Origin: Dethiobacter alkaliphilus AHT 1
Lineage (GTDB): Bacteria > Bacillota > Dethiobacteria > Dethiobacterales > Dethiobacteraceae
Reading direction: 5' to 3'
Assembly: GCF_000174415.1 (NCBI RefSeq)
Contig: NZ_ACJM01000012.1
Span: 1-64,000 of the forward strand
DNA length: 64,000 nucleotides
Part shown: positions 1 to 64,000 of the stretch, one piece after another
Numbering within the stretch: the stretch's first letter is position 1
How the letters are laid out: the number at the start of each line of letters is the position of its first letter
The notes under the pieces: model-generated
The model's input: the letters and a program-made list of their open reading frames with translations, nothing else
Told to the model about the DNA's origin: nothing
Databases searched by the model: none
Made by a program: the position numbers and the translations under genes

Positions 1-2
1 TG

Positions 3-80
3 CAGGTTAAAAGCCGTACCCAGGCGGCGCTTTATGCTATGAAAAACGGCCTGGTGCAGGACGGTGAAACCGGTGAGTGA
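3..80 (+). CDS. Response regulator, C-terminal fragment (NarL/LuxR type)
   Basis: Only the last 25 codons lie in the window; the gene runs off the left edge. The reading frame gives VKSRTQAALYAMKNGLV, typical of the last helix of a LuxR-type helix-turn-helix output domain in NarL-family regulators. The stop at 78-80 overlaps the start of the downstream kinase gene by 17 bases, so the two are probably translationally coupled and form a cognate regulator-kinase pair. The receiver domain cannot be seen. Confidence 0.6.
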   Translation, partial: QVKSRTQAALYAMKNGLVQDGETGE

Positions 81-1215
81 TGAACAAAAATCTAATCTGA
101 ATAGAGAAGAGCTGATTAAAGGATTTCGTACCAGCGCTATCGCAGGAGCATCTTTTGGTTTGGTAGCCGGAGCTGCTATTTCCTGGTTAGGTACAGTGGA
201 TTATCCGACCATGGTTTTAGTCCCGGGAATGACACTGCTCTTGGGAATAATTGCCGGAACGGTAGGCTTGGTAGGTGCGTATCTGGAACAATATCTGCTG
301 GTCAGGGGCATAAAGGAAGATGCGCATCGCAATGTGCTTACATTTGTGGTGGTGGCCACCATGGTGACAGGGATATCCTTTGTGGCCAGCATTATAATCG
401 GCGAAGGTCATATCGTGGAAGAAATGCGCCGTTTAGCCCTACCCGGACTAATTTTAGGAATTATTTTTGGTGGAACAGTAAGCTATGTTAATTATCGTTT
501 CGAAAAAGACCGGCAGCAAGTTCAGACCCTGGAAATGGAGAACCGCTACCTGGCTGAATTGGCGGAAAAGAATCAGCTGTTGGAAGAAGCGGGGCGCAAC
601 CTGGCGGTGGCGGAAGCGCAAAACCGCATGGCCCGGGAGCTGCATGATTCTATTTCCCAGGGAATCCATGGCATCGTTTTTTCACTGCATTCCCTGCGTC
701 GGATGGTTGGTAAGGAGGGCCAGGAGGCTGAAATTATCAACCACCTGGAAGAAACCACCCAGGCCACCATGAAAGAATTGCGCCGGCTGATTATGGAGCT
801 CACACCTTCACCGCTGGAGGAGCAGGGGTTGGTGGAAGCGCTTGAGCTTCATGCCGACCTGTTTGCCCGCCGGCAGCAGTTGGCTGTGGATGTGTCTTTG
901 GAATACAACGGCGGCCTGACCCCGGAGCAGGAAGTGGCGGTATATCGCATTGTGCAGGAAGCGCTGGCCAATGTGCAAAAGCATGCCGGCGCCCACAGGG
1001 TGGATGTTTCTCTTGCACAGGATGGAGATGTGGTGATTCTGCGGGTGCGGGATAATGGTCACGGTTTTAATGTTGATATGGCTGGCCAAGGCCAGGGTCT
1101 TAAAAACATGAGTGCTCGGGCGCGGCATGGCGGAGGTCGGTTGAGTATAGATTCCCGGCCCGGTGAGGGGACACTGGTGGAAGCTGTTTTCCCACTGGAG
1201 CAAAATCTGGCATAA
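64..1215 (+). CDS. Sensor histidine kinase, NarL-partner (HisKA_3) type
   Basis: Membrane histidine kinase of 383 residues that should phosphorylate the regulator ending just upstream. Four hydrophobic segments (about 23-44, 49-78, 91-113, 124-143) with almost no extracytoplasmic loop suggest sensing in or near the membrane. A coiled stretch follows (about 147-190), then a HisKA_3 box with ELHDSISQG (phospho-acceptor His194) and an HATPase_c domain with N-box EALANVQKHA, G1 box DNGHGF and a glycine-rich GQGLKNM segment. All expected catalytic motifs are present. A GTG at 64 is used here; GTG at 73 is an alternative. The overlap with the regulator gene supports an operon. The signal is not deducible. 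Confidence 0.88.
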   Translation: MKPVSDEQKSNLNREELIKGFRTSAIAGASFGLVAGAAISWLGTVDYPTMVLVPGMTLLLGIIAGTVGLVGAYLEQYLLVRGIKEDAHRNVLTFVVVATMVTGISFVASIIIGEGHIVEEMRRLALPGLILGIIFGGTVSYVNYRFEKDRQQVQTLEMENRYLAELAEKNQLLEEAGRNLAVAEAQNRMARELHDSISQGIHGIVFSLHSLRRMVGKEGQEAEIINHLEETTQATMKELRRLIMELTPSPLEEQGLVEALELHADLFARRQQLAVDVSLEYNGGLTPEQEVAVYRIVQEALANVQKHAGAHRVDVSLAQDGDVVILRVRDNGHGFNVDMAGQGQGLKNMSARARHGGGRLSIDSRPGEGTLVEAVFPLEQNLA

Positions 1216-1284
1216 CATCTTCGGCTCAGGTCATCCCTGAGCTGATTTTATTTATTAACCTTTCCTTGCACCGCCCGCGAGGAG

Positions 1285-1313
1285 TTGACAGAGCAAGCTT
1301 AAAATATTAAAAT
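1285..1313 (+). promoter_or_regulatory. perR promoter
   Basis: TTGACA at 1285-1290, a 17-base spacer, and TAAAAT at 1308-1313 form a near-consensus vegetative promoter about 50 bases before the perR start. Its -10 box abuts the first PerR-like operator, as expected for autorepression. Confidence 0.75.
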
Positions 1314-1342
1314 GTAATCATTACAATATTGAAATCATTACA
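1313..1342 (+). promoter_or_regulatory. Tandem Per-box-like operators
   Basis: TGTAATCATTACA at 1313-1325 is a perfect 6-1-6 inverted repeat. A second copy, TGAAATCATTACA at 1330-1342, carries one mismatch. Their centres are 17 bases apart. The form resembles the Fur-family Per box (7-1-7, TTATAAT-N-ATTATAA). The position over the start point of the promoter implies autoregulation of perR and co-control of rubrerythrin. Confidence 0.7.
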
Positions 1343-1363
1343 TTTCCACAGGGGGATGAATCC

Positions 1364-1762
1364 ATGGAAAGTGATATTCTGCAAAACAGCGGTATTAAAC
1401 CGTCGTTTCATCGCCTAAAAATATTAGATTTTCTGCGTTCGAGGAAAAACCATCCCACAGTTGATGAAATATACAGTGAGTTGGTGAAGGAAGTGCCCAC
1501 CCTGTCCAAAACCACAGTGTATAACACTCTTAAACTTTTTCAAGAAGCCGGTCTGGTCAGACGAATCAATGTGGAAGAGCAGGAAACCCGCTTTGATGCC
1601 GATACAGCGTCTCATGGACATTTTAAATGCGTGCAGTGCAAAAAAATATATGATTTTATTGTAGACGACGCAGCCATTGTTACCTCTGATTTAAAAGGGT
1701 TTAATATCGAAGTAAAAAAGGTTTATTTCCAAGGAACCTGCCCTGGCTGCCTTGGGAAATAA
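1364..1762 (+). CDS. perR: Peroxide-responsive Fur-family repressor PerR
   Basis: A 132-residue Fur-family regulator. An N-terminal winged helix (about 1-75, including PTLSKTTVYNTLKLF, the usual recognition helix) precedes the metal-binding dimerisation domain. FDADTASHGHFKC holds the Asp/His ligands of the regulatory metal site, and two CxxC motifs (CVQC, CPGC) form the structural zinc site. This pattern fits PerR better than Fur or Zur. PerR normally senses peroxide by Fe-catalysed histidine oxidation and then releases oxidative-stress genes. Rubrerythrin follows 26 bases downstream and the promoter carries paired Per-box-like sites, so the locus is probably a self-regulated peroxide-defence operon. 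Confidence 0.9.
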   Translation: MESDILQNSGIKPSFHRLKILDFLRSRKNHPTVDEIYSELVKEVPTLSKTTVYNTLKLFQEAGLVRRINVEEQETRFDADTASHGHFKCVQCKKIYDFIVDDAAIVTSDLKGFNIEVKKVYFQGTCPGCLGK

Positions 1763-1788
1763 AAACAAAGAAACGGGAGGAATAAATT

Positions 1789-2379
1789 ATGAAAAGTCTG
1801 GTAGGTACAAAAACTGCGTCAAATCTGTTGAAATCATTTGCCGGTGAATCACAGGCACGCAGCCGCTACACATACTATGCTTCGGTAGCGGACAAGGAAG
1901 GCTATAAACAAATCCGCAACATTTTTATAGAAACTGCAGAAAATGAACTGGCCCATGCCAAAAGATTTTATAAATACCTGTTGGCTGGTTTGGGTGAACT
2001 GCCGTCCACTGTACAAATCACTGCCGAATATCCGGTGGCACAGGGTACCACATTGGAAAACCTGCAAGCTGCAGCTGATGGTGAAAACGAAGAGTGGGCG
2101 GATTTGTATCCTGAATTTGCCCGGGTAGCCGAGGAAGAAGGGTTTGCCGAAATTGCCACCACCTTCCGTATGATTGCTTCGGCGGAAAAGAGACACGAAA
2201 CACGATTTGCCAAGCTGGCAGCAAATATTGAAAACGATCAGGTATTCAAAAAAGCTGCCGATACCCAGTGGAAATGCGGCAATTGCGGCTATATACATGA
2301 GGGGCAGGAGGCTCCCCAGGAGTGCCCGGCATGCATCCATCCTCAATCATTCTTTGAAATTTTTGCAGAAACATATTAA
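1789..2379 (+). CDS. rbr: Rubrerythrin
   Basis: Cytoplasmic non-haem di-iron peroxidase of 196 residues that reduces hydrogen peroxide in anaerobes using rubredoxin or NADH-linked electron donors. The N-terminal ferritin-like four-helix domain contains ESQARSRYTYYA, ENELAHAKRF and ASAEKRHETRF, which supply the Glu/His ligands of the diiron site. A C-terminal rubredoxin-like domain has CGNCGY and CPAC. Length is normal for the family. The start has a GGGAGG site 8-9 bases upstream. It is co-transcribed with perR and ends at a terminator at 2443-2476. Confidence 0.95.
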   Translation: MKSLVGTKTASNLLKSFAGESQARSRYTYYASVADKEGYKQIRNIFIETAENELAHAKRFYKYLLAGLGELPSTVQITAEYPVAQGTTLENLQAAADGENEEWADLYPEFARVAEEEGFAEIATTFRMIASAEKRHETRFAKLAANIENDQVFKKAADTQWKCGNCGYIHEGQEAPQECPACIHPQSFFEIFAETY

Positions 2380-2442
2380 ATTGCAGGGAGCGCGTCGAAA
2401 GTCACCCTATATAAAGCTGCAGGGTATCAGCCAGTAGCAATA

Positions 2443-2476
2443 AGTGCCTTGCCCGGATGTGGTAAGGCGCTTTTTT
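2443..2476 (+). terminator. Terminator of perR-rbr
   Basis: An 11-base stem (AGTGCCTTGCC with GGTAAGGCGCT, two wobble pairs) with a 7-base loop, then six T residues. Confidence 0.85.
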
Positions 2477-2497
2477 ACGATTATGGAAGGTGATATT

Positions 2498-4332
2498 ATG
2501 GCAAACCAGAAGGTTGTTTTCCTGCCGAAGGCCGGGAAGTTGAGGCTGTAGAAGGCAGCACGTTAAAAGAGGTAATACATGCAGCGGGGATCAATTTCGA
2601 TTTCCCCTGCGGAGGCAGAGGAAAGTGCGGTAAATGCCGCGTTCGTATTGTGTCCGGTGGCGATGCGGTGCATGAGCAGGAAACAGCCCTGTTGCAAGCT
2701 GATGAATTGGCAGAGGGAATCCGGTTAGCATGCCTGGTAGAAGTGTCAGGGCCCACCACAGTAGAGCTGTTAGCTGAGAAGAATATGCAGCATCAGATAT
2801 TGCTGTCGACTTCGGGGGGCAAAGCACAGATCATGCCTCAGCTCACAAAACGATATCTAGAAGTTGATAAGCCAGGTTTGGAAGATCACCGGCCGGATCT
2901 GCAGCGAATTAAAGACAGCCTGGCACAACAGGGCATTTCTGTGACAAAAACACATTTTTCCGTTCTGCAGAAGCTGCCCGTTGTGTTGCGCAAGGATAAA
3001 TTTAAAGTAACGGCCATAGTTCACGAAAAGGAGCTGCTTGGGCTGGAGCCGGGTAATACCGGCGATAATTTGCTGGGTATGGCTTTTGATATCGGGACCA
3101 CGACCATTGTGGGCTTTCTCATCGATTTATACACCGGTCGGGAGCTGGCGGTGGTTTCTGCCCTGAATCCACAGACTCGTTTTGGTGGCGATGTTATTTC
3201 CCGCATCACCTATGCAAATCAGAATGAACATGGTTTGGCGCAATTGCATACCGCGGTAACCGAAGCTCTAAATACCCTAATCGGCCAAGCCGTTGAACAG
3301 GCAAAAATAAAAAGAGAAGACATTTATACATTGACAGTGGTGGGAAATACCTGCATGCATCACTTATTTTTAGGTATTCATCCCCGGCAGGTGGCACTTT
3401 CCCCTTATGTTGCTGCCGTCAGTGAGCCGGTGGAGGCAGAACCTGCTAAACTGGGTCTGGAAATTAACCCGGCGGGTAAAGTCTTTATGCTGCCTAATAT
3501 CGCAGGTTTTGTAGGGGCGGATACCGTCGGGGTTCTCTTGGCCACAGAACTGGACCGAAGTGAAAAGAGCAAACTGGTCATTGATATTGGCACCAATGGA
3601 GAACTGGTGTTAGGAAACAAAGATAGCCTGTTTGCCTGTTCCACAGCGGCGGGCCCTGCATTTGAAGGAGCTCAGATTAGTTGCGGTATGCGCGGCGCGT
3701 CCGGGGCCATTGACCATGTAACTTTTAGCGATGACTTGCAGTTCTCTGTTATTGACAATGTGAGTCCGCTGGGGATTTGTGGCTCCGCATTACTGGATAC
3801 GGTGGCAGGCCTTCTGGAAGCGGGCCTGATAACGAAACGGGGAAAGTTTGTTGAACCAGACAAGGTTACCAATCCCACAGGACAAAAACTAAAAGAACGC
3901 CTTATCGAGCATGACGGGAGTTGGGCCTTTCTGGTGGCCCAGGATCCGGACGGCAAAAGGATTATGGTCACACAAAAAGATATCCGGGAGCTGCAGTTGG
4001 CAAAGGGAGCTATGGCGGCAGGAATCCGTATATTGATGAACAATAGCGGTATCGGCTACGATGAGATTGATGAAGTGCTTTTGGCTGGAGCCTTTGGGAA
4101 TTATTTAAATCCCAGAAGCGCCTGCATAATCGGCCTGATTCCCGGGGAGCTGGAAGACCGGGTTACCATGGTAGGTAATGCAGCGGGTGCAGGTGCTAAG
4201 CTGGCCCTGATTTCAAGCGAAGAATATCACCGGGCGGCCCAACTGGCTAAGAAAGTTAAGTTTATTGAACTAGGTTCAAATCCCGGGTTTGCCAGGATTT
4301 TTGCCAATTCTATGCTGTTACCTGGCCCATAA
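2498..4332 (+). CDS. RACo-like [2Fe-2S] ferredoxin/ASKHA protein, frameshifted near its start
   Basis: Matches the DUF4445/ASKHA ferredoxin family, which includes RACo, the ATP-dependent reductive activator of corrinoid proteins. The ferredoxin part has PCGGRGKCGKC (Cx5Cx2C) plus a later Cys in LACLVE. The ASKHA part has phosphate loops DIGTTTI and DIGTNGE and the adenosine motif LAGAFGN. An ATG at 2498 with upstream GGAAGG reads MANQKVVFLP and then leaves the conserved frame. The rest is in the -1 frame from about 2521, where no usable start codon exists before the cysteines (the GTG at 2650 lies beyond them). Restoring one base near 2525 (CCG to CCGG) gives 611 residues. This is a real one-base deletion or a sequencing error. 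No corrinoid methyltransferase gene is adjacent. Confidence 0.8.
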
Positions 4333-4523
4333 ATAAAACGCCTGCATACCATGTATCTAAAGTGTTTTTAATTGTTAGTTTTTATTAAGAGATAAAAAAA
4401 GGGTTTTAGAGTATACGCAGCGAATTCAAACCTACTAAATTATCAGACATCTTCTATCTGTATTCTTCTTCGCATATTTTGTATAAGGCTTGCCTTCTTT
4501 TCAACGTAGAAAGGATGATCATA

Positions 4524-4916
4524 ATGAAAAAAACAAATAAACGCCGGGCATTGATAGTAGTGTTATTTGCGCTTTCTTTTGTGCTGTTTGGCTGCGCTCA
4601 GGGCCCGGATCCGGATGGTGTCAGTGCTCCGGAAGATACCGTTGATTTTTCCCGGGTTCCGGACGGAACGCATCGGGGAACGTTCACCTACGGCGCTTTT
4701 AACTTCGTTGTTGATGTGGTGGTAGCGGATGGTGAAGTTGTGGAGACTATCGTGGTGCAAAACAGGGATAACCAACCGTCCCGTGATGCAGAAGAGGTTC
4801 TGGACAGAGTTGTGGAAGAGCAGACATTGAATGTAGACGCCGTCTCCGGAGCTACCGTATCCAGCAGGACACTGATTAAAGCAGTGGAGAATGCTTTAAA
4901 ACGTGCAAAGCAATAA
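4524..4916 (+). CDS. FMN-binding domain lipoprotein, single domain
   Basis: A 130-residue exported lipoprotein. A basic N-terminus and hydrophobic stretch end in the lipobox LFGC (Cys24). One FMN_bind domain spans about 48-127. Its SGATVS motif (108-113) is the flavinylation signature recognised by ApbE, which attaches FMN covalently to the threonine, as in RnfG, NqrC and extracytoplasmic electron-transfer proteins. ATG 4524 is preferred because AAAGG lies 9 bases upstream; ATG 4515 is too close to it. The gene stands alone with its own terminator. Likely role: carrying electrons outside the membrane. Partners and an apbE gene are not in the window. Related to the two-domain protein at 6951. 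Confidence 0.85.
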   Translation: MKKTNKRRALIVVLFALSFVLFGCAQGPDPDGVSAPEDTVDFSRVPDGTHRGTFTYGAFNFVVDVVVADGEVVETIVVQNRDNQPSRDAEEVLDRVVEEQTLNVDAVSGATVSSRTLIKAVENALKRAKQ

Positions 4917-4955
4917 GCAAAACCTAAGTGCTGAAACCAAAAGCAAAGTTCTAGC

Positions 4956-4986
4956 AAAAAGGCTGCCGTTCTTAGGCAGCCTTTTT
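4956..4986 (+). terminator. Terminator of the FMN-binding lipoprotein gene
   Basis: AAAAAGGCTGCC pairs with GGCAGCCTTTTT around a 7-base loop, giving a 12-base stem ending in T5. Confidence 0.9.
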
Positions 4987-5183
4987 AGATCAAATCAGTC
5001 TGTTATTTCGCCTGAAAAATTTAGAGAATTAGCATATTATTAATAGCAAACTAAAGCAAAAAGAGCGGGACTTTATTTTAAGTAATTCTATTGCTGTGTT
5101 ATAATGATGCATAAGTTTTCCAATCTCTGTTGCCCGTGTTGAAAGAAAAGACCGGCACACCCAAAAGGGAGGATAACATCTTG

Positions 5184-5852
5184 ATGGTCTGGAAAACAAG
5201 TGATATTACTCTAAATGAAGAAAATATCCTGACCTTTCTGGGCTATGAACCGGCAAAAAAGGCACCGGTAAACAAAAGGGTGTTAAAAGTTATGCGGCAG
5301 GAACGGGAGCGGGCCTTACCCCTCTTATGCTGCCGTGGGATCTATAAACTGTCGCCGGCTATTTTGTACCGCTCAGAAGAGATCTTTGCCGATGCAGATT
5401 CCCTGGCTGTGGGCCTGGTTACCGTGGGCAGCGAACTGGAAACAGAAGTGCAGAGGCTGTTTGCCAAAGGTGACAACCTGCGCGCCGTGGTGCTGGATGC
5501 CATAGGTTCAGTGGCGGTAGAAGCTGTGGCAGATCGTTTAAATGAAGTCATCGTTAAAGAGGCAAAGCAGCAATATTCTTATATCACCCGCAGATTCAGC
5601 CCCGGTTATGGCTGCTGGGATGTGGGCGGCCAAAAAATGATCTTTGACCAACTGGGCAGCGCGGCAGAAACGCTGGGAGTAAAGCTTTCAGGTTCTATGC
5701 TAATGTCTCCTCTTAAATCTGTTTCTTTTGTGGTGAAACTGGGGCAAAAACCCATGCGGGAAATTAACGAGGAAGGCTGCGATTCCTGTCCGCTGAAACC
5801 GGACTGCAGGCAAAGAAAAGGCGGGCACTTATGCAGTATTGCCAGATCTTAA
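5184..5852 (+). CDS. Orphan B12-dependent methionine synthase reactivation-domain protein
   Basis: A 222-residue protein resembling the C-terminal reactivation (AdoMet-binding) domain of MetH. The most telling segments are RRFSPGYGCWDVG, like the RxxPGYxxxP AdoMet-binding loop, and MSPLKSVSFVVKLG, like the family's MxPxxSVSG region. The domain normally binds AdoMet and remethylates oxidised cob(II)alamin. No catalytic MetH modules are adjacent, so it probably acts in trans on a split MetH or another corrinoid protein. The C-terminus adds a cysteine cluster, CDSCPLKPDC then another Cys, suggesting a metal or Fe-S site. Start choice: GGGAGG at 5167-5172 serves TTG 5181 or ATG 5184. A TATAAT lies at 5100-5105 without a clear -35 box. 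Confidence 0.75.
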   Translation: MVWKTSDITLNEENILTFLGYEPAKKAPVNKRVLKVMRQERERALPLLCCRGIYKLSPAILYRSEEIFADADSLAVGLVTVGSELETEVQRLFAKGDNLRAVVLDAIGSVAVEAVADRLNEVIVKEAKQQYSYITRRFSPGYGCWDVGGQKMIFDQLGSAAETLGVKLSGSMLMSPLKSVSFVVKLGQKPMREINEEGCDSCPLKPDCRQRKGGHLCSIARS

Positions 5853-5875
5853 ATTGAAGGAAATCGGAGAAACAG

Positions 5876-6673
5876 ATGAAAAAAGAGCAGGAGTTCTGGA
5901 AAGTTAAAGCCAAAGGTAAAACCGGTCAAGACCTGGATGAAGAACTAATACGCGAACTGAATAATAAATATGCTCAGGATGATGAGCCGGCAAAAAACAG
6001 AGGCCTGGGGCAAAAAGTATTCAAGCTATTGGTTATACTTACCGTGCTGGCTTATCTGGCCCTGGCTTTAAATCAACTCCTGGCAGTTTATACTCTGCCC
6101 TCTCTGGATTTTGTCCACAGGTCACGGGAGTTGGTGCAGGATCAACAAATGCAGCAGTTACGTGAGGCAGTTGTGGAGATCAGCGTGGGTAATTCCGGGG
6201 GAACGGGCTTTAATGTTGAACAAGACGGCCGGATTATTACCAATTATCATGTGGTGGATAATGCAGGTCTGATAACCGTCCGTTTCCCTCAGGGACCACC
6301 CTATGCCGGAACAGTTTCCGCCGTTTTCCCCCAGGTGGATCTGGCCATAATTGAGATTGAGGGCCAGGACCTGCCGGTAATTGAAACAGACCCAAAGGCC
6401 CAGCCCGGTCCGGGAGACGAAGTAACAGTCATTGGCAACCCATTATGGTATTCACATATCGTGGCCAAAGGTGAAGTAGCTGGAGAAACAACGTTGACGG
6501 GGTGGGAAACTCCTGTGCTCAGGGTAAAAGCACCTATTCACCGGGGAAGCAGCGGCAGCCCGGTCATCGACAGTTCGGGCAAAGCCGTAGCCGTTATTTT
6601 TGCCACCTCAACACAGTCTGCAGGTGATGAAATTATCGGCCTGGCCGTTCCTGTTCACCACATTTATGAATAA
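5876..6673 (+). CDS. Membrane-anchored trypsin-like serine protease (HtrA-like, no PDZ)
   Basis: A 265-residue S1C-like protease. A charged cytoplasmic N-terminus (1-46) is followed by one membrane segment (about 47-70), so the catalytic domain is extracytoplasmic. The catalytic triad is visible: His125 in TNYHVVDN, Asp155 in QVDLAIIE and Ser228 in GSSGSPV. The chain stops about 37 residues after the serine, so the PDZ domain of DegP/HtrA proteins is absent. It probably trims or degrades damaged surface proteins. The gene lies 23 bases after the MetH-like gene and may be read with it; a hairpin at 6685-6708 follows. Confidence 0.85.
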   Translation: MKKEQEFWKVKAKGKTGQDLDEELIRELNNKYAQDDEPAKNRGLGQKVFKLLVILTVLAYLALALNQLLAVYTLPSLDFVHRSRELVQDQQMQQLREAVVEISVGNSGGTGFNVEQDGRIITNYHVVDNAGLITVRFPQGPPYAGTVSAVFPQVDLAIIEIEGQDLPVIETDPKAQPGPGDEVTVIGNPLWYSHIVAKGEVAGETTLTGWETPVLRVKAPIHRGSSGSPVIDSSGKAVAVIFATSTQSAGDEIIGLAVPVHHIYE

Positions 6674-6684
6674 CGGTTCTCCAT

Positions 6685-6708
6685 AAAACACGCCACGCGG
6701 CGTGTTTT
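6685..6708 (+). terminator. Terminator of the protease gene
   Basis: A ten-base perfect stem (AAAACACGCC with GGCGTGTTTT), four-base loop, ending in T4. The following 6709-6950 interval shows no gene; it should hold the promoter of the next lipoprotein gene. Confidence 0.75.
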
Positions 6709-6950
6709 GCCATGTACAGGAACTTATCACGACTTCGCCTTTGCGAACCTATCAAGTAAACCGAACAAGTGTGCCTTTTAGATCAGCCTGACATACTGTA
6801 GACACAAACTTTTCAAAGAAGGTTAAATTTTACAGGGCAGGAAACTACACCATGTAGTAGAAGTGTATGGATAGGGAAAATGATAACTTTCACAAGGGAG
6901 GGTAGCACTGTCTGCTTAGGAAAATTAACAATTCTAAGAGGGAGGACATC

Positions 6951-7715
6951 ATGAAACAAGCTATTAGCAAAAGGGTTTTGTTGGCTGCAGTTCTGTTAAT
7001 GGTGGTAGCATTGGTGGCAGTAGGTTGTGGGGATGGGGCTGGTAATAATGAAGGAGACAACAATCAAAATAACCCGGGAAATGAGAATAACGAGCAGACC
7101 ACAGCAAACCAGTATCAAAACGGCACATTCACCGGTATATCCACTGCTAACCGGGGATATGTTGAAGCGCAGGTCACAATAGAAAATGATGAAATCGTTG
7201 AAGTGGTACTAACCGAATATGCTAACACAGCTGTGGCAAAAGATGAAAACTATCGCTATGAGCCATGGGAACCTGCCATTGCAGAGTTAGAGGCGGCATT
7301 TGTTGAAAACAATTCCAGTGAGGTGGATCTTATCACCGAAGCTACCAGTACTTCCAACAAAGCCATGGAAGCTGTGGCCAATGCCTTAGCTTTGGCAGAA
7401 GGTTTTGACGGCTCCTTTGACGGAACCTTTATGGGTGCTTCCCAACCGGATGACAGAGGAGCTGTGGGCATTGCTTTGGTAACGGTATCCGGCGGCGATA
7501 TTGTAGAGGTTGAGCTTTCCGAAGTTACCGGCGATGGTGAATTCAAAGATGAAGACTACACCTACGATGAATTCCATGAAGCCGTGGAAGAAATGCCCGC
7601 CAGGTTTGTGGAGGCAAACGGCGCCGAAGTTGATATCTTCACAGGAGCTACCGGCAGTTCCGAAAAATGGATGGAAGCGGTTGCCGAAGCACTGCAAAAA
7701 GCTAACGTTCAATAA
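6951..7715 (+). CDS. Lipoprotein with two FMN-binding domains
   Basis: A 254-residue secreted lipoprotein with lipobox VAVGC (Cys26), an Asn/Glu-rich linker (27-53) and two tandem FMN_bind domains (about 54-150 and 155-252). The second has the canonical flavinylation motif TGATGS (231-236). The first has TEATST (129-134), with Glu replacing the invariant glycine, so it may bind FMN only weakly or not at all. Such proteins serve as extracytoplasmic flavin electron carriers in Gram-positive anaerobes. The start has a GGGAGGA site. The gene is monocistronic. The nearby single-domain lipoprotein at 4524 may belong to the same electron-transfer route. Confidence 0.87.
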   Translation: MKQAISKRVLLAAVLLMVVALVAVGCGDGAGNNEGDNNQNNPGNENNEQTTANQYQNGTFTGISTANRGYVEAQVTIENDEIVEVVLTEYANTAVAKDENYRYEPWEPAIAELEAAFVENNSSEVDLITEATSTSNKAMEAVANALALAEGFDGSFDGTFMGASQPDDRGAVGIALVTVSGGDIVEVELSEVTGDGEFKDEDYTYDEFHEAVEEMPARFVEANGAEVDIFTGATGSSEKWMEAVAEALQKANVQ

Positions 7716-7723
7716 TAAAATAC

Positions 7724-7750
7724 AAAAAGAGAGCTTACGGCTCTCTTTTT
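7724..7750. terminator. Bidirectional terminator between the FMN lipoprotein and cupin genes
   Basis: AAAAAGAGAGC pairs with GCTCTCTTTTT around a five-base loop. The A and T tails serve both converging genes. Confidence 0.88.
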
Positions 7751-7763
7751 GCATTTAGGGATG

Positions 7764-8114
7764 CTATAGATTAGCATCCTTTGTATATTGATCGTTTGGC
7801 GGTGCCGGTGAGATGCTTACATAAAGGGCCAGCGTTTCCTCACCCACATTATCCACCGACATCTTTTCCGGGCCATCCAGTTGAATCAGATCCTGCTCAG
7901 CGGCGGCCAGACTGTTTCCGTCCACATTGACGCTGGCTTTGCCGGTAAGCACCTGTAATAGAACGGTACAGTCAAAGTGGGTATGCGGGGGCAAAGATGC
8001 GCCTGAGGCGATGTTTAAGATAAAACAAATCACATTAGCATCTTTATAGATCATCCTTTTGGCAATCTTACCCTCAGGCTCCAACCGATAATCCTGCAGC
8101 TGAAACTTTTGCAT
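7764..8114 (-). CDS. Cupin-domain protein
   Basis: A small single-domain cupin of 116 residues. The first cupin motif is visible as LPPHTHFDCTVLLQVLTGKASV and the second, weaker one as DLIQLDGPEKMSVDNVG. The two histidines of HTH could bind a metal, but the second motif lacks the usual histidine. The substrate is unknown; such stand-alone cupins can be sugar isomerases, dioxygenase-like enzymes or ligand sensors. The start has a strong AAGGAGG site. It diverges from the Gfo/Idh oxidoreductase gene, with 160-170 bases between the two starts. Confidence 0.75.
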   Translation of the reverse strand: MQKFQLQDYRLEPEGKIAKRMIYKDANVICFILNIASGASLPPHTHFDCTVLLQVLTGKASVNVDGNSLAAAEQDLIQLDGPEKMSVDNVGEETLALYVSISPAPPNDQYTKDANL

Positions 8115-8286
8115 ATTAATCCTCCTTGGAATTTAATCTTCCTTTTATTTTTGTGTTTACGCCGGAAACTTATGCTGTTCCTGTCGCCAATCCGTTCTTT
8201 AATATCGCTGTAATATCTCTGTAGAATCCGGATATCTTAAACCAAATTTAGCCATGCTACGGACATAGAGAAGAGAGGTGTCCAAT

Positions 8287-9387
8287 TTGAAACAGTTGAA
8301 AGTTGGTATTATCGGTACCGGCATGGCTTTTGAACGTTTACATTATCCTGCTTTCCAGGAACTTTCCCACCGCTATCAAATCTCTGCTTTGTGCGATATT
8401 GATAAAAACAAAGCACAGCAGTGGGCCAAGCGGTTAAACTTACAGGACAGAGACGTCTACACTGACTACCTGCAAATGATTGAAACGCATGAATTGGACC
8501 TGGTGGATATCCTTGTGCCCATTGAACTTAATTTCACCATAACCGAAGCGGTTGCCCGTAAATGGGCCAAAAAGCAAAAAGGTATTATCTGTGAAAAGCC
8601 GCTGGCCCCGAACCTGTCGCAGGCTAAGCAGGCCCGCACCCTGGCCCGTGATGCGCAAATACCCATCATGATTGCGGAACATTATCGCTATAATGAAGAG
8701 GTAAATCTTATCCGGGACTTTGTCCACGGTAAAAAAATTGGGGACGTCAGTCACTTTATTTATAACCGTTTCATGGATTTTCCGCAGGAAATGGTAAAGA
8801 ACGAGTTCCCGGCCAGGGAATGGCGCCAGCATCCTGAGTATCCCGGTGGCGCCATAACAGATGCGGCGGTCCACGAAATTGCCGGGCTGCAGCATATCTT
8901 TGGTGCAGTCACAAAGGTTCATGCTTTGGGTCGGCCGCAGCAGGCCGAATTCTCGCCCTATTCGGTAATTCAGGCTAACCTGCAGTTTAGCGCCGGTGTA
9001 ACCGGGCAGTTTACTTTCTACTGTGCGGGCCAGGAAGCACAGCGCCCCCTTACCGGGCTGCGGATTTATGGTGCCCTGGGCATGATTTATCTGGAAGAAA
9101 GGGATGCCGGCACCATAAATGTGGCTTATAATGATGGCGGAGCGGAACAAATCCCCTATGAAGTACAAAAAGGATTTTACAATGAACTGCTAAACTTTCA
9201 CAACGCCCTCACCGGCAGCGAAGAAATCAGTGTAACTCCGGAAATAGAATACGGTGACCTAAAAGTCATAATGTCCATCCTCCGCTCCATCGAAGAGGAG
9301 AGAGTGGTTTCCATTGACGATAATATACCGGAATCGCAGATGCCAACAGATCCATACTATCAAAATCCACCAAACATCATCCATTAG
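8287..9387 (+). CDS. Gfo/Idh/MocA-family NAD(P)-dependent oxidoreductase
   Basis: A 366-residue oxidoreductase. The N-terminal Rossmann fold starts at KVGIIGTGMAF (NAD(P) loop). EKPLAPN contains the family's conserved EKP with its catalytic lysine. A C-terminal alpha/beta substrate domain contains the AVHEIAG helix, whose histidine matches the family's catalytic position. Members oxidise or reduce sugars, inositols or related polyols; the substrate here is unknown. TTG 8287 is chosen because GAGG at 8275-8278 lies 8 bases upstream; GTG 8278 would overlap that site. It ends at a strong terminator at 9482-9512. Confidence 0.85.
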   Translation: MKQLKVGIIGTGMAFERLHYPAFQELSHRYQISALCDIDKNKAQQWAKRLNLQDRDVYTDYLQMIETHELDLVDILVPIELNFTITEAVARKWAKKQKGIICEKPLAPNLSQAKQARTLARDAQIPIMIAEHYRYNEEVNLIRDFVHGKKIGDVSHFIYNRFMDFPQEMVKNEFPAREWRQHPEYPGGAITDAAVHEIAGLQHIFGAVTKVHALGRPQQAEFSPYSVIQANLQFSAGVTGQFTFYCAGQEAQRPLTGLRIYGALGMIYLEERDAGTINVAYNDGGAEQIPYEVQKGFYNELLNFHNALTGSEEISVTPEIEYGDLKVIMSILRSIEEERVVSIDDNIPESQMPTDPYYQNPPNIIH

Positions 9388-9394
9388 ACACTAA

Positions 9395-9440
9395 TGGGAC
9401 ACGGGGACCCTCTGCGAGGACAGGCAGGTCAACTGTCCCA
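9395..9440. repeat. Dispersed palindromic element, copy A
   Basis: Outer inverted arms TGGGACA (9395-9401) and TGTCCCA (9434-9440) enclose a 26-base core (9403-9428). That core is the exact reverse complement of the core of the element at 59209-59234. The outer arms differ between copies but remain complementary. The copy sits between the oxidoreductase stop codon and its terminator. Confidence 0.8.
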
Positions 9441-9448
9441 CTTAGGAG

Positions 9449-9468
9449 CCTCTGCGAAGAAATGCAGG
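9449..9468. repeat. Degenerate partial copy of the dispersed element core
   Basis: CCTCTGCGAAGAAATGCAGG resembles the CCTCTGCGAGGACAGGCAGG part of the adjacent core, with several substitutions. It looks like a decayed or truncated neighbour copy. Confidence 0.5.
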
Positions 9469-9481
9469 TTTTTCACTCCAC

Positions 9482-9512
9482 AAAAAACAGGCTTTGCAAA
9501 GCCTGTTTTTTT
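9482..9512 (+). terminator. Terminator of the oxidoreductase gene
   Basis: AAAAAACAGGCTTTG and CAAAGCCTGTTTTTTT form a long perfect palindrome with a T7 tail. Confidence 0.9.
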
Positions 9513-9548
9513 ATGTCTGGAATAAAAGTGAACTCTGTCACAAATAAA

Positions 9549-9580
9549 TTGACATGGTTCGACTAATCGAAGCGTATATA
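9549..9580 (+). promoter_or_regulatory. Symporter promoter with inverted repeat in a long spacer
   Basis: TTGACA (9549-9554) and TATATA (9575-9580) are separated by 20 bases, longer than the usual 17. The spacer contains TTCGA-ctaa-TCGAA (9558-9571). A palindrome between overspaced boxes is the layout of MerR-type activated promoters, but the half-sites also resemble degenerate Spo0A boxes (AGTCGAA, AATCGAA). The regulator is unknown. Confidence 0.5.
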
Positions 9581-9631
9581 TACAAAGGGAGGTGAATTGG
9601 GCTGAAAGAAATCTAAAAAAGGAGGTTACCT

Positions 9632-10855
9632 ATGCTTAGAAAACTGGGGCTTTTGGAGAGGATTCTGATCGGTTTTGTGTTGGGCATTGTGGCCGGCGCG
9701 GTGTTTGGTGAAGCAATTGGCGGGATTAAATTTCTGGGTGATATTTTACTAAGACTGCTGCAGATGTTGGTTATTCCGCTGGTGTTTACCACCCTGTCGG
9801 TGGGTGTGGCTAAAATCGGCGGAATGAAGATGGGGCGAATTTTTGGCAAAACCCTGTTCTTTTATTATATTACCGGTATTTTCGCCCTCACTATTGGCCT
9901 TATATTGGCTAATATTTTCGGCGTGGGAATCGGCATGGAGCTAGGTGAACTGGGGCAGGTGGAAGTGGTGACACCTCCGCCCTTTACCGAGACCGTCCTT
10001 AATATTATTCCTACCAATATCGTAAACGCCATGGCCAACGCAACTATGCTGCAGGTGGTTTTCTTTGCCATTGTATTTGGTATTTCCATGGGCTGGGCTG
10101 CGGAAGCATCGGCGGCGGTAAAAGCTACGCTGGAGTCGGCCGCTGAAGTTATGTTTAAAATGGTCTATATGGTGCTGGCGTATGCTCCCATCGGTGTGTT
10201 TGCTCTCATGGCCTGGACTGTGGGGAACTTTGGCTTAGGGGTATTGGCCCCCTTTGCTTCATTGATTCTGGTGGTGTATTTGGGCTGCATCATTCATGTT
10301 TTTGTGGTGCACACCATCTTTTTGTGGCTGTTCTGCAAAATTAATCCATTACGTTTCATCGGCAAGATTAAAGAGGCTATCCTCTTTGCCTTTACCACCA
10401 CCAGTAGTGCCGGGACGCTGCCTGTGTCATTTAAGGTTGCCAATGAAGTAGGCATTTCTAAATCTGTCTCCGGCTTTGTCCTGCCCATTGGTGCCACCAT
10501 CAATATGGATGGTACCGCCCTTTATCAGACCGCTGCGGCTATCTTCATCGCCAATGCGTTTGGAATTGAGCTCACCATCGGACAAATGATTCTAATTGCC
10601 GTTACAGCGGTATTGGCATCCATCGGTACTGCAGGGGTTCCCGGCGCTGGCCTGATTATGCTGATGACCGTTCTGGGTTCAGTGGGCCTGCCGGTGGAGG
10701 GCATTGCCCTCATTGCCGGCATAGACCGGATTTTGGATATGGCCAGAACTGCGGTAAACGTCATTGACGATTTGACCGCCACCGCCATGGTGGCCTGTAC
10801 TGAAGGGGAGAGGCTTTCCCCCGATTTGTACTCCGTCAAAGCGATGGCAGAATAA
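9632..10855 (+). CDS. Dicarboxylate/amino acid:cation symporter (DAACS family)
   Basis: A 407-residue membrane symporter of the GltP/DctA family, which imports glutamate, aspartate or C4-dicarboxylates with Na+ or H+. The family signatures are present: the serine-rich hairpin TTTSSAGTLPVS, GATINMDGTALYQ (NMDGT cation motif), and IDRILDMARTAVNVIDD with the Asp/Arg/Asn residues that set substrate choice. The arginine of MARTAVNV is the usual contact for the side-chain carboxylate of acidic substrates. The start has AAAGGAGGTT. The gene is monocistronic, with a hairpin after it. It could be the transport partner of the CitA/DctS-like sensor operon at 60.4-63.7 kb, by analogy with Bacillus DctA; that link is inference. 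Confidence 0.9.
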   Translation: MLRKLGLLERILIGFVLGIVAGAVFGEAIGGIKFLGDILLRLLQMLVIPLVFTTLSVGVAKIGGMKMGRIFGKTLFFYYITGIFALTIGLILANIFGVGIGMELGELGQVEVVTPPPFTETVLNIIPTNIVNAMANATMLQVVFFAIVFGISMGWAAEASAAVKATLESAAEVMFKMVYMVLAYAPIGVFALMAWTVGNFGLGVLAPFASLILVVYLGCIIHVFVVHTIFLWLFCKINPLRFIGKIKEAILFAFTTTSSAGTLPVSFKVANEVGISKSVSGFVLPIGATINMDGTALYQTAAAIFIANAFGIELTIGQMILIAVTAVLASIGTAGVPGAGLIMLMTVLGSVGLPVEGIALIAGIDRILDMARTAVNVIDDLTATAMVACTEGERLSPDLYSVKAMAE

Positions 10856-10876
10856 CTTGTCCTGTTAGTTCTCAGA

Positions 10877-10913
10877 GGAGCTTGCATGCTGTATCTGCAT
10901 GCAGGCTCCTTTT
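10877..10913 (+). terminator. Terminator of the symporter gene
   Basis: GGAGCTTGCATGC pairs with GCATGCAGGCTCC (one T-G wobble) around a seven-base loop, followed by T4. Confidence 0.85.
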
Positions 10914-10960
10914 GTGTACAGAGACAATAACAACGCCTCTATTTGCAAAAGCCGCGGCAG

Positions 10961-11009
10961 TGAGACAAAAACACCTGTCCCCTTTGTCTCGAGGGTCCCC
11001 ACTGTCTCA
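10961..11009. repeat. Dispersed palindromic element, copy B1
   Basis: TGAGACA (10961-10967) and TGTCTCA (11003-11009) enclose a 27-base core that starts CCTGTCC and ends GAGGGTCCCC, related to copies A and C1. It is the first half of a B1-B2 pair filling the 314-base interval 10856-11169, which has no gene. Confidence 0.75.
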
Positions 11010-11025
11010 AAAGGAAAAAAATGTA

Positions 11026-11053
11026 TGGACAAATAAACCTGTCCCTCTGTCCA
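11026..11053. repeat. Dispersed palindromic element, copy B2
   Basis: TGGACA (11026-11031) and TGTCCA (11048-11053) enclose AATAAACCTGTCCCTC. This differs by one base from the matching part of C2 at 59251-59282. It follows B1 by 16 bases. Confidence 0.75.
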
Positions 11054-11169
11054 CAAATTAGTTAACGAAAACTTACAAGTTGCTGTAACTGCAGGAACTG
11101 GGGCGTTTATAGTATAAAATAGTAGGTAACACATAAGAATTTCTAAAACACAATAAGGAGGATAAATTT

Positions 11170-11592
11170 ATGTTAAAAGATTATTTGGAAAAAGTTAAGG
11201 AAGAAAAGAAAAAGCAGGAGCGCAAAGAAGCTGCAGCTAAAGTGGCTGCCGGGGTGGCAGCAGGTGCGGCTCTGGGCGTAACGGCCGGCGTTCTGTTAGC
11301 TCCCAAAGCGGGGAAAGAGACCAGAAAGGAAATTGCTGAGAAGGCAACGGAAACGGTTAACAAAGGCAAGGAGCAAATTCAGGACATCAAAGAAAACCTT
11401 ACCGAGAAGGTTGAAAGCGTTAAAGAAAACATCGGCGAGAAGGTAGAAGAGAAAGCACTGGAAAAAGAGATTATCGAAGAAGCGGTGGTTGAAGCAAAAG
11501 ATGACATTAAAAAAGCCACCAAGGAAGCAAAGAAAGATGTAAAGGATGCGGTGAAAGAGGCCAAAGCAAAGGTTGATAAAGAACTGAAATAA
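11170..11592 (+). CDS. YtxH-domain envelope/stress protein
   Basis: A 140-residue YtxH-family protein. A short charged N-terminus is followed by a small-residue hydrophobic segment (about 23-45, rich in Ala/Gly) with the family's LLAPKAGKETR motif. The rest is a long Lys/Glu-rich amphipathic helix with 11-residue-like periodicity, resembling LEA-type stress proteins. In Bacillus, ytxH sits in a general-stress operon beside a DUF948 gene, and the same pairing is seen here, with the DUF948 gene 17 bases downstream. The molecular function is unknown. The start has AAGGAGG. Confidence 0.85.
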   Translation: MLKDYLEKVKEEKKKQERKEAAAKVAAGVAAGAALGVTAGVLLAPKAGKETRKEIAEKATETVNKGKEQIQDIKENLTEKVESVKENIGEKVEEKALEKEIIEEAVVEAKDDIKKATKEAKKDVKDAVKEAKAKVDKELK

Positions 11593-11609
11593 AGTAGGTG
11601 AGCTAAAAT

Positions 11610-12056
11610 ATGTATGTTTCGCTGCAGGATTTGGGTATTTTTCTTGTACTGTTAGTCTTGTTTGTTGCCGGGATATTTTTGGTTATCACCTTAAATAACA
11701 TTAACAAACTGGTTTCTGGTATTAACAAGCGTATCAGCGATAATGAGAAAAATATTCAGGAAACCATTACTAACGTAAATGCTTCCATGAAAAATATCAA
11801 TGAAATCAGTACCGCAATTTATATGAACAAGGACCTGCTGGAAGTACAGGTGCCGGGGACCATAAATAATCTTCATGCCTTGTCTGCCACCCTGAAAAAT
11901 ACCGGTGAAAAGGTTGACTATTCTGTTGATATGGTCAATACCAGTCTGGTGGAGACTGCCAGTACGGTACAGGAGAATACGCAGGATATTCTGGGCTATG
12001 TCCGCATTGTCAGTGAAAGTTTGCGGATCTTTCTGGAGATGTTCAGTAAAAAATAG
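11610..12056 (+). CDS. DUF948-domain membrane protein (YtxG-like)
   Basis: A 148-residue protein with one N-terminal membrane segment (about 7-28) and a long heptad-rich helical domain outside or along the membrane. The layout and sequence fit DUF948, whose Bacillus member YtxG neighbours YtxH. It probably forms a membrane-tethered coiled-coil assembly with the YtxH protein just upstream. The gene is translated from ATG 11610 after GTAGGTGA. A strong hairpin (12064-12093) follows, before the AI-2E-family gene, so downstream expression may be attenuated. Confidence 0.82.
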   Translation: MYVSLQDLGIFLVLLVLFVAGIFLVITLNNINKLVSGINKRISDNEKNIQETITNVNASMKNINEISTAIYMNKDLLEVQVPGTINNLHALSATLKNTGEKVDYSVDMVNTSLVETASTVQENTQDILGYVRIVSESLRIFLEMFSKK

Positions 12057-12063
12057 AATTTCA

Positions 12064-12093
12064 CTAAGGATAGAGCAGACGCTCTATCCTTAG
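12064..12093 (+). terminator. Intra-operon hairpin (possible attenuator)
   Basis: A perfect 13-base stem (CTAAGGATAGAGC with GCTCTATCCTTAG) and four-base loop AGAC, but only two T residues follow. It may lower read-through into the AI-2E gene or stabilise the upstream mRNA rather than fully terminate. Confidence 0.55.
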
Positions 12094-12112
12094 TTGTAAA
12101 GGGGGTGAGCAG

Positions 12113-13225
12113 GTGGACTTTATGAATACCAAGGCTTTTAAGGCTGCTGTTTGGATTCTTTTAATATTCAGTATTATTTATATCGGCCGGGAAGTGTCTT
12201 TTATTTTTATCCCGCTGGTGGTGTTTGTCAGGCTGTTGTTTTTACCCACATTATTTGCACTGATTCTTTACTACCTTTTCAGACCCATTGTCAGCTGGTT
12301 GCAGGGTCGTAATGTGGCCAGGCCTTTGGCTGTTCTGATGATTTATGCTACTCTGGCTTTATTGGTGGTATTAATATTTGGTACAGTAGGAGTGGAAGCA
12401 TATGAGCAGCTGTTGGAGTTAATTGATTTTTTCCCTGCTTATCTTGACCAGGCTATTAACGCGGTGGGGGCGCTGGAGGAAACTTATCTATTTCAGCGCT
12501 TTCAGGCCAATGATATGTTTTCCATCGAAGATTTAGCCGAATCGGTTTCCGAGTTCATACTAAATGCACTGCCCGGCGTTCAGGAGGGAATATCCTCGGC
12601 CATGGGCTTTTTAGCCAATGCGGTTATCCTTTTTGTGCTGCTACCCATTATACTTTTTTATTTGTTAAAAGACGGGGAAAGCTTCCACCGGTTCATTACC
12701 CGGCATATTCCGGAAGGATACCGGGAAGAAGCCCTCACCATTTTAAGGGAGATTGACCATGGCCTGGCTTCCTTTATCCAGGGTCAGATTATCGTCAGTA
12801 TGTCTGTGGGAGTATTGGCGTATATCGGCTTTTTGATTATTGGCATCCGTCACGCTCTTATTTTGGCACTCTTTGCTGTGGTGACAAACTTTATTCCCTA
12901 CATCGGTCCCTGGATTGCCACCATACCGGCGGTGATTGTGGGTCTTTTTACCTCTGGGCTGATGGCTCTGCAGGTTCTTATAGTGATTTTTATTGTGCAG
13001 CAGATTGAGAGCCTGTTTATAACTCCTCAGGTCATGGGTAAAAAGCTTTATCTGCACCCCATGGTGATTATTGTTTTGCTGCTGGTGGTTGGTAATCTGG
13101 CGGGGCTGCTGGGCTTAATTATTGCTGTGCCCACCTTTGTTATTTTCAAAATTATTTTTTCCCACCTCTATGAGTTCTTACGGACAAAAAAAACGGCCGA
13201 TAACGGCCGTAGTTCAAAAGCTTAG
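12113..13225 (+). CDS. AI-2E family transporter (PerM/YtvI-like)
   Basis: A 370-residue polytopic membrane protein of PF01594. Hydrophobic segments cluster at about 9-50, 70-90, 165-190 and 215-345. Family-typical parts are LPIILFYLLKDGE, FIPYIGPWIATIPAVIVGL and TPQVMGKKLYLHPMVII. Some relatives export autoinducer-2 and others act as Na+/H+ antiporters, so the substrate is not assigned. GTG 12113 follows GGGGGTGA at a suitable distance; an in-frame ATG at 12122 is less well spaced. The last codons contain the terminator of the converging YihY gene and the two stop codons overlap (4 bases). Confidence 0.85.
   Translation: MDFMNTKAFKAAVWILLIFSIIYIGREVSFIFIPLVVFVRLLFLPTLFALILYYLFRPIVSWLQGRNVARPLAVLMIYATLALLVVLIFGTVGVEAYEQLLELIDFFPAYLDQAINAVGALEETYLFQRFQANDMFSIEDLAESVSEFILNALPGVQEGISSAMGFLANAVILFVLLPIILFYLLKDGESFHRFITRHIPEGYREEALTILREIDHGLASFIQGQIIVSMSVGVLAYIGFLIIGIRHALILALFAVVTNFIPYIGPWIATIPAVIVGLFTSGLMALQVLIVIFIVQQIESLFITPQVMGKKLYLHPMVIIVLLLVVGNLAGLLGLIIAVPTFVIFKIIFSHLYEFLRTKKTADNGRSSKA
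13186..13210 (-). terminator. Terminator of the YihY gene, inside the converging coding region
   Basis: On the minus strand ACGGCCG-ttat-CGGCCGT is followed by seven T residues. It lies entirely inside the last codons of the AI-2E transporter gene, so one stretch serves as coding sequence and as the opposing terminator. Confidence 0.8.
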
Positions 13226-14067
13226 CTGGCAGTCCAGGACTTTTGGTTGGATTTGCAAAACGAGTTATATAAAGTGGCATTAATTTCCCCTCCCAACAGA
13301 ACCACCACGCTGCTGAGATATAGCCAGATCATAAAGACAATGATACCACCAATGCTGCCGTAGGTGCGGGAAAAGTTGCCGAAATTGTTGACATAGAAGG
13401 CAAAGGCCTGTGAAGCTATTATCCAGGCCAGGGTGGAGAAGATGGCGCCGGGGTAGACATGGCGCAGCCGCAGGCGGCAGTTGGGGGAATACAGAAAAAG
13501 CAGGGTAAAGCTGACAAAGATGATAAGCAGGGGGATGGAAAAACGCAGTACGGGCCATAACGCCTGAAAGAGCCCTTCCAGCCCCAGGTACTGAAAAGCA
13601 AGTTCTCCGATGACCTGGCCAAAAACCAGAAAGCTCAGGGTAAAGAGAATTAACAGGGCCAGAGCCAGGGTGGCGGCGATGCCGATGGTATTCAGCACAA
13701 AAAAGGATCGGCTTTCCGTGATATCATAAGCTTTGTTAAGGCTTTTTATTAGGGCGGCGGTGCCGCGGCTGGCAGTCCAGATGGTCCCCAGGATACCAAG
13801 GGAGAGTAATGTAAAATTATCTGCAGCTTCAACCTCGGAGACAATTTGTTCCACAATGGCAAAGGCGTTATCAGGTAAAAGCAGAGCAAGTTGGTCTAAG
13901 GTATGCTGTTGGCTCAGCGGCGTATAATCGATAAGTGTAATTAAAAAAATCAGAAAAGGGAAAATGGACAAAATGAAAAAATAACTCAGTTGTGCCCCAC
14001 GGGCGGTGGTTTCATTTTCCTGAATCCGCAAATACAGTTGTTTTATAAAACTGAGTATTCCCTCCAT
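13222..14067 (-). CDS. YihY/BrkB-family membrane protein
   Basis: A 281-residue inner-membrane protein of the YihY/virulence-factor BrkB family. About six membrane segments are visible, with the family landmarks ARGAQLSYFFILSIFPFLI near residue 22, TASRGTAALIKSLNKAYD near 117 and GGIIVFMIWLYLSSVVVLLGGEINA near 239. The molecular role is not firmly known; proposed roles include transport or lipid-linked functions. The start has AGAGGGGTGAACTGCT upstream. It is convergent with the AI-2E gene. Confidence 0.87.
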   Translation of the reverse strand: MEGILSFIKQLYLRIQENETTARGAQLSYFFILSIFPFLIFLITLIDYTPLSQQHTLDQLALLLPDNAFAIVEQIVSEVEAADNFTLLSLGILGTIWTASRGTAALIKSLNKAYDITESRSFFVLNTIGIAATLALALLILFTLSFLVFGQVIGELAFQYLGLEGLFQALWPVLRFSIPLLIIFVSFTLLFLYSPNCRLRLRHVYPGAIFSTLAWIIASQAFAFYVNNFGNFSRTYGSIGGIIVFMIWLYLSSVVVLLGGEINATLYNSFCKSNQKSWTAS

Positions 14068-14150
14068 AGCAGTTCACCCCTCTTGTTATAGGTATGATGT
14101 CTTTGATTATACCATGCCTTTATCCGCTGCTTCCATAGATGATATATGAC

Positions 14151-14182
14151 AAAAGCTCAGGTGATTACACCTGAGCTTTTTT
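14151..14182. terminator. Orphan terminator-like hairpin between divergent genes
   Basis: AAAAGCTCAGGTG pairs with CACCTGAGCTTTT around ATTA, ending in T6 (plus strand). The flanking genes diverge from it, so no annotated gene ends here. It may end a short leader or small RNA, or insulate the two promoters. Confidence 0.6.
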
Positions 14183-14269
14183 GCACTTTACGTCCGCGTC
14201 TTTCCTGCGCACAGCACAAAGGCCTGAAAAATATAATATGGTAAACCTGATATTGGGGGAAGATAGTTC

Positions 14270-14593
14270 ATGGCAGAGCAGCTTTTAAGCAATGTTTTGG
14301 TAACCATGACGGGAACGGTTTTTGGTGGACTGATCAGTGCCTTGGTAACATGGTTATTTTACAGGAAGTCATCGGAGAACCTGCGCAGGGAGAGCCGGGA
14401 ATTACGGAAAATGAATGCGCAGCAAAAGGAAATACTGCAGAAATTGGCGGAAGCGCTGGATGTAATGTCAGCGCAGGAGATGGACACCCTTGAAGCACGA
14501 AATGGTGGTGAGATGCCACAAATTAAGAAAATGAGCACCGGTTCAGGAGATGTTATTGCCTTCATGGTGATACCTTCATCTAAAGACTCCTGA
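14270..14593 (+). CDS. Small membrane protein with coiled coil, unknown function
   Basis: A 107-residue protein I do not recognise. Residues about 8-30 form one membrane segment (VTMTGTVFGGLISALVTWLFY). A charged helical region follows (33-75), likely a coiled coil, and then a polar C-terminus ending in IAFMVIPSSKDS. The start has GGGGGAAG upstream and the gene stands alone between the YihY and acyl-CoA synthetase genes. It could be a membrane-tethered scaffold, but nothing in the sequence shows this. Confidence 0.6.
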   Translation: MAEQLLSNVLVTMTGTVFGGLISALVTWLFYRKSSENLRRESRELRKMNAQQKEILQKLAEALDVMSAQEMDTLEARNGGEMPQIKKMSTGSGDVIAFMVIPSSKDS

Positions 14594-14673
14594 AAACAAA
14601 TACACTATTTACTTAACGTTAATAAATTTTGTATAATTGCATTATGTATGATTACAAGCAGATGGAGGGGAAA

Positions 14674-16824
14674 ATGAAGAACAATCCATTATACAAATTA
14701 ATGAATCCCGGGTCCATTGCCATAGCAGGGGCCGGTAACAATCCTCGGAAAATGGGGACATTACATGCACTAAATATCCTAAAAGGAGGCTATGGGGGAA
14801 AGTTTTTCCCACTTCACCCTACAGAGGAAACGGTGCTGGGCCACAAGGCATACCGGACTGTGGACCAACTGCCCCAGGTACCGGAACTTGTGATGCTGAT
14901 TGTCCCCACAGATGCGGCATTGCATTTATTGGATGAGTTTGGCAGGTTGGGGACCAGACGTGCCATTGTTGTAACTTCCGGTTTCCGCGAAACCGGGGCA
15001 GCCGGCCAAAAGAAGGAAGAAGAGCTGCAGGAAATTGCCCGCCGGCACAATATTCGCTTTCTGGGCCCCAACTGTATCGGGATGATGAATTCACAAATAT
15101 CACTTAATACCACGGTGATGCCTTTAAGCGGGCAGCCGGGCCGGCTGGGCATGGCTTCGCAAAGCGGTACATATGTAACCCAGACCTTTTCTTACCTGAA
15201 AGAACGGGGAATTCACTTCAGTAAAGCAATAAGCGTCGGTAATGAAACAGATATAGATATTACCGATGCTTTGGAGTATCTGGGCCAGGATGAAGAAACA
15301 AAGGCCATCGCCCTGTACATTGAAGGTATTAAGGACGGCGCCCGCTTTATTGATGTGGCTCAGAAAATAACGCCGCATAAACCGGTAATCGCCCAGTATG
15401 TGGGGGGCTCCGCTGCGGGAGCCCGGGCCGGGATGAGTCACACCGGTTCCATGGCCGGGCCGGACTTTCTCTACGAAGGGATTTTCAAACAGGCCGGCAT
15501 CATCCGGGTAGATACGGTAGAAGATTTATACTTAAATGGCTGGATGCTGGCCTCCCAGCCGCCCATGCGCGGCAGCAGGGTAGGGGTGGTGACCAATTCC
15601 GGCGGGCCGGGAACGGCTATATCCGATACCTGTGACAAAAACAATCTGGAAGTGCCCCGGTTTTCACCGCAGCTGCAGGAGCAAATCCGGCAGCTTATTC
15701 AGGCACAGGCCTCCAGTACCAACCCCGTTGATCTGACCTTCGATCTGAATGCCCGGAATCTCAGTGTGGTGATTCCTGAGTTGATTATGCAAAGCGGCGA
15801 AGTGGACGGGTTGGTGCTGCACGGGGCCATGAGCCACGGTTTTTTAAGAGCAATCCATCCCTATTTGCAGGAAATGCTGGGCGGTATTTCTCTGGAAGGT
15901 TTCCTGGCGCAGTTTCCGGTGGATTTTACCGACATGGTCTCCCTGCCGGTCAAGTATCAGCTTCCAATGGCCGTTTCTTCGTTTTTTGGCAATGAGGACA
16001 ACTATACCGCCGCCTTCCGCAGCCACAGCATTCCGGTCTTTGATGCGCCGGAAAAGGCGGCTAAGGCCATGTCTGCCCTCCATCGGCATAAAGAAATCCG
16101 TGAGAGAAAAGAAATTGAACGCACACCACTACCTGCCCTGGCGGTGGAGGCGGAAAAGATTATTGCCGAAGCTGTGGCCGCAGGGCGGCAGGTATTGGAT
16201 GAATACCAGGCCAAGCAGGTGCTGGCGGCCTACGGTATTCCGGTTACCCGGGAGCGTTTGGCCCACTGTGCCCAGGAGGCGGCAGAAGCGGCACAAAAGC
16301 TGGGTTTTCCCGTAGTTCTCAAGGCTTCCTCACCGGATATTGCCCATAAGACGGAACAGGGCCTTGTCCATCTTAACCTAAAGACCGTCGATGACGTAAA
16401 GCAGGCATACTCTGCCGTTATTGCCGCTGCCGGCAGCCAGGTACCTGTTCTGGTGGCGGAAATGGTGCAGGGCCAAAGAGAACTTTTGGCCGGAATGTCC
16501 CGCTTCCCCGGCTTTGGCCCCTGTATTATGTTTGGCATCGGCGGAATCTTCACCGAAGCCATCAAAGATGTTACCTTCCGTGCCGCTCCTTTAACAGAAA
16601 CGGAAGCGGAGGAAATGCTCACCGATATCAGAACCGCTGCCCTGCTGCAGCAATTCCGCGGCATGCCCGCTGCCGAAACCGCAGAACTTGCCCGCTTACT
16701 GCGCAAACTGGGCGAGTTGGCACTGCTTCATCCCCGCATTGCTGAAATTGATATTAACCCCATTGTTCTTTCCGGCAGCCGCCCGGTGGCGGTGGATGCC
16801 TTGATAGTGCTTACAAAGGAATAA
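14674..16824 (+). CDS. ADP-forming acetate/acyl-CoA synthetase (fused alpha-beta)
   Basis: A 716-residue NDP-forming acyl-CoA synthetase that interconverts acyl-CoA + ADP + Pi and acid + ATP + CoA, conserving energy in anaerobic fermentation. The N-terminal CoA-binding domain begins SIAIAGAGNNPRKMG. The ligase domains contain FLGPNCIGMMN and SHTGSMAG, the latter matching the phospho-histidine loop. The C-terminal ATP-grasp domain begins near LDEYQAKQVLAAYGIPV and has GFPVVLKASSPDIAHKTE. Length fits the fused alpha-beta type. ATG 14674 has GGAGGGG 6 bases upstream. The stop abuts the stop of the converging uvsE gene without a spacer. The acid specificity is unknown. Confidence 0.9.
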   Translation: MKNNPLYKLMNPGSIAIAGAGNNPRKMGTLHALNILKGGYGGKFFPLHPTEETVLGHKAYRTVDQLPQVPELVMLIVPTDAALHLLDEFGRLGTRRAIVVTSGFRETGAAGQKKEEELQEIARRHNIRFLGPNCIGMMNSQISLNTTVMPLSGQPGRLGMASQSGTYVTQTFSYLKERGIHFSKAISVGNETDIDITDALEYLGQDEETKAIALYIEGIKDGARFIDVAQKITPHKPVIAQYVGGSAAGARAGMSHTGSMAGPDFLYEGIFKQAGIIRVDTVEDLYLNGWMLASQPPMRGSRVGVVTNSGGPGTAISDTCDKNNLEVPRFSPQLQEQIRQLIQAQASSTNPVDLTFDLNARNLSVVIPELIMQSGEVDGLVLHGAMSHGFLRAIHPYLQEMLGGISLEGFLAQFPVDFTDMVSLPVKYQLPMAVSSFFGNEDNYTAAFRSHSIPVFDAPEKAAKAMSALHRHKEIRERKEIERTPLPALAVEAEKIIAEAVAAGRQVLDEYQAKQVLAAYGIPVTRERLAHCAQEAAEAAQKLGFPVVLKASSPDIAHKTEQGLVHLNLKTVDDVKQAYSAVIAAAGSQVPVLVAEMVQGQRELLAGMSRFPGFGPCIMFGIGGIFTEAIKDVTFRAAPLTETEAEEMLTDIRTAALLQQFRGMPAAETAELARLLRKLGELALLHPRIAEIDINPIVLSGSRPVAVDALIVLTKE

Positions 16825-17796
16825 TTACAAAACCCGGATTGTGGCCGCATCCAGCTGCTCCATGCCCGGCTGTCCTGCCAGTTCCTCCACTAAGCGGAAC
16901 ATGGCCACATCTTTTTGTTTTGCTTCCACCATTACATGGGCCTGGCCGGTAAATAATTTTAGCTTTTGCAAAGCCGGCAAAATTGTTACCGAATCAACAA
17001 AATCATGATGGCTGCGGAATTCCTTTTCACATTTGGGGCTGGAGACATGCAGCTTGGGAGGAAGGCCCGAACCTTCCCAGGTGGCCACAAACCGCGGAAA
17101 TATATCCTCCAGCTGCTCTTCTTCGGTGTGGTTGCAGTGAAAATGGTGCAAATCCAATACCATGGGCAGCTGCAGTTTCTCACAGAGATAAAGGGTATCT
17201 GTGGCGGTAAAGGTTTTATCGTCGTTTTCCAGTGTCATTCGTTTGGCAATGCCCCGGGGCAGCCGTGCCCAGTTGGTCAGAAAGCGCTCCAGCGCCTCTT
17301 CTTTGTCACCGTAGCTGCCCCCAACATGGAGAATAAGTTTGGCCTGCTTTGCAAGCCCCATGGCCTGGAACAAACGGCAATGATGGGCCAGGTCCGCCAC
17401 CGAAGCGGTAAAAACATCTTCCCGGGGCGAGTTAAGTACGGTATAATGGTCGGGATGGAAAGTGATGCGCATCCCGTTGTTTTCAATGAAGTCTCCCAAT
17501 TTGGCAAGTTGGGGCCCTAAATCCCCAAGATAGTCCCAATGGCTCAAATCAGGATGGGTTGCCAGCGGCACAATGCGGGACGAAAAACGGAAAACACGGA
17601 CATGGTTGGCATGACAATAATGCAAAAGCCGCAGGCAGTTGGCCAGATTCTCTTCTGCGGTGCGGCGCACTTTCTCCAGCGCCGCTTCCGGCTTTTCTGC
17701 GGCCAGTTTGGCAAATGTCTTCAAAGTAACAGTCTTTGACGGCGAGGCGTTTTCCAGCTTCATGGACATGGCCACAAAACCAAAGCGTAGCAGCAT
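16825..17796 (-). CDS. uvsE: UV damage endonuclease UvsE
   Basis: A 323-residue TIM-barrel endonuclease of the UvsE/UVDE family, which nicks DNA immediately 5' of UV photoproducts and starts an alternative excision-repair pathway. Recognisable parts are RFGFVAMSMKLENASPS at the N-terminus, FRFSSRIVPLATHP, ITFHPDHYTVLNSP, ILHVGGSYGDKEEA, TLENDDKTFT and LDLHHFHCNH. They supply the His/Glu/Asp ligands of the metal cluster. UvsE is common in spore-forming Firmicutes. It is transcribed towards the acyl-CoA synthetase gene with abutting stop codons; no T-tailed hairpin separates them. Confidence 0.93.
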   Translation of the reverse strand: MLLRFGFVAMSMKLENASPSKTVTLKTFAKLAAEKPEAALEKVRRTAEENLANCLRLLHYCHANHVRVFRFSSRIVPLATHPDLSHWDYLGDLGPQLAKLGDFIENNGMRITFHPDHYTVLNSPREDVFTASVADLAHHCRLFQAMGLAKQAKLILHVGGSYGDKEEALERFLTNWARLPRGIAKRMTLENDDKTFTATDTLYLCEKLQLPMVLDLHHFHCNHTEEEQLEDIFPRFVATWEGSGLPPKLHVSSPKCEKEFRSHHDFVDSVTILPALQKLKLFTGQAHVMVEAKQKDVAMFRLVEELAGQPGMEQLDAATIRVL

Positions 17797-17885
17797 CTTA
17801 TCTCCATCCCATTCTGTTTTTTAGTTAGTGTGCCCCAAATCTGCGCCGTGCATAGAGGCACATTTCCCATAGAAAGTGAGTGCTT

Positions 17886-18329
17886 ATGAAAATTCTCATT
17901 GACGCCGATGCCTGCCCCAAGCCGGTGTTGGCGGCCTGTAAAAGGGCGGGTAAAAAATATGGTCTGCCGGTCTGGACTGTGGCCAGCTTCAATCATAACA
18001 TTGAGTCGGACCATCATGTGGTGGTGGGGGATTCTTCCCAGGAGGCCGATATTAAGGTGCTCAACCTCACCGACCCCGGTGATGTGGTGGTTACCCAGGA
18101 CTGGGGACTGGCGGCCATGGTTCTGGGCAAAGGCGCTTATTGCCTCAGTCCCCATGGCAAGGAGTATCAGTCGTCCACCATCGAATTTATGCTGGAAACC
18201 CGGGAAGCCATGGCTAAATTTCGCCGTGGCGGCGGCAAAACCAAGGGGCCGAAAAAACGAACTGCTGCAGATAACCGGAAGTTTAGCGCTTCACTGGAGA
18301 TGATTCTCCAGAAAGCACAGCAAAAATAA
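17886..18329 (+). CDS. YaiI/YqxD family protein (UPF0178)
   Basis: A 147-residue member of UPF0178 (DUF188), a PIN-like nuclease fold. [12 protein letters not shown] at the N-terminus and [14 protein letters not shown] hold the conserved acidic residues expected to bind a metal. Later NRKFSASLE is also family-typical. The biochemical activity is not established. ATG 17886 is preferred to GTG 17880 because of its spacing from GAAAGTGAG. The gene diverges from uvsE and has its own terminator. Confidence 0.87.
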
Positions 18330-18339
18330 GGTTAGAGGC

Positions 18340-18367
18340 AAAACCCTGTTTTGACAGGGTTTTTTTT
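18340..18367 (+). terminator. Terminator of the YaiI-family gene
   Basis: AAAACCCTGT pairs with ACAGGGTTTT around TTTG and continues into T8. Confidence 0.9.
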
Positions 18368-18452
18368 ATCCCTCAGTTGTGAAACTGCCCGTTTCCTGAT
18401 ATTATTGGACAAGCAGGAAACAATTTGAAGTTAAAGCCGGAGGTTATGCAGC

Positions 18453-20594
18453 ATGAATACCAATGAACGAATTAACCAGCGCATTGCCGCTGATCTTGGC
18501 CTGAGTGCCAACCGCGTGGCTAAGGCGGTAGCCCTGTTGGACGAAGGGAATACAGTGCCCTTTATTGCCCGTTACCGCAAAGAGGTGACAGAAGGACTTG
18601 ACGATGAACAATTACGGCTACTCTCTGAAAAACTAAACCTTTACCGCAACCTGGAAAAAACCCGGGAAGATATCCTGCGGTTATTAGATGAGCAGGGCGT
18701 ATTAACACCGGAGCTGGAAGCTGCTGTAACCAAAGCGGCCACAGCCACCGAACTGGAAGACATTTACCGGCCCTACCGGCCCAAAAAACGGACCCGTGCC
18801 ACCATTGCCAAAGAAAAGGGCCTGGAGCCCTTGGCATACAAACTGCTGGAGGGCATTGCCGACCCGTTTGCCGAGGCAGAGAATTACTTAAATGAAGAAC
18901 ATCAAATCTCCACCGCAGAGGATGCCTTAAGCGGCGCCCGGGATATTATCGCCGAAATCGCCTCCGACGAGCCCCGACCCCGCAAGGAAATCCGCTCTCT
19001 GATTTTTAACCGCGGCCTGATTGTCAGCCGCGGCAGCAAAGAGGAAGAAAGCCCTTATGAAATGTACTATGAGTTTAGTGAACCGCTGAAGAAAGTACAG
19101 CCGCACCGGGTGCTGGCCATGAACCGCGGTGAAAAGGAAGATTTTCTCTCCATTAAACTGGAGTTTGACGAAGACCAGGCTCTGGCCGTTTTAGAGAAAC
19201 ATTATGTGCCCAGGCAAATGCCGGAGGAAACAAAAAACCAGGTGGCAAGCGCCCTAAAAGATGGCTGGAAACGCCTGCTCTTTCCTTCCCTGGAGCGGGA
19301 GGTGCGCAATGAAATCACTGTTGCCGCCGAGGAGCAGGCTCTGAAGATTTTTAAAGCCAATTTGCGCGGCTTATTATTAACACCGCCGGTGCCCGGCAAA
19401 AGAATTCTGGGACTGGATCCGGGATACCGCACCGGTTGTAAGCTGGCCTGTGTGGACCAGACCGGCAAGCTGTTGGAAACCGCGGTGATTTATCCCACCC
19501 CGCCCCTTAACAAAAAAGAAGCCTCGGCGGCGGTGGTGAAAAAGCTGATTGAAAAACATGACCTGAATACGGTGGCCATCGGTAACGGCACCGCCGGCCG
19601 GGAAAGTGAAGAGTTTATTGCAGAAGTTATTTCGGAGATGAACCGGGAGATAGAATATACGGTGGTTAATGAAGCCGGTGCCAGTGTGTACTCCGCTTCC
19701 AAACTGGGTAAAGTGGAGTTTCCGGATTTGGATGTGGCAGAGCGCAGTGCCATCTCCATTGCCCGCCGGGTACAGGATCCCCTGGCCGAACTGGTAAAGA
19801 TTGATCCCCGTTCCATTGGAGTTGGCCAATACCAGCATGATGTAAACCAGAAAAGGCTGGAGGAAGTGCTGGGCGGCGTGGTGGAAGATACGGTAAACCA
19901 GGTGGGAGTGGATCTGACCACAGCCAGCGCACCGCTGTTGGGCAGAGTGGCGGGCATCAATAAAACCATAGCCGCCAACATTGTGGCCTACCGGGAAGAG
20001 CACGGCACTTTTAAAGCCAAAAAAGAACTGTTAAAAGTGGCCAAGCTGGGGCCGGCGGCTTTTAAGCAGAGTGCCGGGTTTTTACGCATTCCCGATGCAG
20101 ATAATTATCTGGACCGGAGTGCGGTGCACCCGGAATCGTATCAGGTGGCCCAAAAGCTCATCGATATAATGGAAATAGACCACAGTGACCTGGGTAAACC
20201 CCAGGCCATCCCACAGATTAATATCAAGGAAACGGCCGCCGACCTGGAGGTGGGGGAGCCCACCCTGCAGGATATTGTGGAGGAATTTAAAAAGCCGGGG
20301 AGGGACCCCCGGGAAGATGTGCCCAAGCCGGTCTTTAAAAAAGGTGTGCTGCACCTGGAAGATTTACAGGAAGGGATGGAGCTCACCGGCGTGGTGCGTA
20401 ATGTGGTGGACTTCGGCGCCTTTGTGGATATCGGTGTCCACCAGGACGGTTTGATCCATATCTCCCAGCTGTCGGACAAATTTGTCAAACATCCCCTGGA
20501 AGTGGTGCAGGTGGGTGATGTGGTGGAAGTAAAAGTAATCTCTCTGGATGTGAAAAAAAAGCGCATCGGTCTGGCCCGTTTGCATCTGCAGTAA
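18453..20594 (+). CDS. tex: Transcription accessory protein Tex
   Basis: A 713-residue nucleic-acid-binding Tex protein, associated with transcription elongation and stress survival. Order: N-terminal helical region with VPFIARYRKEVTEGLDDEQLR; a YqgF-like RNase H fold beginning GLDPGYRTGCKLACVD; helix-hairpin-helix repeats (QYQHDVNQKRLEEVLGGVVE and NKTIAANIVAYREEHG); and a C-terminal S1 RNA-binding domain (about 635-713) with VDFGAFVDIGVHQDGLIHIS. Length is normal. A GGAGG site lies about 9 bases before the ATG. The gene is monocistronic. Confidence 0.95.
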   Translation: MNTNERINQRIAADLGLSANRVAKAVALLDEGNTVPFIARYRKEVTEGLDDEQLRLLSEKLNLYRNLEKTREDILRLLDEQGVLTPELEAAVTKAATATELEDIYRPYRPKKRTRATIAKEKGLEPLAYKLLEGIADPFAEAENYLNEEHQISTAEDALSGARDIIAEIASDEPRPRKEIRSLIFNRGLIVSRGSKEEESPYEMYYEFSEPLKKVQPHRVLAMNRGEKEDFLSIKLEFDEDQALAVLEKHYVPRQMPEETKNQVASALKDGWKRLLFPSLEREVRNEITVAAEEQALKIFKANLRGLLLTPPVPGKRILGLDPGYRTGCKLACVDQTGKLLETAVIYPTPPLNKKEASAAVVKKLIEKHDLNTVAIGNGTAGRESEEFIAEVISEMNREIEYTVVNEAGASVYSASKLGKVEFPDLDVAERSAISIARRVQDPLAELVKIDPRSIGVGQYQHDVNQKRLEEVLGGVVEDTVNQVGVDLTTASAPLLGRVAGINKTIAANIVAYREEHGTFKAKKELLKVAKLGPAAFKQSAGFLRIPDADNYLDRSAVHPESYQVAQKLIDIMEIDHSDLGKPQAIPQINIKETAADLEVGEPTLQDIVEEFKKPGRDPREDVPKPVFKKGVLHLEDLQEGMELTGVVRNVVDFGAFVDIGVHQDGLIHISQLSDKFVKHPLEVVQVGDVVEVKVISLDVKKKRIGLARLHLQ

Positions 20595-20608
20595 AATGCA
20601 TACAGCCG

Positions 20609-20639
20609 GGCCCGGGATTTAAAAAAATCCCGGGCCTTT
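20609..20639 (+). terminator. Terminator of tex
   Basis: GGCCCGGGATTT pairs with AAATCCCGGGCC around a four-base A loop. The T tail is short (T3). Confidence 0.75.
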
Positions 20640-20737
20640 CTCGTTTCGGCAAATTTTGCATGGACTTGCGCTCCTCGCAGGGTTTAAGCCGCTCTGTGTT
20701 GAAGTAGGAGTGAGAAGATTATGGAGGAATTTGACAC

Positions 20738-22459
20738 ATGCGCAAGAACATGTTTACGCTGGCTTTAACCGGCTTAATAATTATTATCCTGGTAATTACA
20801 GTTTTTCCCCGTGAGGAAACCGGGTTGCCCGCAGAGCAGGAAGAACCTCCGCTGCAGGCCAAAGAAGCCCTGGCAAAGCTTGCAGAGGCAGAACAAAATG
20901 AGGAGACGGAGGCGCTGGAGCAGTTGGCGCACCGGGAGGATGCCGTAGGTTTTGCAGCCATCCTGGCTTTGGCAGAGCTGGAGGAGGAAAACCGGGAAGA
21001 ATACCTGCGCCGGGCACTGGCCCTTTATGACAATAACGAAACCCGTTTTAAACTGGCAGATTATCTGGCGGAAGCAGATGAAGAAGAAGCCATCGATGCT
21101 TATCTGAAACTGTTGCCCAATAGCCATGCCTTGGAAGCTTTAAAGGGTTTGGGCGCAGAGCAGGCTCTGATACTGGACGGGCTTTTTGCCGGCGGGCACT
21201 GGCAGAAAATTATTGAAGTGCTTTCGGACCAGAACGGCTCCCTGGCAGATCAAGAGAAGCTTTATCTGGCCCGGGCCCTGGTGGAGCGGGGGAGCTTTGA
21301 CAAGGCAGAGCCCATTTTAAAAGAACTGGTACAAAGACATCCGGAAGATGATACGCTGCTGTGGCAGTATGCCCGGACACTGGAGGCTATGGAGCAGACC
21401 GAAGAAGCAATGGCGCTCTACCGCAGGCTGGAGGGTACCGGCGGACAGAGGCTGGGCCGGTTATATGAACGGGTCGGTGAGCCTAAAAAAGCGGCGGCGG
21501 CGTATGCTAAAAGCCCCGAACCGGCCGCCCGTTGGCGCGGTGCGGTGCTTTGGGATGAAATGGGCTATCAGGAAGAAGCGCTGCCGCTGTATCTGCAGCT
21601 CTCAGAGGAGTCCGGTTCTTATCAGGATGATGCACTTTATCGCAGTTATCTGTTACTTAAAGAGGCAGCAGACCCGCAGTCTGAAGAGCTGCATGAGGAA
21701 CTGTCGAAGCATCCTGTCTGGATGCTCCGACTGGGCCAAAATGTGCAGTGGCCCCAACTTAGCCAAAGTGCACAAGGCCAATCTTTAGTTCCGGAGCGCT
21801 TAGAGGCTTATCAGGCCGCAGGCAGAGAAGAGCTCATTGAGGTGGAACTGGGCATTGCCTGGGAGCGGGGCACAGCAGCGGATAAAGTTGCCGTGGGGAA
21901 ATGGTATTTGAGCCAGGAAAACTACCTGCAGTCCTCTCGCTGGGGAATGAGGGCGCTGCGGGAGGAGCCGGATAACAGGCAGGGGTATGAGTTGGGCTAC
22001 CCCAGGCCCTTTGGCGATGAAATTAAGCAGGCGGCAGCTGAATTTGCCCTGGAGCCGGAGCTGCTCTGGGCTGTGATGCGGGAGGAAAGCCGTTTTCAGC
22101 CGGCGGTGGCTTCACATGCGGGAGCAGTGGGCCTGTTGCAGATAATGCCGGCCACGGGAGAAGAGATTGCCACAAATCTGGGACTGGAGTTTGACCGGCA
22201 GATGCTTACCGAGCCGGAAGTTAATATTCGCTTCGGTGCCTATTATCTGCGGGCCATGTTAAACCGCTATGATGATGACCTGGACAAGGCCCTGGCAGCC
22301 TACAACGGCGGCCCCGGCAATGTCAACCGCTGGCAAAGCAGCGAACTGGGTGCCACCCGGGCCGGATTTCCCACCGCCGTCACTTTCTTTGAAACGCGGC
22401 AATATATCACCAAAGTTACCGATTCCTATCTTACTTATCAATGGCTGTATAATAATTAA
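20738..22459 (+). CDS. Membrane-anchored lytic transglycosylase with helical (TPR-like) repeats
   Basis: A 573-residue cell-wall enzyme. One N-terminal membrane anchor (about 5-24) is followed by a long superhelical region rich in TPR-like pairs (about 40-430). The C-terminal SLT domain (about 430-570) has MREESRFQPAVASHAGAVG with the catalytic Glu, LLQIMPATG, and AAYNGGPGNVNRW. The order mirrors Slt70-type enzymes, in which a helical ring holds the glycan strand. It cleaves peptidoglycan to 1,6-anhydro-muropeptides during wall remodelling. The start has a GGAGG site. A terminator overlaps the stop codon. Confidence 0.9.
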   Translation: MRKNMFTLALTGLIIIILVITVFPREETGLPAEQEEPPLQAKEALAKLAEAEQNEETEALEQLAHREDAVGFAAILALAELEEENREEYLRRALALYDNNETRFKLADYLAEADEEEAIDAYLKLLPNSHALEALKGLGAEQALILDGLFAGGHWQKIIEVLSDQNGSLADQEKLYLARALVERGSFDKAEPILKELVQRHPEDDTLLWQYARTLEAMEQTEEAMALYRRLEGTGGQRLGRLYERVGEPKKAAAAYAKSPEPAARWRGAVLWDEMGYQEEALPLYLQLSEESGSYQDDALYRSYLLLKEAADPQSEELHEELSKHPVWMLRLGQNVQWPQLSQSAQGQSLVPERLEAYQAAGREELIEVELGIAWERGTAADKVAVGKWYLSQENYLQSSRWGMRALREEPDNRQGYELGYPRPFGDEIKQAAAEFALEPELLWAVMREESRFQPAVASHAGAVGLLQIMPATGEEIATNLGLEFDRQMLTEPEVNIRFGAYYLRAMLNRYDDDLDKALAAYNGGPGNVNRWQSSELGATRAGFPTAVTFFETRQYITKVTDSYLTYQWLYNN

Positions 22460-22482
22460 GCCGGGCAATTTGCCCGGCTTTA
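22458..22482. terminator. Terminator overlapping the transglycosylase stop codon
   Basis: AAGCCGGGCAA-t-TTGCCCGGCTT begins in the TAA stop. It can serve the plus-strand gene and the converging K+ channel gene ending at 22489. Confidence 0.8.
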
Positions 22483-22488
22483 CCTGTC

Positions 22489-23490
22489 TTATCCTGCCAT
22501 TTCCCTTAGTTTGTCAATCTGATACTCCTGCCCCAGAACCAGTAATTTGTCTCCTGCATGGATTTTTTCCTGAGAGGTGGGGTTGAGGCGAAGTTTTTCT
22601 TCATCTTTTTTCTTAATGGCCAGTACATTCAGCCCGGTGAGCTCCGGAATTTTAGCTTTCTCCAGGGTGGTATCCGCTAGATCTGATTTGTCTGTGATGT
22701 ACACTTCTTCCAAATCCAGCACCACATCACCCATATGGGTAATGATATCTAAAAACGAGACCACAACGGGCCGCAGCAGCATGGACGCCATGCGGGTCCC
22801 GCCCAGCTCGTTGGGGGAAACGGCGTTATCGGCCCCGGCCCGCAGCAATTTTACATGAGCATTTTTACTGATGGCCCTGGCGACAATGTAGAGATCTTCT
22901 TTCATTTCCCGGGCCGTCAACACGGTAAAAACATTGTCCGCATCGGTGGCCAGGCTGGATATCAGCCCTTTTGCCTGGCGGATCCGTGCTTTATCCAGGG
23001 CATCTTCGGTGGTGGCGTCGCCATGAATGGCCAGGATTCCCCGTTCCACCATGTCATGTACTTTCTCTTCGTTTTTTTCAATTACCACAAAATCCACCTT
23101 GCTGCGCTGAAAACGGGCGATTACGCTGCTGCCGGTCTGTCCTGCCCCACATAATATGTAATGATCTTTTAACTTCGCTATCTTTTTATCCATACTTCTC
23201 CTCCGTAAAACATAGCTGAATTCCCCTTCCAGTAAAAATGCTGCCAGATTGGTAAAGGCATACGCGGCGGTGCTGATGCCGGCAAAAATAATGAAGATGG
23301 TAAAAACCTGAGTTTCCGGCCGTAAATCCACCACTTCCCTGAAACCTACGGTGGAAAGAGTAATCACCGTCATATAAAGGGCATTGATAAAATTCAGGTC
23401 CTCCAGCACCATATAGCCGGTGGTGCCCACCACCAACAGCATGGTGAGAATCATCAGAATGAGGATAATCTGCCTTGTTTTTTGGTTCAT
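22489..23490 (-). CDS. Two-TM potassium channel with RCK/TrkA domains
   Basis: A 333-residue MthK-like ligand-gated K+ channel. Two membrane helices (about 8-30 and 61-88) flank a pore loop with the filter TLSTVGFREV, where TVGF replaces the more common TVGYG. A TrkA-N (RCK) Rossmann domain starts at YILCGAGQTGSSVIARF and binds nucleotide or ions. A TrkA-C domain (about 250-333) follows. The protein would adjust K+ flux to cytoplasmic signals. The gene converges on the transglycosylase gene and diverges from ftsE. Confidence 0.9.
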   Translation of the reverse strand: MNQKTRQIILILMILTMLLVVGTTGYMVLEDLNFINALYMTVITLSTVGFREVVDLRPETQVFTIFIIFAGISTAAYAFTNLAAFLLEGEFSYVLRRRSMDKKIAKLKDHYILCGAGQTGSSVIARFQRSKVDFVVIEKNEEKVHDMVERGILAIHGDATTEDALDKARIRQAKGLISSLATDADNVFTVLTAREMKEDLYIVARAISKNAHVKLLRAGADNAVSPNELGGTRMASMLLRPVVVSFLDIITHMGDVVLDLEEVYITDKSDLADTTLEKAKIPELTGLNVLAIKKKDEEKLRLNPTSQEKIHAGDKLLVLGQEYQIDKLREMAG

Positions 23491-23671
23491 GGCTTCACCA
23501 CCTGGATTAACTGCAATGATATTCCTATTTTACGTTAGGTTGTCCGGGTTTGCAAATTGTGGTTATTAACATAAAGTTAATTTTTTGTCGGTAAATTTTA
23601 TTGCCTATGGAAGGAGAATCTGGAAAATAGTCGAACTTTAATAGTCAATGTTGAATAAAGGAGTGCGAACC

Positions 23672-24361
23672 TTGATTGAAATTAAAGAAGTAAGTAAGCA
23701 TTATAACGGCAGCCATGCCCCTGCATTGGCGGGATTTTCACTGCAGGTGGAGCAGGGCGATTTTTTATTCCTGGTGGGCCCCAGCGGAGCGGGAAAGAGC
23801 ACATTAATTAAGCTTATTTTCCGTGAGCAGACCCCTTCTGCAGGAGCAGTGCTTTTTGATGGTAAAAGCATTGCCGATTTTAAGCAAAATGAGCTGTTAA
23901 ACCACAGAAGAAGAATCGGTATGGTTTTTCAGGATTACCGTCTCCTGAAACAAAAGACGGTGTATGAAAATGTGGCCTTTGCCCTGGAGGTAATTGGCAG
24001 CTCCCCCAAAGAAATTCGACAAAAGGTACCGGCAGCCATAGAAAAGGTGGGCCTTAAGGGTAAGGAAAATTCATTCCCCACCGAACTTTCCGGCGGTGAA
24101 CAGCAGCGGGTGGGCATTGCCCGCGCCATCGTCAAGGAGCCGCTGATGATTCTGGCGGACGAGCCCACCGGTAATCTGGACCGGGAAAACGCCCGGCAGT
24201 TAATGTCTCTTTTTGAAGATATTAACCGGGAAGGAACTACGGTGATTATCGCTACCCATGCCTGGGATATGGTGGATCAGATGCAAAAACGGGTAATTGC
24301 GTTGGAAAACGGACGGCTGGTCCGAGACGAACAACGGGGGAGTTATGGCCGTGAACATTAA
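23672..24361 (+). CDS. ftsE: Cell-division ATP-binding protein FtsE
   Basis: A 229-residue ABC ATPase of the FtsE family, which with FtsX drives activation of peptidoglycan hydrolysis rather than transport. Walker A is GPSGAGKST, the Q-loop MVFQDYRLL, the signature LSGGEQQRVGIARA, Walker B LMILADEPTGNLD and the H-loop ATHAWD. TTG 23672 is chosen: AAAGGAG at 23657-23663 lies 8 bases upstream and the protein then begins at the conserved MIEIKEVSK. Its end overlaps the ftsX start by 17 bases, giving translational coupling. Confidence 0.94.
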   Translation: MIEIKEVSKHYNGSHAPALAGFSLQVEQGDFLFLVGPSGAGKSTLIKLIFREQTPSAGAVLFDGKSIADFKQNELLNHRRRIGMVFQDYRLLKQKTVYENVAFALEVIGSSPKEIRQKVPAAIEKVGLKGKENSFPTELSGGEQQRVGIARAIVKEPLMILADEPTGNLDRENARQLMSLFEDINREGTTVIIATHAWDMVDQMQKRVIALENGRLVRDEQRGSYGREH

Positions 24362-25235
24362 TTCAATGAGATACTGTCTGCGACAAAGTGTGGTTGCGCT
24401 GTTTCGCAACCTTTGGTTGGCTTTGGTGACTTCAGGAATTATTGCTATTTCCCTGGCAATTTTAGGCGGCTTTTTGCTGTTGGCGGTTAATGCCAGCCAG
24501 TTTATGCGCAATATTGAGTCCAATGTGGAAATCAGCGTCTTTTTAGAGGATGGAGCAGATCCGGCAGCCTTGCAGGCGCAGCTGGGCGGACATGAGGATG
24601 TCTCCGGCTACACCTTTGTGCCCAAAGATGAAGGCCTGGAGGAATTTGGCCGCACCATGGGCGACCGGGTGATGTTGGTGGGCCTGGAAGGCGAAAACAA
24701 TCCGCTGCCTGATATGTTTAAGGTCCGGGCGCACAGAGCAGAAGCCGTTCCGGCTCTGGCTGCGGAAATTCAGTCCTATTCCGGGGTGGAAGTAACAGAT
24801 TTCGGAGAAGAGCTGGTTGCCCGCGTAGGGCAGGTAACGGGTTGGCTCAATACCCTGTTTCTCATCGTCAGCGGCCTGTTGGCGCTGGGCGCCATCTTCC
24901 TTATCGTAACCACCATCCGCCTGTCGGTACTGGCCCGTCAGGATGAAGTGGGGATTATGAAATACCTGGGTGCCAGCAACTGGTTTATCCGCTTTCCTTT
25001 TCTGTTGGAAGGCATGGTGATGGGCTGGACCGGCACCGTGGCTGCAGCGGCAGCTTTGAGTTTTGTCTATTTTCGTGTGGCCTATTCCCTGCAAACCGAG
25101 GCTTTAGCCTTTTTTCTGCAACCGGTAACGGATATGGCCAGAATACTGCCTATTTTTGTGGGCCTTCTGTTAATGGGAACCCTGATGGGCGGCGTGGGCA
25201 GCTATGTTTCTGTCCGCAAATTCTTACGGGTTTAG
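24345..25235 (+). CDS. ftsX: Cell-division permease-like protein FtsX
   Basis: A 296-residue membrane protein with one N-terminal and three C-terminal helices (about 22-45, 170-195, 217-240, 265-285). Between helix 1 and 2 lies the extracytoplasmic loop (about 50-160) that in other bacteria binds the coiled coil of EnvC, PcsB, CwlO or RipC. It carries ISVFLEDGAD and FRVR-type beta strands typical of FtsX. Start ATG 24345 follows GGGGGAG. It is the second gene of ftsE-ftsX-coiled coil/DUF3048 and precedes its presumed partner by about 18 bases. Confidence 0.93.
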   Translation: MAVNINSMRYCLRQSVVALFRNLWLALVTSGIIAISLAILGGFLLLAVNASQFMRNIESNVEISVFLEDGADPAALQAQLGGHEDVSGYTFVPKDEGLEEFGRTMGDRVMLVGLEGENNPLPDMFKVRAHRAEAVPALAAEIQSYSGVEVTDFGEELVARVGQVTGWLNTLFLIVSGLLALGAIFLIVTTIRLSVLARQDEVGIMKYLGASNWFIRFPFLLEGMVMGWTGTVAAAAALSFVYFRVAYSLQTEALAFFLQPVTDMARILPIFVGLLLMGTLMGGVGSYVSVRKFLRV

Positions 25236-25253
25236 TGTGGAAAGGAGAATCCT

Positions 25254-26660
25254 ATGCGCCACATTGCTAAAATTACCGTGTTTGCGCTGCTTCTGCTCTT
25301 AATTTCCGGTACAGCTTTTGGCAATCCCGGTAATGTCCAGGAGCGTATTGATGAAACCCGGGAAGAGATAGATGAATATGAGCAGGTTATCAAGCTGCTT
25401 GATGAAGATATTAAAGAACGTCTGGCCCGCATTGATGAGCTGGAAAGCCAGCTAAAAGATACCCAAAGGCAGCTTCGCCAGACGGAAGTGGAAATTGCCG
25501 AATCCCAGGCCCGGCTGGAAGAGCAGAATGATGCCTTCGCCGGCAGGGTTCGCAGCGCCTACATGAAAGGCGGCATGTCTTATCTGGAAGTTCTCCTGGG
25601 GGCTGAAAATTTCAGTGACCTGGTGGTCCGGGTGGCCTATCTGGCCCGCATCTTCAATCAGGATGCGCAAATAATTACCGCAGTGAAAGCCGAATATGCC
25701 GTCCTGCAGGAGAAACAGCAGGCCATGGAGGACCAGTTAGCCAGCATCGAGGATTTCCGCTACCAGATGGATGCGCAACGGAGAAATCTGCTGGCTCAGC
25801 GCAGACGGATGGAAGAAATGCTCTCCGATGCCAAAAAGCAACTGCAGCAGGACCTGGCCCAGCTTACCCCTCAAGCCAACCGGCAGCCGGTGTACGGCAT
25901 AATCCTGGATAATGCTGCCGGTGCCCGGCCACAACACGGCCTGGCCCAGGCCAGTAAAGTATACGAATTTGAAGTGGAAGGACGCATTACCCGCTACCTG
26001 GCCTTGTTTTCAACCTTTCCGCAAAAAGTGGGCCCCATTCGCAGTGCCCGGGAGCACAGCATCCTGCTGTCCATGGAAAACGGCGTGCGCTTCATTACAG
26101 CCAGCGCTTCCCGGGACAACCTGGAAAAGATAAATGAATGGAATGTGAAATATACCAATGCGCTGGGTGATTCCCGGTTTTATCGGGACAGCTCTCGTCG
26201 GGCACCCCATAATTTGTATGTTAATCTGGCCTCTCTGGGCCTGGAATCGCGCTCCTCAAAGATGACGGTACGCCCCGCCTATCTTAGCCGGCAGGGAAGT
26301 GCCGCCAACAGTTTTTCCATCGAATACAGTAACAATTATCGCGTGGGCTACCGCTATAATGAACAGGAATCCGCTTACCAGCGCCTGATTAACGGCCAGG
26401 CTCATCGGGATGCCACCGGCCAGGCAATTATGGCCCGCAACGTTATCGTGCAGTATGTCCCCCATCCATCCGATTGGCGTGGACGCCCCACCCCGGATGT
26501 AATTGGCTCCGGCCCCATTGACTTTTATGCCCAGGGCCAGCGCTTCCGCGGCACATGGCGCAAAGATAACATGAGCTCTCCCACCCGCTTCTACTATCAG
26601 GACGGCCAGGAAATCGAACTGCTCTACGGCCAAACCTGGATCCAACTGGCCCGCCCCTAA
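25254..26660 (+). CDS. FtsEX-linked secreted protein: PcsB/CwlO-type coiled coil fused to DUF3048
   Basis: A 468-residue exported protein with a signal peptide (about 1-23). Residues about 27-205 form a long antiparallel coiled coil. It contains RSAYMKGGMSYLEVLLGAEN and FSDLVVRVAYLARIF (about 100-134), closely matching the FtsX-contacting tip of PcsB/CwlO-type proteins. The C-terminal half is not a CHAP, NlpC/P60 or M23 peptidase. It is a YerB-like DUF3048: ARPQHGLAQASKVYEFEVEG and KVGPIRSAREHS, then the C-terminal subdomain with ARNVIVQYVPH, GSGPIDFYAQG and GTWRKDNMSSPTRFY. The short gap after ftsX and the coiled coil strongly suggest FtsEX controls it. The biochemical role of DUF3048 is unknown to me. 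Confidence 0.88.
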   Translation: MRHIAKITVFALLLLLISGTAFGNPGNVQERIDETREEIDEYEQVIKLLDEDIKERLARIDELESQLKDTQRQLRQTEVEIAESQARLEEQNDAFAGRVRSAYMKGGMSYLEVLLGAENFSDLVVRVAYLARIFNQDAQIITAVKAEYAVLQEKQQAMEDQLASIEDFRYQMDAQRRNLLAQRRRMEEMLSDAKKQLQQDLAQLTPQANRQPVYGIILDNAAGARPQHGLAQASKVYEFEVEGRITRYLALFSTFPQKVGPIRSAREHSILLSMENGVRFITASASRDNLEKINEWNVKYTNALGDSRFYRDSSRRAPHNLYVNLASLGLESRSSKMTVRPAYLSRQGSAANSFSIEYSNNYRVGYRYNEQESAYQRLINGQAHRDATGQAIMARNVIVQYVPHPSDWRGRPTPDVIGSGPIDFYAQGQRFRGTWRKDNMSSPTRFYYQDGQEIELLYGQTWIQLARP

Positions 26661-26743
26661 CCGGTAAAAAATGCATAAAGGAAATTTGTTTTGCTTAACG
26701 AAGGATGTAGAGAATTTTTTCTTTATGTGTTAGGAGTTGAAGT

Positions 26744-27481
26744 ATGGATTATCAGGAAGTGGTAGAGAGGTTAACAGCAATGTCCAGGCCGGAAGCGGTG
26801 GAAGGGATGGCCCGTTTTGGCATTACACCACAAAAGGTTTATGGTGTGTCCATTCCAGATCTGCGCCGGATGGCCAAAGAAATCGGTACAGACCGGGAAT
26901 TAGCCGCCCGGCTGTGGCAGGATGAGACCAGGGAAACGCGGATACTGGCCTCCATGGTGGATGACCCCCGGCAGGTTACCGAAGAACAGATGGATGCCTG
27001 GGCTCTGGAGTTTGACTACTGGGAGATTTGTGACCAGGTCTGCAGTAATCTTTTTGGCAGAACGGAGTTGGCTTATAAAAAATGTTTTGACTGGAGCAAA
27101 GCAAAAGAGGAATTTGTAAAGCGCGCCGGGTTTGTGTTAATGGCCCGACTGGCCGTTACCGAAAAAGAGGCGCCGGATGCCAAATTTGCTTTGTTTATGT
27201 CCCTTATTAAAGACGGAGCAGATGATGAGCGAAATTACGTCAAAAAGGCGGTAAACTGGGCTCTGCGCCAGATTGGCAAGCGTAATTACAGCTTAAATAA
27301 GCTGGCTTTGGAGACGGCACAAGAAATCGGTGAGATGCCCCAGACCAGTGCCCGCTGGATTGCCCGGGATGCAATCCGGGAGTTGGAAAGTGAGAGAGTG
27401 CAGGAGAAGGTTCAACCCGCCTCATTTCGGGTAATTCTTTCCCCCAACGGTGAAGTACAGGACATTAAGCCTTATAAGTAG
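26744..27481 (+). CDS. AlkD-like DNA alkylation repair protein
   Basis: A 245-residue HEAT-like-repeat protein of the AlkD/AlkC DNA-glycosylase family (PF08713), which removes bulky or cationic N3- and N7-alkylpurines. Family landmarks include GISIPDLR-like sequence VYGVSIPDLRRMAKEIG near residue 33, ARLWQDETRETRILASMVDD, DYWEICDQVCSNLF near 92, KEEFVKRAGFVLMARLA and VKKAVNWALRQIGKRN near 168. The last holds the conserved Trp/Arg surface for damaged DNA. It is monocistronic, with a strong terminator. Confidence 0.88.
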   Translation: MDYQEVVERLTAMSRPEAVEGMARFGITPQKVYGVSIPDLRRMAKEIGTDRELAARLWQDETRETRILASMVDDPRQVTEEQMDAWALEFDYWEICDQVCSNLFGRTELAYKKCFDWSKAKEEFVKRAGFVLMARLAVTEKEAPDAKFALFMSLIKDGADDERNYVKKAVNWALRQIGKRNYSLNKLALETAQEIGEMPQTSARWIARDAIRELESERVQEKVQPASFRVILSPNGEVQDIKPYK

Positions 27482-27485
27482 CAAT

Positions 27486-27507
27486 GGGCCCGTGACGGGC
27501 CCTTTTT
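27486..27507 (+). terminator. Terminator of the AlkD-like gene
   Basis: GGGCCCG-tga-CGGGCCC followed by T5. Confidence 0.92.
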
Positions 27508-27576
27508 GTTGCCGTGTAAGAGGAAAACATAAAAAGTTCACGAACTAAAAAAGCAGGTCATATTTGGGAGGTATGT

Positions 27577-29322
27577 ATGACGGAGAGAACACGTTTTAAA
27601 ATATATTTATGGGGCATGTCTTTACTGACCGCTGCCGTGGCCATCTTTATTTTCTATCTGGCCGAAACCTTTGATACTGTTTACTATTGGGGTATGTTTA
27701 GCCTGCTGCCTTTTGCCATCGTTTGGTGGATGTTGTATCGGAAAATGAAATTTGCCGAAGCAATGGCTGAACTGCGCAGCCACTGGGGGCAGACGGTAAA
27801 AAAGGAGAGGGAACTGCAAAGCCTGAAGAAGGCTTTCCCGCTTTTTCCGGTGGAGGAAGGCGGACAGTATGCCATTAGCCCACAGACATGGGATGATTTA
27901 CATATGGATCGGATCTATGCCCTGGCCGACCGGACCCTGACCTCACCCGGCGAGCAGGTATTGTACAATATGCTTCGGGCCCCGCTTCTGGAAAAAGAGG
28001 TTTTGCAAAAAAGGAATGCCGCTGTCCGCGCGCTTAGTGAAGATGCTGTGCTTCGTGAAAAACTGCAGGGGATACTCTTGCCGTTGGACAGAATGAAGCC
28101 GGATACCGTAACAAATTTTTTATGGGGAGACGATTTTAAGTCCACTGATCTGGGAATCGTGCCAAATTTGCTGGCATTTGCAGCGCTGCTGGCCCTGATG
28201 TCCGTTTCTGTATGGGGAATACATAGTGTGATTATTGGCGTAATCCCGATGTTTGGCATTAATTATTACTACCAGAACTATACCGCCAGGCATTTAATGT
28301 TTCGTTTCCCGCCTATCCGCTATTTGCGTGCCATGTTGGTGTCGGCACAGGAGATGGGCCGGATTCAACACTCAGACTTTACCAGTTACTCCGCTCCGCT
28401 GCGAAAAAATGCCGCTGCGGGAAAGGGTATTATCCACAAAGCCCGTACTATGGGTTTTGCCGCCATGGATTCGCTTGGCGTATATGAATACGTAAATAAT
28501 TTATTCCTGCTAGATCTTCGCAATTATTACGGAGTGATGCAGGAGGTTAAAGCCAATTTAACCCAGCTGCGACAGACTTACCAGCTGCTGGGGGAGGTAG
28601 ACGCCCTGATTGCGGTGGCCTCCATGAGAGCAGGTACAGAAAATTGGTGCGAACCGGAGTTTCTGGAAGGGCAGACCGCTGTATATACCCAGGATATCCG
28701 CCATCCTCTCCTGGACAAGGCGGTTCCCAACAGTATTTTACTGGAAAAGCCCGGAGCCATCCTAACCGGTTCCAATATGTCGGGTAAGTCCACATTTCTT
28801 AGGACCATCGGAGTGAACGCGCTTCTGGCTCAGTCGGTGGGGATTTGTTTTGCCCGCTCCTACAAAGGGAGCCTGTTTAAAATTATTACCTCCATTAATA
28901 AGGAGGACCATTTGCCCGGAGGTAAAAGCTATTATCTCATTGAGGCGGAGGCAATTCTTAAGATGATTCGCGGAGTGGGCAGCGGCGCCCCGGCCTTGTG
29001 TATCATCGATGAAATCTTCCGCGGGACCCATTCTCTGGAAAGAATCCCTGCCGCCATCGAAGTGTTATTATATCTATCCGGCCAAAACACCATGAACCTG
29101 ATTGCCACCCATGATCTGGATGTGGCCAAAGCATGCTCGCCTGTTTACCCGCTCTATCATTTCCGGGAAAGGGTGGGGGAATCGGGCCTGGAGTTTGACT
29201 ATTTACTAAAAGAAGGCATAACAACCTCCTGGAATGCCATTAAGATTCTCAGGCATCTGGGATACCCCACGGAAGTAACCCATGGGGCACAAGAAAGAAT
29301 CGATAAGGCAGGCAGTAAATAG
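27577..29322 (+). CDS. Membrane-anchored MutS-like ATPase
   Basis: A 581-residue protein with the MutS C-terminal ATPase but no mismatch-recognition domain. Two N-terminal membrane helices (about 10-30 and 35-52) and another pair (about 190-230) flank or interrupt a MutS lever-like region. The ATPase (about 390-560) has Walker A GSNMSGKST, Walker B ALCIIDEIF and the ATHD switch (IATHDLDVA). Similar membrane MutS-like proteins occur in Firmicutes and Bacteroidetes and have no settled function; they are not mismatch-repair MutS. The start has GGGAGGT. A hairpin follows at 29324-29352. Confidence 0.85.
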   Translation: MTERTRFKIYLWGMSLLTAAVAIFIFYLAETFDTVYYWGMFSLLPFAIVWWMLYRKMKFAEAMAELRSHWGQTVKKERELQSLKKAFPLFPVEEGGQYAISPQTWDDLHMDRIYALADRTLTSPGEQVLYNMLRAPLLEKEVLQKRNAAVRALSEDAVLREKLQGILLPLDRMKPDTVTNFLWGDDFKSTDLGIVPNLLAFAALLALMSVSVWGIHSVIIGVIPMFGINYYYQNYTARHLMFRFPPIRYLRAMLVSAQEMGRIQHSDFTSYSAPLRKNAAAGKGIIHKARTMGFAAMDSLGVYEYVNNLFLLDLRNYYGVMQEVKANLTQLRQTYQLLGEVDALIAVASMRAGTENWCEPEFLEGQTAVYTQDIRHPLLDKAVPNSILLEKPGAILTGSNMSGKSTFLRTIGVNALLAQSVGICFARSYKGSLFKIITSINKEDHLPGGKSYYLIEAEAILKMIRGVGSGAPALCIIDEIFRGTHSLERIPAAIEVLLYLSGQNTMNLIATHDLDVAKACSPVYPLYHFRERVGESGLEFDYLLKEGITTSWNAIKILRHLGYPTEVTHGAQERIDKAGSK

Positions 29323-29323
29323 C

Positions 29324-29352
29324 AGTAACCCGCTTCAGCGAAGCGGGTTACT
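29324..29352. terminator. Bidirectional hairpin between the MutS-like and tocopherol-cyclase-like genes
   Basis: AGTAACCCGCTTC pairs with GAAGCGGGTTACT around AGC. The stop codon of the minus-strand gene lies inside the stem. The T tail is weak. Confidence 0.7.
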
Positions 29353-30409
29353 TATTAGTTTTGCATTTATAAAGAATGGGATTGGGGCAGGCTCTGCCCA
29401 GTTGGACGGGCACCGGCTGAGTATACTTCTGACGGATTAGGACCAGTTCCTGGCGGCCGCCGTATTCGATTCCGCCACTGCTGCTGAAGTCGTGAAAAAT
29501 AACTTGGTTTTGTTTCAGATCCATGAGCAGTACTTCAACTCTGCCCTGCAATGATTCTTCAACAAAGGGTTGCATATTGTTTTCCCGGGGCGCGTTGCAG
29601 AGAACAAAGGAGCCTTTGGGGGCAAGGGAGCGAATTTGCAGCAGGTGTTTTTTATTCCAGGCGGTGATAAGGTAGTGCTCACCCTCCCTGACAATATCCA
29701 CCTTGCTTTTGTTCATGGTGGTAAATTCATAGAATATTCCATTGGCCAGAAAGCCGATTAAAAAGCCGCGGAAACTGGTAAAAAGAAAAGGTATATGGCC
29801 GATGGAACAGCTAAGTGAGGTGCCGGTTCGGGAAAAATTGTTGGCCTGGACCCAGATCCAGCCGTAGGGAAAATCCCGGCCCCAGTTTTTTTCTATATAG
29901 GCACTGCCGCCGGTAAAGTCCACGCTTTGCCCGTTAATTTCCAGTGTGCCGCTTAAAGTTGCATCCAGGCAGCATACCTGGCTGTAACATTGCATAAAGG
30001 TGAGAAAGTTATAATAACCCATGCTACCCGGGCTAAATATTGAGTCAGGCCACTTTACCGGCTCATTTAACGTCAGGGTTCCGCTGATGTTTTTTTCTTC
30101 GTGATCTATACTGAGGCTCAACTGCTCCAGTGAAAAGCGGTTACCGGCAACGGAGATATCAAAGCGCCCCGGTTTTGCAGAAAAAGCGCTGCCGTCATAG
30201 CGCAGATAGTGATACTTGATGGCCGAGCCGTCCACTATCTGCAGGAAACTGTGGGTGGTATCCGGCGTTTTCCCTTTAAAGATACCGGGAATAAAGGCAA
30301 AGCGGTATTCTTCAGAGGGGTCAATGATTTTAAAGTACCAGCCTTCGAAAAAATTGCTATGCCTGTTATGGCCATGATACAAATCCGGATTAAAGATTGA
30401 CCGCAGCAA
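29348..30409 (-). CDS. Tocopherol cyclase-like protein (PF14249)
   Basis: A 353-residue protein similar to the tocopherol-cyclase/lipocalin-like family seen in Firmicutes. Characteristic segments are YHGHNRHSNFFEGWYFKII at the N-terminus, PGSMGYYNFLTFMQCYSQV near 127 and FTGGSAYIEKNWGRDFPYGW near 166. Despite the family name these bacteria do not make tocopherol, so the substrate is probably another lipid or polyketide-like molecule, or the protein is only a lipid binder. No signal peptide is seen. The start is uncertain because no strong ribosome site precedes it. Confidence 0.8.
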   Translation of the reverse strand: MLRSIFNPDLYHGHNRHSNFFEGWYFKIIDPSEEYRFAFIPGIFKGKTPDTTHSFLQIVDGSAIKYHYLRYDGSAFSAKPGRFDISVAGNRFSLEQLSLSIDHEEKNISGTLTLNEPVKWPDSIFSPGSMGYYNFLTFMQCYSQVCCLDATLSGTLEINGQSVDFTGGSAYIEKNWGRDFPYGWIWVQANNFSRTGTSLSCSIGHIPFLFTSFRGFLIGFLANGIFYEFTTMNKSKVDIVREGEHYLITAWNKKHLLQIRSLAPKGSFVLCNAPRENNMQPFVEESLQGRVEVLLMDLKQNQVIFHDFSSSGGIEYGGRQELVLIRQKYTQPVPVQLGRACPNPILYKCKTNK

Positions 30410-30489
30410 CTATGGCACCTCCACAAGCAGATTGTTGTTTAGTTCTGCATGAAACCGGCCGTCTCCTGTATCAATATGTTACAGGAAAG

Positions 30490-30666
30490 TAAAAAAGCAC
30501 GCTTTATTCAGTTTCCTAAACGCGTGGTTTTAATACTGGCTACCTTAGCAGCTTTGCAAACTGCAAAGCGTTATAATTCAAGCCAGTATAAAAAAGCACG
30601 CTTTATTCAGTTTCCATAATGCGTGGTTTTAATACTGGCTTCCTTAGCAGCTTTGCAAACTGCAAA
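30490..30666. repeat. Structured 99-base tandem repeat
   Basis: Two 77-base near-identical copies lie at 30491-30567 and 30590-30666, with only a few substitutions. Each contains AAAAAGCACGC and GCGTGGTTTT, which pair as a terminator-like stem. Copy 1 contains the perfect hairpin GCTTTGCA-aac-TGCAAAGC. ATACTGGCT (30533-30541) and AGCCAGTAT (30581-30589) enclose that hairpin as a second stem level. No protein gene is evident in 30410-30699. Confidence 0.8.
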
Positions 30667-30696
30667 AAAAGCCCGGTTTTCATCAAACCGGGCTTT
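30667..30696 (-). terminator. Terminator of the secreted repeat-protein gene
   Basis: On the minus strand AAAGCCCGGTTT-gatga-AAACCGGGCTTT continues into a T7 tail, just after the stop at 30700. Confidence 0.88.
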
Positions 30697-30699
30697 AAA

Positions 30700-31155
30700 T
30701 CAGGCTATTTTTTTCCTGTAAACAAATAAGGCCAGTGCTCCTCCAACCACGGCCAGGCCGCCATAGAGAGGGAGGTTCCCTGAAGCTTCCTCAGCTTCCA
30801 GACCGTCCACAGAGACAATACCCATTTCTCCTTCTTCCAGCTCCATGCCTTTACCCACATAATCTTCATCCGCCTCGGGCACGTCGGCGTCGGTGGAAAT
30901 TATCCGGGCTTCACCGTCTGCCGGCTCCTGACCTTCACCCACAAATCCTTCCTCCACTTCGTCCAACTCTCCGGGCACAGCGGTAATACCCATTTCTCCT
31001 TTTTCCAGTTCCATGTCCCTACCCACATAGTCTTCTTCGCCGTGGTCAATTACCTCCGGGTTACCGCCTTCCGGGGTATTATTGGCCAGGGCAAAGCCGG
31101 TAAACATAAGACTGACAAGCATAACAACAGTAAGCATAACTACAGTTTTTTTCAT
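30700..31155 (-). CDS. Secreted acidic repeat protein with C-terminal membrane anchor
   Basis: A 151-residue exported protein that I do not recognise by family. A signal peptide (about 1-25, cleavage near ALANN) is followed by an acidic domain. It carries repeats with D-Y-V-G-(R/K)-(D/G)-M-E-L-E-(K/E)-G-E-M-G-I at two places and a degenerate third (GFVGEGQEPADGEARI) between them. The C-terminus has NLPLYGG, a hydrophobic helix and YRKK, which mimics a sortase sorting signal but without LPxTG. ATG 31155 is chosen for its AGGAGGGG site; a longer frame from 31377 lacks one. It diverges from the RND pump operon. Confidence 0.7.
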   Translation of the reverse strand: MKKTVVMLTVVMLVSLMFTGFALANNTPEGGNPEVIDHGEEDYVGRDMELEKGEMGITAVPGELDEVEEGFVGEGQEPADGEARIISTDADVPEADEDYVGKGMELEEGEMGIVSVDGLEAEEASGNLPLYGGLAVVGGALALFVYRKKIA

Positions 31156-31280
31156 TTTGAAACCCCTCCTGATTAGTGGATTGTTTTGTAGACTTTTAGA
31201 CGGGGTAAAGAACAAATAGTTCCCTTCATAACAGTAGGAAAAGTTAAGATTTGTTAACCATTGGAATGTGTGAAATTCTC

Positions 31281-31308
31281 TTGACGGGGTAGTCAGGTGC
31301 GATATAAT
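31281..31308 (+). promoter_or_regulatory. Promoter of the RND efflux operon
   Basis: TTGACG (31281-31286), a 16-base spacer and a perfect TATAAT (31303-31308). Confidence 0.75.
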
Positions 31309-31336
31309 TAATGCGTGCAGATTGTTGTATATCCGC

Positions 31337-31356
31337 CCGACTGACCGGTCGGTCGG
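31337..31356 (+). promoter_or_regulatory. Operator-like palindrome of the RND operon
   Basis: CCGACTGACCGGTCGGTCGG is a 20-base inverted repeat with one mismatched pair. GACCGGTCGGTC-type sites are typical of TetR-family efflux repressors. It lies some 25 bases after the expected transcription start. The TetR gene at the end of the operon is the obvious candidate to bind it. Confidence 0.7.
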
Positions 31357-31398
31357 TTTCGGTAAGTATTTAAGCATCTTGAAACGGGGGATTAGTCA

Positions 31399-32616
31399 AT
31401 GTCAAGCAAGACCTGGAAAATAGCGCTGTTATTGGCAGGAGCGCTGTTACTTACTGCCTGCGGCAACGGTGCGGAGGAGGAAGAAAGTGTGGACCCTGTT
31501 GCCGTTGAGATTACCAGAGCCGGGCAGGGTGAAATTGCCGAAACCTTTTCTTTTAGCGGTGAAGTTTCCGCCGGCGGAGAAATTCAAATAGTACCTAAGG
31601 TTTCAGGTACCGTGTCTAAAGTTAATGTGGCCCTGGGGGACACGGTGCAGCAGGGTGATGTTCTGGTGGAGCTGGAGGCCAGGGAGTTGGCTCTGGCGGT
31701 GCAGCAGGCGGAAGCGGCGGTGGAAATGGCCAGGGCAAACCTTAACAGTATGGAGGCCGGCAGCGGCTTGTCCCAACTGCAGGCCAATGTGCGCCAGGCG
31801 GAGATTAATTTTAATCGAGCCGGTGAACAGTTGGAGCGGATGGAAGCTCTTTATGCGGAAGGAGGCCTGGCCAAGCAGCAGTTGGAAGATGTGCGGGCCA
31901 GCTTTGCCGTGGCCCAGACCCAATATGAGTTGGCCAGCGATCAGCTGCAAAGCCATGAACGGGGAGAAGGTCAGCTGGAGATTCTAACGGCCCAATTAAA
32001 ACAGGCAGAAGCCGGGTTGGAACTGGCCCGGCTCAATTACCAAAACGCCACCATCACCGCCCCGGTGGGTGGTACTGTGACTCTGGTCCATACCGAAGCA
32101 GGTAACATGGTTTCACCGGGAACGCCGGTGGTTACCCTGATAAACGCTGAGGGCACCAGAGTAACTGCCCTGCTTACTGAGCAGGCGGTCAACCATATTG
32201 CGGTGGGCATGGAGATAGCGGTGGAAATCCCCACTTTAGAGGGCCGCTATCAGGGGGAAGTACGGGAGATATCGCCCGGTGCGGTAAGCGGAACCCGCTC
32301 TTTTCTGGTTAAGGTGACACTGGTTGAAGAAATCGAGGCCAGGCCCGGCATGTTTGCCCGGCTGATACTGGTGCGGGATTCCAGGGATGATGCGGTGGTG
32401 CTGCCCCGTTCCGCTATTCTGGAGAATGACGGCAGCTATTATATTTATCTGGTTAAAGATGAGCAGGCGGTGAGAACCGATGTGACAATCGGCCTGCGGG
32501 ATGAGACCCATGCCGAAATTGAAGCCGGTGTTACTGTGGGTGACAAAGTGGTGATAACCGGACACCATTTCCTGCGGGACGGGGTAGCGGTGCAGGTAGA
32601 AGGTGAGCAGTCATGA
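31399..32616 (+). CDS. RND efflux periplasmic-adaptor lipoprotein (HlyD/MFP family)
   Basis: A 405-residue adaptor. The lipoprotein signal ends in LTAC (Cys21). A barrel-sandwich (lipoyl-like) domain is split by a long helical hairpin (about 95-200, Ala/Glu/Gln-rich), as needed to contact a TolC-type channel. Segments IVPKVSGTVSKVNVALGDTV and NATITAPVGGTVTLVHTEAG form the two halves. A beta-barrel and membrane-proximal domain follow. It links the RND pump (next gene, ATGA overlap of 4 bases) to the TolC-like protein. An operator-like palindrome and a good promoter precede the operon. Confidence 0.9.
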   Translation: MSSKTWKIALLLAGALLLTACGNGAEEEESVDPVAVEITRAGQGEIAETFSFSGEVSAGGEIQIVPKVSGTVSKVNVALGDTVQQGDVLVELEARELALAVQQAEAAVEMARANLNSMEAGSGLSQLQANVRQAEINFNRAGEQLERMEALYAEGGLAKQQLEDVRASFAVAQTQYELASDQLQSHERGEGQLEILTAQLKQAEAGLELARLNYQNATITAPVGGTVTLVHTEAGNMVSPGTPVVTLINAEGTRVTALLTEQAVNHIAVGMEIAVEIPTLEGRYQGEVREISPGAVSGTRSFLVKVTLVEEIEARPGMFARLILVRDSRDDAVVLPRSAILENDGSYYIYLVKDEQAVRTDVTIGLRDETHAEIEAGVTVGDKVVITGHHFLRDGVAVQVEGEQS

Positions 32617-35600
32617 ACCTCCCTTCACTGGCTATCAGACGACCCATTGCGGTCCTGATGGCGGTCTGTATTGTTCTTGTTCTGGGCGGGTTTGCATTTC
32701 TTAATTTACCTGTTGACCTGCTGCCTGAAATGGAATTTCCCGTCATCGCCGTGGTAACCGGTTATGACGGTGCTGCTCCGGAAGAAGTGGAAAACATGGT
32801 GACGCGCCCTTTGGAGCAGATCTTAGCCACTGTGCCCGGGGTGGAAAGAATATCGTCCACTTCATCACAGGGTAATTCGGTGGTGGTGCTGCAGTTTAAC
32901 TGGGGAAGCGATATGGACTTTCGCGCTTTGGATGTGCGGGAAAGGGTAGACCGGGTTGTGGGGTACTTGCCCGATGATGTGGACTCACCGTTGATGGTTC
33001 AGGCCGATCCGTCCATGATGCCCGTAGTATCCATTGCCATCACCGGTGATATGGGTCCGGCGGACTTAAAACGCCTGGCCGAAGATACCGTTCAACCCAG
33101 GCTGGAGAGAATCGACGGTGTGGCCTCGGTGGACGTCATTGGTGGCATTGAGCGGGAGATAAGGGTTGTGGCCGATCCCGCCCGTCTGGCAGCCTATGGC
33201 CTCACGCTGGATCAGCTGGGGCAGATTTTCAGGATGGAGAATTTGAATGTTTCCGCCGGCACATTGGCCGAAGGCGGCCAGGAATTGCAGGTGCGGACAC
33301 TGGGACAGTTTTCCTCCCTGTCTGATTTGGAAAACCTGGTCCTGCATTCTTCGGAGCGGGGAACGGTTTATTTGCGTGACGTGGCGGAAGTCCAGGATAC
33401 ACACAGTGAGCAGGAGCAGCTGTTGCGGCTCAACGGTACTCCCGGGGTGGGTCTGAACGTCTCCAAGCAATCCGACGCCAATACCGTCACCGTTGCCGGC
33501 AGAATCGACAGCGCACTACAGGAATTGTCCGGGGAACTGCCCACAGGCTCTGAGGCGGCTATATTGTTTAACCAGGCTGATTTTATCAATGATTCCATCG
33601 GTGATGTTTTAAGTATCGGCCTGGCAGGTGCGGTCTTGGCGGTGTTTATACTTTTTATGTTTTTGCGAAACGTCCGCAGTACCCTGGTTATCGGACTGGC
33701 AATTCCCGTATCCATTATTTCCACTTTTGTGCTGATGTTTTTTAATAATCTTACCTTAAACCTGATTACCCTGGGCGGCCTGGCCCTGGGAATCGGCATG
33801 ATGGTGGACAACGCCATTGTTATTCTGGAAAATATTTTCCGCCTGCGTCAGGAAGGCATGGAAGCCAAAGAGGCGGCGGCTGTTGGCAGTAATGAAGTGG
33901 CCGATGCCATTATCGCCGCCACCTTAACCACCGTGGTAGTTTTTCTGCCGGTAATATTTGTGGAAGGAATTGCTTCCCAAATTTTCAGTTCCATGGCCTG
34001 GACTGTAAGTTTTGCTCTTTTTGCCTCCCTGGCAGTGGCACTGACCATTATCCCTCTGCTGTCATCCAGGCTTTTGCAGGTATCGGTAAATAATAATGAA
34101 GGAAAACTCTCCGCCGCTTTTGAGCGGGGGTTTAAACGGGTGGAGTCGGTTTACGGGCGCCTGCTGCGCTGGGCCATGACCCGCAGAAAAATTGTTATAG
34201 GCGTAATGTTGCTGGCTTTTGCCGGCAGTGTGGCGCTGGTACCCTGGGTAGGAACCGAATTCATTCCGGGAATGGATGACGGTTGGTTAACGGTATCGGT
34301 GCGGCTTCCCGACGGGGCAACACTAAATGAAACGGAAGCGCTGACAGCCAGGGCAGAGGAGCGCTTAGAGGCAATCCCGGAGGTGGATTACGTCTTTTCT
34401 ACGGTGGGTGCAGCGGGAGGTAGTATGGGTTTTTCCGGCGGCGGAGCTGCCAACCGTTCCTCAGTGGACGTGCGCCTCACTCCACTGGACCAGCGCCGAC
34501 TGGACAATGACCAGGTAGCCGATGAGGTGCGCCAGGCGCTAAAAACCTTGCCAGGCGCTGAGATTACCGTTCAGGCGTCGCAGGGCATGAGCATGGGAGG
34601 CAGCGGTGTTCCTGTGGATATTATGGTGAAAGGCGATTCGCTGGAGACGCTGCGGCATCTTACCGAGGAGATCCGCCTGATTGTGGAAGGCGTGGAGGGA
34701 ACCCGGGAAGCTGCCACCAGTTTTGATCGGGGCTGGCCTGAACTGCAGGTAACCGTTGACAGGGAAAAGGCAGCCGCATACGGACTGCAGTCCATCACTG
34801 TGGCCAACACCCTGCGCACCGCCCTCAGCGGTCAGGTTGTGACCCGTTTTCGTACCGGCAGCCAAGAGTTGGATGTGCGTCTATTTGTGCCGGAAGAGAT
34901 GCGCCAAAGCATAAGCATGCTGCAGGATATAGAGGTTGTAAACCCCGCGGGCTCCCGTATTCCCTTAGGAGAGGTGGCCGACTTTGCCCGGGCTACCGGA
35001 CCGGTCAGCATTTCCCGTGACGACCAGGTGCGCAGCGCCAGGGTAACGGCCCAACTGGCCGGACGGGCCCTGGGCCCGGTAATGGCCGATATCCAGCGTC
35101 AGCTGGATAACATGGAACTGCCGTCGGGCTATTCCATTGAGTATGCCGGTGAGCAGGAGCTTATGGCAGACTCCTTTGATTCGCTCTGGATGGCTCTGGC
35201 GCTGGCAGTTTTGCTGGTTTATATGATTATGGCAGCTCAGTTTGAGTCACTTTTGCATCCCTTTATCATTATGTTTGCACTGCCGCAGACCTTTATCGGC
35301 GTTGTCCTGGCCTTGGTAATAACAGGCCGAACGCTAAATGTGCCTGCCTTTATCGGCGTTATTATGCTGGCGGGGATTGTGGTAAACAACGCCATTGTTT
35401 TGGTGGATTATATTAATAAGTTACGGGAGAGGGGTTTGTCAACCCGGGAGGCCATTTATCAGGCCGGCCCTATACGCTTACGCCCCATTTTGATGACCAC
35501 ACTAACCACTATCTTGGGGATGTTTCCCCTGGCTCTGGGGATTGGCTCGGGATCGGAAACTTCTGCACCGTTGGCCACGGTGGTCATCGGCGGCCTGGCA

Positions 35601-35714
35601 GCTTCCACCGTGCTGACTTTGGTGGTGGTGCCGGTGATCTACAGTTTGTTGGAAGATATGGGGACACGGTTTTTCAAAAAAAAGAAAAGTGCTCCCGGGG
35701 AGGTATCGGCATGA
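32613..35714 (+). CDS. RND-family efflux permease
   Basis: A 1033-residue proton-driven efflux pump of the AcrB/SwrC superfamily. The twofold layout is clear: the N-terminal helix (SLAIRRPIAVLMAVCIVLVL), two large porter loops and two six-helix bundles. TM4 holds GIGMMVDNAIVILENIF, with one acidic residue where AcrB has Asp-Asp. TM10 holds MLAGIVVNNAIVLVDYINKL. These features fit the HAE-type pumps of Gram-positive anaerobes. Substrates may be drugs, lipids or peptides. It overlaps the adaptor gene and the TolC-like gene by four bases each, so the three are translationally coupled. Confidence 0.92.
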   Translation: MNLPSLAIRRPIAVLMAVCIVLVLGGFAFLNLPVDLLPEMEFPVIAVVTGYDGAAPEEVENMVTRPLEQILATVPGVERISSTSSQGNSVVVLQFNWGSDMDFRALDVRERVDRVVGYLPDDVDSPLMVQADPSMMPVVSIAITGDMGPADLKRLAEDTVQPRLERIDGVASVDVIGGIEREIRVVADPARLAAYGLTLDQLGQIFRMENLNVSAGTLAEGGQELQVRTLGQFSSLSDLENLVLHSSERGTVYLRDVAEVQDTHSEQEQLLRLNGTPGVGLNVSKQSDANTVTVAGRIDSALQELSGELPTGSEAAILFNQADFINDSIGDVLSIGLAGAVLAVFILFMFLRNVRSTLVIGLAIPVSIISTFVLMFFNNLTLNLITLGGLALGIGMMVDNAIVILENIFRLRQEGMEAKEAAAVGSNEVADAIIAATLTTVVVFLPVIFVEGIASQIFSSMAWTVSFALFASLAVALTIIPLLSSRLLQVSVNNNEGKLSAAFERGFKRVESVYGRLLRWAMTRRKIVIGVMLLAFAGSVALVPWVGTEFIPGMDDGWLTVSVRLPDGATLNETEALTARAEERLEAIPEVDYVFSTVGAAGGSMGFSGGGAANRSSVDVRLTPLDQRRLDNDQVADEVRQALKTLPGAEITVQASQGMSMGGSGVPVDIMVKGDSLETLRHLTEEIRLIVEGVEGTREAATSFDRGWPELQVTVDREKAAAYGLQSITVANTLRTALSGQVVTRFRTGSQELDVRLFVPEEMRQSISMLQDIEVVNPAGSRIPLGEVADFARATGPVSISRDDQVRSARVTAQLAGRALGPVMADIQRQLDNMELPSGYSIEYAGEQELMADSFDSLWMALALAVLLVYMIMAAQFESLLHPFIIMFALPQTFIGVVLALVITGRTLNVPAFIGVIMLAGIVVNNAIVLVDYINKLRERGLSTREAIYQAGPIRLRPILMTTLTTILGMFPLALGIGSGSETSAPLATVVIGGLAASTVLTLVVVPVIYSLLEDMGTRFFKKKKSAPGEVSA

Positions 35715-36799
35715 AAACAAGGATGACTGTAACGTTAATTATACTTTTGTTAGCCGGGGTTACTGCAGCGGTGGCGGTGGAAAACCTCACTCTGCAGCAG
35801 GCATCTCAGCTGGCCGTTGAGCAGAACCCTGCTATCCGGCAGTCCGAGATTAATGTGGAACGGGCTGAGCGGGCTTCTGAACAGGCCGATGAATCGGAAA
35901 CAATCCTTGACCGCCTCCGGGAAGAAGGTCTTTTGACACCGGATGTGGAGCAGCTCCTTGATTTGCTGCCGGCGCAGGCCGAGCAGGGAGAAAAAATGGC
36001 CAGGTTGGCCCGTGACCTGGTACGTAACCAGGTAATTCTTGAGGCCCGCCAAAACTACCTGGAAGTACAAAAAGCCCGGGAAAATAAGAACTTGGCCAAA
36101 CAAAACCTGCAGCGGGCAGAAGAGATGGTGCGCCTGGCCACAGTTTCTTATAACCATGGGATGACGCCCAGAAGCGACGTTCTTGGCGCCGAAGCCCAGG
36201 TAGCCGCAGCACAAGCGGCCCTGCTGGCGGCAGAAAACCAGGTAGAGCTGGCGGCCCTGGAGTTAAACAATACCCTGGGACGCCGGTTGGACGCCAGTCT
36301 CAGTGTAGCTGAACTGCAGTCTGTTCCTAAGCCGGGCAGGCCCAATTTAGAGTCCGGACTGTCGTCGGCTTTGAAAAAACGCATTGAAATAGAGCAGGCA
36401 AAAGGTGAGGTGGAACTGCAGGAAACACAGCTGGAATATGTACAGGAAAACTTTTCTGAAGAAGACGCCGTTCACCGTCAGGCAGAACTGGATTTGGAAG
36501 AGGCCCGGCTTAATCTGGAGATAACCAAAAAGAATGTGGAACTCCAGGTTCGTCAGCTGTACAGCGGTATGGAAGTTTTGAAAAAACAGGAACAGGCTCT
36601 GGAAAAGAGTGTTAAAGCGGCAGAGGAAAGCTATCGCCTGGCCTGTCTGCGGTATGAGGCCGGTGTCACCACACAGATGGAAGTGACCGGGGCGCAGACC
36701 ACATTGCTGGAGCTGGAGACACAACTGCTCCATGTCCGCTATGACCGTTATTTAATGTATCAGCAGTGGCTCTTTGCCACAGCCCGGGATCTGGACTGA
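35711..36799 (+). CDS. TolC-family outer-channel-like protein
   Basis: A 362-residue TolC-like protein, shorter than the usual 420-480. A signal peptide (about 1-23) is followed by LTLQQASQLAVEQNPAIRQSEINVER, the classical start of an outer membrane efflux protein repeat. Two helical-hairpin repeats are visible: the first has VSYNHGMTPRSDVLGAEAQVA and the second RYEAGVTTQMEVTGAQTTL. In diderms TolC forms the outer-membrane channel of RND pumps. In an apparently monoderm spore former it may instead bridge the cell wall. Start overlaps the pump stop (ATGA). Confidence 0.85.
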   Translation: MKTRMTVTLIILLLAGVTAAVAVENLTLQQASQLAVEQNPAIRQSEINVERAERASEQADESETILDRLREEGLLTPDVEQLLDLLPAQAEQGEKMARLARDLVRNQVILEARQNYLEVQKARENKNLAKQNLQRAEEMVRLATVSYNHGMTPRSDVLGAEAQVAAAQAALLAAENQVELAALELNNTLGRRLDASLSVAELQSVPKPGRPNLESGLSSALKKRIEIEQAKGEVELQETQLEYVQENFSEEDAVHRQAELDLEEARLNLEITKKNVELQVRQLYSGMEVLKKQEQALEKSVKAAEESYRLACLRYEAGVTTQMEVTGAQTTLLELETQLLHVRYDRYLMYQQWLFATARDLD

Positions 36800-36808
36800 G
36801 GTGACCAC

Positions 36809-37391
36809 ATGAAAGAAAAACAGATTCGTATTCTGCAGGCGGCAACGGAAGTTTTCAGTCAGCACCCCTATCACCAGGTCAAAATAGATGATATTGCTTC
36901 CTGCGCCGGTGTGGGAAAAGGAACCATTTATGAATATTTCAGCAGCAAAGATGAACTTTTTTTTCAGATGCTGCAAGCTTCTTCCCGCGCCTATCATAAT
37001 GAAATGGCCAAAGCGGTGCAAAAAGGGTAAGACTGTGAAGGATAAACTCCAACTCCTTTTTGACTACCAACTGGATTTTATTGAGACCCACGGCTCTATG
37101 GCCAGAATCCTCGGCTCAGAGCACTGGTTGCCCCAGGATGAATTTAAAGCCCTGCTGCGTCAACAGCGGGAACAGCTCAATGCTTTTGTTTCTGCCATCC
37201 TGTCTGAAGGCATTGAATCCGGGGAATTCAGACCGGTATCTGCTGAGGTAGTAGCCCAGTCTGTCCTGGGCAGCTTAATGAGCCTGTGGGGCAACGCCTT
37301 TCTGGAAGAAAGTCCCGCCCCTGCTTCCAACTTTACCGAAGAACTTATGGACTTTTTCCTCCACGGCCTGGGATCAGGCCATGAAATTTAA
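36809..37391 (+). pseudogene. TetR-family repressor of the RND operon, frameshifted
   Basis: Fourth gene of the pump operon, 9 bases after the TolC-like gene. Frame 1 (36809-37030) encodes the full TetR DNA-binding domain, with IDDIASCAGVGKGTIYEYFS, and then stops. The ligand-binding half continues in the +1 frame to 37391 (KDKLQLLFDYQLDFIETHGS onward). Removing one base from the A5G3 run at 37020-37027 joins them into 193 residues, a normal TetR length. It may be a genuine loss-of-function mutation that would derepress the pump, or a homopolymer sequencing error. The natural target is the palindrome at 31337-31356. Confidence 0.82.
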
Positions 37392-37418
37392 TATTTTCCT
37401 GCGCATACGCATAAAAGT

Positions 37419-37448
37419 AACGCAGCCTAATGGGCTGCGTTGCTTTTC
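37419..37448. terminator. Hairpin between the tetR remnant and P-type ATPase genes
   Basis: AACGCAGCC pairs with GGCTGCGTT around a five-base loop, and TTTT follows shortly on both strands. It includes the ATPase stop codon. Confidence 0.65.
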
Positions 37449-40144
37449 GTTGCGCGGATATATAACTTTTCCAGCTCAATGAGGAAAAAGCCGGGAGAGG
37501 CGGCCAGGAGAATGTATGGCCAGACATGGGCAGGAAATGGTTCGGTACGCAATGGGCTAAAGCCAAACAGTGGCTCTGCATAGACGATAAGCAGCTGAAA
37601 AAGTATGGTGATTCCCGCACCCAGCAGGAGAAAAGGATTACTAAAGAGACTGTGCTTAAAGGCTGAGTCTTCAATCCAGCGTGCTGTAAACAGGTAGAAG
37701 GTTTGCACCAGAATAATGGTGGTAAAGGCCACCGTCTGAGCCTGGGCAAAGGTGGGGACGTCGGGTTCGGCAAACACACCGTTGTTGTAAAGCAAGAACA
37801 TAATAATGGCCGCCGAAGCGGAAACCACAGAAACTATACTTACCTTGCGTAAAAACACCTTATTCACCAGTTTTTCCGCCGGGTCGTGGGGTGGGCGTTT
37901 GAGGAGCCCTTTTTCCTTAGGTTCCCGGGTCAGAGGTATGGCACAGGAAATGCTCATGAACAGATTTACCCACAGGATATGAATGGGCTCCACGGGAAGC
38001 CGTTCACTGAAAACCGGTAAAAACGGTGAGAGCAAAATTGCCGCCAGGATAGCCAGTCCCTGGCCGCCGTTGGTGGGCAGCAAGAAGAGAATCACTTTCC
38101 AGATGTTGTTGAAAGTGTGCCGTCCTTCCGCCACGGCGGATACAATGCTGGCAAAATTATCGTCGGTTAAAACAATGTCTGAAGAATCTTTGGCCACCTG
38201 TGTTCCTGTGACCCCCATGGCAATGCCGATGTCGGCGTTGGCTAGAGCCGGGGCATCGTTTACCCCATCCCCGGTAACGGCAACAATATGGCCGTTCTTT
38301 TGCAGTTGTGTCACAATCCGGTATTTATGTTCCGGAGATGTTCTGGCAAACACCGAATAGTCGGTTACGGCGGTAAAGAGCTGGTCATCATCCATGGCCG
38401 CCACTTCTTCACCGGATATTGCCCGCTTCTCATCATGGCCGATGTGTAATTTGTCGGCGATGGCCCGGGCGGTGCTTTCATGATCTCCGGTAATCATCAC
38501 AATACGAATACCTGCGTCACGGCATCTGCGCACCGCATCCATTGTTTCTTCACGGGGTGGATCCATCATTCCCTGCAGTCCCAAAAAGGTTAATTCCTGC
38601 AGATCGTCTGCGGAGATCTCCGTTTGTTCTTTGGAGACTCTTTTCCAGGCAAAACCAAGGACCCGTAAAGCATCTGAGGCCATCCGTTTTGCCTCTTTTA
38701 CCGCAGAGTCACCATCAAAATCCTCTTCATTTCCGTCCACCAGCTTCCGGTGGCACATGGCAATAATTTTTTCCGGAGCACCTTTGACAATCAGCAGAGC
38801 GTCATCATCCCGGTGGTGCAAAGTGGCCATATATTGTTGATCCGATTCAAAGGGAAGCTCATCCTGCCGTTTTGCAGAGGAGGAGATATCAGCCTTGGCC
38901 GCTGCCACCAGCAAGGCTCCTTCGGTGGGATCTCCCTGAATCTTATCTTTATCTTCTTCATCTTTTTCCAAAACAGCATTGTTACACAACAGCCCGGCCA
39001 GAAGGATTTGTTGCAGGTCCGTGTGGCCATCCAAATCTGTAAAGGTATCGTCATTCCGGGAAAATTCTCCTTCAGGACTGTATCCTGTGCCGGAGACGGC
39101 GTAATTCTTGTCGCCGCAGAACACTTCTTTAACGGTCATTTCATTTTTAGTCAGCGTTCCGGTCTTATCGGAGCAGATAACGGTGGTTGCACCCAGCGTC
39201 TCCACTGCCGGCAGTTTACGGATCAGGGCACCGCAATTGGCCATTTTAGTTACCCCGTGTGAGAATGCGGCTACCAAAGCGGCCGGCAGTCCCTCCGGGA
39301 CCATGGCCACAATCATACCCACCGAGACCAGGAATACAAAGCCGGCTTCAAAGCCAAAACGCAGGCCTACAAACAGGTTAACGGCACCCAGAGCAATTAT
39401 GCCCACCATAATTACCTTGGTGAATTCTCTGATTTTGCGCATGATGGGTGGATCCGACTTCTGAGGGCCGGAAACAAACTTGGATATTTTGCCCATTTCA
39501 GTTTTAACACCGGTGGCCACCACTACTCCTTTACCCACACCGCGGGCCACCGCGGTGCCGCTAAAGGCCATGTTGCTGCGGTCCGCCAGGACCAGGTCTT
39601 CCTTGTCCAGCTTATCATACTGCTTTTTTACCGCCATTGATTCTCCGGTTAGGGCAGATTCATCCAAAGCCAGGTTCTTGCCTTCAATAAGGCGCAAATC
39701 CGCCGGGATCCGGTCCCCTGATTCCAACAAAACTATATCACCGGGAACCAGCTCACTGCTGACAATGGTGGTCTGTTTTCCGTCCCGCAGCACAGTACAT
39801 TCCGGAGCCAGCATTTCCCGCAGTGAATCGATGGCCGATTCCGCTTTTCCTTCCTGAATGAAGCCGATAACAGCGGTGGCCAAAACTACTCCCAGAATGA
39901 CCCACATATCCAGGTATTCACCCAGATAAAAGGCCACAACTGCGGCCACCATTAAAATATATAAAAGGGGGTTATGAAACTGCAGCAAAAAACGCAGCAG
40001 CGGCCCCCGGGATTTTCCTTGCAGTTCATTTTTTCCGTATTCCTGTAAACGTTTTTGGGCTTCTGCAGTGGACAACCCTTCTTCTGTGGTATCAAGTTTG
40101 TTCAAAACTTCTGTGCTATCAAGTTGATGCCAATGTTTCTCCAT
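37427..40144 (-). CDS. P-type cation-transporting ATPase (P2-like)
   Basis: A 905-residue P-type ATPase. The N-terminal cation-ATPase domain is followed by M1-M2, the actuator domain, M3-M4 with MVPEGLPAALVA, the phosphorylation motif DKTGTLTKNE, the hinge MITGDHESTARAIADK and TGDGVNDAPAL, then M5-M10. The fold matches Ca2+/Na+-type P2 pumps. M5 has NGGQGLA and M6 has ILWVNLFMSISCA, so SERCA's Glu771 and Asp800 positions are not acidic and the ion cannot be called Ca2+ with confidence. ATG 40144 is chosen for its GGAGGTGG site. It is monocistronic. Confidence 0.88.
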   Translation of the reverse strand: MEKHWHQLDSTEVLNKLDTTEEGLSTAEAQKRLQEYGKNELQGKSRGPLLRFLLQFHNPLLYILMVAAVVAFYLGEYLDMWVILGVVLATAVIGFIQEGKAESAIDSLREMLAPECTVLRDGKQTTIVSSELVPGDIVLLESGDRIPADLRLIEGKNLALDESALTGESMAVKKQYDKLDKEDLVLADRSNMAFSGTAVARGVGKGVVVATGVKTEMGKISKFVSGPQKSDPPIMRKIREFTKVIMVGIIALGAVNLFVGLRFGFEAGFVFLVSVGMIVAMVPEGLPAALVAAFSHGVTKMANCGALIRKLPAVETLGATTVICSDKTGTLTKNEMTVKEVFCGDKNYAVSGTGYSPEGEFSRNDDTFTDLDGHTDLQQILLAGLLCNNAVLEKDEEDKDKIQGDPTEGALLVAAAKADISSSAKRQDELPFESDQQYMATLHHRDDDALLIVKGAPEKIIAMCHRKLVDGNEEDFDGDSAVKEAKRMASDALRVLGFAWKRVSKEQTEISADDLQELTFLGLQGMMDPPREETMDAVRRCRDAGIRIVMITGDHESTARAIADKLHIGHDEKRAISGEEVAAMDDDQLFTAVTDYSVFARTSPEHKYRIVTQLQKNGHIVAVTGDGVNDAPALANADIGIAMGVTGTQVAKDSSDIVLTDDNFASIVSAVAEGRHTFNNIWKVILFLLPTNGGQGLAILAAILLSPFLPVFSERLPVEPIHILWVNLFMSISCAIPLTREPKEKGLLKRPPHDPAEKLVNKVFLRKVSIVSVVSASAAIIMFLLYNNGVFAEPDVPTFAQAQTVAFTTIILVQTFYLFTARWIEDSAFKHSLFSNPFLLLGAGITILFQLLIVYAEPLFGFSPLRTEPFPAHVWPYILLAASPGFFLIELEKLYIRATKSNAAH

Positions 40145-40332
40145 GTTTGTTTGTCCACCTCCGGTAGAGCGAAAAAAAGCGCTTTGGCGCTTTACTATGT
40201 AAGCCTTTGAATTCAAGTATAAGACAAGTCTATAGGTCAGTCTATTTCATAAGTATTACAATGCACGCCAAAGTATTTAAAAGTTTATAGATCTGGGTTA
40301 CAATTTGAAGAAACGTTGAGGAGGTTGTTAGC

Positions 40333-40479
40333 ATGGCAGAATGTGAAAAGTGCAATGTTGAAGTTAAAGAAGATGAGGTTTACAAAGTAAACGGAGTGGA
40401 AATGTGTGAAGAATGTTCGCTAAAGTACCAGAATCCGTCAAAGCCCTGCGGCGGCGGTCCCGGTTCTCAAACCAGTTAA
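40333..40479 (+). CDS. Tiny zinc-ribbon-like protein (48 aa)
   Basis: A 48-residue acidic protein with MAECEKCNVEV and MCEECSLKY, giving two CxxC pairs separated by 18 residues, as in a treble-clef or zinc ribbon. A third region PCGGGPG follows. A GAGGAGG site lies 9 bases before the ATG and a strong terminator follows immediately, so the gene is probably real. Its role is unknown. Similar small CxxC proteins occur widely in Clostridia. It diverges from the P-type ATPase gene. Confidence 0.75.
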   Translation: MAECEKCNVEVKEDEVYKVNGVEMCEECSLKYQNPSKPCGGGPGSQTS

Positions 40480-40481
40480 TG

Positions 40482-40508
40482 GAGAGGAGCTTTGCTCCTC
40501 TCTTTTTT
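40482..40508 (+). terminator. Terminator of the zinc-ribbon gene
   Basis: GAGAGGAGC-ttt-GCTCCTCTC followed by T6. Confidence 0.93.
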
Positions 40509-40651
40509 CTATTAAAACGCCGTTTCTGTTTTTCAGGTGGACAAGATGTCTATATATGGACATGCAGCGCCGTTGTCTGAGCCACAGAAGGTTCGACAAT
40601 TTCATCCCACTGACATAGAGTATAGGTAAGAAATTATGAGGGGGACCGGCA

Positions 40652-42343
40652 TTGCAAACGGGGAGATATATTCTAATACTTATGGTGGTACTGTTGGGCT
40701 TTTCATTACTCTTTTCCGGATGTGTGGAAGAGACTTTTTCCAGGGTGGAAGATCCTGTGGAGCAGGAGGAGGACACAGAGGAGCCTGAAGAAGAAGGGCT
40801 CACCGAAGAGGAAGAAAGGCAGCTTGCTGAAGAGGCCCGGGCAGAAGAACGGCGTCAGCGGGAAGAAGCGCTGAAGGAAGAACTGGGTCACTTTTTTGTG
40901 CCGCTGCCGGCAGATGAACCGGCAGATAATCCGCATGTGCAGGCCAAGGGAATCTATGTGACGGGAAACACGGCGGGCGGTACCGGCAGGTTCGCCGAAC
41001 TTTTGGATTTGTTGGATAATACCGAGTTAAATACCATGGTTATAGATGTAAAAAATGATCACGGCCTGATGACCTACAACAGTGAAATAGAAATTGTCAA
41101 AGAAGTGGGGGCAAACCGTGCCACTCCCATTAGGGACATTTCCGCATTAATGGAAACACTAAATGAACATGATGTATATCCCATTGCCCGGGTAGTGGTA
41201 TTTCGTGATCCCCACCTGCCGGAGAAACAGCCCGACTGGGCTATCCAGAAGAAAGACGGTAGCGGCGTATGGCGTGATCGGAGCGGCTACGGCTGGGTTA
41301 ATCCATATGACAAAAATGTCTGGGATTACAACATTGCCATTGCCAAGGAAGCGGCGCTTCACGGCTTCCGAGAAATACAATTTGATTATGTACGTTTCCC
41401 CGAAAATGCCCGGCGAGTGGATGAGGAAGCAAATTTCCCCGGTTCAGAAGGAAAAGAAAGGGACGAAGCCATTGAAGCGTTCCTGGCTTATGCCCGTGAG
41501 GAGCTCGCAGAGTATAACGTGCATATCTCCGCCGACGTTTTCGGCGTTATCTCCACCTCCTGGGGTGATTCGGACCGAATCGGACAGAGTTGGGAAAGGA
41601 TAGCGCCACTTACCGAAATCATCTCTCCCATGATTTATCCCAGTCACTACGGCCCCGGCTATTTTGGGTTTGCCGTTCCTGATGCCAACCCGGGAGGGAC
41701 GGTAACCAGGGCGTTGGAAGATGCTCTGAAGCGTAATGCTCCACTGGAAAACCCCGGAATTATCCGCCCCTGGCTGCAAAGCTTTACCGCAACCTGGGTG
41801 CGGGGCCACATTCGTTACGGCGCCGAGCAGGTGCGGGAACAGATTGATGCTGCACTGGAATTGGGCATTGACGAATATTTGATCTGGAACGCCGCAAACC
41901 GTTACCATAAAGATGCCTTCCTTCCTGCCGACAAAGCGGCACAGAGAGAAGAGGCCAAAAAGTCAGAGCGCAGGGAAGCAGGGCATGATCAATTGGGTCG
42001 CACCGCAGAAGAAGCGCTAAAAGATTATCTGGAAGCCATGAGAAGAACCCGGTGGCGGGAAGCCTATGCCTGGCAATCCACCACCAATACCATGGATCAT
42101 ACAGAATTTAGGGAATGGATTGACAGCCACACTGCTTCCCTGGAGGATTATGAAATAACAAACCAATCCTCTGCCGGGGATAATGTTGAGTTTACCCTGT
42201 CAGCGGAACTTAAGTTTTCAGAAGGAAATCTTTCTCTGGAAAACAGTAAATTTCAAGTGCTGCAGGAAAACGGTGTCTGGAGAGTCCGCCCGGACAACGA
42301 ATTTTTGGAGATACTGACAAAAGATAATGGAATAAATGATTGA
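40652..42343 (+). CDS. Putative glycoside hydrolase lipoprotein (DUF4015/PF13200)
   Basis: A 563-residue exported lipoprotein with lipobox LFSGC (Cys24) and a highly acidic coiled linker (about 28-75). A TIM-barrel domain of the putative glycosyl hydrolase family PF13200 spans about 95-425. Its landmarks are VKGIYVTGNTAG-like AKGIYVTGNTAGG, NTMVIDVKNDHGLM, IARVVVFRDPHL, EIQFDYVRFPE with a probable catalytic Asp, SADVFGV and EIISPMIYPSHYG. The C-terminus (about 450-560) looks like a separate NTF2-like or wall-binding domain. It probably acts on cell-wall or exopolysaccharide. TTG 40652 follows GAGGGGG. A Spo0A-box-like TTCGACA lies at 40592-40598. Confidence 0.83.
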   Translation: MQTGRYILILMVVLLGFSLLFSGCVEETFSRVEDPVEQEEDTEEPEEEGLTEEEERQLAEEARAEERRQREEALKEELGHFFVPLPADEPADNPHVQAKGIYVTGNTAGGTGRFAELLDLLDNTELNTMVIDVKNDHGLMTYNSEIEIVKEVGANRATPIRDISALMETLNEHDVYPIARVVVFRDPHLPEKQPDWAIQKKDGSGVWRDRSGYGWVNPYDKNVWDYNIAIAKEAALHGFREIQFDYVRFPENARRVDEEANFPGSEGKERDEAIEAFLAYAREELAEYNVHISADVFGVISTSWGDSDRIGQSWERIAPLTEIISPMIYPSHYGPGYFGFAVPDANPGGTVTRALEDALKRNAPLENPGIIRPWLQSFTATWVRGHIRYGAEQVREQIDAALELGIDEYLIWNAANRYHKDAFLPADKAAQREEAKKSERREAGHDQLGRTAEEALKDYLEAMRRTRWREAYAWQSTTNTMDHTEFREWIDSHTASLEDYEITNQSSAGDNVEFTLSAELKFSEGNLSLENSKFQVLQENGVWRVRPDNEFLEILTKDNGIND

Positions 42344-42346
42344 GTC

Positions 42347-42374
42347 AAAGGCACGCCTCGGCGTGCCTTTCTTC
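42347..42374 (+). terminator. Terminator of the GH-like lipoprotein gene
   Basis: AAAGGCACGCC-tc-GGCGTGCCTTT, then CTT. Confidence 0.85.
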
Positions 42375-42427
42375 TGTGATGAGGACTAAAAACTGCCTGT
42401 ACTGAGGATCTTTGATTAATTTTTTAC

Positions 42428-42457
42428 TTGACAGGTTAAAACTGCCCATGCTACAAT
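42428..42457 (+). promoter_or_regulatory. Promoter of the TetR/membrane-pair operon
   Basis: TTGACA (42428-42433), an 18-base spacer and TACAAT (42452-42457), directly followed by paired operators. Confidence 0.75.
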
Positions 42458-42487
42458 TAGACTAGGCAGTCTAGACCGTGTGGTCTA
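42458..42487 (+). promoter_or_regulatory. Two overlapping TetR-type operators
   Basis: TAGACT-aggc-AGTCTA (42458-42473) and TAGACC-gtgt-GGTCTA (42472-42487) are two perfect 6-4-6 palindromes sharing the central TA. They lie right after the -10 box. The layout suggests two repressor dimers on adjacent faces and tight autorepression by the TetR gene that follows. Confidence 0.8.
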
Positions 42488-42511
42488 AGAAATTGAGGAG
42501 AGGTGATTGAA

Positions 42512-43171
42512 GTGGTGAAGCAGGGTTTTTTGAACCTTTCGCAGCAGGAGCAAAAACAGGTCTTGGAAGCAGCTTTGGATGAGTTCTCCAAAAGAGATTT
42601 TAAGACTGCTTCACTAAACAGTATTATAGAACAAGCCGGCATTTCCAAAGGGAGCATGTATCATTATTTTCATAACAAAGAAGATCTTTATCTGTATCTG
42701 ATGGAGATTATAATGGTAGAGAAAAGCAGGTTCCTGGCTGCGGCCCTGCAGGATTTAAAGCGCCCCGTTCAAGAGCTGAGCATGTTTGAAACCCTGACAT
42801 TACAGTTAAATACGGCTGTGCAGTTTGCCCGGGAAAATCCTCGCTATCATCTGATTAATAAGCAGCTGCAGGATATGCCCGATGGTGCTCTGAAACAAAA
42901 AATCTGGGGGCGGTTCACCGTTGAGTTTGATAAGTATATGAATAGCATGATTACTAACGCCATCAAAAACGGAGAATTACGCAGTGATTTGGATCGTAAA
43001 TTTATTACGCGGGTCCTGCGCTTTGTAATGTTAAACTTCACCGACTTCTATCCTGATTACAATGAATTACTACAGATGGACGAAGAAGAACTGCAGCAAG
43101 AAGTGGGTCAGATTATTGATTTTTTGCAAAACGGCCTGGCAGCGCCAGGAAATAAGGAGGAAAAACAATGA
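42512..43171 (+). CDS. TetR-family transcriptional regulator
   Basis: A 219-residue TetR repressor. The N-terminal helix-turn-helix includes FKTASLNSIIEQAGISKGSM with YHYFHNKEDLY; the C-terminal helical domain should bind the inducer. GTG 42512 or 42515 is the start; GTG 42503 lies inside the GGAGAGGTGA ribosome site. Two perfect overlapping palindromes cover the promoter, so it probably represses itself and the two membrane-protein genes downstream, the first of which overlaps its stop codon by 4 bases. Confidence 0.88.
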   Translation: MVKQGFLNLSQQEQKQVLEAALDEFSKRDFKTASLNSIIEQAGISKGSMYHYFHNKEDLYLYLMEIIMVEKSRFLAAALQDLKRPVQELSMFETLTLQLNTAVQFARENPRYHLINKQLQDMPDGALKQKIWGRFTVEFDKYMNSMITNAIKNGELRSDLDRKFITRVLRFVMLNFTDFYPDYNELLQMDEEELQQEVGQIIDFLQNGLAAPGNKEEKQ

Positions 43172-43569
43172 ATTATTTTGAGGGCCTGAGCTTTGTTTTT
43201 GGTGCTGTGATGATACTTACCCGCCCGGCCATGCATCTTTTCCCTAAACACTGGAACAGTTTTGAACTAAATACTGCCTACACCGAAAAGCAGCCTAAAT
43301 GGGTATGGGTGGTGGCTGTGTTGGGCTTGCTCTTGGTTGGCTTTACCTGGTACCAGCATTTTACAGCGGGTGTGCCAAATTCCCTGATAATCACCGTGTT
43401 TATCTCTTTAACGCTGATTAAGACTTCTCAGGTTCTTTTTAATTATCAGCAGTTTCGTAAGTTTGTTATTCATGCTCTGACGGTGGACCGGAGTGTATTA
43501 AATAAAATCAATATCGCCGTGCTGTTTATGGGAGTAGCCGTTATTTCTCTGGGGATTTTCGTTTATTAG
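43168..43569 (+). CDS. Small four-helix membrane protein, paralogue 1
   Basis: A 133-residue membrane protein that I cannot assign to a named family. Four hydrophobic segments are seen (about 5-22, 46-65, 71-88, 112-132). Its midpoint contains FTWYQHFTAGV, shared exactly with the next gene's product, which has the same length. The stop of the TetR gene overlaps its start, so it is a TetR-controlled operon member. A pair of small TetR-regulated membrane proteins is reminiscent of heteromeric small multidrug transporters, but the sequence does not look like SMR proteins (no conserved membrane Glu14-type motif). Confidence 0.7.
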   Translation: MNYFEGLSFVFGAVMILTRPAMHLFPKHWNSFELNTAYTEKQPKWVWVVAVLGLLLVGFTWYQHFTAGVPNSLIITVFISLTLIKTSQVLFNYQQFRKFVIHALTVDRSVLNKINIAVLFMGVAVISLGIFVY

Positions 43570-43581
43570 GAGGTGACAGAG

Positions 43582-43983
43582 GTGAATTATTTTTCCGTAC
43601 TTGGTTGGATTTTTGGCCTGGCGACAGGGCTGAAACCTGTTTACATGCATCTGCTTCCCTGGGATGAGAACAAATTTCTTGCCAAAACTTACAGTGCCAA
43701 ACGCCCAACGTGGATTGTTCCGGTGGCGGTAGCGGGTCTGTTGCTGGTGGCTTTTACCTGGTACCAACATTTTACCGCGGGAGTTGACAACTCTATTATT
43801 CTAACCGTCCTGTTTTCCCTGACGGCCGTCAAAGGAATTGTACTATTGTTTGATTACAATCGCTTTCAGCAAGCGGTGGCCAAAATGCTCAGCAAGGACA
43901 AAGGACGTCACATTGTCTTGATTGACATCGGCACAGGAATTTTCGGGTTATCTATTATCCTGTTGACAGTTTTTCTATATTAA
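43582..43983 (+). CDS. Small four-helix membrane protein, paralogue 2
   Basis: A 133-residue paralogue of the upstream protein: both start MNYF, share P-(K/T)-W-(V/I)-W/V then GLLLV-(G/A)-FTWYQHFTAGV, and have four membrane segments. GTG 43582 is chosen over 43573 because AGGAGGTGA occupies 43568-43576 and because the new start restores equal length with the paralogue. Tandem duplication with retention of both copies suggests a heterodimer or heteromeric complex in the membrane. The operon ends in a strong terminator. The function is unknown. Confidence 0.7.
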   Translation: MNYFSVLGWIFGLATGLKPVYMHLLPWDENKFLAKTYSAKRPTWIVPVAVAGLLLVAFTWYQHFTAGVDNSIILTVLFSLTAVKGIVLLFDYNRFQQAVAKMLSKDKGRHIVLIDIGTGIFGLSIILLTVFLY

Positions 43984-43987
43984 CCTA

Positions 43988-44026
43988 AAGCAGCGGCTCA
44001 ACTTGTTTGAGCCGCTGCTTCTTTTT
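43988..44026 (+). terminator. Terminator of the TetR/membrane-pair operon
   Basis: A 14-base perfect stem (AAGCAGCGGCTCAA with TTGAGCCGCTGCTT), five-base loop, then CTTTTT. Confidence 0.93.
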
Positions 44027-44139
44027 CCGGGTCGGGTATGACCAGCACTTCAATTGGAAACATTATCTGTGATAACTTTACATAACCGGTCGCAGGATTT
44101 TGGTGAATAAGGTCGAAGTGAGTGTGTTGAGGTGACGAG

Positions 44140-44856
44140 ATGAGCAAAGCAGAGGCTGTAGCCCAATTAAAACCAAATGCCGGGCGGGAACTGACCCGGG
44201 AAGTTGATGGACAAGTCTTTTTAAGATATCCGATTCGCACTCATTTTGTGGAAGTGGGAGAAGATTATTTTGAACTGGTTGAAAAGTATGTGCTGCCCTA
44301 TTATCAGGACGGAGACATACTTTCTATAAGCGAGAAAATTATAACGCTGTGCCAGGGAAATGTATTGTACAAAAGTAGCGTAAAGATAGGCTTGTTGGCC
44401 AAAATTTTAGCTAAGTTTGTTATGAAAACACCGCGGGGTGAACGACCGGGTAATCTGCTTAAAATGCAGACAACCATTGACCTGTGCGGCCCGTGGAAAG
44501 TACTGTTTGCCGCCTTTTTATCGGCAATAGGTAAGCTGTTTGGCAAGCGCGGCATATTTTACAGCTATTTGGGCAATAACATCAATGCCATAGACGGTTT
44601 CAATGATGTGAGCTGGGAATATTATGGTGATAAAGGACTGCTGGGACCCATTGATCCTGATAAAGTCTGCCAGGACATTAGGGAAAAATACAACATAGAC
44701 TGTATGATTGTAGATGCAAATAACATTGGTGTGGAAGTTATGGGCGTTAGCAATGATATCCCATACGACAAGCAGTTTCTGGCAGAGCTGATTATGGATA
44801 ATCCGGCGGGACAGGGCACGGAACAGACTCCTTTTATTCTCATTCGCAAGCGTTAA
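44140..44856 (+). CDS. CofE-like (F420-0:gamma-glutamyl ligase family) protein
   Basis: A 238-residue protein resembling the CofE-like domain (PF01996). GDILSISEKIITLCQGNV corresponds to the CofE core with its conserved SEK/SKI-type strand, and later GPIDPDKVCQDIREKY, IDCMIVDANNIGVEVMG, NPAGQGTEQTPFILIRK resemble the family's C-terminal part. True CofE adds glutamates to coenzyme F420, but no other F420 gene is present here and Clostridia generally lack F420. A different amide-ligase substrate is therefore likely. The gene stands alone. ATG 44140 follows GAGGTGACG. Confidence 0.72.
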   Translation: MSKAEAVAQLKPNAGRELTREVDGQVFLRYPIRTHFVEVGEDYFELVEKYVLPYYQDGDILSISEKIITLCQGNVLYKSSVKIGLLAKILAKFVMKTPRGERPGNLLKMQTTIDLCGPWKVLFAAFLSAIGKLFGKRGIFYSYLGNNINAIDGFNDVSWEYYGDKGLLGPIDPDKVCQDIREKYNIDCMIVDANNIGVEVMGVSNDIPYDKQFLAELIMDNPAGQGTEQTPFILIRKR

Positions 44857-45030
44857 GAAATTATTTATACCCTGTGTTGCAAACCATGTTATTATTTTAC
44901 CGTAGAAGAATAAATTTGACAATTTTGCGAAAAATGTTAAAAGTTGTTAATGGGGTGCAGGAAATTAGAAAAGCTTGTCGTAATAGGTAAATTAAGTAAG
45001 ATGCATATAAAAATGCTAAGGAGGTATGTT

Positions 45031-45180
45031 ATGCTTGCCCTGATAGATCGTGAGCGAGAAAGGTTGCATAAGTTTGCATCTCAGTGGGGCTTCGGTGACC
45101 AAAGAACATTGCAACAAAGTGAACGGGTAGACCGCCTGATATATGTTTTTATGCGCCGGTCTGATTCTATAAAACAATAA
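45031..45180 (+). CDS. Spo0E-like aspartyl-phosphatase family protein (49 aa)
   Basis: A 49-residue protein with the Spo0E-family pattern: ALIDRERERLHKFASQWG, a short turn, then LQQSERVDRLIYVFMR, matching the S-x-x-(L/V)-D-x-L-I signature. Spo0E proteins dephosphorylate Spo0A~P and delay sporulation. ATG 45031 is chosen because AAGGAGG (45018-45024) lies 6 bases upstream; the longer frame from 44944 lacks such a site. A bidirectional terminator follows. Confidence 0.65.
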   Translation: MLALIDRERERLHKFASQWGFGDQRTLQQSERVDRLIYVFMRRSDSIKQ

Positions 45181-45204
45181 AGTAGTCTTCCTTAGCGGAA
45201 ACAA

Positions 45205-45238
45205 TAAAAAGGCACGCCGGCGGGCGTGCCTTTATTTG
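45205..45238. terminator. Bidirectional terminator after the Spo0E-like and TPR genes
   Basis: AAAGGCACGCC pairs with GGCGTGCCTTT around a short GC-rich loop; A and T tracts flank both sides. Confidence 0.88.
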
Positions 45239-45999
45239 TTTAATGAGCTCAGCAACTGCGGCACATCTTCCAGTCCGGGATGTTCTTCTTCCAGTTTCTG
45301 CAGCAGGGAACGGGCAGTTTCTTTCTGACCGTCCTGCAGATAGGCTTTGGCCAGAAAATAGCGGGAAGTCAGCAGGTGCTCGTCGTCACTCTCGTTTTTG
45401 CGCACTGCCGGTTCCAGAATCTGTATCGCTTCTTTGTTTTGACTCGATTTTAACAGGCACAAGGCCAACAGGTTTACAACCTGGGGCGTACGGCGAACTT
45501 CTGCGGGCAGTTTTTTCAGTTCTTTGACGGCCTCTGCAAATTGGCCCCTTTCCAGAAATTTACCGGCATACCAGATGCGCATATCATGGTCTTCCGGCAT
45601 CCGGCGGAAATAGTCCTGATATGCATTTTTTGCTTTGGCAATTTCCTCCCTGAAAAAATATAAATCACCGATTACAGGATAGATAACGGTGGCATCCGGC
45701 TTGATTTCCAGCGCTTTATGGAAATTTTCCAGGGCTTCTGTGTAGTTTTTTTTGCGGTATTCCTGCCTGCCCTGGACGTAAAAGCGCCTTGCTCTACCCA
45801 CCGGTGTATTGCGTTGTGTCTGAAAGAAAATAAACATAAGGGCAAGGGAAGCCACACCATACCAGAAATATACCAAAAACAGAAAAAAGCTGGTTACGGC
45901 CCAGAGCAGACCCGGTGCCAGACCCTGGGACAGTTCCCTGGGCCAGGGCAGCTCATAGGAAGCCGGTTCCCTGCTTTCCTGTTCCATCTCTTCGCTCAC
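45232..45999 (-). CDS. TPR protein with membrane anchor
   Basis: A 255-residue protein with two adjacent membrane helices (about 29-60, FLFLVYFWYGVASLALMFIFF) followed by about four tetratricopeptide repeats (about 70-250). The repeats include EYRKKNYTEALENFHKALEIKPD, which fits the TPR consensus. It should act as a membrane-tethered protein-protein adaptor. Partners are unknown. The start has AAGGAGGTGC upstream. Confidence 0.8.
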   Translation of the reverse strand: MSEEMEQESREPASYELPWPRELSQGLAPGLLWAVTSFFLFLVYFWYGVASLALMFIFFQTQRNTPVGRARRFYVQGRQEYRKKNYTEALENFHKALEIKPDATVIYPVIGDLYFFREEIAKAKNAYQDYFRRMPEDHDMRIWYAGKFLERGQFAEAVKELKKLPAEVRRTPQVVNLLALCLLKSSQNKEAIQILEPAVRKNESDDEHLLTSRYFLAKAYLQDGQKETARSLLQKLEEEHPGLEDVPQLLSSLNK

Positions 46000-46113
46000 G
46001 TAAGCACCTCCTTAAAATACTCTGCTTGTAGTATAAACTATATTCTTTTTTCTGACAAACTTCACGTGTTTTTGTCATAGGTATCTACAGATAGATAATC
46101 TGGAGGGATGCCT

Positions 46114-47280
46114 TTGACGAAAACCATCTCACCTCCCGGACCCCGGGTAAGGGAAGGGGAATTGTGGACGGCAAAACAGAGACAGATGCATTCGCTGCAT
46201 TATGTGATTTCATACCGGGCGTCATTTAAGCCGGAGCTGCCGGACTATTGCATCCGCAAATACAGCAAGGCCGGCGATGTTGTGGCCGATCCCTTTTGCG
46301 GAAGAGGGACCACCGCCTTGCAGGCCAATCTATTGGGCCGCTCTGCCTGGGTTAATGATGCCAACCCACTGGCTATCTGTATTACCCGGGCCAAATGCAG
46401 TCCGGTCAGTTTGCCGGAGATTGAGAGTTTTTTGGGGGACATAAACTGGCAAAAAAAAATTGATTTGCAGCCTGATTCAGATTTGCTGGCATTCTATCAT
46501 CCAGATACTCTGCGTGAATTATATCTTTTAAAAGATGCGATAAGCAGGGAAGAAAGCGAAACATCACGCTTTGTTCAACTTTTGGCCCTCTCCCGGTTGC
46601 ATGGCCATTCAACAGGCTTTTTTTCCGCTTACAGCATGCCCCAGCTCTCCGTTTTGCCCGAGGCCCAGCGGCGCATCAATCAAAAGCGGGGAGAAGAGCC
46701 GCCTTACCGGGCCGTGGCACCGCGCATTATAGCCAAAGCACGCCGTGCCCTAAAAGACAACTGCCTGCAGGCTATCCGGCAATCCGGCGCACAAAACCGC
46801 TATTTGCAAAGCGACGCCCGCAATTTATCTCCCTGGCCGGATAACAGTGTAGATTTGGTTGTCACATCCCCGCCGTTTTTAAATTGCGTAAACTATGTTC
46901 ATGACAATTGGCTGGAGCATTGGTTCTTAAACATTGACCCCAGCATTTTAAAGGGGAGGATAACACAGACAGCCAGCATCAGGGTCTGGAAGAGCTTTGT
47001 GGCCCACGTGCTGCTGGAAATCGGCAGGATACTGCGGGTGGGGGGAATCTGCGTTTTTGAGGTGGGGGAGGTACTCTGTGGCGGGGAAAAAATCAATCTG
47101 GATGAGGCTGTAACCCAAATTATTGCAGAGAACCGCTGTGGATTGCAGTTAATGGAGGTGCTGATCCAAAAACAACAGTTTACCAAACTGGCTCATTGTT
47201 TTGCAGTCACCAATAATAAAAAGGGAACCAACACCCAGCGGTTGTTGGTCCTGGAGAAAAGCCTGTCACATGAAACGTGA
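46114..47280 (+). CDS. Solitary DNA methyltransferase (N4-cytosine/N6-adenine type)
   Basis: A 388-residue amino-methyltransferase. The AdoMet motif DPFCGRGTTALQA (about 61-73) precedes the catalytic TSPPFLN (about 252-258). SPPF/SPPY motifs are usual for N4-cytosine enzymes, so m4C is more likely than m6A. No restriction endonuclease gene is adjacent, so it looks like an orphan methylase or the remnant of a restriction system. TTG 46114 is chosen because GGAGGG at 46102-46107 is 6 bases upstream; ATG 46108 touches that site. Confidence 0.8.
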   Translation: MTKTISPPGPRVREGELWTAKQRQMHSLHYVISYRASFKPELPDYCIRKYSKAGDVVADPFCGRGTTALQANLLGRSAWVNDANPLAICITRAKCSPVSLPEIESFLGDINWQKKIDLQPDSDLLAFYHPDTLRELYLLKDAISREESETSRFVQLLALSRLHGHSTGFFSAYSMPQLSVLPEAQRRINQKRGEEPPYRAVAPRIIAKARRALKDNCLQAIRQSGAQNRYLQSDARNLSPWPDNSVDLVVTSPPFLNCVNYVHDNWLEHWFLNIDPSILKGRITQTASIRVWKSFVAHVLLEIGRILRVGGICVFEVGEVLCGGEKINLDEAVTQIIAENRCGLQLMEVLIQKQQFTKLAHCFAVTNNKKGTNTQRLLVLEKSLSHET

Positions 47281-47287
47281 CAGGCTT
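47259..47287. terminator. Hairpin spanning the methylase stop codon
   Basis: AAGCCTGTCAC pairs with GTGACAGGCTT around a seven-base loop. It covers the ends of both convergent genes; the minus-strand side continues into TTTTC. Confidence 0.75.
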
Positions 47288-48386
47288 AACTTTTGCAAAC
47301 AGGAAAAAATATTTTAACCGAGGTGCCCCGGTCTTTTTTGCTGCAGACCTGCATATAGCCACCCTGATGCTGCACTATGCGGTTGGCCAGCGTCAGGGCT
47401 TGTCCCGGCGAATTTACTTTCATGGAAACGAAGGGTTTGAAGATACGGTCCAGGACATCGGCGTGAATTTCTGCGCCTGTATCGGCAATGTCAATCATCA
47501 CCTCATCTGTATCCCGGCGAAAGGACGTGTAAACACTGAGCCGTCCTCCCTGCGGCATGGACTGAATGGCATTGCGCAGTACATTGAGCACCGCTTGCTT
47601 CATCAATTCGGAATCCAGCAGGCATAGGGGAATATTGTTGTCCAGATGGGCGATAAATTCAATATTGACCATGGTACCCACTTTTTCCATCAGTTGCAGC
47701 AAATCCTCCAGCAGGTTGTTGAGGGAGATAAACTGCAGGCCCTCCTCACCGGGATGGATAAAGGCCAGAAATTCGGTAATGGTCCGGTTAATCTGATTCA
47801 TCTCCTCCATGGCAATTTCCAGGTATTCCTGAACTTCGGGAGGACATTGCTGTTTAGCCATCTGGATATACCCCTGGGCTGCGGTCAGAGGGTTTCTTAT
47901 TTCATGGGCGGTGCCGGCGGCAATTTGGCTTACAATGGCCTGGATTTCCACATTGTTAACTTCTTTTTGGAACCGGCGCTCACAGGTTAGGTCTTTACGC
48001 AGCCAAATGGCACCGTCAACAGTACCATGCTGGCCTTTCACCAAGGCAACGCTGTGGCTAAAGATTCCTTCCTGACTTGTATACGGACAGTAGCTAAATT
48101 CCGCATCTTTAAGTTCTTTGCCCGTTTTTAATATTCTTAACAGGTAATATTCGTGGGAAGGCAGGTTGGGAAAGACCTTCTGCAGCGGCATGCCCAATAC
48201 ATCTTCAGCGTGCCTGTTAAATACCTGCTCTGCTTCACTGTTAAAAATAGTAATATAGCCGCTTGTATCCACAGCAACCACAGCCGCAGCTATGTTATCA
48301 AAAAGAAAGTGGGCATGGGAGCGCCAGAACATATAATCAACGGGAACGGTGAGTTTCTTTGCCGGATAGAGATGAGTCAGTGGCAT
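47286..48386 (-). CDS. PAS-domain histidine kinase, sporulation-kinase-like
   Basis: A 366-residue cytoplasmic kinase. A PAS domain (about 25-135) is followed by HisKA with AAGTAHEIRNPLTAAQGYIQ (phospho-acceptor His near 175) and HATPase_c with N-box QAVLNVLRNAIQSM. The H-box matches Kin-type sporulation kinases of spore formers. The G1 box is DTGAEI and the expected G2 (GTGLGL) is replaced by SPGQALTL, so nucleotide binding may be weakened. No response regulator is adjacent; an orphan kinase feeding Spo0F/Spo0A is plausible. ATG 48386 is chosen for its GGGAGGA site. Confidence 0.85.
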   Translation of the reverse strand: MPLTHLYPAKKLTVPVDYMFWRSHAHFLFDNIAAAVVAVDTSGYITIFNSEAEQVFNRHAEDVLGMPLQKVFPNLPSHEYYLLRILKTGKELKDAEFSYCPYTSQEGIFSHSVALVKGQHGTVDGAIWLRKDLTCERRFQKEVNNVEIQAIVSQIAAGTAHEIRNPLTAAQGYIQMAKQQCPPEVQEYLEIAMEEMNQINRTITEFLAFIHPGEEGLQFISLNNLLEDLLQLMEKVGTMVNIEFIAHLDNNIPLCLLDSELMKQAVLNVLRNAIQSMPQGGRLSVYTSFRRDTDEVMIDIADTGAEIHADVLDRIFKPFVSMKVNSPGQALTLANRIVQHQGGYMQVCSKKDRGTSVKIFFPVCKS

Positions 48387-48651
48387 AGCGCATTCCTCCC
48401 AGTCTGTAGTACAAGCATCTCCATTATACAATAGGCTTCGCAAAAATTTTGCTGCATGCTGTCGGTTAATACGGAAATTATAAAATTCCTGTAATAATAC
48501 CCTTAGGTATAGTGGTTATTGGAATTAGAAGTTTAAATTGTTTTAATATTACAACTACTTTGTGAAATATTGCACAAATGCTGCGCAGGCCATATAATTG
48601 AAATTAGAAAGGTATGGTTTGCTGTCTAAATCAAAAAACGGAGTGAGAGTT

Positions 48652-49317
48652 ATGCAGGTTAACAGGCAATTGGAAACGGGAATATTTAAGCAGGTGCAGC
48701 ATGACGTATCAGAGCGCACTTTATATACAGAGCGCGGCACTATTAATCTGATGGGACCGGTTTCAGCTCATTCAATTAACCGTTTTATCATGTGTGAAGG
48801 GCTCACCAAGTTTCGCCAACCGCAGCAACAGCACCAGGCCCTCATGGATATTGCCAACCTGCCGGAAGGCCAGGTCTTTATTGCCTGCCATGAAAACACA
48901 ATAGTAGGTTATATTACTTTCCACTATCCCGAATTCGAAAGGTGGGCCCAGTCCGGCATCCTATGTCTGCTGGAGTTGGGGGCAATTGAGGTTTCCTCCC
49001 AGTGGCGGGAAACGGGTATTGCCGGCGAACTGGTGAAAATCCCCTTTTATACCGACTATATGGAAGACAAAATTATTGTCAGCATGGAATGCTACTGGTT
49101 CTGGGACCTGCGGGGCTCCAATCTTACTCCCTGGGAGTACCGCAGAGTAATGGAGAATCTTTTGGACAGAAGCGGTTTTAAGACCACATTAACCGATGAC
49201 CCGGATATCTGCAGCCACCCGGCAAACCTCTTATCAGTGCGAATCGGCAGCCGGGTGCCCCAGGAGACGTGTTTGAAATTCCAGAATGTTTGTTACCGTG
49301 GTAAATGGATGCTGTAA
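48652..49317 (+). CDS. acuA: AcuA-like protein acetyltransferase
   Basis: A 221-residue GNAT-family enzyme matching AcuA. Key parts are VGYITFHYPEFERW, ELGAIEVSSQWRETGIAGEL (acetyl-CoA-binding region), YWFWDLRGSNLTPWEYRRVM and TDDPDICSHPANLLSVRIG. In Bacillus, AcuA acetylates the active-site lysine of AMP-forming acetyl-CoA synthetase and switches it off; AcuC reverses this. No acuB, acuC or acsA lies nearby, but acyl-CoA synthetases at 14674 and 57121 are in the window; the latter is AMP-forming. ATG 48652 has GGAGTGAG upstream. Confidence 0.85.
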   Translation: MQVNRQLETGIFKQVQHDVSERTLYTERGTINLMGPVSAHSINRFIMCEGLTKFRQPQQQHQALMDIANLPEGQVFIACHENTIVGYITFHYPEFERWAQSGILCLLELGAIEVSSQWRETGIAGELVKIPFYTDYMEDKIIVSMECYWFWDLRGSNLTPWEYRRVMENLLDRSGFKTTLTDDPDICSHPANLLSVRIGSRVPQETCLKFQNVCYRGKWML

Positions 49318-49318
49318 G

Positions 49319-49348
49319 AAACGCACCTCCAAACAGGAGGTGCGTTTT
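49319..49348. terminator. Bidirectional terminator after acuA and the first ger operon
   Basis: AAACGCACCTCC pairs with GGAGGTGCGTTT around AAACA, then T; the minus strand reads into TTTCTT. Confidence 0.88.
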
Positions 49349-49353
49349 GCAGT

Positions 49354-50475
49354 CTACCATGTTTTCCCTGTAAGGGTGATTTTCGTATTCACCTCAAGAT
49401 CAATGGGTACCGAAGGAAACATTTCTTCCCAGTTAATTTGGTCATAGAATTGTCTGTTATGTCTTCTTAAAGCACGGCCAAAGCCCAGATAATCGATGCC
49501 AAAATCTTGTTGTGACTTAACAATGGCCTTTTGCGCATTCTCGACAACCATACTGCTTAATGCCTTTTCCAGTTTGGCAATATTGTTAGGTTCCAACAGA
49601 TCAAGCTGCCGTCCTTGCTGCTGCCGGACGATTCCCTCTGTTTCAATCTTAACGGTAAAACGCACCTGCTCTTGCTCCACATGGGGGATAATGTTAATTC
49701 TGCTGCGCCTCATGGAATAAGTATAGGTGCCGTCCTCCAATTCGACCTTTTCGCTGGTGCGCTGCACGCCTCCCAGAATCCAGTTGGCATCGTGGACTTC
49801 TTTGCTGCTTAGCCACCCGGCCAGTTTATAGTCATTAAACACTGCGCCTCCATGCAGGATAGCTATGTTGCCATCCTCTGTGGTAATCACTCTGGGCAAT
49901 AACCCGCGGCCTCCCGTTACTCTCAGTTCCTGCAGAACTTTAAAAAACGGGTTTCTGTGCGTCAAAGGCAAATAGCCTGCTTGTTGCGTCAATTCGATTA
50001 ACTCTTCCGAGATAAATTCTTCAAAAAGGGGCTCTGTTTTTAACAGTTCCATGGCCTGTCCGTCCTGGACCGTCAAAATTTTAATGCGCATTTGTACTTC
50101 CGGATGTCTTTCAAAATAATCAATGATTTCCCGTAAGTTAATTTCTTTTGCTGCCTCTTCACCAATGACCAGCACTCTGAGGTGGGAAAGGGTGATGATC
50201 CGCGATAGCCTTGCCTGGAGCCACTCCAAAGCCTTTTCAAAATTTTCCGCCTCCACCGTTTGTATAATACTGGGTGAGTCCTGGATTCGTGCCTGCAGCA
50301 TGCCGGGCCGATAAACTTCCACTGTAAGCAGATACCGCAGATCCTCTCCGCTGCCCACTGTATCTAAGCCGATGGCAGTTACAAAAGCTCTGTCTTCAAT
50401 CTGTACCGTGCCGCACCCGCCGGGGATCAATAATAAAGTCAGCAGTACAACAAGCAGTAATCTATTCAATCTCAT
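49354..50475 (-). CDS. Ger(x)C-family spore germination lipoprotein (operon 1)
   Basis: The C subunit of a germinant receptor, 373 residues. A lipoprotein signal ends at IPGGC (Cys21), followed by GTVQIEDRAFVTAIGLD, the family hallmark. It would be exported and lipid-anchored on the spore inner membrane, working with the A and B subunits. Its start overlaps the GerB gene by 14 bases. Last gene of ger operon 1, with a terminator downstream. Clearly paralogous to the protein at 52940. Confidence 0.92.
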   Translation of the reverse strand: MRLNRLLLVVLLTLLLIPGGCGTVQIEDRAFVTAIGLDTVGSGEDLRYLLTVEVYRPGMLQARIQDSPSIIQTVEAENFEKALEWLQARLSRIITLSHLRVLVIGEEAAKEINLREIIDYFERHPEVQMRIKILTVQDGQAMELLKTEPLFEEFISEELIELTQQAGYLPLTHRNPFFKVLQELRVTGGRGLLPRVITTEDGNIAILHGGAVFNDYKLAGWLSSKEVHDANWILGGVQRTSEKVELEDGTYTYSMRRSRINIIPHVEQEQVRFTVKIETEGIVRQQQGRQLDLLEPNNIAKLEKALSSMVVENAQKAIVKSQQDFGIDYLGFGRALRRHNRQFYDQINWEEMFPSVPIDLEVNTKITLTGKTW

Positions 50476-51571
50476 GGCCCTCCTTTTTGCGGATAATGGC
50501 CAAAATTAAAGTCAGAGAGGGTATAAGCAGGACGAACACAATGGTAAGCAGAGCAAAGGCATCAAAGTACTGCATTTTTGCCGGGTAGTTGGGAAAAAGC
50601 AGGCTGGACGCAACAATTAAACCGGCACAGAGAAAGACTGTTAACTTCCTGTAGGGAATATGTAAAAGCTGAATAATACCAAAAGATAAGAGATAGAGAA
50701 AGACACAAAGAGTTGTAAATATGGCCACAATCCAGGGCAGCGTTAAAAACAGCTCAAATCTTTCCACCGGAAAGCCGGGAAACGCTATGGCAGACATGGC
50801 ATTAATGCCGGGCCAGATGGCCACTTCTATGTGGTCAACACCCAAAACTCCAATAACGCTAATGGTTTGCGCAACTGCCAATGCTGTCAGCACACCCACA
50901 GCCAACAAAGCTGGCTTTAATGCCTGCTGTGGTTTTTTTATAAAAGGGCTGGTAAAAAGAAGGAGCTCCAGCCCCTGCCAGAACCCGGCAAAAAGAACGG
51001 CACCTTTTAACACTGGCAGTACGCCGTTGCCCAGCACCGGTTGAAGATTTTCCAGCCTGATATTTACAACCTGCAGTGCTGCCACCATAATCAACGGCAG
51101 CAGCAAAAACGGAGCCATCATTTGCAGCAGTCGGACAACGGCGGGAAACCCGTAAATAACTACCCATACGGCCCCCAGGGTGAAGAGGGTTACTGAAACA
51201 GCAGGATGAGCTTCCCTGACAAAAAAAGTCTCATTTACCACATTAAAATCCTTTAGTAAAAAGGACAAGAATATAAACCAATAGGCCAGATAGCCCAGGA
51301 TAATCACATAGCTTAGCGGCTTTCCCCATACTTTACCGCCGAATTCAAAAAAATTTTCCCGGGGAAATCTGGCGGTCAGTTTGACCAGAATAAATGTGTT
51401 AAAGGCGATAAAAACCGAACCCAGCAGCATAGCTATCCAGGCATCCTGACCGGCAACCCGTGCCGTTGCTTTGGGAATGACAAAAATTTCGAACTCAATG
51501 ATGCTAACAATCAGCACAATCAGCAATATCCTGACATCTAAGCGGTCTGTTACGGAATCTTTGATGCTCAT
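50462..51571 (-). CDS. GerAB-type spore germination permease (operon 1)
   Basis: A 369-residue protein with about ten membrane helices, of the GerAB/APC-superfamily endospore germination permeases. SIKDSVTDRLDVRILLIVLIVSIIEFEIFV starts the protein; AISVIGVLGVDHIEVAIWPGI and FPGFPVERFELFLTLPW are conserved with the paralogue at 54046. The B subunit is thought to bind the nutrient germinant. The gene lies 11 bases after the GerA gene. Confidence 0.92.
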   Translation of the reverse strand: MSIKDSVTDRLDVRILLIVLIVSIIEFEIFVIPKATARVAGQDAWIAMLLGSVFIAFNTFILVKLTARFPRENFFEFGGKVWGKPLSYVIILGYLAYWFIFLSFLLKDFNVVNETFFVREAHPAVSVTLFTLGAVWVVIYGFPAVVRLLQMMAPFLLLPLIMVAALQVVNIRLENLQPVLGNGVLPVLKGAVLFAGFWQGLELLLFTSPFIKKPQQALKPALLAVGVLTALAVAQTISVIGVLGVDHIEVAIWPGINAMSAIAFPGFPVERFELFLTLPWIVAIFTTLCVFLYLLSFGIIQLLHIPYRKLTVFLCAGLIVASSLLFPNYPAKMQYFDAFALLTIVFVLLIPSLTLILAIIRKKEGHEIE

Positions 51572-51582
51572 ATATCTGCCCT

Positions 51583-52788
51583 CTAACTTTCCTCGTTATC
51601 ATTGGGTAAACGAGGTTTATAGGTTTCATCCTGCGGCATAACCTCACTGCTACTTCTGGCCAACGTATGCCCCCAGCCACTGGCCTCGAAAGGTGCCAGG
51701 GGAGTCATGTAGGGTATGCCAAAGGACTTTAATGTCACAAGGTGGGCGCTAAGATAGAAGAAAGCCAGGGCATATCCAAAAATACCTAAGAAAGTTGCCA
51801 TAATCATGGTAATAAACTGAATAATCCGCACAGATGTGCGCAAATCAAAATCAGGTATACCAAAAGAGCAGATGATGGTCAGGGTTACCACCATTAAAAC
51901 CACAGGAGTGACAATATTGGCATATAATCCGGCAATTATCAGCGCCAGTCCGGAAAACAAGGCGATACTTGCTCCCAATGGGGTTGGAATACGAATCATC
52001 ATCAGGCGCACCGCTTCCACAATCCCCATCATAATAAAGGCTTCCAGATAGATGGGAAAAGGAGCGCCGCCCCTGGCTCTGGCAATAATGAATGCGATCT
52101 TGGTAGGCAGAAATTCGGGGTTAAAAGTGGCCAAAGCTATGTAAAAGGCAGGCAGGCTGGCGGCCAGGATAAACATAATATAGCGCGCCGCCCGAAAAAA
52201 GCTGGCGGCCACAAACCAACGGGTGTGCACATCTTCGGGGGTATCCATTAAATCAAAGAAGGTGGTGGGGGCAAGCAGTGCTTCGCTGCTTCCGTCTGTC
52301 AGTATGGCCACCCTGCCCTGCAATAAGCCGGACTCCACCACATCGGGCCTGGGGGTTGTTTCAACCTGAGGAAAAGGGCTCAGGTTGGAGTTTTCAATGT
52401 TTCGTTCAATATAGCTGCTGCCAATTACCGATTCAGTGCGTATGGCACGCAGCCTGTCTTTTACCTCCCCCACAATACCCGGATGAGCCACGTCTTTTAA
52501 GTAAGCAATAACAACTTTTCGCCTGGATCTGGAACCCACCAAGAGCTGTTCAAAAACCAGGCTGTCATCCTGCAGCAGTTGACGAAGGGTCTGTATGTTA
52601 ACTTCAATGCTGTCGGCAAAACGTTTTTTTGGCCCCCGCAGGGGAAACTGGTTGTCCCGCGGCAGCACATCCACAAAGGAAACCTCAGGATCGGGTTCAT
52701 TTTCCCCAATCACCTCAGGTTCCTCTGCCGGTTTGTATTCTTCCCGTTTTGTCTGCTGGCGTTTAAGCCAGCTGAATCTTTTAAACAT
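51583..52788 (-). CDS. GerA-family spore germination protein, A subunit (operon 1)
   Basis: A 401-residue A subunit. The soluble N-terminal half (about 60-240) contains PLRGPKKRFADS and HPGIVGEVKDRL, and is followed by the membrane half with ARARGGAPFPIYLEAFIMMG and TPLGASIALFSGLALIIAG. GerA-type A subunits oligomerise and gate ion release during germination. ATG 52788 is used, preceded by GAGGG; TTG 52803 is upstream of that site. It opens operon 1. The 52804-52939 interval between the two ger operons should hold the promoter, possibly recognised by the forespore sigma factor; I see no clear consensus. Confidence 0.92.
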   Translation of the reverse strand: MFKRFSWLKRQQTKREEYKPAEEPEVIGENEPDPEVSFVDVLPRDNQFPLRGPKKRFADSIEVNIQTLRQLLQDDSLVFEQLLVGSRSRRKVVIAYLKDVAHPGIVGEVKDRLRAIRTESVIGSSYIERNIENSNLSPFPQVETTPRPDVVESGLLQGRVAILTDGSSEALLAPTTFFDLMDTPEDVHTRWFVAASFFRAARYIMFILAASLPAFYIALATFNPEFLPTKIAFIIARARGGAPFPIYLEAFIMMGIVEAVRLMMIRIPTPLGASIALFSGLALIIAGLYANIVTPVVLMVVTLTIICSFGIPDFDLRTSVRIIQFITMIMATFLGIFGYALAFFYLSAHLVTLKSFGIPYMTPLAPFEASGWGHTLARSSSEVMPQDETYKPRLPNDNEES

Positions 52789-52939
52789 AGCTGTCGCCCT
52801 CAATAGATAATGTTGTGCCGGAAATAATAACGCTTCACTGTTTGCGAAGCTGCTAAGGAAACGGAATGCGTGTCTTTCTTATGGTAGATTTAGCAAGATG
52901 GCAATTTAATATTACTCTTTTTACAATTTAACTAAAATT

Positions 52940-54049
52940 TTACTCAATCTTGCCAAAACGGCTCAGGTGTGACTCCACCGCAATGGATACGGGGATATGG
53001 GGAAAGATTTTATCCCAGTCAAGTCTCTGGTGTGCCTGGGGATGGTGCCGGCGCAGAATGGACTGAAAGCCCAGATAGTCAGTGCCAAAGTCTTGCTGCG
53101 CTTTATCTACGGCAGAGCGAACCTGGCCTTCGATGGTTTGGGCCAGGGCGCTTTCTACTCCACTGACATTTGCAGGATCGGACATATCAACATGATGGCC
53201 CAGTTGCTGGCGCAGAATGCCGTCTGTTTCAATGCTGATGTGAAACCGCACCTTATCATCTTCTATTTCAGGGATAATTTTGGTTCGGATATCTTTTGTC
53301 AGATAACTATATTCTTCCCCCTGAAAACTTGCCGTGACCGGTACCTGCACATCTTCCATGAGCCAGTTTATAGCTTGGGTTTCTTCACTGCTTAGCCAGC
53401 CCACCAATTTATAATTATCAAAAACAGCACTGCCGTGGCGGATAATAAATTCTCCTTCATCTGATTTCATTACCCGGGGCAGCAGGCCGCGCCCCCCGGT
53501 TCTTCTTAAATCAGCCACAAAGTCAAAAAAAGGATTTCGCCTGGCTAAAGACACATAGGGCCACATCTCCGCCATGGCCACCAACTCCTGTGAGATATAC
53601 TCCCGATAAAGTGGCTCGGTTTTTAAAATATCAAGGGCACGCTTGTCCTGGGCCGCCATCAGGCGGGCCCGCATCTGTATTTCCGGATGACGGTGAAAGT
53701 AGTCGGTAACCTCTCTGAAATCAAACTCCTTTGCCGCCTCTTCACCCACTATAACCAAGGTTAAGTGGGCAAGGGAAATTCTTGTGGCTAAACGGGACTG
53801 CAATTGCTCCAGGGCCATTTCAAAGTTGTCTGTAGCCACGCTGAGTATAATCACCGGGGGTTGCTGTGTATTAGACTGCATTGTGCCCGGCCTAAATACT
53901 TCTATTGTTACCAGGTATCTGCCGGTAGAGCCCTCATCTGCCAGGTCAAGGCCAATGGCTGTAACAAACGCCCTGTTTTCAATTTGTACCGCACCGCAGC
54001 CGGCGAGAAAGAAAACAATAAGAGCTGTGGCAAGTACTTTTCTTATCAA
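52940..54049 (-). CDS. Ger(x)C-family spore germination lipoprotein (operon 2)
   Basis: The C subunit of the second receptor, 369 residues. Lipobox FLAGC (Cys18) and GAVQIENRAFVTAIGLD follow the family pattern. It shares long stretches with the operon 1 C protein (for example TGGRGLLPRVM and QQDFGTDYLGF). Its start overlaps the B gene by 4 bases. No strong terminator separates it from operon 1, so read-through into operon 1 is possible. Confidence 0.92.
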   Translation of the reverse strand: MIRKVLATALIVFFLAGCGAVQIENRAFVTAIGLDLADEGSTGRYLVTIEVFRPGTMQSNTQQPPVIILSVATDNFEMALEQLQSRLATRISLAHLTLVIVGEEAAKEFDFREVTDYFHRHPEIQMRARLMAAQDKRALDILKTEPLYREYISQELVAMAEMWPYVSLARRNPFFDFVADLRRTGGRGLLPRVMKSDEGEFIIRHGSAVFDNYKLVGWLSSEETQAINWLMEDVQVPVTASFQGEEYSYLTKDIRTKIIPEIEDDKVRFHISIETDGILRQQLGHHVDMSDPANVSGVESALAQTIEGQVRSAVDKAQQDFGTDYLGFQSILRRHHPQAHQRLDWDKIFPHIPVSIAVESHLSRFGKIE

Positions 54050-55158
54050 TTTTCAGTACCCTCCTTTTTGCGGATAACGGCTAATATTAAGGTAAGAACG
54101 GGAATAACAGCAATAAAGAGCAGCGTTACTATGTTTAGAAGCTCTCTGGCTTGCAAAGTCCAGGCATAATTGGGAAACAGGAGGGTGCCGCCCACAATTA
54201 CTGCGGCAAGCAGGTAGATGACAACTGTTCTGTGCTGAATGTTAAACGTTTGCACTATCCCATAGGAGAGAAGGTAGAGAAACACGCAGAGTGTACTGAA
54301 TATGCCGACAAGCCAGGGGAGAGTCAGAAATAACTCATACCTTTCCACCGGAAATCCGGGAAAATGAATAACGGACATGGTGTCAATGCCGGGCCACACC
54401 GAGACCTCGATATTGTCCACTCCCAGGATACCAATGGCGTTGACCGACTGTATTAAGGCAATGAAAATAATCAGGTTAACTCCCAACAGTGCTGGTTTTA
54501 AAGCTTTCTGTGGGTTTTTTATAAAAGGGCCGGCAAAAAGAATTATTTCCAAACCTTGCAGAAAGCCGGCAACCAAAATTGCTCCCTTTAGGACAGGCCA
54601 GATACCGCCTGCCAGCATGGGCTGGAACTGTTCCAATTGGATATGTGGCAAGGCAAGCCCCCCTATAAACAACAGGGGCAGAATAATAAAGGGCAGCAGA
54701 ATCTGCAATAGCCTGACCAGTGCGGGAAAACCATAAGACACAGCCCAGGCCGCGCCGATAACCAGTAAGATAACGGAGATAATGGGTTGTGCTTCCCTGA
54801 CAAAGAAGGTTTGGTTGGCTACGCTAAAGTCTTCCAGCAATGTTATGAGAAAAACGAGCCAATATAAGAGAAAACCCACTATCATTACCAGGCCCAACGG
54901 CTTGCCCCAGACTTTGGGGCTGAAATGAAAAATATTTTCGCCGGGGAACCTGGACATTAGCTTTACTAACAAAAAGGTATTTACCGAAACAATAACCGCC
55001 CCAATAATCAGGGACAGCCAGGCGTCCTGACCGGCTATCTCCACCACACCCCTGGAAAAAGTAAAAACTTCAAATTCCAGAATGCTCACAATCAGTACCG
55101 CAATCAGGATGCGTGGCTCTAACTTGTCATTAACTGAATCGGAAATGGAATAAGCCAA
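54046..55158 (-). CDS. GerAB-type spore germination permease (operon 2)
   Basis: A 370-residue, about ten-helix GerAB-like permease closely related to the protein at 50462: both have EAQPIISVILLVIG/EAHPAVSVTLFTLG-type helices, GVDNIEVSVWPGI and FPGFPVERYELFLTLPW. Differences cluster in the helices expected to line the ligand pocket, so the two receptors may detect different nutrients. It sits 3 bases after the A gene and overlaps the C gene by 4 bases. Confidence 0.92.
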   Translation of the reverse strand: MAYSISDSVNDKLEPRILIAVLIVSILEFEVFTFSRGVVEIAGQDAWLSLIIGAVIVSVNTFLLVKLMSRFPGENIFHFSPKVWGKPLGLVMIVGFLLYWLVFLITLLEDFSVANQTFFVREAQPIISVILLVIGAAWAVSYGFPALVRLLQILLPFIILPLLFIGGLALPHIQLEQFQPMLAGGIWPVLKGAILVAGFLQGLEIILFAGPFIKNPQKALKPALLGVNLIIFIALIQSVNAIGILGVDNIEVSVWPGIDTMSVIHFPGFPVERYELFLTLPWLVGIFSTLCVFLYLLSYGIVQTFNIQHRTVVIYLLAAVIVGGTLLFPNYAWTLQARELLNIVTLLFIAVIPVLTLILAVIRKKEGTEN

Positions 55159-55161
55159 TTA

Positions 55162-56370
55162 TTAATCCTCCTGCTCTGCAGTGCGGGGTTTATATGTCTC
55201 ATCCTGGGGCATCTTTTCGCTGCCTTTCCGGGCTATAGTATGTCCCCAGGCGCTGGCCTCCAATGGTGCCAGCGGAGTCATGTACGGGATACCAAACGAT
55301 TTTAATGATGCCAGGTGAACGCTAAGATAAAAAAAGGCTACAGCAAAGCCAAAAATACCCAGGGCCGTGGCCATAATCATGGTGAAGAACTGGATAATGC
55401 GCAGAGTGGAGCGCAAATCGTAATTGGGAATACCAAAAGAGCAGATAATGGCCAATGTCACCACCATTAAGACGATGGGGGTAACCACATTGGAGAGAAG
55501 GCCGGCAATAACCAAGGCCAGGCCGCTAAAAAGCGCAATGTTTCCGCCAATGGGAGTGGGAATGCGAATTAACATCATCCGCACCGCCTCCACAACGCCC
55601 ATCATTATAAATGTTTCCAGATAAACGGGAAAAGGGGCGGCGCCCCGGGCCCGGGCGATGATGAAAGTAATACCTGCCGGAATAAACTCCGGGTTGAACG
55701 TGGTTACTGCGATATAAAAAGCGGGTAGCGAGGCAGCCAGGATAAACATGATGTAGCGGGCCACACGAAAAAAAGTGGCGGCAATAAACCAGCGGGAATT
55801 GGCATCCTCCGGTGTATCCATCAGGTCAAACAATGTTGTGGGCGCCAAAAGTATTTCCGGATTTCCGTCAGAGATTATGGCCACCCTGCCCTGTAACAGT
55901 GCAGACATTACCACATCGGGCCTTGTAGTGTTTTCAATTTGGGGAAAGGGGCTGATATTTGAGTTCTCAATATCCCTTTCCAGATAGCTGGTGTCAATAA
56001 CGGCTTCTGTCCGTATTGAGCGCAGTCTTTCTTTTACTTCTGACACAATGCCGGGGTGTGCCACATCCTTAAGATACGCAATTACAACCCGGTTTCTGGT
56101 GCGGGAACCTATTAAAAACTGTTCAAAAGTCAGATTGGAGTCGGAAAAACGCTCCCGTAATAATTGCAGATTATAAACAATGTTTTCCGAAAAACGTTTC
56201 TTCGGGCCACGCAGGGGATACTGGGTATCACGCGGCGCCATATCTACAAGGGATATTTTTATCTCCTCATCGTCGATGGCCACCTCATCTGTTGCTTGCT
56301 CCTGTTCAGGTAGCCGGGGTGCAGCAGCGTTCTGTTGTATTTTCTTTTTCCGTTTTAAGAATCTGAACAT
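55162..56370 (-). CDS. GerA-family spore germination protein, A subunit (operon 2)
   Basis: A 402-residue A subunit. The soluble N-terminal half has APRDTQYPLRGPKKRFSENI and the membrane half has ARARGAAPFPVYLETFIMMG, IPTPIGGNIALFSGLALV and SFGIPNYDLRSTLRIIQFFT. It is closely similar to the operon 1 A subunit along its whole length. ATG 56370 is the likely start; the frame stays open to 56424 without a better ribosome site. It is the first gene of operon 2 and diverges from the HEPN-like gene. Confidence 0.92.
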   Translation of the reverse strand: MFRFLKRKKKIQQNAAAPRLPEQEQATDEVAIDDEEIKISLVDMAPRDTQYPLRGPKKRFSENIVYNLQLLRERFSDSNLTFEQFLIGSRTRNRVVIAYLKDVAHPGIVSEVKERLRSIRTEAVIDTSYLERDIENSNISPFPQIENTTRPDVVMSALLQGRVAIISDGNPEILLAPTTLFDLMDTPEDANSRWFIAATFFRVARYIMFILAASLPAFYIAVTTFNPEFIPAGITFIIARARGAAPFPVYLETFIMMGVVEAVRMMLIRIPTPIGGNIALFSGLALVIAGLLSNVVTPIVLMVVTLAIICSFGIPNYDLRSTLRIIQFFTMIMATALGIFGFAVAFFYLSVHLASLKSFGIPYMTPLAPLEASAWGHTIARKGSEKMPQDETYKPRTAEQED

Positions 56371-56513
56371 ATTTTGCCCCGTCCTCACAATTTTTCTGTG
56401 TATAGCGTAAGCAGTTTCTGTCAATTTATTCTTAAAGAGGGGTCGTTGCGTATTATATGAGCATAGGTTTTGTATATTATAGAAGTGAAGTTTGCTGACA
56501 GCAGGAGGTATTT

Positions 56514-56924
56514 ATGGAACGTCAGGTTGTGGAAAAAGATTTTGTGGCCCGGACAATGCATATCCTGGAAAACTATGATGGGCCCTATGGGGTAACGCTT
56601 TTGATTAACTGTTTACTGGGCCTGATTGTGCTGCCCCGGGAGCGGGGTTTTAATCGAGTCTGTCACCAGGAGGGAATAGGGTTTTCCGATTTGGGAATTG
56701 ACCCTCAGGAAATATGTTGGGGGAGAATAGCTGAGCAGGAGCAAACCGCATCCCGTTTCCTGCAGTGTATGCGCAATTCTGTGGCCCATATAAAAATAGA
56801 AAGTATCAGTGAACAGGGAGAAATTGAGTCTTTACGCTTTAAAGACCAATCGGGTTTTGAGGTGGTAATGAAGATAGAAAAGGTCAAAGAGCTGGCCACT
56901 AAATTAGCCCAATATGTTCAATGA
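56514..56924 (+). CDS. HEPN-like protein (possible RNase), similar to pEK499 p136 type
   Basis: A 136-residue, mainly helical protein. LLINCLLGLIVLPRERGF near residue 28 and QCMRNSVAHIKIE near 87 resemble HEPN proteins of the pEK499-p136 kind. MRNSVAH carries the R-x4-H motif that forms the RNase active site in HEPN toxins and effectors. No antitoxin-like gene is adjacent on the same strand; the neighbours are a ger operon and an acyl-CoA ligase. ATG 56514 has AGGAGG upstream. Function is inferred from the motif only. Confidence 0.55.
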   Translation: MERQVVEKDFVARTMHILENYDGPYGVTLLINCLLGLIVLPRERGFNRVCHQEGIGFSDLGIDPQEICWGRIAEQEQTASRFLQCMRNSVAHIKIESISEQGEIESLRFKDQSGFEVVMKIEKVKELATKLAQYVQ

Positions 56925-57013
56925 TTACTTCTGTGAAAAAAAATTTATTTCCCATAGGACAATTTTTTTAAATTTTCAGACAGGAGTTTTGTAAAAAACG
57001 GAGAAATTAGTAA

Positions 57014-57042
57014 TATAATTTAACATTAGGAATATTTCTAAT
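57014..57042 (+). promoter_or_regulatory. -10 box and operator-like palindrome before the acyl-CoA ligase
   Basis: TATAAT (57014-57019) is followed 5 bases later by ATTAGGAATATTTCTAAT (57025-57042), an 18-base inverted repeat with a single mismatched pair. The site covers the likely transcription start, suggesting a repressor of fatty-acid metabolism. The -35 box is weak. Confidence 0.55.
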
Positions 57043-57120
57043 AATCAAGGAACTATTTCTCCGCAGCTACTGCCGCAATAAATAGTCTACCAGCCACTTT
57101 ACTTTTAGGAGGGTAAAACT

Positions 57121-59049
57121 ATGGAAAAAGTCTGGCCCAAGGAGTATACGCAGTCTATCAACTCGGTTTTTCAGGCGCAGGTAAAAAAGCTTGGCGACAA
57201 GGACATGATTCTGGAAAAGAAGGATGGTGCCTACACGCCCAAGTCGTGGAATGAAGTGGCTGCAGAGGTTAAAGATCTGTCTTTGGGGCTTGTTTCTCTG
57301 GGGGTGCAGCCCAAGGATCGGGTCGCTCTGATGATGACTACGCAGGGCAACTGGTTGATTTCCGATTTGGCCATTTTGTCGGCGGCTGCCATTAATGTTC
57401 CCGTTTATCCCACCAACAGGGGACAGCAAATTGCCCATATTCTAAACGACTCCGAAGCGGGAGTAATTATCGTGGGTAGTGTTGACCTGCTGCGGGAAAT
57501 TTGGCAGGTTTGGGATACAATCCCCAAGCTTAAAACAATTATTATCCCCACCGGCAGCAAGAGTGAACATGCCCTGTCCGACATCACAGGCAATCTGGGA
57601 GATGAGCGTCAGGTCCTGGAGTTTGCGGAAGTGCAGGAAATGGGGCGGGAGTTTGCCCGGGAAAACCCCGATGTATACCAAGAGCGGTGGCAGAGTGTGG
57701 AAAAAGATGATCTGGCCTCGGTGCTCTATACCTCCGGTACCACCGGTAATCCCAAAGGCGTTATGCTGACCCATGATAATTTCCTCTCTAATGTACGCAA
57801 CGCTTTGGAGCGGGTAGAAGTCCATGACTGGTTTGTTACCCTTTCGTTTTTGCCTTTAAGCCATGTGCTGGAAAGAACCGCCGGATATTATATGCCCATG
57901 CTGGTGGGCTGTACCATTGCATATGCCGAAAGCATTGATACGCTGGCCGATAACATGCAGGAAGTTCGTCCCCATTTCTTCGTCTCTGTACCAAGGGTGT
58001 ACGAGAAAGTTTATGCGGGGATTATGGATAAAGTAAATGCGGGCAGCCCGATAAAGAAGAGAATCTTTTTCTGGGCCAAAGGAGTTGCCCGGCAGAATGC
58101 ACAACTGTTTGTTGAGGGGAAAGAGCCGTCCGGTTTCTTTGGTTTTAAGTTTTCTCTGGCCGATAAACTGGTGTTTAGTACTATCAGGGAGCGCATCGGC
58201 GGGCGGCTTGAGTATTGTATCTCCGGCGGCGCGCCGCTGGGCCGGGAACTGGCAGAATTCTTCAATGGCATGAATATCAGGATTCTGGAGGGCTATGGCC
58301 TGACGGAGACTTCACCCATTATCACCTTCAATTGCCTGAAAAATATGCGTTATGGTTCGGTGGGCCAGGTTATTGCCCAAGGTGAAGTGCGCATTGATGA
58401 AGACGGCGAGATCTTAAGTAAGGGTCCGCAAAACTGCCCCGGCTATTATAATAACCCGGAAGCCACAGAGGAGCTTTTGGCCGGCGATTGGCTTAAAACC
58501 GGAGATATCGGATACCTGGATAAAGACGGATTCCTCTTTATTACCGACCGCAAAAAGGATATTATCGTTACCTCCGGCGGTAAAAATGTGGCACCGCAGC
58601 CTCTGGAAGGGCTGATGACCAGTGACCGTTATATTCAGCAGGCGGTAATTCAGGGTGATAAGAAAAATTACCTGGTGGCTATACTGGTCCCCAATTTTGA
58701 GCAGCTGGAAGGTTATGCAAAGGAGAAGGGTTTACAATACGGAAGCCGCAGCGAGCTGCTCAAGTTGCCGGAAGTGCGCAAGCTTTATGCCAAACGTGTG
58801 GCCAAGGCGCTGCAGAATGAACCCCGCTTTGCCCAGGTTAAACGTATCTACCTGATGGAAAATGAGTTTACACTGGAAGCCAAAGAGCTGACACCTACCC
58901 TTAAAATAAAGCGCCGCTTCGTCTTTGAAAAATACAAGGATATCTTCGAAGCGCTGTATGCCGGCACAGATGATGCCATTGAAGTAGAATACAAGCCGGA
59001 AATCGCCCCGGTACAAAGCACCAACGCATCAAAAAGCACCGGTGCCTAA
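57121..59049 (+). CDS. Long-chain fatty acid-CoA ligase (AMP-forming)
   Basis: A 642-residue AMP-dependent synthetase that activates fatty acids to acyl-CoA through an acyl-adenylate. Motifs: the P-loop YTSGTTGNPKGVMLTH near 202, GYGLTETSP near 384, the hinge TGDIGYLDKDGFLFITDRKK near 461 and the C-terminal lysine in ELTPTLKIKRR near 600. The length and linker fit the FadD15-like class with an extended middle domain. It is monocistronic with a good GGAGGG site, a promoter with an operator-like palindrome and a strong terminator. Confidence 0.93.
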   Translation: MEKVWPKEYTQSINSVFQAQVKKLGDKDMILEKKDGAYTPKSWNEVAAEVKDLSLGLVSLGVQPKDRVALMMTTQGNWLISDLAILSAAAINVPVYPTNRGQQIAHILNDSEAGVIIVGSVDLLREIWQVWDTIPKLKTIIIPTGSKSEHALSDITGNLGDERQVLEFAEVQEMGREFARENPDVYQERWQSVEKDDLASVLYTSGTTGNPKGVMLTHDNFLSNVRNALERVEVHDWFVTLSFLPLSHVLERTAGYYMPMLVGCTIAYAESIDTLADNMQEVRPHFFVSVPRVYEKVYAGIMDKVNAGSPIKKRIFFWAKGVARQNAQLFVEGKEPSGFFGFKFSLADKLVFSTIRERIGGRLEYCISGGAPLGRELAEFFNGMNIRILEGYGLTETSPIITFNCLKNMRYGSVGQVIAQGEVRIDEDGEILSKGPQNCPGYYNNPEATEELLAGDWLKTGDIGYLDKDGFLFITDRKKDIIVTSGGKNVAPQPLEGLMTSDRYIQQAVIQGDKKNYLVAILVPNFEQLEGYAKEKGLQYGSRSELLKLPEVRKLYAKRVAKALQNEPRFAQVKRIYLMENEFTLEAKELTPTLKIKRRFVFEKYKDIFEALYAGTDDAIEVEYKPEIAPVQSTNASKSTGA

Positions 59050-59070
59050 ACCAGCGTCAAAACCAACGTC

Positions 59071-59103
59071 AAAACGCAGCCTGAAAACAGGCTGCGTTTT
59101 TTT
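59071..59103 (+). terminator. Terminator of the acyl-CoA ligase gene
   Basis: AAAACGCAGCCTG-aaaa-CAGGCTGCGTTTT, ending in T7. Confidence 0.92.
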
Positions 59104-59133
59104 ACAAATTAGGGACGGACCTTTTTTCGCATT

Positions 59134-59157
59134 CACCATGCAACTTTTTGCATGGTG
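59134..59157. repeat. Perfect hairpin next to dispersed elements
   Basis: CACCATGCAA-cttt-TTGCATGGTG forms a perfect 10-base stem just before the C1-C2 element pair. No gene ends or starts here, and there is no T tail. Confidence 0.6.
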
Positions 59158-59195
59158 AGGTTGCTTCTCCTCGCCGGCACCCTGTCTCAACGGCG

Positions 59196-59243
59196 TGAGA
59201 CAAAATCACCTGCCTGTCCTCGCAGAGGGTCCCCTTTGTCTCA
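59196..59243. repeat. Dispersed palindromic element, copy C1
   Basis: TGAGACA (59196-59202) and TGTCTCA (59237-59243) enclose a core (59209-59234) identical over 26 bases to the reverse complement of the copy A core. A further TGTCTCA at 59183-59189 forms a second palindrome with the left arm. Confidence 0.8.
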
Positions 59244-59250
59244 TGTTTGG

Positions 59251-59282
59251 TGTGGACAGATAAACCTGTCCCTCTGTCCACA
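59251..59282. repeat. Dispersed palindromic element, copy C2
   Basis: TGTGGACA (59251-59258) and TGTCCACA (59275-59282) enclose GATAAACCTGTCCCTC, nearly identical to B2. It follows C1 by 7 bases, repeating the B1-B2 order, and ends 3 bases from the stop of the DUF3231 gene. Confidence 0.8.
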
Positions 59283-59285
59283 CCG

Positions 59286-60251
59286 TTATTGGAGTTTATA
59301 TTGGGGGACGGGGTGGAGCCAGCCTTTGGCGTTGCCGAATTTTATCATTTCATCTATGTAGCCAATTTCTTCGCAGAGGAGTTTTTTGAATTCTTTTCTG
59401 AGGCGGTCTTCCACGGTGCTTTGCTTTAAGGCTTGGGCGTGAAAAGCGGCGGCACCCTGGATGCCGGTAAGCAGGATGCGGAACATATAGTCGTCATCTA
59501 ACAGTTCTGTACTGTCGGACATGGCAAAGTTTTTGGGCGGTTTGGGCAGGGGAATGCCAAGGCGTTCTAACTCTTTTTCCAGCATGGCCGCCTGTTTTTT
59601 TAAAGTTTTTTGCAACCCCACCTTTAAAAGGGCTTTAAATTCCGGATCTTTGGCAAAGGAGTGAAAGATTTCGGTCTGACTGATGTTGTCGTAGCGAAAG
59701 GTGAGATGATCCCAAAGGTGAAAAACACCGCCGGCGGCAATGGTTTCCTTTACTTCCGCGGGAGTTTGCGGGTAGAGAGGAGGGGTTTCCAGCCAGCCTT
59801 TCATTTTCAGGTAGCCCACAACTTTGTCCAGCCGGTCGATGGCTTTATTGACAAATTTTAAAAACAGGGCCCGCAGCCCATCATTGGTGGTGGTGGTGCG
59901 AATGGCTCTTAAGAGCTGTTCCACATTTTCCTGGGCAAAAATAAAGAATTCCTGCGCAATATATTCATCCATCATAATTTCGGTGTTGATGGCGGTGTTT
60001 ACGGCTGCCCGGTTTTTATCGGGCCCGGGGATGCCGTGCTTTTTCAACTCTTTTTCTAATGTTTTGATGTCTTTTTTAATGTCAGTGAGAAAGGTTTTTA
60101 TCACTGCTTTAAAATCTGCATCGTGGGCAAAGTTTTCCCAGGTCTGCATTAACTCCACCGCCAGGTAATTGGCTTTGGCCAGGTCCCAGAGATTATTGGC
60201 TTCCTGGACGTTAATCATTTGGGCTTTGTCTTCCGGTTTGGAAAAGAGCAT
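59286..60251 (-). CDS. DUF3231 family protein, internally duplicated
   Basis: A 321-residue helical protein made of two homologous halves (about 15-150 and 175-310). Matching segments are NLWDLAKANYLAVELMQTWE versus HLWDHLTFRYDNISQTEIFH, and LEKELKKHGIPGP versus LEKELERLGIPLP. This pattern fits DUF3231, a ferritin-like four-helix family common in spore formers. Function is unknown; coat or stress-related roles have been suggested for relatives. No signal peptide is seen. Dispersed elements C1-C2 lie directly after its stop. Confidence 0.78.
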   Translation of the reverse strand: MLFSKPEDKAQMINVQEANNLWDLAKANYLAVELMQTWENFAHDADFKAVIKTFLTDIKKDIKTLEKELKKHGIPGPDKNRAAVNTAINTEIMMDEYIAQEFFIFAQENVEQLLRAIRTTTTNDGLRALFLKFVNKAIDRLDKVVGYLKMKGWLETPPLYPQTPAEVKETIAAGGVFHLWDHLTFRYDNISQTEIFHSFAKDPEFKALLKVGLQKTLKKQAAMLEKELERLGIPLPKPPKNFAMSDSTELLDDDYMFRILLTGIQGAAAFHAQALKQSTVEDRLRKEFKKLLCEEIGYIDEMIKFGNAKGWLHPVPQYKLQ

Positions 60252-60371
60252 TTAAACTGTGTGCCTCCTCATGATAGTAATGGTGATTATTATTTCCCTA
60301 AAGATGTAAAAAAATGTAATGCCAGCTTGATTCTAATGGGTGCCTGATTGGCTGTTTATAAAAAGGAAATA

Positions 60372-60397
60372 AAAAAAGAGCATTGAGCTCTTTTTAA
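60372..60397 (-). terminator. Terminator of the dctP operon
   Basis: AAAAAGAGC pairs with GCTCTTTTT around five bases. On the minus strand the T tail follows the DctP stop at 60422 after about 25 bases. Confidence 0.8.
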
Positions 60398-60421
60398 GTT
60401 TAATCATGGTTCTTGTATTTA

Positions 60422-61447
60422 TTATGGGGTGCCTTGCAGCAGTTCGGTGCCAATGTCGGGCAAAAACATTTGGTGGACAGGCATTAGAGCCTCCCGCCAG
60501 GCTGCCTTTTCTGCTTCGGAAAGATAGTGAACTTCAATTTCACCGCTGTTTATAATACGTTCCAGGTCCCGTTTGTTTTGTTCGGCGGCAATTTTGCGTT
60601 CCCACTGGGTAACTTCGGCCAGGGTTTCTTCCAGAATTTCGCGTATATCTTCAGGAAGTCCCTGCCAGAATGTCTGGTTGGTGAGGACAAGATAGCCCAG
60701 GTAGCCATGGTTGCTGACGGTCAGGTGTTCCTGGACCATGTAAAACCTTTTGGAATAGAGGTTGGAGGGAGGGTTTTCCGCCGCGTTTACTGTTCCCCGC
60801 TCCAGTGCGGCATAAACATCGGAGAAGGGCATGTCCCTGGTCTGTGCCCCCAGTTGGGCAAACTGGGCTTCCAGCACCCGGCTGGGCATGATACGAAAGC
60901 GTAGTCCGGCAAAGTCATCGGGGGTATATAATGGGCGGTTGGCCGTCATAACTTTGAAGCCGTTATCCCACATGGCCAGGGAAAGCATGCTGTCGGTCTG
61001 AAATTTATCCAGAAGCTTTTGTCCTCCTTCACTGTCGATGAAGCGATGTACCTGTTCAAAATCTTCAAACAGGAAAGGCAGGTCAAAAAGCAACAATTCC
61101 GGGAAAAATTCTGTCATTTTGGCGGTGGCGGGTGCGATCATTTGCACATTGTTGTTAATCAGAGCATCCACTTCTTCGCCATCCATATAAAGCTGAGAGT
61201 TGGGATAGACCTGTACTTCCACCAGGCCGTCGGTTCTTTCGTGGACAAGCTCGGCAAATCTTCTGGCCGCCAGACCTTTGGGTGTCAGCTCGGAAACCAC
61301 ATGCGAAAATTTAATGACGATACGCTCGTCTTCCCCCACCTGTTCCAGGTCCAAGGCCCGGTTCTGGCAGCCGGAAAGAAGCAGGGCAAGGGTCATTACG
61401 GTCAGTAGTAAAGCATATAGCAGTTTTGAGGTTGTTATGGTCTGCAT
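60422..61447 (-). CDS. DctP-family TRAP-type substrate-binding lipoprotein
   Basis: A 341-residue extracytoplasmic binding protein. Lipobox LLSGC (Cys27) is followed by the DctP fold. RFRIMPSRVLEAQFAQLGA contains the conserved Arg that grips the ligand carboxylate, and DVYAALERGTVNAAENPPSN is the usual hinge strand. Ligands are typically C4-dicarboxylates or other carboxylic acids. No DctQ/DctM membrane genes are next to it; the operon ends in a terminator. It follows the kinase and regulator genes, which suggests a co-sensor role. ATG 61447 has AGGTGA upstream; a longer frame to 61594 overlaps the regulator gene. Confidence 0.88.
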   Translation of the reverse strand: MQTITTSKLLYALLLTVMTLALLLSGCQNRALDLEQVGEDERIVIKFSHVVSELTPKGLAARRFAELVHERTDGLVEVQVYPNSQLYMDGEEVDALINNNVQMIAPATAKMTEFFPELLLFDLPFLFEDFEQVHRFIDSEGGQKLLDKFQTDSMLSLAMWDNGFKVMTANRPLYTPDDFAGLRFRIMPSRVLEAQFAQLGAQTRDMPFSDVYAALERGTVNAAENPPSNLYSKRFYMVQEHLTVSNHGYLGYLVLTNQTFWQGLPEDIREILEETLAEVTQWERKIAAEQNKRDLERIINSGEIEVHYLSEAEKAAWREALMPVHQMFLPDIGTELLQGTP

Positions 61448-61469
61448 TCTTTTCACCTGCTTGTGGTTA

Positions 61470-62141
61470 TTAAACAACTCGGTACCGGTTAACAGGGCGT
61501 CCCACTGAGCCATATTGTGCTTCGATGGCCAATTTGCCCGTTTTCTCCAGGTAGTCCAGGTAGCGACGGGCCGTAACCCGGGCCAGGCCCACACCTTCAG
61601 CCACCTCTTCGGCAGAGAGCGGGTCTTTTCTTTTTAGCAAAAACAAGAGTACCTGACGCAGGGTAACTTCATTTAGCCCTTTGGGCAGGGTCTCCTGCAT
61701 GCGTGTTTTGTTCATGGTTAAGTCATCGATTTCATCCTGGTCCAACGATGTTTTGCGGTGCAGTTTGCTGTGCAACAGCTTATAAGATTCCAGGGCGCTT
61801 TTTAACCGGGAGAATTTAAAGGGTTTGATGATGTAATCGGTGGCACCGTAGCGGAAAGCATTTTGGATGGTCTCCACATCCCGGGCTGCGGTAACCAGGA
61901 TTACATCGGTGGGGATGTTGTCGGAGCGCAGTTCTTTTAGGGTTTGAATCCCGTCCAAATCAGGCAGGTAGATATCCAAAATCACCACGTCGGGTTGGAT
62001 TTTTCGGATTACAGACAGTGCTTCATACCCGGTTTCGGCGGTGCCCACTATTTCAAAACCGCCGATTTCTTCAATGTACTGCCGGTTGACCTGCATTACC
62101 ATGGGGTCGTCTTCCACAATTACCGTTCTAATTCCCTTCAT
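61470..62141 (-). CDS. CitB/DctR-family response regulator
   Basis: A 223-residue regulator. The receiver domain (about 1-125) has the acidic pocket VEDD, phospho-acceptor Asp in VVILDIYLPDLDG, and the switch Lys in DYIIKPFKFSRL. The C-terminal winged helix-turn-helix (about 155-223) with LSAEEVAEGVGLARVTARRY is typical of the CitB/DcuR class, not LuxR or OmpR outputs. It overlaps the kinase gene by 14 bases. Expected targets are carboxylate-uptake genes, including dctP and possibly the DAACS symporter. Confidence 0.9.
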   Translation of the reverse strand: MKGIRTVIVEDDPMVMQVNRQYIEEIGGFEIVGTAETGYEALSVIRKIQPDVVILDIYLPDLDGIQTLKELRSDNIPTDVILVTAARDVETIQNAFRYGATDYIIKPFKFSRLKSALESYKLLHSKLHRKTSLDQDEIDDLTMNKTRMQETLPKGLNEVTLRQVLLFLLKRKDPLSAEEVAEGVGLARVTARRYLDYLEKTGKLAIEAQYGSVGRPVNRYRVV

Positions 62142-63741
62142 AGGTGGACCTTCTTTCATTTGGAATCCGTATTTCAATATTTGTAAATTGGTCCTGCTCA
62201 CTCTCTACCCGGATTTCGCCGCCCGCATTCATCACCTGCTGATAGACCAGGGACAGCCCCACGCCGCGGTTTTCCTTTGCTTTGGTGGAAAAGCCCGGCT
62301 TAAAGATTTCACTTAAATGTTCCGGCGCAATACCCACGCCCAGGTCTTTGACGCGAATCAGGAAGTGTTCCGGCAGGTTGCGCACCAGAATCTCGATCTT
62401 TCTTTTTTCCTGAGGCAGGCCGCTAACTGCATCCATGGCATTTTCCAACAGGTTGCCGATAATAATCACCGCGGTGCTGCTGTCTAAACCCGCCGGCAAC
62501 TCATTTAGATGAGTCTGAGGGTCGATGGACATCTCGATGCGCAGTTCTTTTGCCCGGCTGTATTTACCAAAGATAAGTCCTGCCACACTGTAATCTTTAA
62601 TATTTTTGGTTAAGAAAAGCGTCAACTCCTCCTGCTCGGCGGTTACCTCAAAAATGTAATCGATGGCTTCATCATACTGTTTCAGCTGAATCAGGCCGGC
62701 AATGGTGTGCAATTTGTTGGCATGCTCGTGGTTTTGCACGCGCAGAGCTTCGATGAACTTTTTAACGCCGGTCAATTCCTCTGCCAGCGTATGCAACTCT
62801 GATTTGTCTTTAAAGGTAGCCACCGCACCCACGATTTCACCGTTAACCACAATGGGGATGCGGGAGACCAGAATGGCCGTGCCGTTAATGGAGCGTTCCT
62901 GGTTGTATTCGGATGTTCCCGTCTCCACCGTGCGGCGCAGATGGGAGTCGGGAATGGCTTCCAGAACCGGTCTGCCGATGTATTCCCCGTCCAGGTGGAG
63001 AATTCGCCGTGCTTCTTCATTAATAACCGTGATATTCATTTCCCGGTCAATGGCGATGATTCCTTCCCCGATGGCATGAAAGACGGAGACACGTTCTTCC
63101 ATCAGGCGGGCCATTTCCGCCGGCTCCATATTATGCATGGTGCGCTTGATATTGTCCGCCAGGTAGATGGAGCCTGCCAGGCCCACGATTAACGCAAACA
63201 AGAGGGAGAAGTAGAAGGTGGTGCGAATATCGCTGAGCAAACCGGTTACAGTGGGTGTCAGAATCCCCACCACCACAACGCCCACCTGCCGGGTTCCCTC
63301 ATCTACCCTGATGGGGACAAAAGCCCGCACCGACGGCCCCATAATTCCTGCTGCCCGTGAGATATATTCATGGTCGGCAAAGGCCGGCCCTTCGTCGCCG
63401 CCTTCAAACTGTTGGCCGATTCGGTCCTGCAGGGGATGAGAGTAGCGGGTTCTGTCCATATCCAGGACCACGATGTATTCCACATTGGTGGCCAGGCGGA
63501 TTCGCTCCGCCACCGGCTGAATATCAGCATCGCCGCCGGGGGTGCCAACATTATTTTGAATTTCTTCAATCTGAGCCACGGTGCGGGCCACAGCCATTGC
63601 CCGGGAACCGATCTCGTCTTCCAGTGTGGCGGAAAAGTTTTCAATTAAAATCATGCCGCCGATTAACACCGCCAGGGCAATCAGGCCAAAAGAGAGAAGC
63701 GTGATTTTCCAGCGCAGCGGCAATTGTCGGGGTAAGCCCAT
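62128..63741 (-). CDS. CitA/DcuS/DctS-type sensor histidine kinase
   Basis: A 537-residue membrane kinase. Two membrane helices (about 13-35 and 176-198) flank an extracytoplasmic PDC/PAS-like sensor that in this family binds citrate or C4-dicarboxylates. A cytoplasmic PAS domain (about 220-325) is followed by the CitA-type H-box VQNHEHANKLHTIAGLIQL and an HATPase with NLLENAMDAV, DLGVGI and RGVGLSLVYQQV. All catalytic motifs are intact. First gene of the kinase-regulator-DctP operon. Confidence 0.91.
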   Translation of the reverse strand: MGLPRQLPLRWKITLLSFGLIALAVLIGGMILIENFSATLEDEIGSRAMAVARTVAQIEEIQNNVGTPGGDADIQPVAERIRLATNVEYIVVLDMDRTRYSHPLQDRIGQQFEGGDEGPAFADHEYISRAAGIMGPSVRAFVPIRVDEGTRQVGVVVVGILTPTVTGLLSDIRTTFYFSLLFALIVGLAGSIYLADNIKRTMHNMEPAEMARLMEERVSVFHAIGEGIIAIDREMNITVINEEARRILHLDGEYIGRPVLEAIPDSHLRRTVETGTSEYNQERSINGTAILVSRIPIVVNGEIVGAVATFKDKSELHTLAEELTGVKKFIEALRVQNHEHANKLHTIAGLIQLKQYDEAIDYIFEVTAEQEELTLFLTKNIKDYSVAGLIFGKYSRAKELRIEMSIDPQTHLNELPAGLDSSTAVIIIGNLLENAMDAVSGLPQEKRKIEILVRNLPEHFLIRVKDLGVGIAPEHLSEIFKPGFSTKAKENRGVGLSLVYQQVMNAGGEIRVESEQDQFTNIEIRIPNERRSTYEGN

Positions 63742-63773
63742 TTATCATCGCTCCTTCATAACTGCCTTAAATC

Positions 63774-63783
63774 TTTCGACAAA
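63774..63783 (-). promoter_or_regulatory. Spo0A-box-like site before the kinase operon
   Basis: TTTGTCGAAA on the minus strand matches the Spo0A box core TGTCGAA exactly. It lies about 33 bases before the kinase start and just after a TATAAAA-like -10 region, a position suited to repression at sporulation onset. The rest of 63742-64000 contains AT-rich sequence and a GCGACC-aggtg-GGTCGC hairpin at 63975-63991, but no gene I can support. Confidence 0.45.
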
Positions 63784-64000
63784 TTATTTTAATTTCCTTT
63801 TATAATGTATTGCCTGTAAGATATTGCCCATGACCATTCGCAATTCTGTAATGACCAAAATGACCAATATCAACAATATGTCCAAATGGTTGCCACTCTG
63901 AATTTTCAAAATTATAATTAATTTAAGATTTAAAAAGTAGTTATCAGTACGACCGAATTATTCTCCTCCTCTTTAGCGACCAGGTGGGTCGCAATCAGAG

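Follow-up and report, generated by a model that had tools for sequence, protein, structure and literature searches.

What role could DUF3048 play at the end of an FtsEX partner? The partners of FtsEX described in the review and papers that we consulted are hydrolases or hydrolase activators. DUF3048, which is present in YerB of Bacillus subtilis and widespread in Bacillota, turned up in our literature search in one paper, as a named domain without an assigned function. In Dethiobacter alkaliphilus, it forms the C-terminal part of the protein encoded by the third gene of an ftsE-ftsX operon. The relevant features of the window, i.e. the whole stretch of 64,000 nucleotides that was analysed, are as follows.

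23612..23636, plus strand: putative sigma-H-type promoter, with -35 AGGAGAA, an 11-nt spacer and -10 GTCGAAC (AGGA-N14-GTCGAA without mismatch, 23612-23635)
23672..24361, plus strand: ftsE2, ATPase (TIGR02673 FtsE, above the curated cut-off)
24345..25235, plus strand: ftsX2, permease-like subunit with an extracellular domain (NF038347, PF18075 FtsX_ECD, PF02687)
25254..26660, plus strand: FtsEX effector of 468 amino acids, a fusion of a coiled coil and DUF3048 (ORF, Pfam; conserved in 45 genomes)
25254..25325, plus strand: predicted Sec signal peptide (MRHIAKITVFALLLLLISGTAFG; sequence, and an N-terminal hydrophobic helix in the model)
25335..25865, plus strand: two-helix antiparallel coiled coil, residues 28-204 (CC_PcsB, AlphaFold2 helices, profile matches to PcsB, RipC and EnvC)
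25527..25667, plus strand: tip of the coiled coil, residues 92-138, predicted FtsX-contact region (conservation, PcsB alignment)
25872..26240, plus strand: DUF3048 N-terminal domain (PF11258, 104.8 bits)
26316..26642, plus strand: DUF3048 C-terminal domain (PF17479, 88.5 bits; DUF3048 as a whole can be superposed on YerB, 2psb)
40652..42343, plus strand: candidate partner, a DUF4015 putative glycosyl hydrolase lipoprotein (homology to the gene at locus L050)

The first two genes were identified by the NCBIfam scan, in which FtsE scored 280.0 bits (cut-off 264.85) and FtsX 259.9 bits (NF038347, cut-off 225), and by Pfam, with 65.9 bits for PF18075. The likely start of ftsE2 is the TTG at 23672, which stands behind AAAGGAGTG; the list of ORFs has the ATG at 23648. 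FtsE2 possesses an intact Walker A (GPSGAGKST), LSGGEQ and Walker B (ILADEP), and FtsX2 matches the solved FtsX chains 8ymc, 8hd0 and 8idb. The 3′ end of ftsE is overlapped by the start of ftsX, and 18 nt separate the ftsX stop from the start of the effector gene. In the effector, Pfam recognizes CC_PcsB (PF24568) at residues 81-154 with 57.6 bits (cut-off 27), DUF3048 at 207-329 and DUF3048_C at 355-463 (cut-offs of 25). CHAP, NlpC/P60 and M23 are absent among the Pfam matches listed (the best 25 of 26 families at E ≤ 1), and no hydrolase domain, CHAP or NlpC/P60, is among the matches listed from the Pfam and NCBIfam scans. The original prediction, that the third gene of the operon codes for an exported coiled coil, is thus borne out by the signal peptide, CC_PcsB and the gene order; Pfam likewise confirms its assignment of the C-terminal domain to DUF3048 instead of CHAP, NlpC/P60 or M23, and the fold matches YerB only. 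The combination of ftsE-ftsX with an exported coiled-coil protein is that of FtsEX-PcsB in Streptococcus pneumoniae and FtsEX-CwlO in B. subtilis, but PcsB and CwlO carry CHAP or NlpC/P60 where the effector ends in DUF3048.

The domain model of DUF3048 (pLDDT 92.8) superposes on the YerB structure 2psb with a TM-score of 0.85 and 28% identity, and 2psb was the sole significant match in the fold search, with which a profile search of solved structures agrees. We discarded the idea of an L,D-transpeptidase- or hydrolase-like domain because both searches give only 2psb with significance and reveal no resemblance to these folds. Over 64 fused and stand-alone members, 24 positions of DUF3048 are invariant, including E238, E242, R247, R263, S264, R266, E275, R377, D386 and W462, while H319 and K437 are nearly so. 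The effector has both DUF3048 halves, the family-invariant residues, many of them common to it and YerB, and the YerB fold (Pfam, alignment, 2psb). These residues look like a site that has been preserved for binding or catalysis, so that the fused DUF3048 probably does what YerB does. YerB, unlike the effector, is a stand-alone lipoprotein devoid of a coiled coil, and the signal region of the window protein contains no lipobox cysteine. No link to ftsEX was seen for the stand-alone DUF3048 members examined. On contig 7 of D. alkaliphilus (L106:5592-8795), a stand-alone yerB is followed on the same strand by a small multidrug-export-type gene and murJ.

To judge from profile and alignment evidence, the N-terminal part of the effector is an FtsEX-partner coiled coil, homologous to those of known partners. 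Its AlphaFold2 model (pLDDT 86, with DUF3048 mostly about 96) shows helices at residues 28-103 and 120-204, with a short one at the tip. A profile built from 43 fusions matched, among solved structures, YerB, PcsB (5.1e-6), RipC of Mycobacterium tuberculosis (2.7e-5), which also has a two-helix coiled coil, and EnvC (1.2e-4); since one keratin coiled coil was found in the same range (1e-4), the weakest of these scores, those around EnvC, are insufficient alone. In the fold search with the effector model, 2psb came top and PcsB next, followed by weaker matches to EnvC-FtsX, FtsE/FtsX/EnvC (the EnvC matches being 6tpi and 8tzl) and FtsEX/RipC, so the similarity to EnvC of Escherichia coli, Vibrio and Pseudomonas appears in profile and fold searches alike. 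The canonical M23 effectors align with the fusion over the signal peptide and the entire coiled coil (hhalign 99.8%, E 4.5e-29).

The likeness to PcsB extends to the tip. Residues 101-114 and 130-148 of PcsB are predicted to bind FtsX (PMC7668044), and these stretches align with about 92-105 and 120-138 of the effector. Of 19 invariant or nearly invariant positions in the coiled coil, 13 fall within 92-138 (p 5e-5, random placement) and 9 in the stretches aligned with the FtsX-binding residues of PcsB (p 0.002, random placement). Because conserved residues cluster where PcsB is predicted to bind FtsX, the coiled coil likely contacts FtsX2 through its tip.

What follows the coiled coil differs from the known partners. 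In the model, helix 2 ends at residue 204 and DUF3048 begins at 207, giving a nearly direct, near-straight junction, whereas in RipC the linker is rich in proline and the enzyme is of the NlpC/P60 type (PMC11627006). EnvC activates amidases and bears a degenerate LytM domain; the effector carries DUF3048 instead, with neither LytM/M23 nor an EnvC-type restraining arm, and the separate alanine-rich regulatory helix of PcsB is also missing from the AlphaFold2 model. With no separate restraining arm in the model, autoinhibition may work differently from EnvC and PcsB, or may not exist.

What the original prediction overlooked is that there is a canonical FtsEX of hydrolase type as well, and that the ftsEX in the window is a second copy dedicated to the fusion. 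The other ftsEX of D. alkaliphilus, on contig 5 (locus L105), consists of ftsE, ftsX, the gene for a 403-residue coiled-coil/M23 protein, and ctpA; this is the ordinary arrangement and the window ftsEX is the additional paralogue, a difference from FtsEX-PcsB and FtsEX-CwlO. FtsE and FtsX of the two loci are paralogous and the coiled coils homologous, but the canonical effector has an M23 peptidase with its motif residues, and its FtsX falls in a separate clade.

The fusion is present in 45 genomes: 32 of 98 in the window's class, among them 20 of 20 in its family, and 13 more from other classes, which come from a phylum sample. Among its named carriers are Dethiobacter sp. and further uncultured Bacillota. 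Since it recurs at full length in 44 other genomes (41-64% identity, the copy in G081 being ended by the contig end), it is not a chance arrangement. The original prediction had been made to depend on an association of such fusions with ftsEX elsewhere, and it survived: ftsE-ftsX lies directly upstream in 44 of 44 assessable loci (G306, at a contig end, was left out, and G067 was assigned by coordinates). This strict linkage, the architecture, and the homology of coiled coil and tip to PcsB, RipC, EnvC and the organism's own M23 effector bear out the view of the protein as an FtsEX partner. A canonical FtsX is also found in 44 of the 45 genomes, the exception being G014, whose assembly is 90% complete, and an M23 domain is encoded downstream of canonical ftsX wherever the next gene is fully readable; none of the 66 fusion-less members of the class has two ftsX. 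Outside ftsEX, no surroundings are conserved across families, the DUF4015 neighbour being limited to part of one family. Two isolated observations concern single genomes: G046 harbours, besides an intact cassette, a second, partial copy of the fusion with an internal TGA (contig 103:11916-12860), and in G190, of another class, a 502-residue gene with a SpoIVA match is convergent with and adjacent to the cassette (L108:6373-9384).

In the FtsX tree, all fusion-linked FtsX form one clade, separated from canonical FtsX at 100/100, and the fusion occurs exclusively with this clade. In the DUF3048 tree, the fused copies stand on one side of a 100/99 branch and stand-alone YerB on the other, which is consistent with a single fusion event. 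The FtsX tree and the fusion tree alike show members from other classes nested among those of the window's class, and supported branches of the latter tree force at least three class changes; this nesting suggests horizontal transfer of the cassette across classes. Searches of plasmids and phages yielded only distant DUF3048 matches. Seven unannotated records of the phage collection (H7-H13, e.g. MT835694), labelled as phage and derived from human faecal samples, hold DUF3048 homologues of 24-29% identity and may be host DNA. We also considered whether the extracellular domain of FtsX is the part that diverges fastest between the clades, but identity there (0.28, versus 0.30-0.38 elsewhere) gave no clear signal.

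Taken as a whole, the locus is in our opinion quite likely a self-contained second FtsEX whose DUF3048 acts in the wall, in parallel with the control of wall cutting by the canonical FtsEX-M23 system. How it might operate we infer by analogy with FtsEX-EnvC and FtsEX-RipC (PMC7668044, PMC11627006). FtsE2, the cytoplasmic ATPase, would drive a change of shape in FtsX2, whose extracellular domains would hold the exported coiled coil at its tip; the coiled coil would relay the change to the YerB-type DUF3048 unit carried on its second helix. Given that the junction is nearly direct and that the model has no restraining arm or alanine-rich helix, the second helix may serve as a lever. The relayed movement would expose or position DUF3048, which would then act in the cell wall, either by catalysing a step itself or as the switch of a wall enzyme. 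Peptidoglycan metabolism would be the target of this ATP-driven control; an action of DUF3048 on peptidoglycan, hinted at by murJ beside stand-alone yerB and DUF4015 beside the cassette, makes a good testable hypothesis.

These two neighbourhoods point to different tasks for the domain. MurJ is the lipid II flippase, and in the window's family murJ adjoins stand-alone yerB at 8 of the 11 yerB loci, and does so in several genera. It is therefore conceivable, if doubtful, that DUF3048 serves as regulator or partner not of hydrolysis but of peptidoglycan synthesis, at a synthase or in the handling of lipid II, and that FtsEX here couples ATP to wall building. The lack of a hydrolase-like fold and the presence of a hydrolase-type FtsEX in the same cells would fit. 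However, the argument is one of adjacency in one family, as murJ is absent at the other yerB loci examined; none was seen beside the cassette, which in half of the family is trailed by a putative glycosyl hydrolase instead.

That trailing gene suggests another possibility, to which we give only tentative credence: without being catalytic itself, DUF3048 could activate a separate hydrolase in the way that EnvC activates AmiA and AmiB (PMC7668044), with the DUF4015 lipoprotein as candidate target. Of 20 family genomes, 10 encode DUF4015 (PF13200) behind the cassette, and five of these 10 do so within about 100 nt. The DUF4015 protein of the window is 55% identical to its homologue at L050, which itself matches PF13200 at 390.6 bits. 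Outside the family, though, no DUF4015 was found beside the cassette in the flanks examined, and in the window it lies some 14 kb away. A gene found behind DUF4015 in relatives lies close to it in the window too, at 44140, so that the interval between the cassette and DUF4015 is now taken up by about 14 kb of other genes.

A third alternative, which we consider improbable, is that this FtsEX works specifically in sporulation, at the polar septum or in engulfment. It draws on the putative sigma-H-type promoter before ftsE2, although the window copy departs twice (G for W in the -35, C for T in the -10) from the sigma-H consensus RNAGGAWWW - 11/12 nt - RNNGAATWW (PMC8510167). Upstream of the cassettes, the sigma-H motif beats shuffles (p ≤ 0.05) in 27 of 31 distinct sequences, and a fixed-spacing AGGA/GTCGAA motif precedes ftsE in most distinct cassette loci. 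Unique sites number 28 at N14, 15 at N15 and 0-4 at other spacings, in a sample where many loci were picked because they contain the cassette. A Spo0A-box reading of GTCGAA was dropped on account of this fixed spacing to AGGA. The whole D. alkaliphilus genome contains 42 sites of this type versus 16 for the reversed control, and one sigma-H-type site precedes spo0A (L154, TIGR02875 above cut-off). But many canonical ftsE genes are preceded by a promoter of this type, including in genomes that lack SpoIVA, and thus the promoter is not a mark of a sporulation-specific cassette.

The distribution of spore markers is likewise divided. Within the class, 29 of 32 genomes with the fusion have SpoIVA or SpoIIR, as against 30 of 66 without it (Fisher 1.7e-5); outside the class, SpoIVA is present in 11 of 13 fusion genomes, and yerB is listed among sporulation genes (PMC3416734; PMC4433262). 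Against this, many genomes with spore markers lack the cassette, G065 has the cassette and neither marker, and a tree-based contrast found no association, though its five pairs are too few to decide. We have ranked the sporulation reading among the rivals because the tree pairs are null and the promoter type is common to canonical ftsE. As regards the promoter motif itself, sites of the sigma-H type (L147-L186) were also noted before kinase-like, parB/noc-like, fliM-like and HD-GYP-like genes, named by eye. The window has two further exact AGGA-N14-GTCGAA sites, one (44094-44117) before the gene conserved behind DUF4015 in relatives, the other (63775-63798, minus strand) before a sensor-kinase-like gene.

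Finally, one might imagine, for a paralogue borne by a minority of relatives in some families, that it duplicates the canonical system, redundantly or in decay, and has no job of its own. This is very hard to reconcile with an identity of about 50% between genera, with intact ATPase motifs, with dozens of residues that are invariant and spread over all parts, and with a cassette kept as a unit across classes.

On the preferred reading of a self-contained second FtsEX, the hydrolase or activator part usual in an FtsEX partner has been replaced by DUF3048, beside a normal FtsEX, and the arrangement is a direct lead to the function of this domain. It gives DUF3048 a likely place in the cell, at the FtsX2 complex outside the membrane and controlled by ATP, and the cassette offers a clean genetic handle, with one cassette and one partner. 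At its most speculative, the cassette may be a mobile additional FtsEX in which ATP serves, by way of the YerB domain, to steer the construction of the wall (a synthase or the handling of lipid II), so that one branch of FtsEX would have a task other than wall cutting; we hold this to be rather unlikely. Should DUF3048 indeed act on wall synthesis, FtsEX could no longer be regarded as a switch for lysis only.
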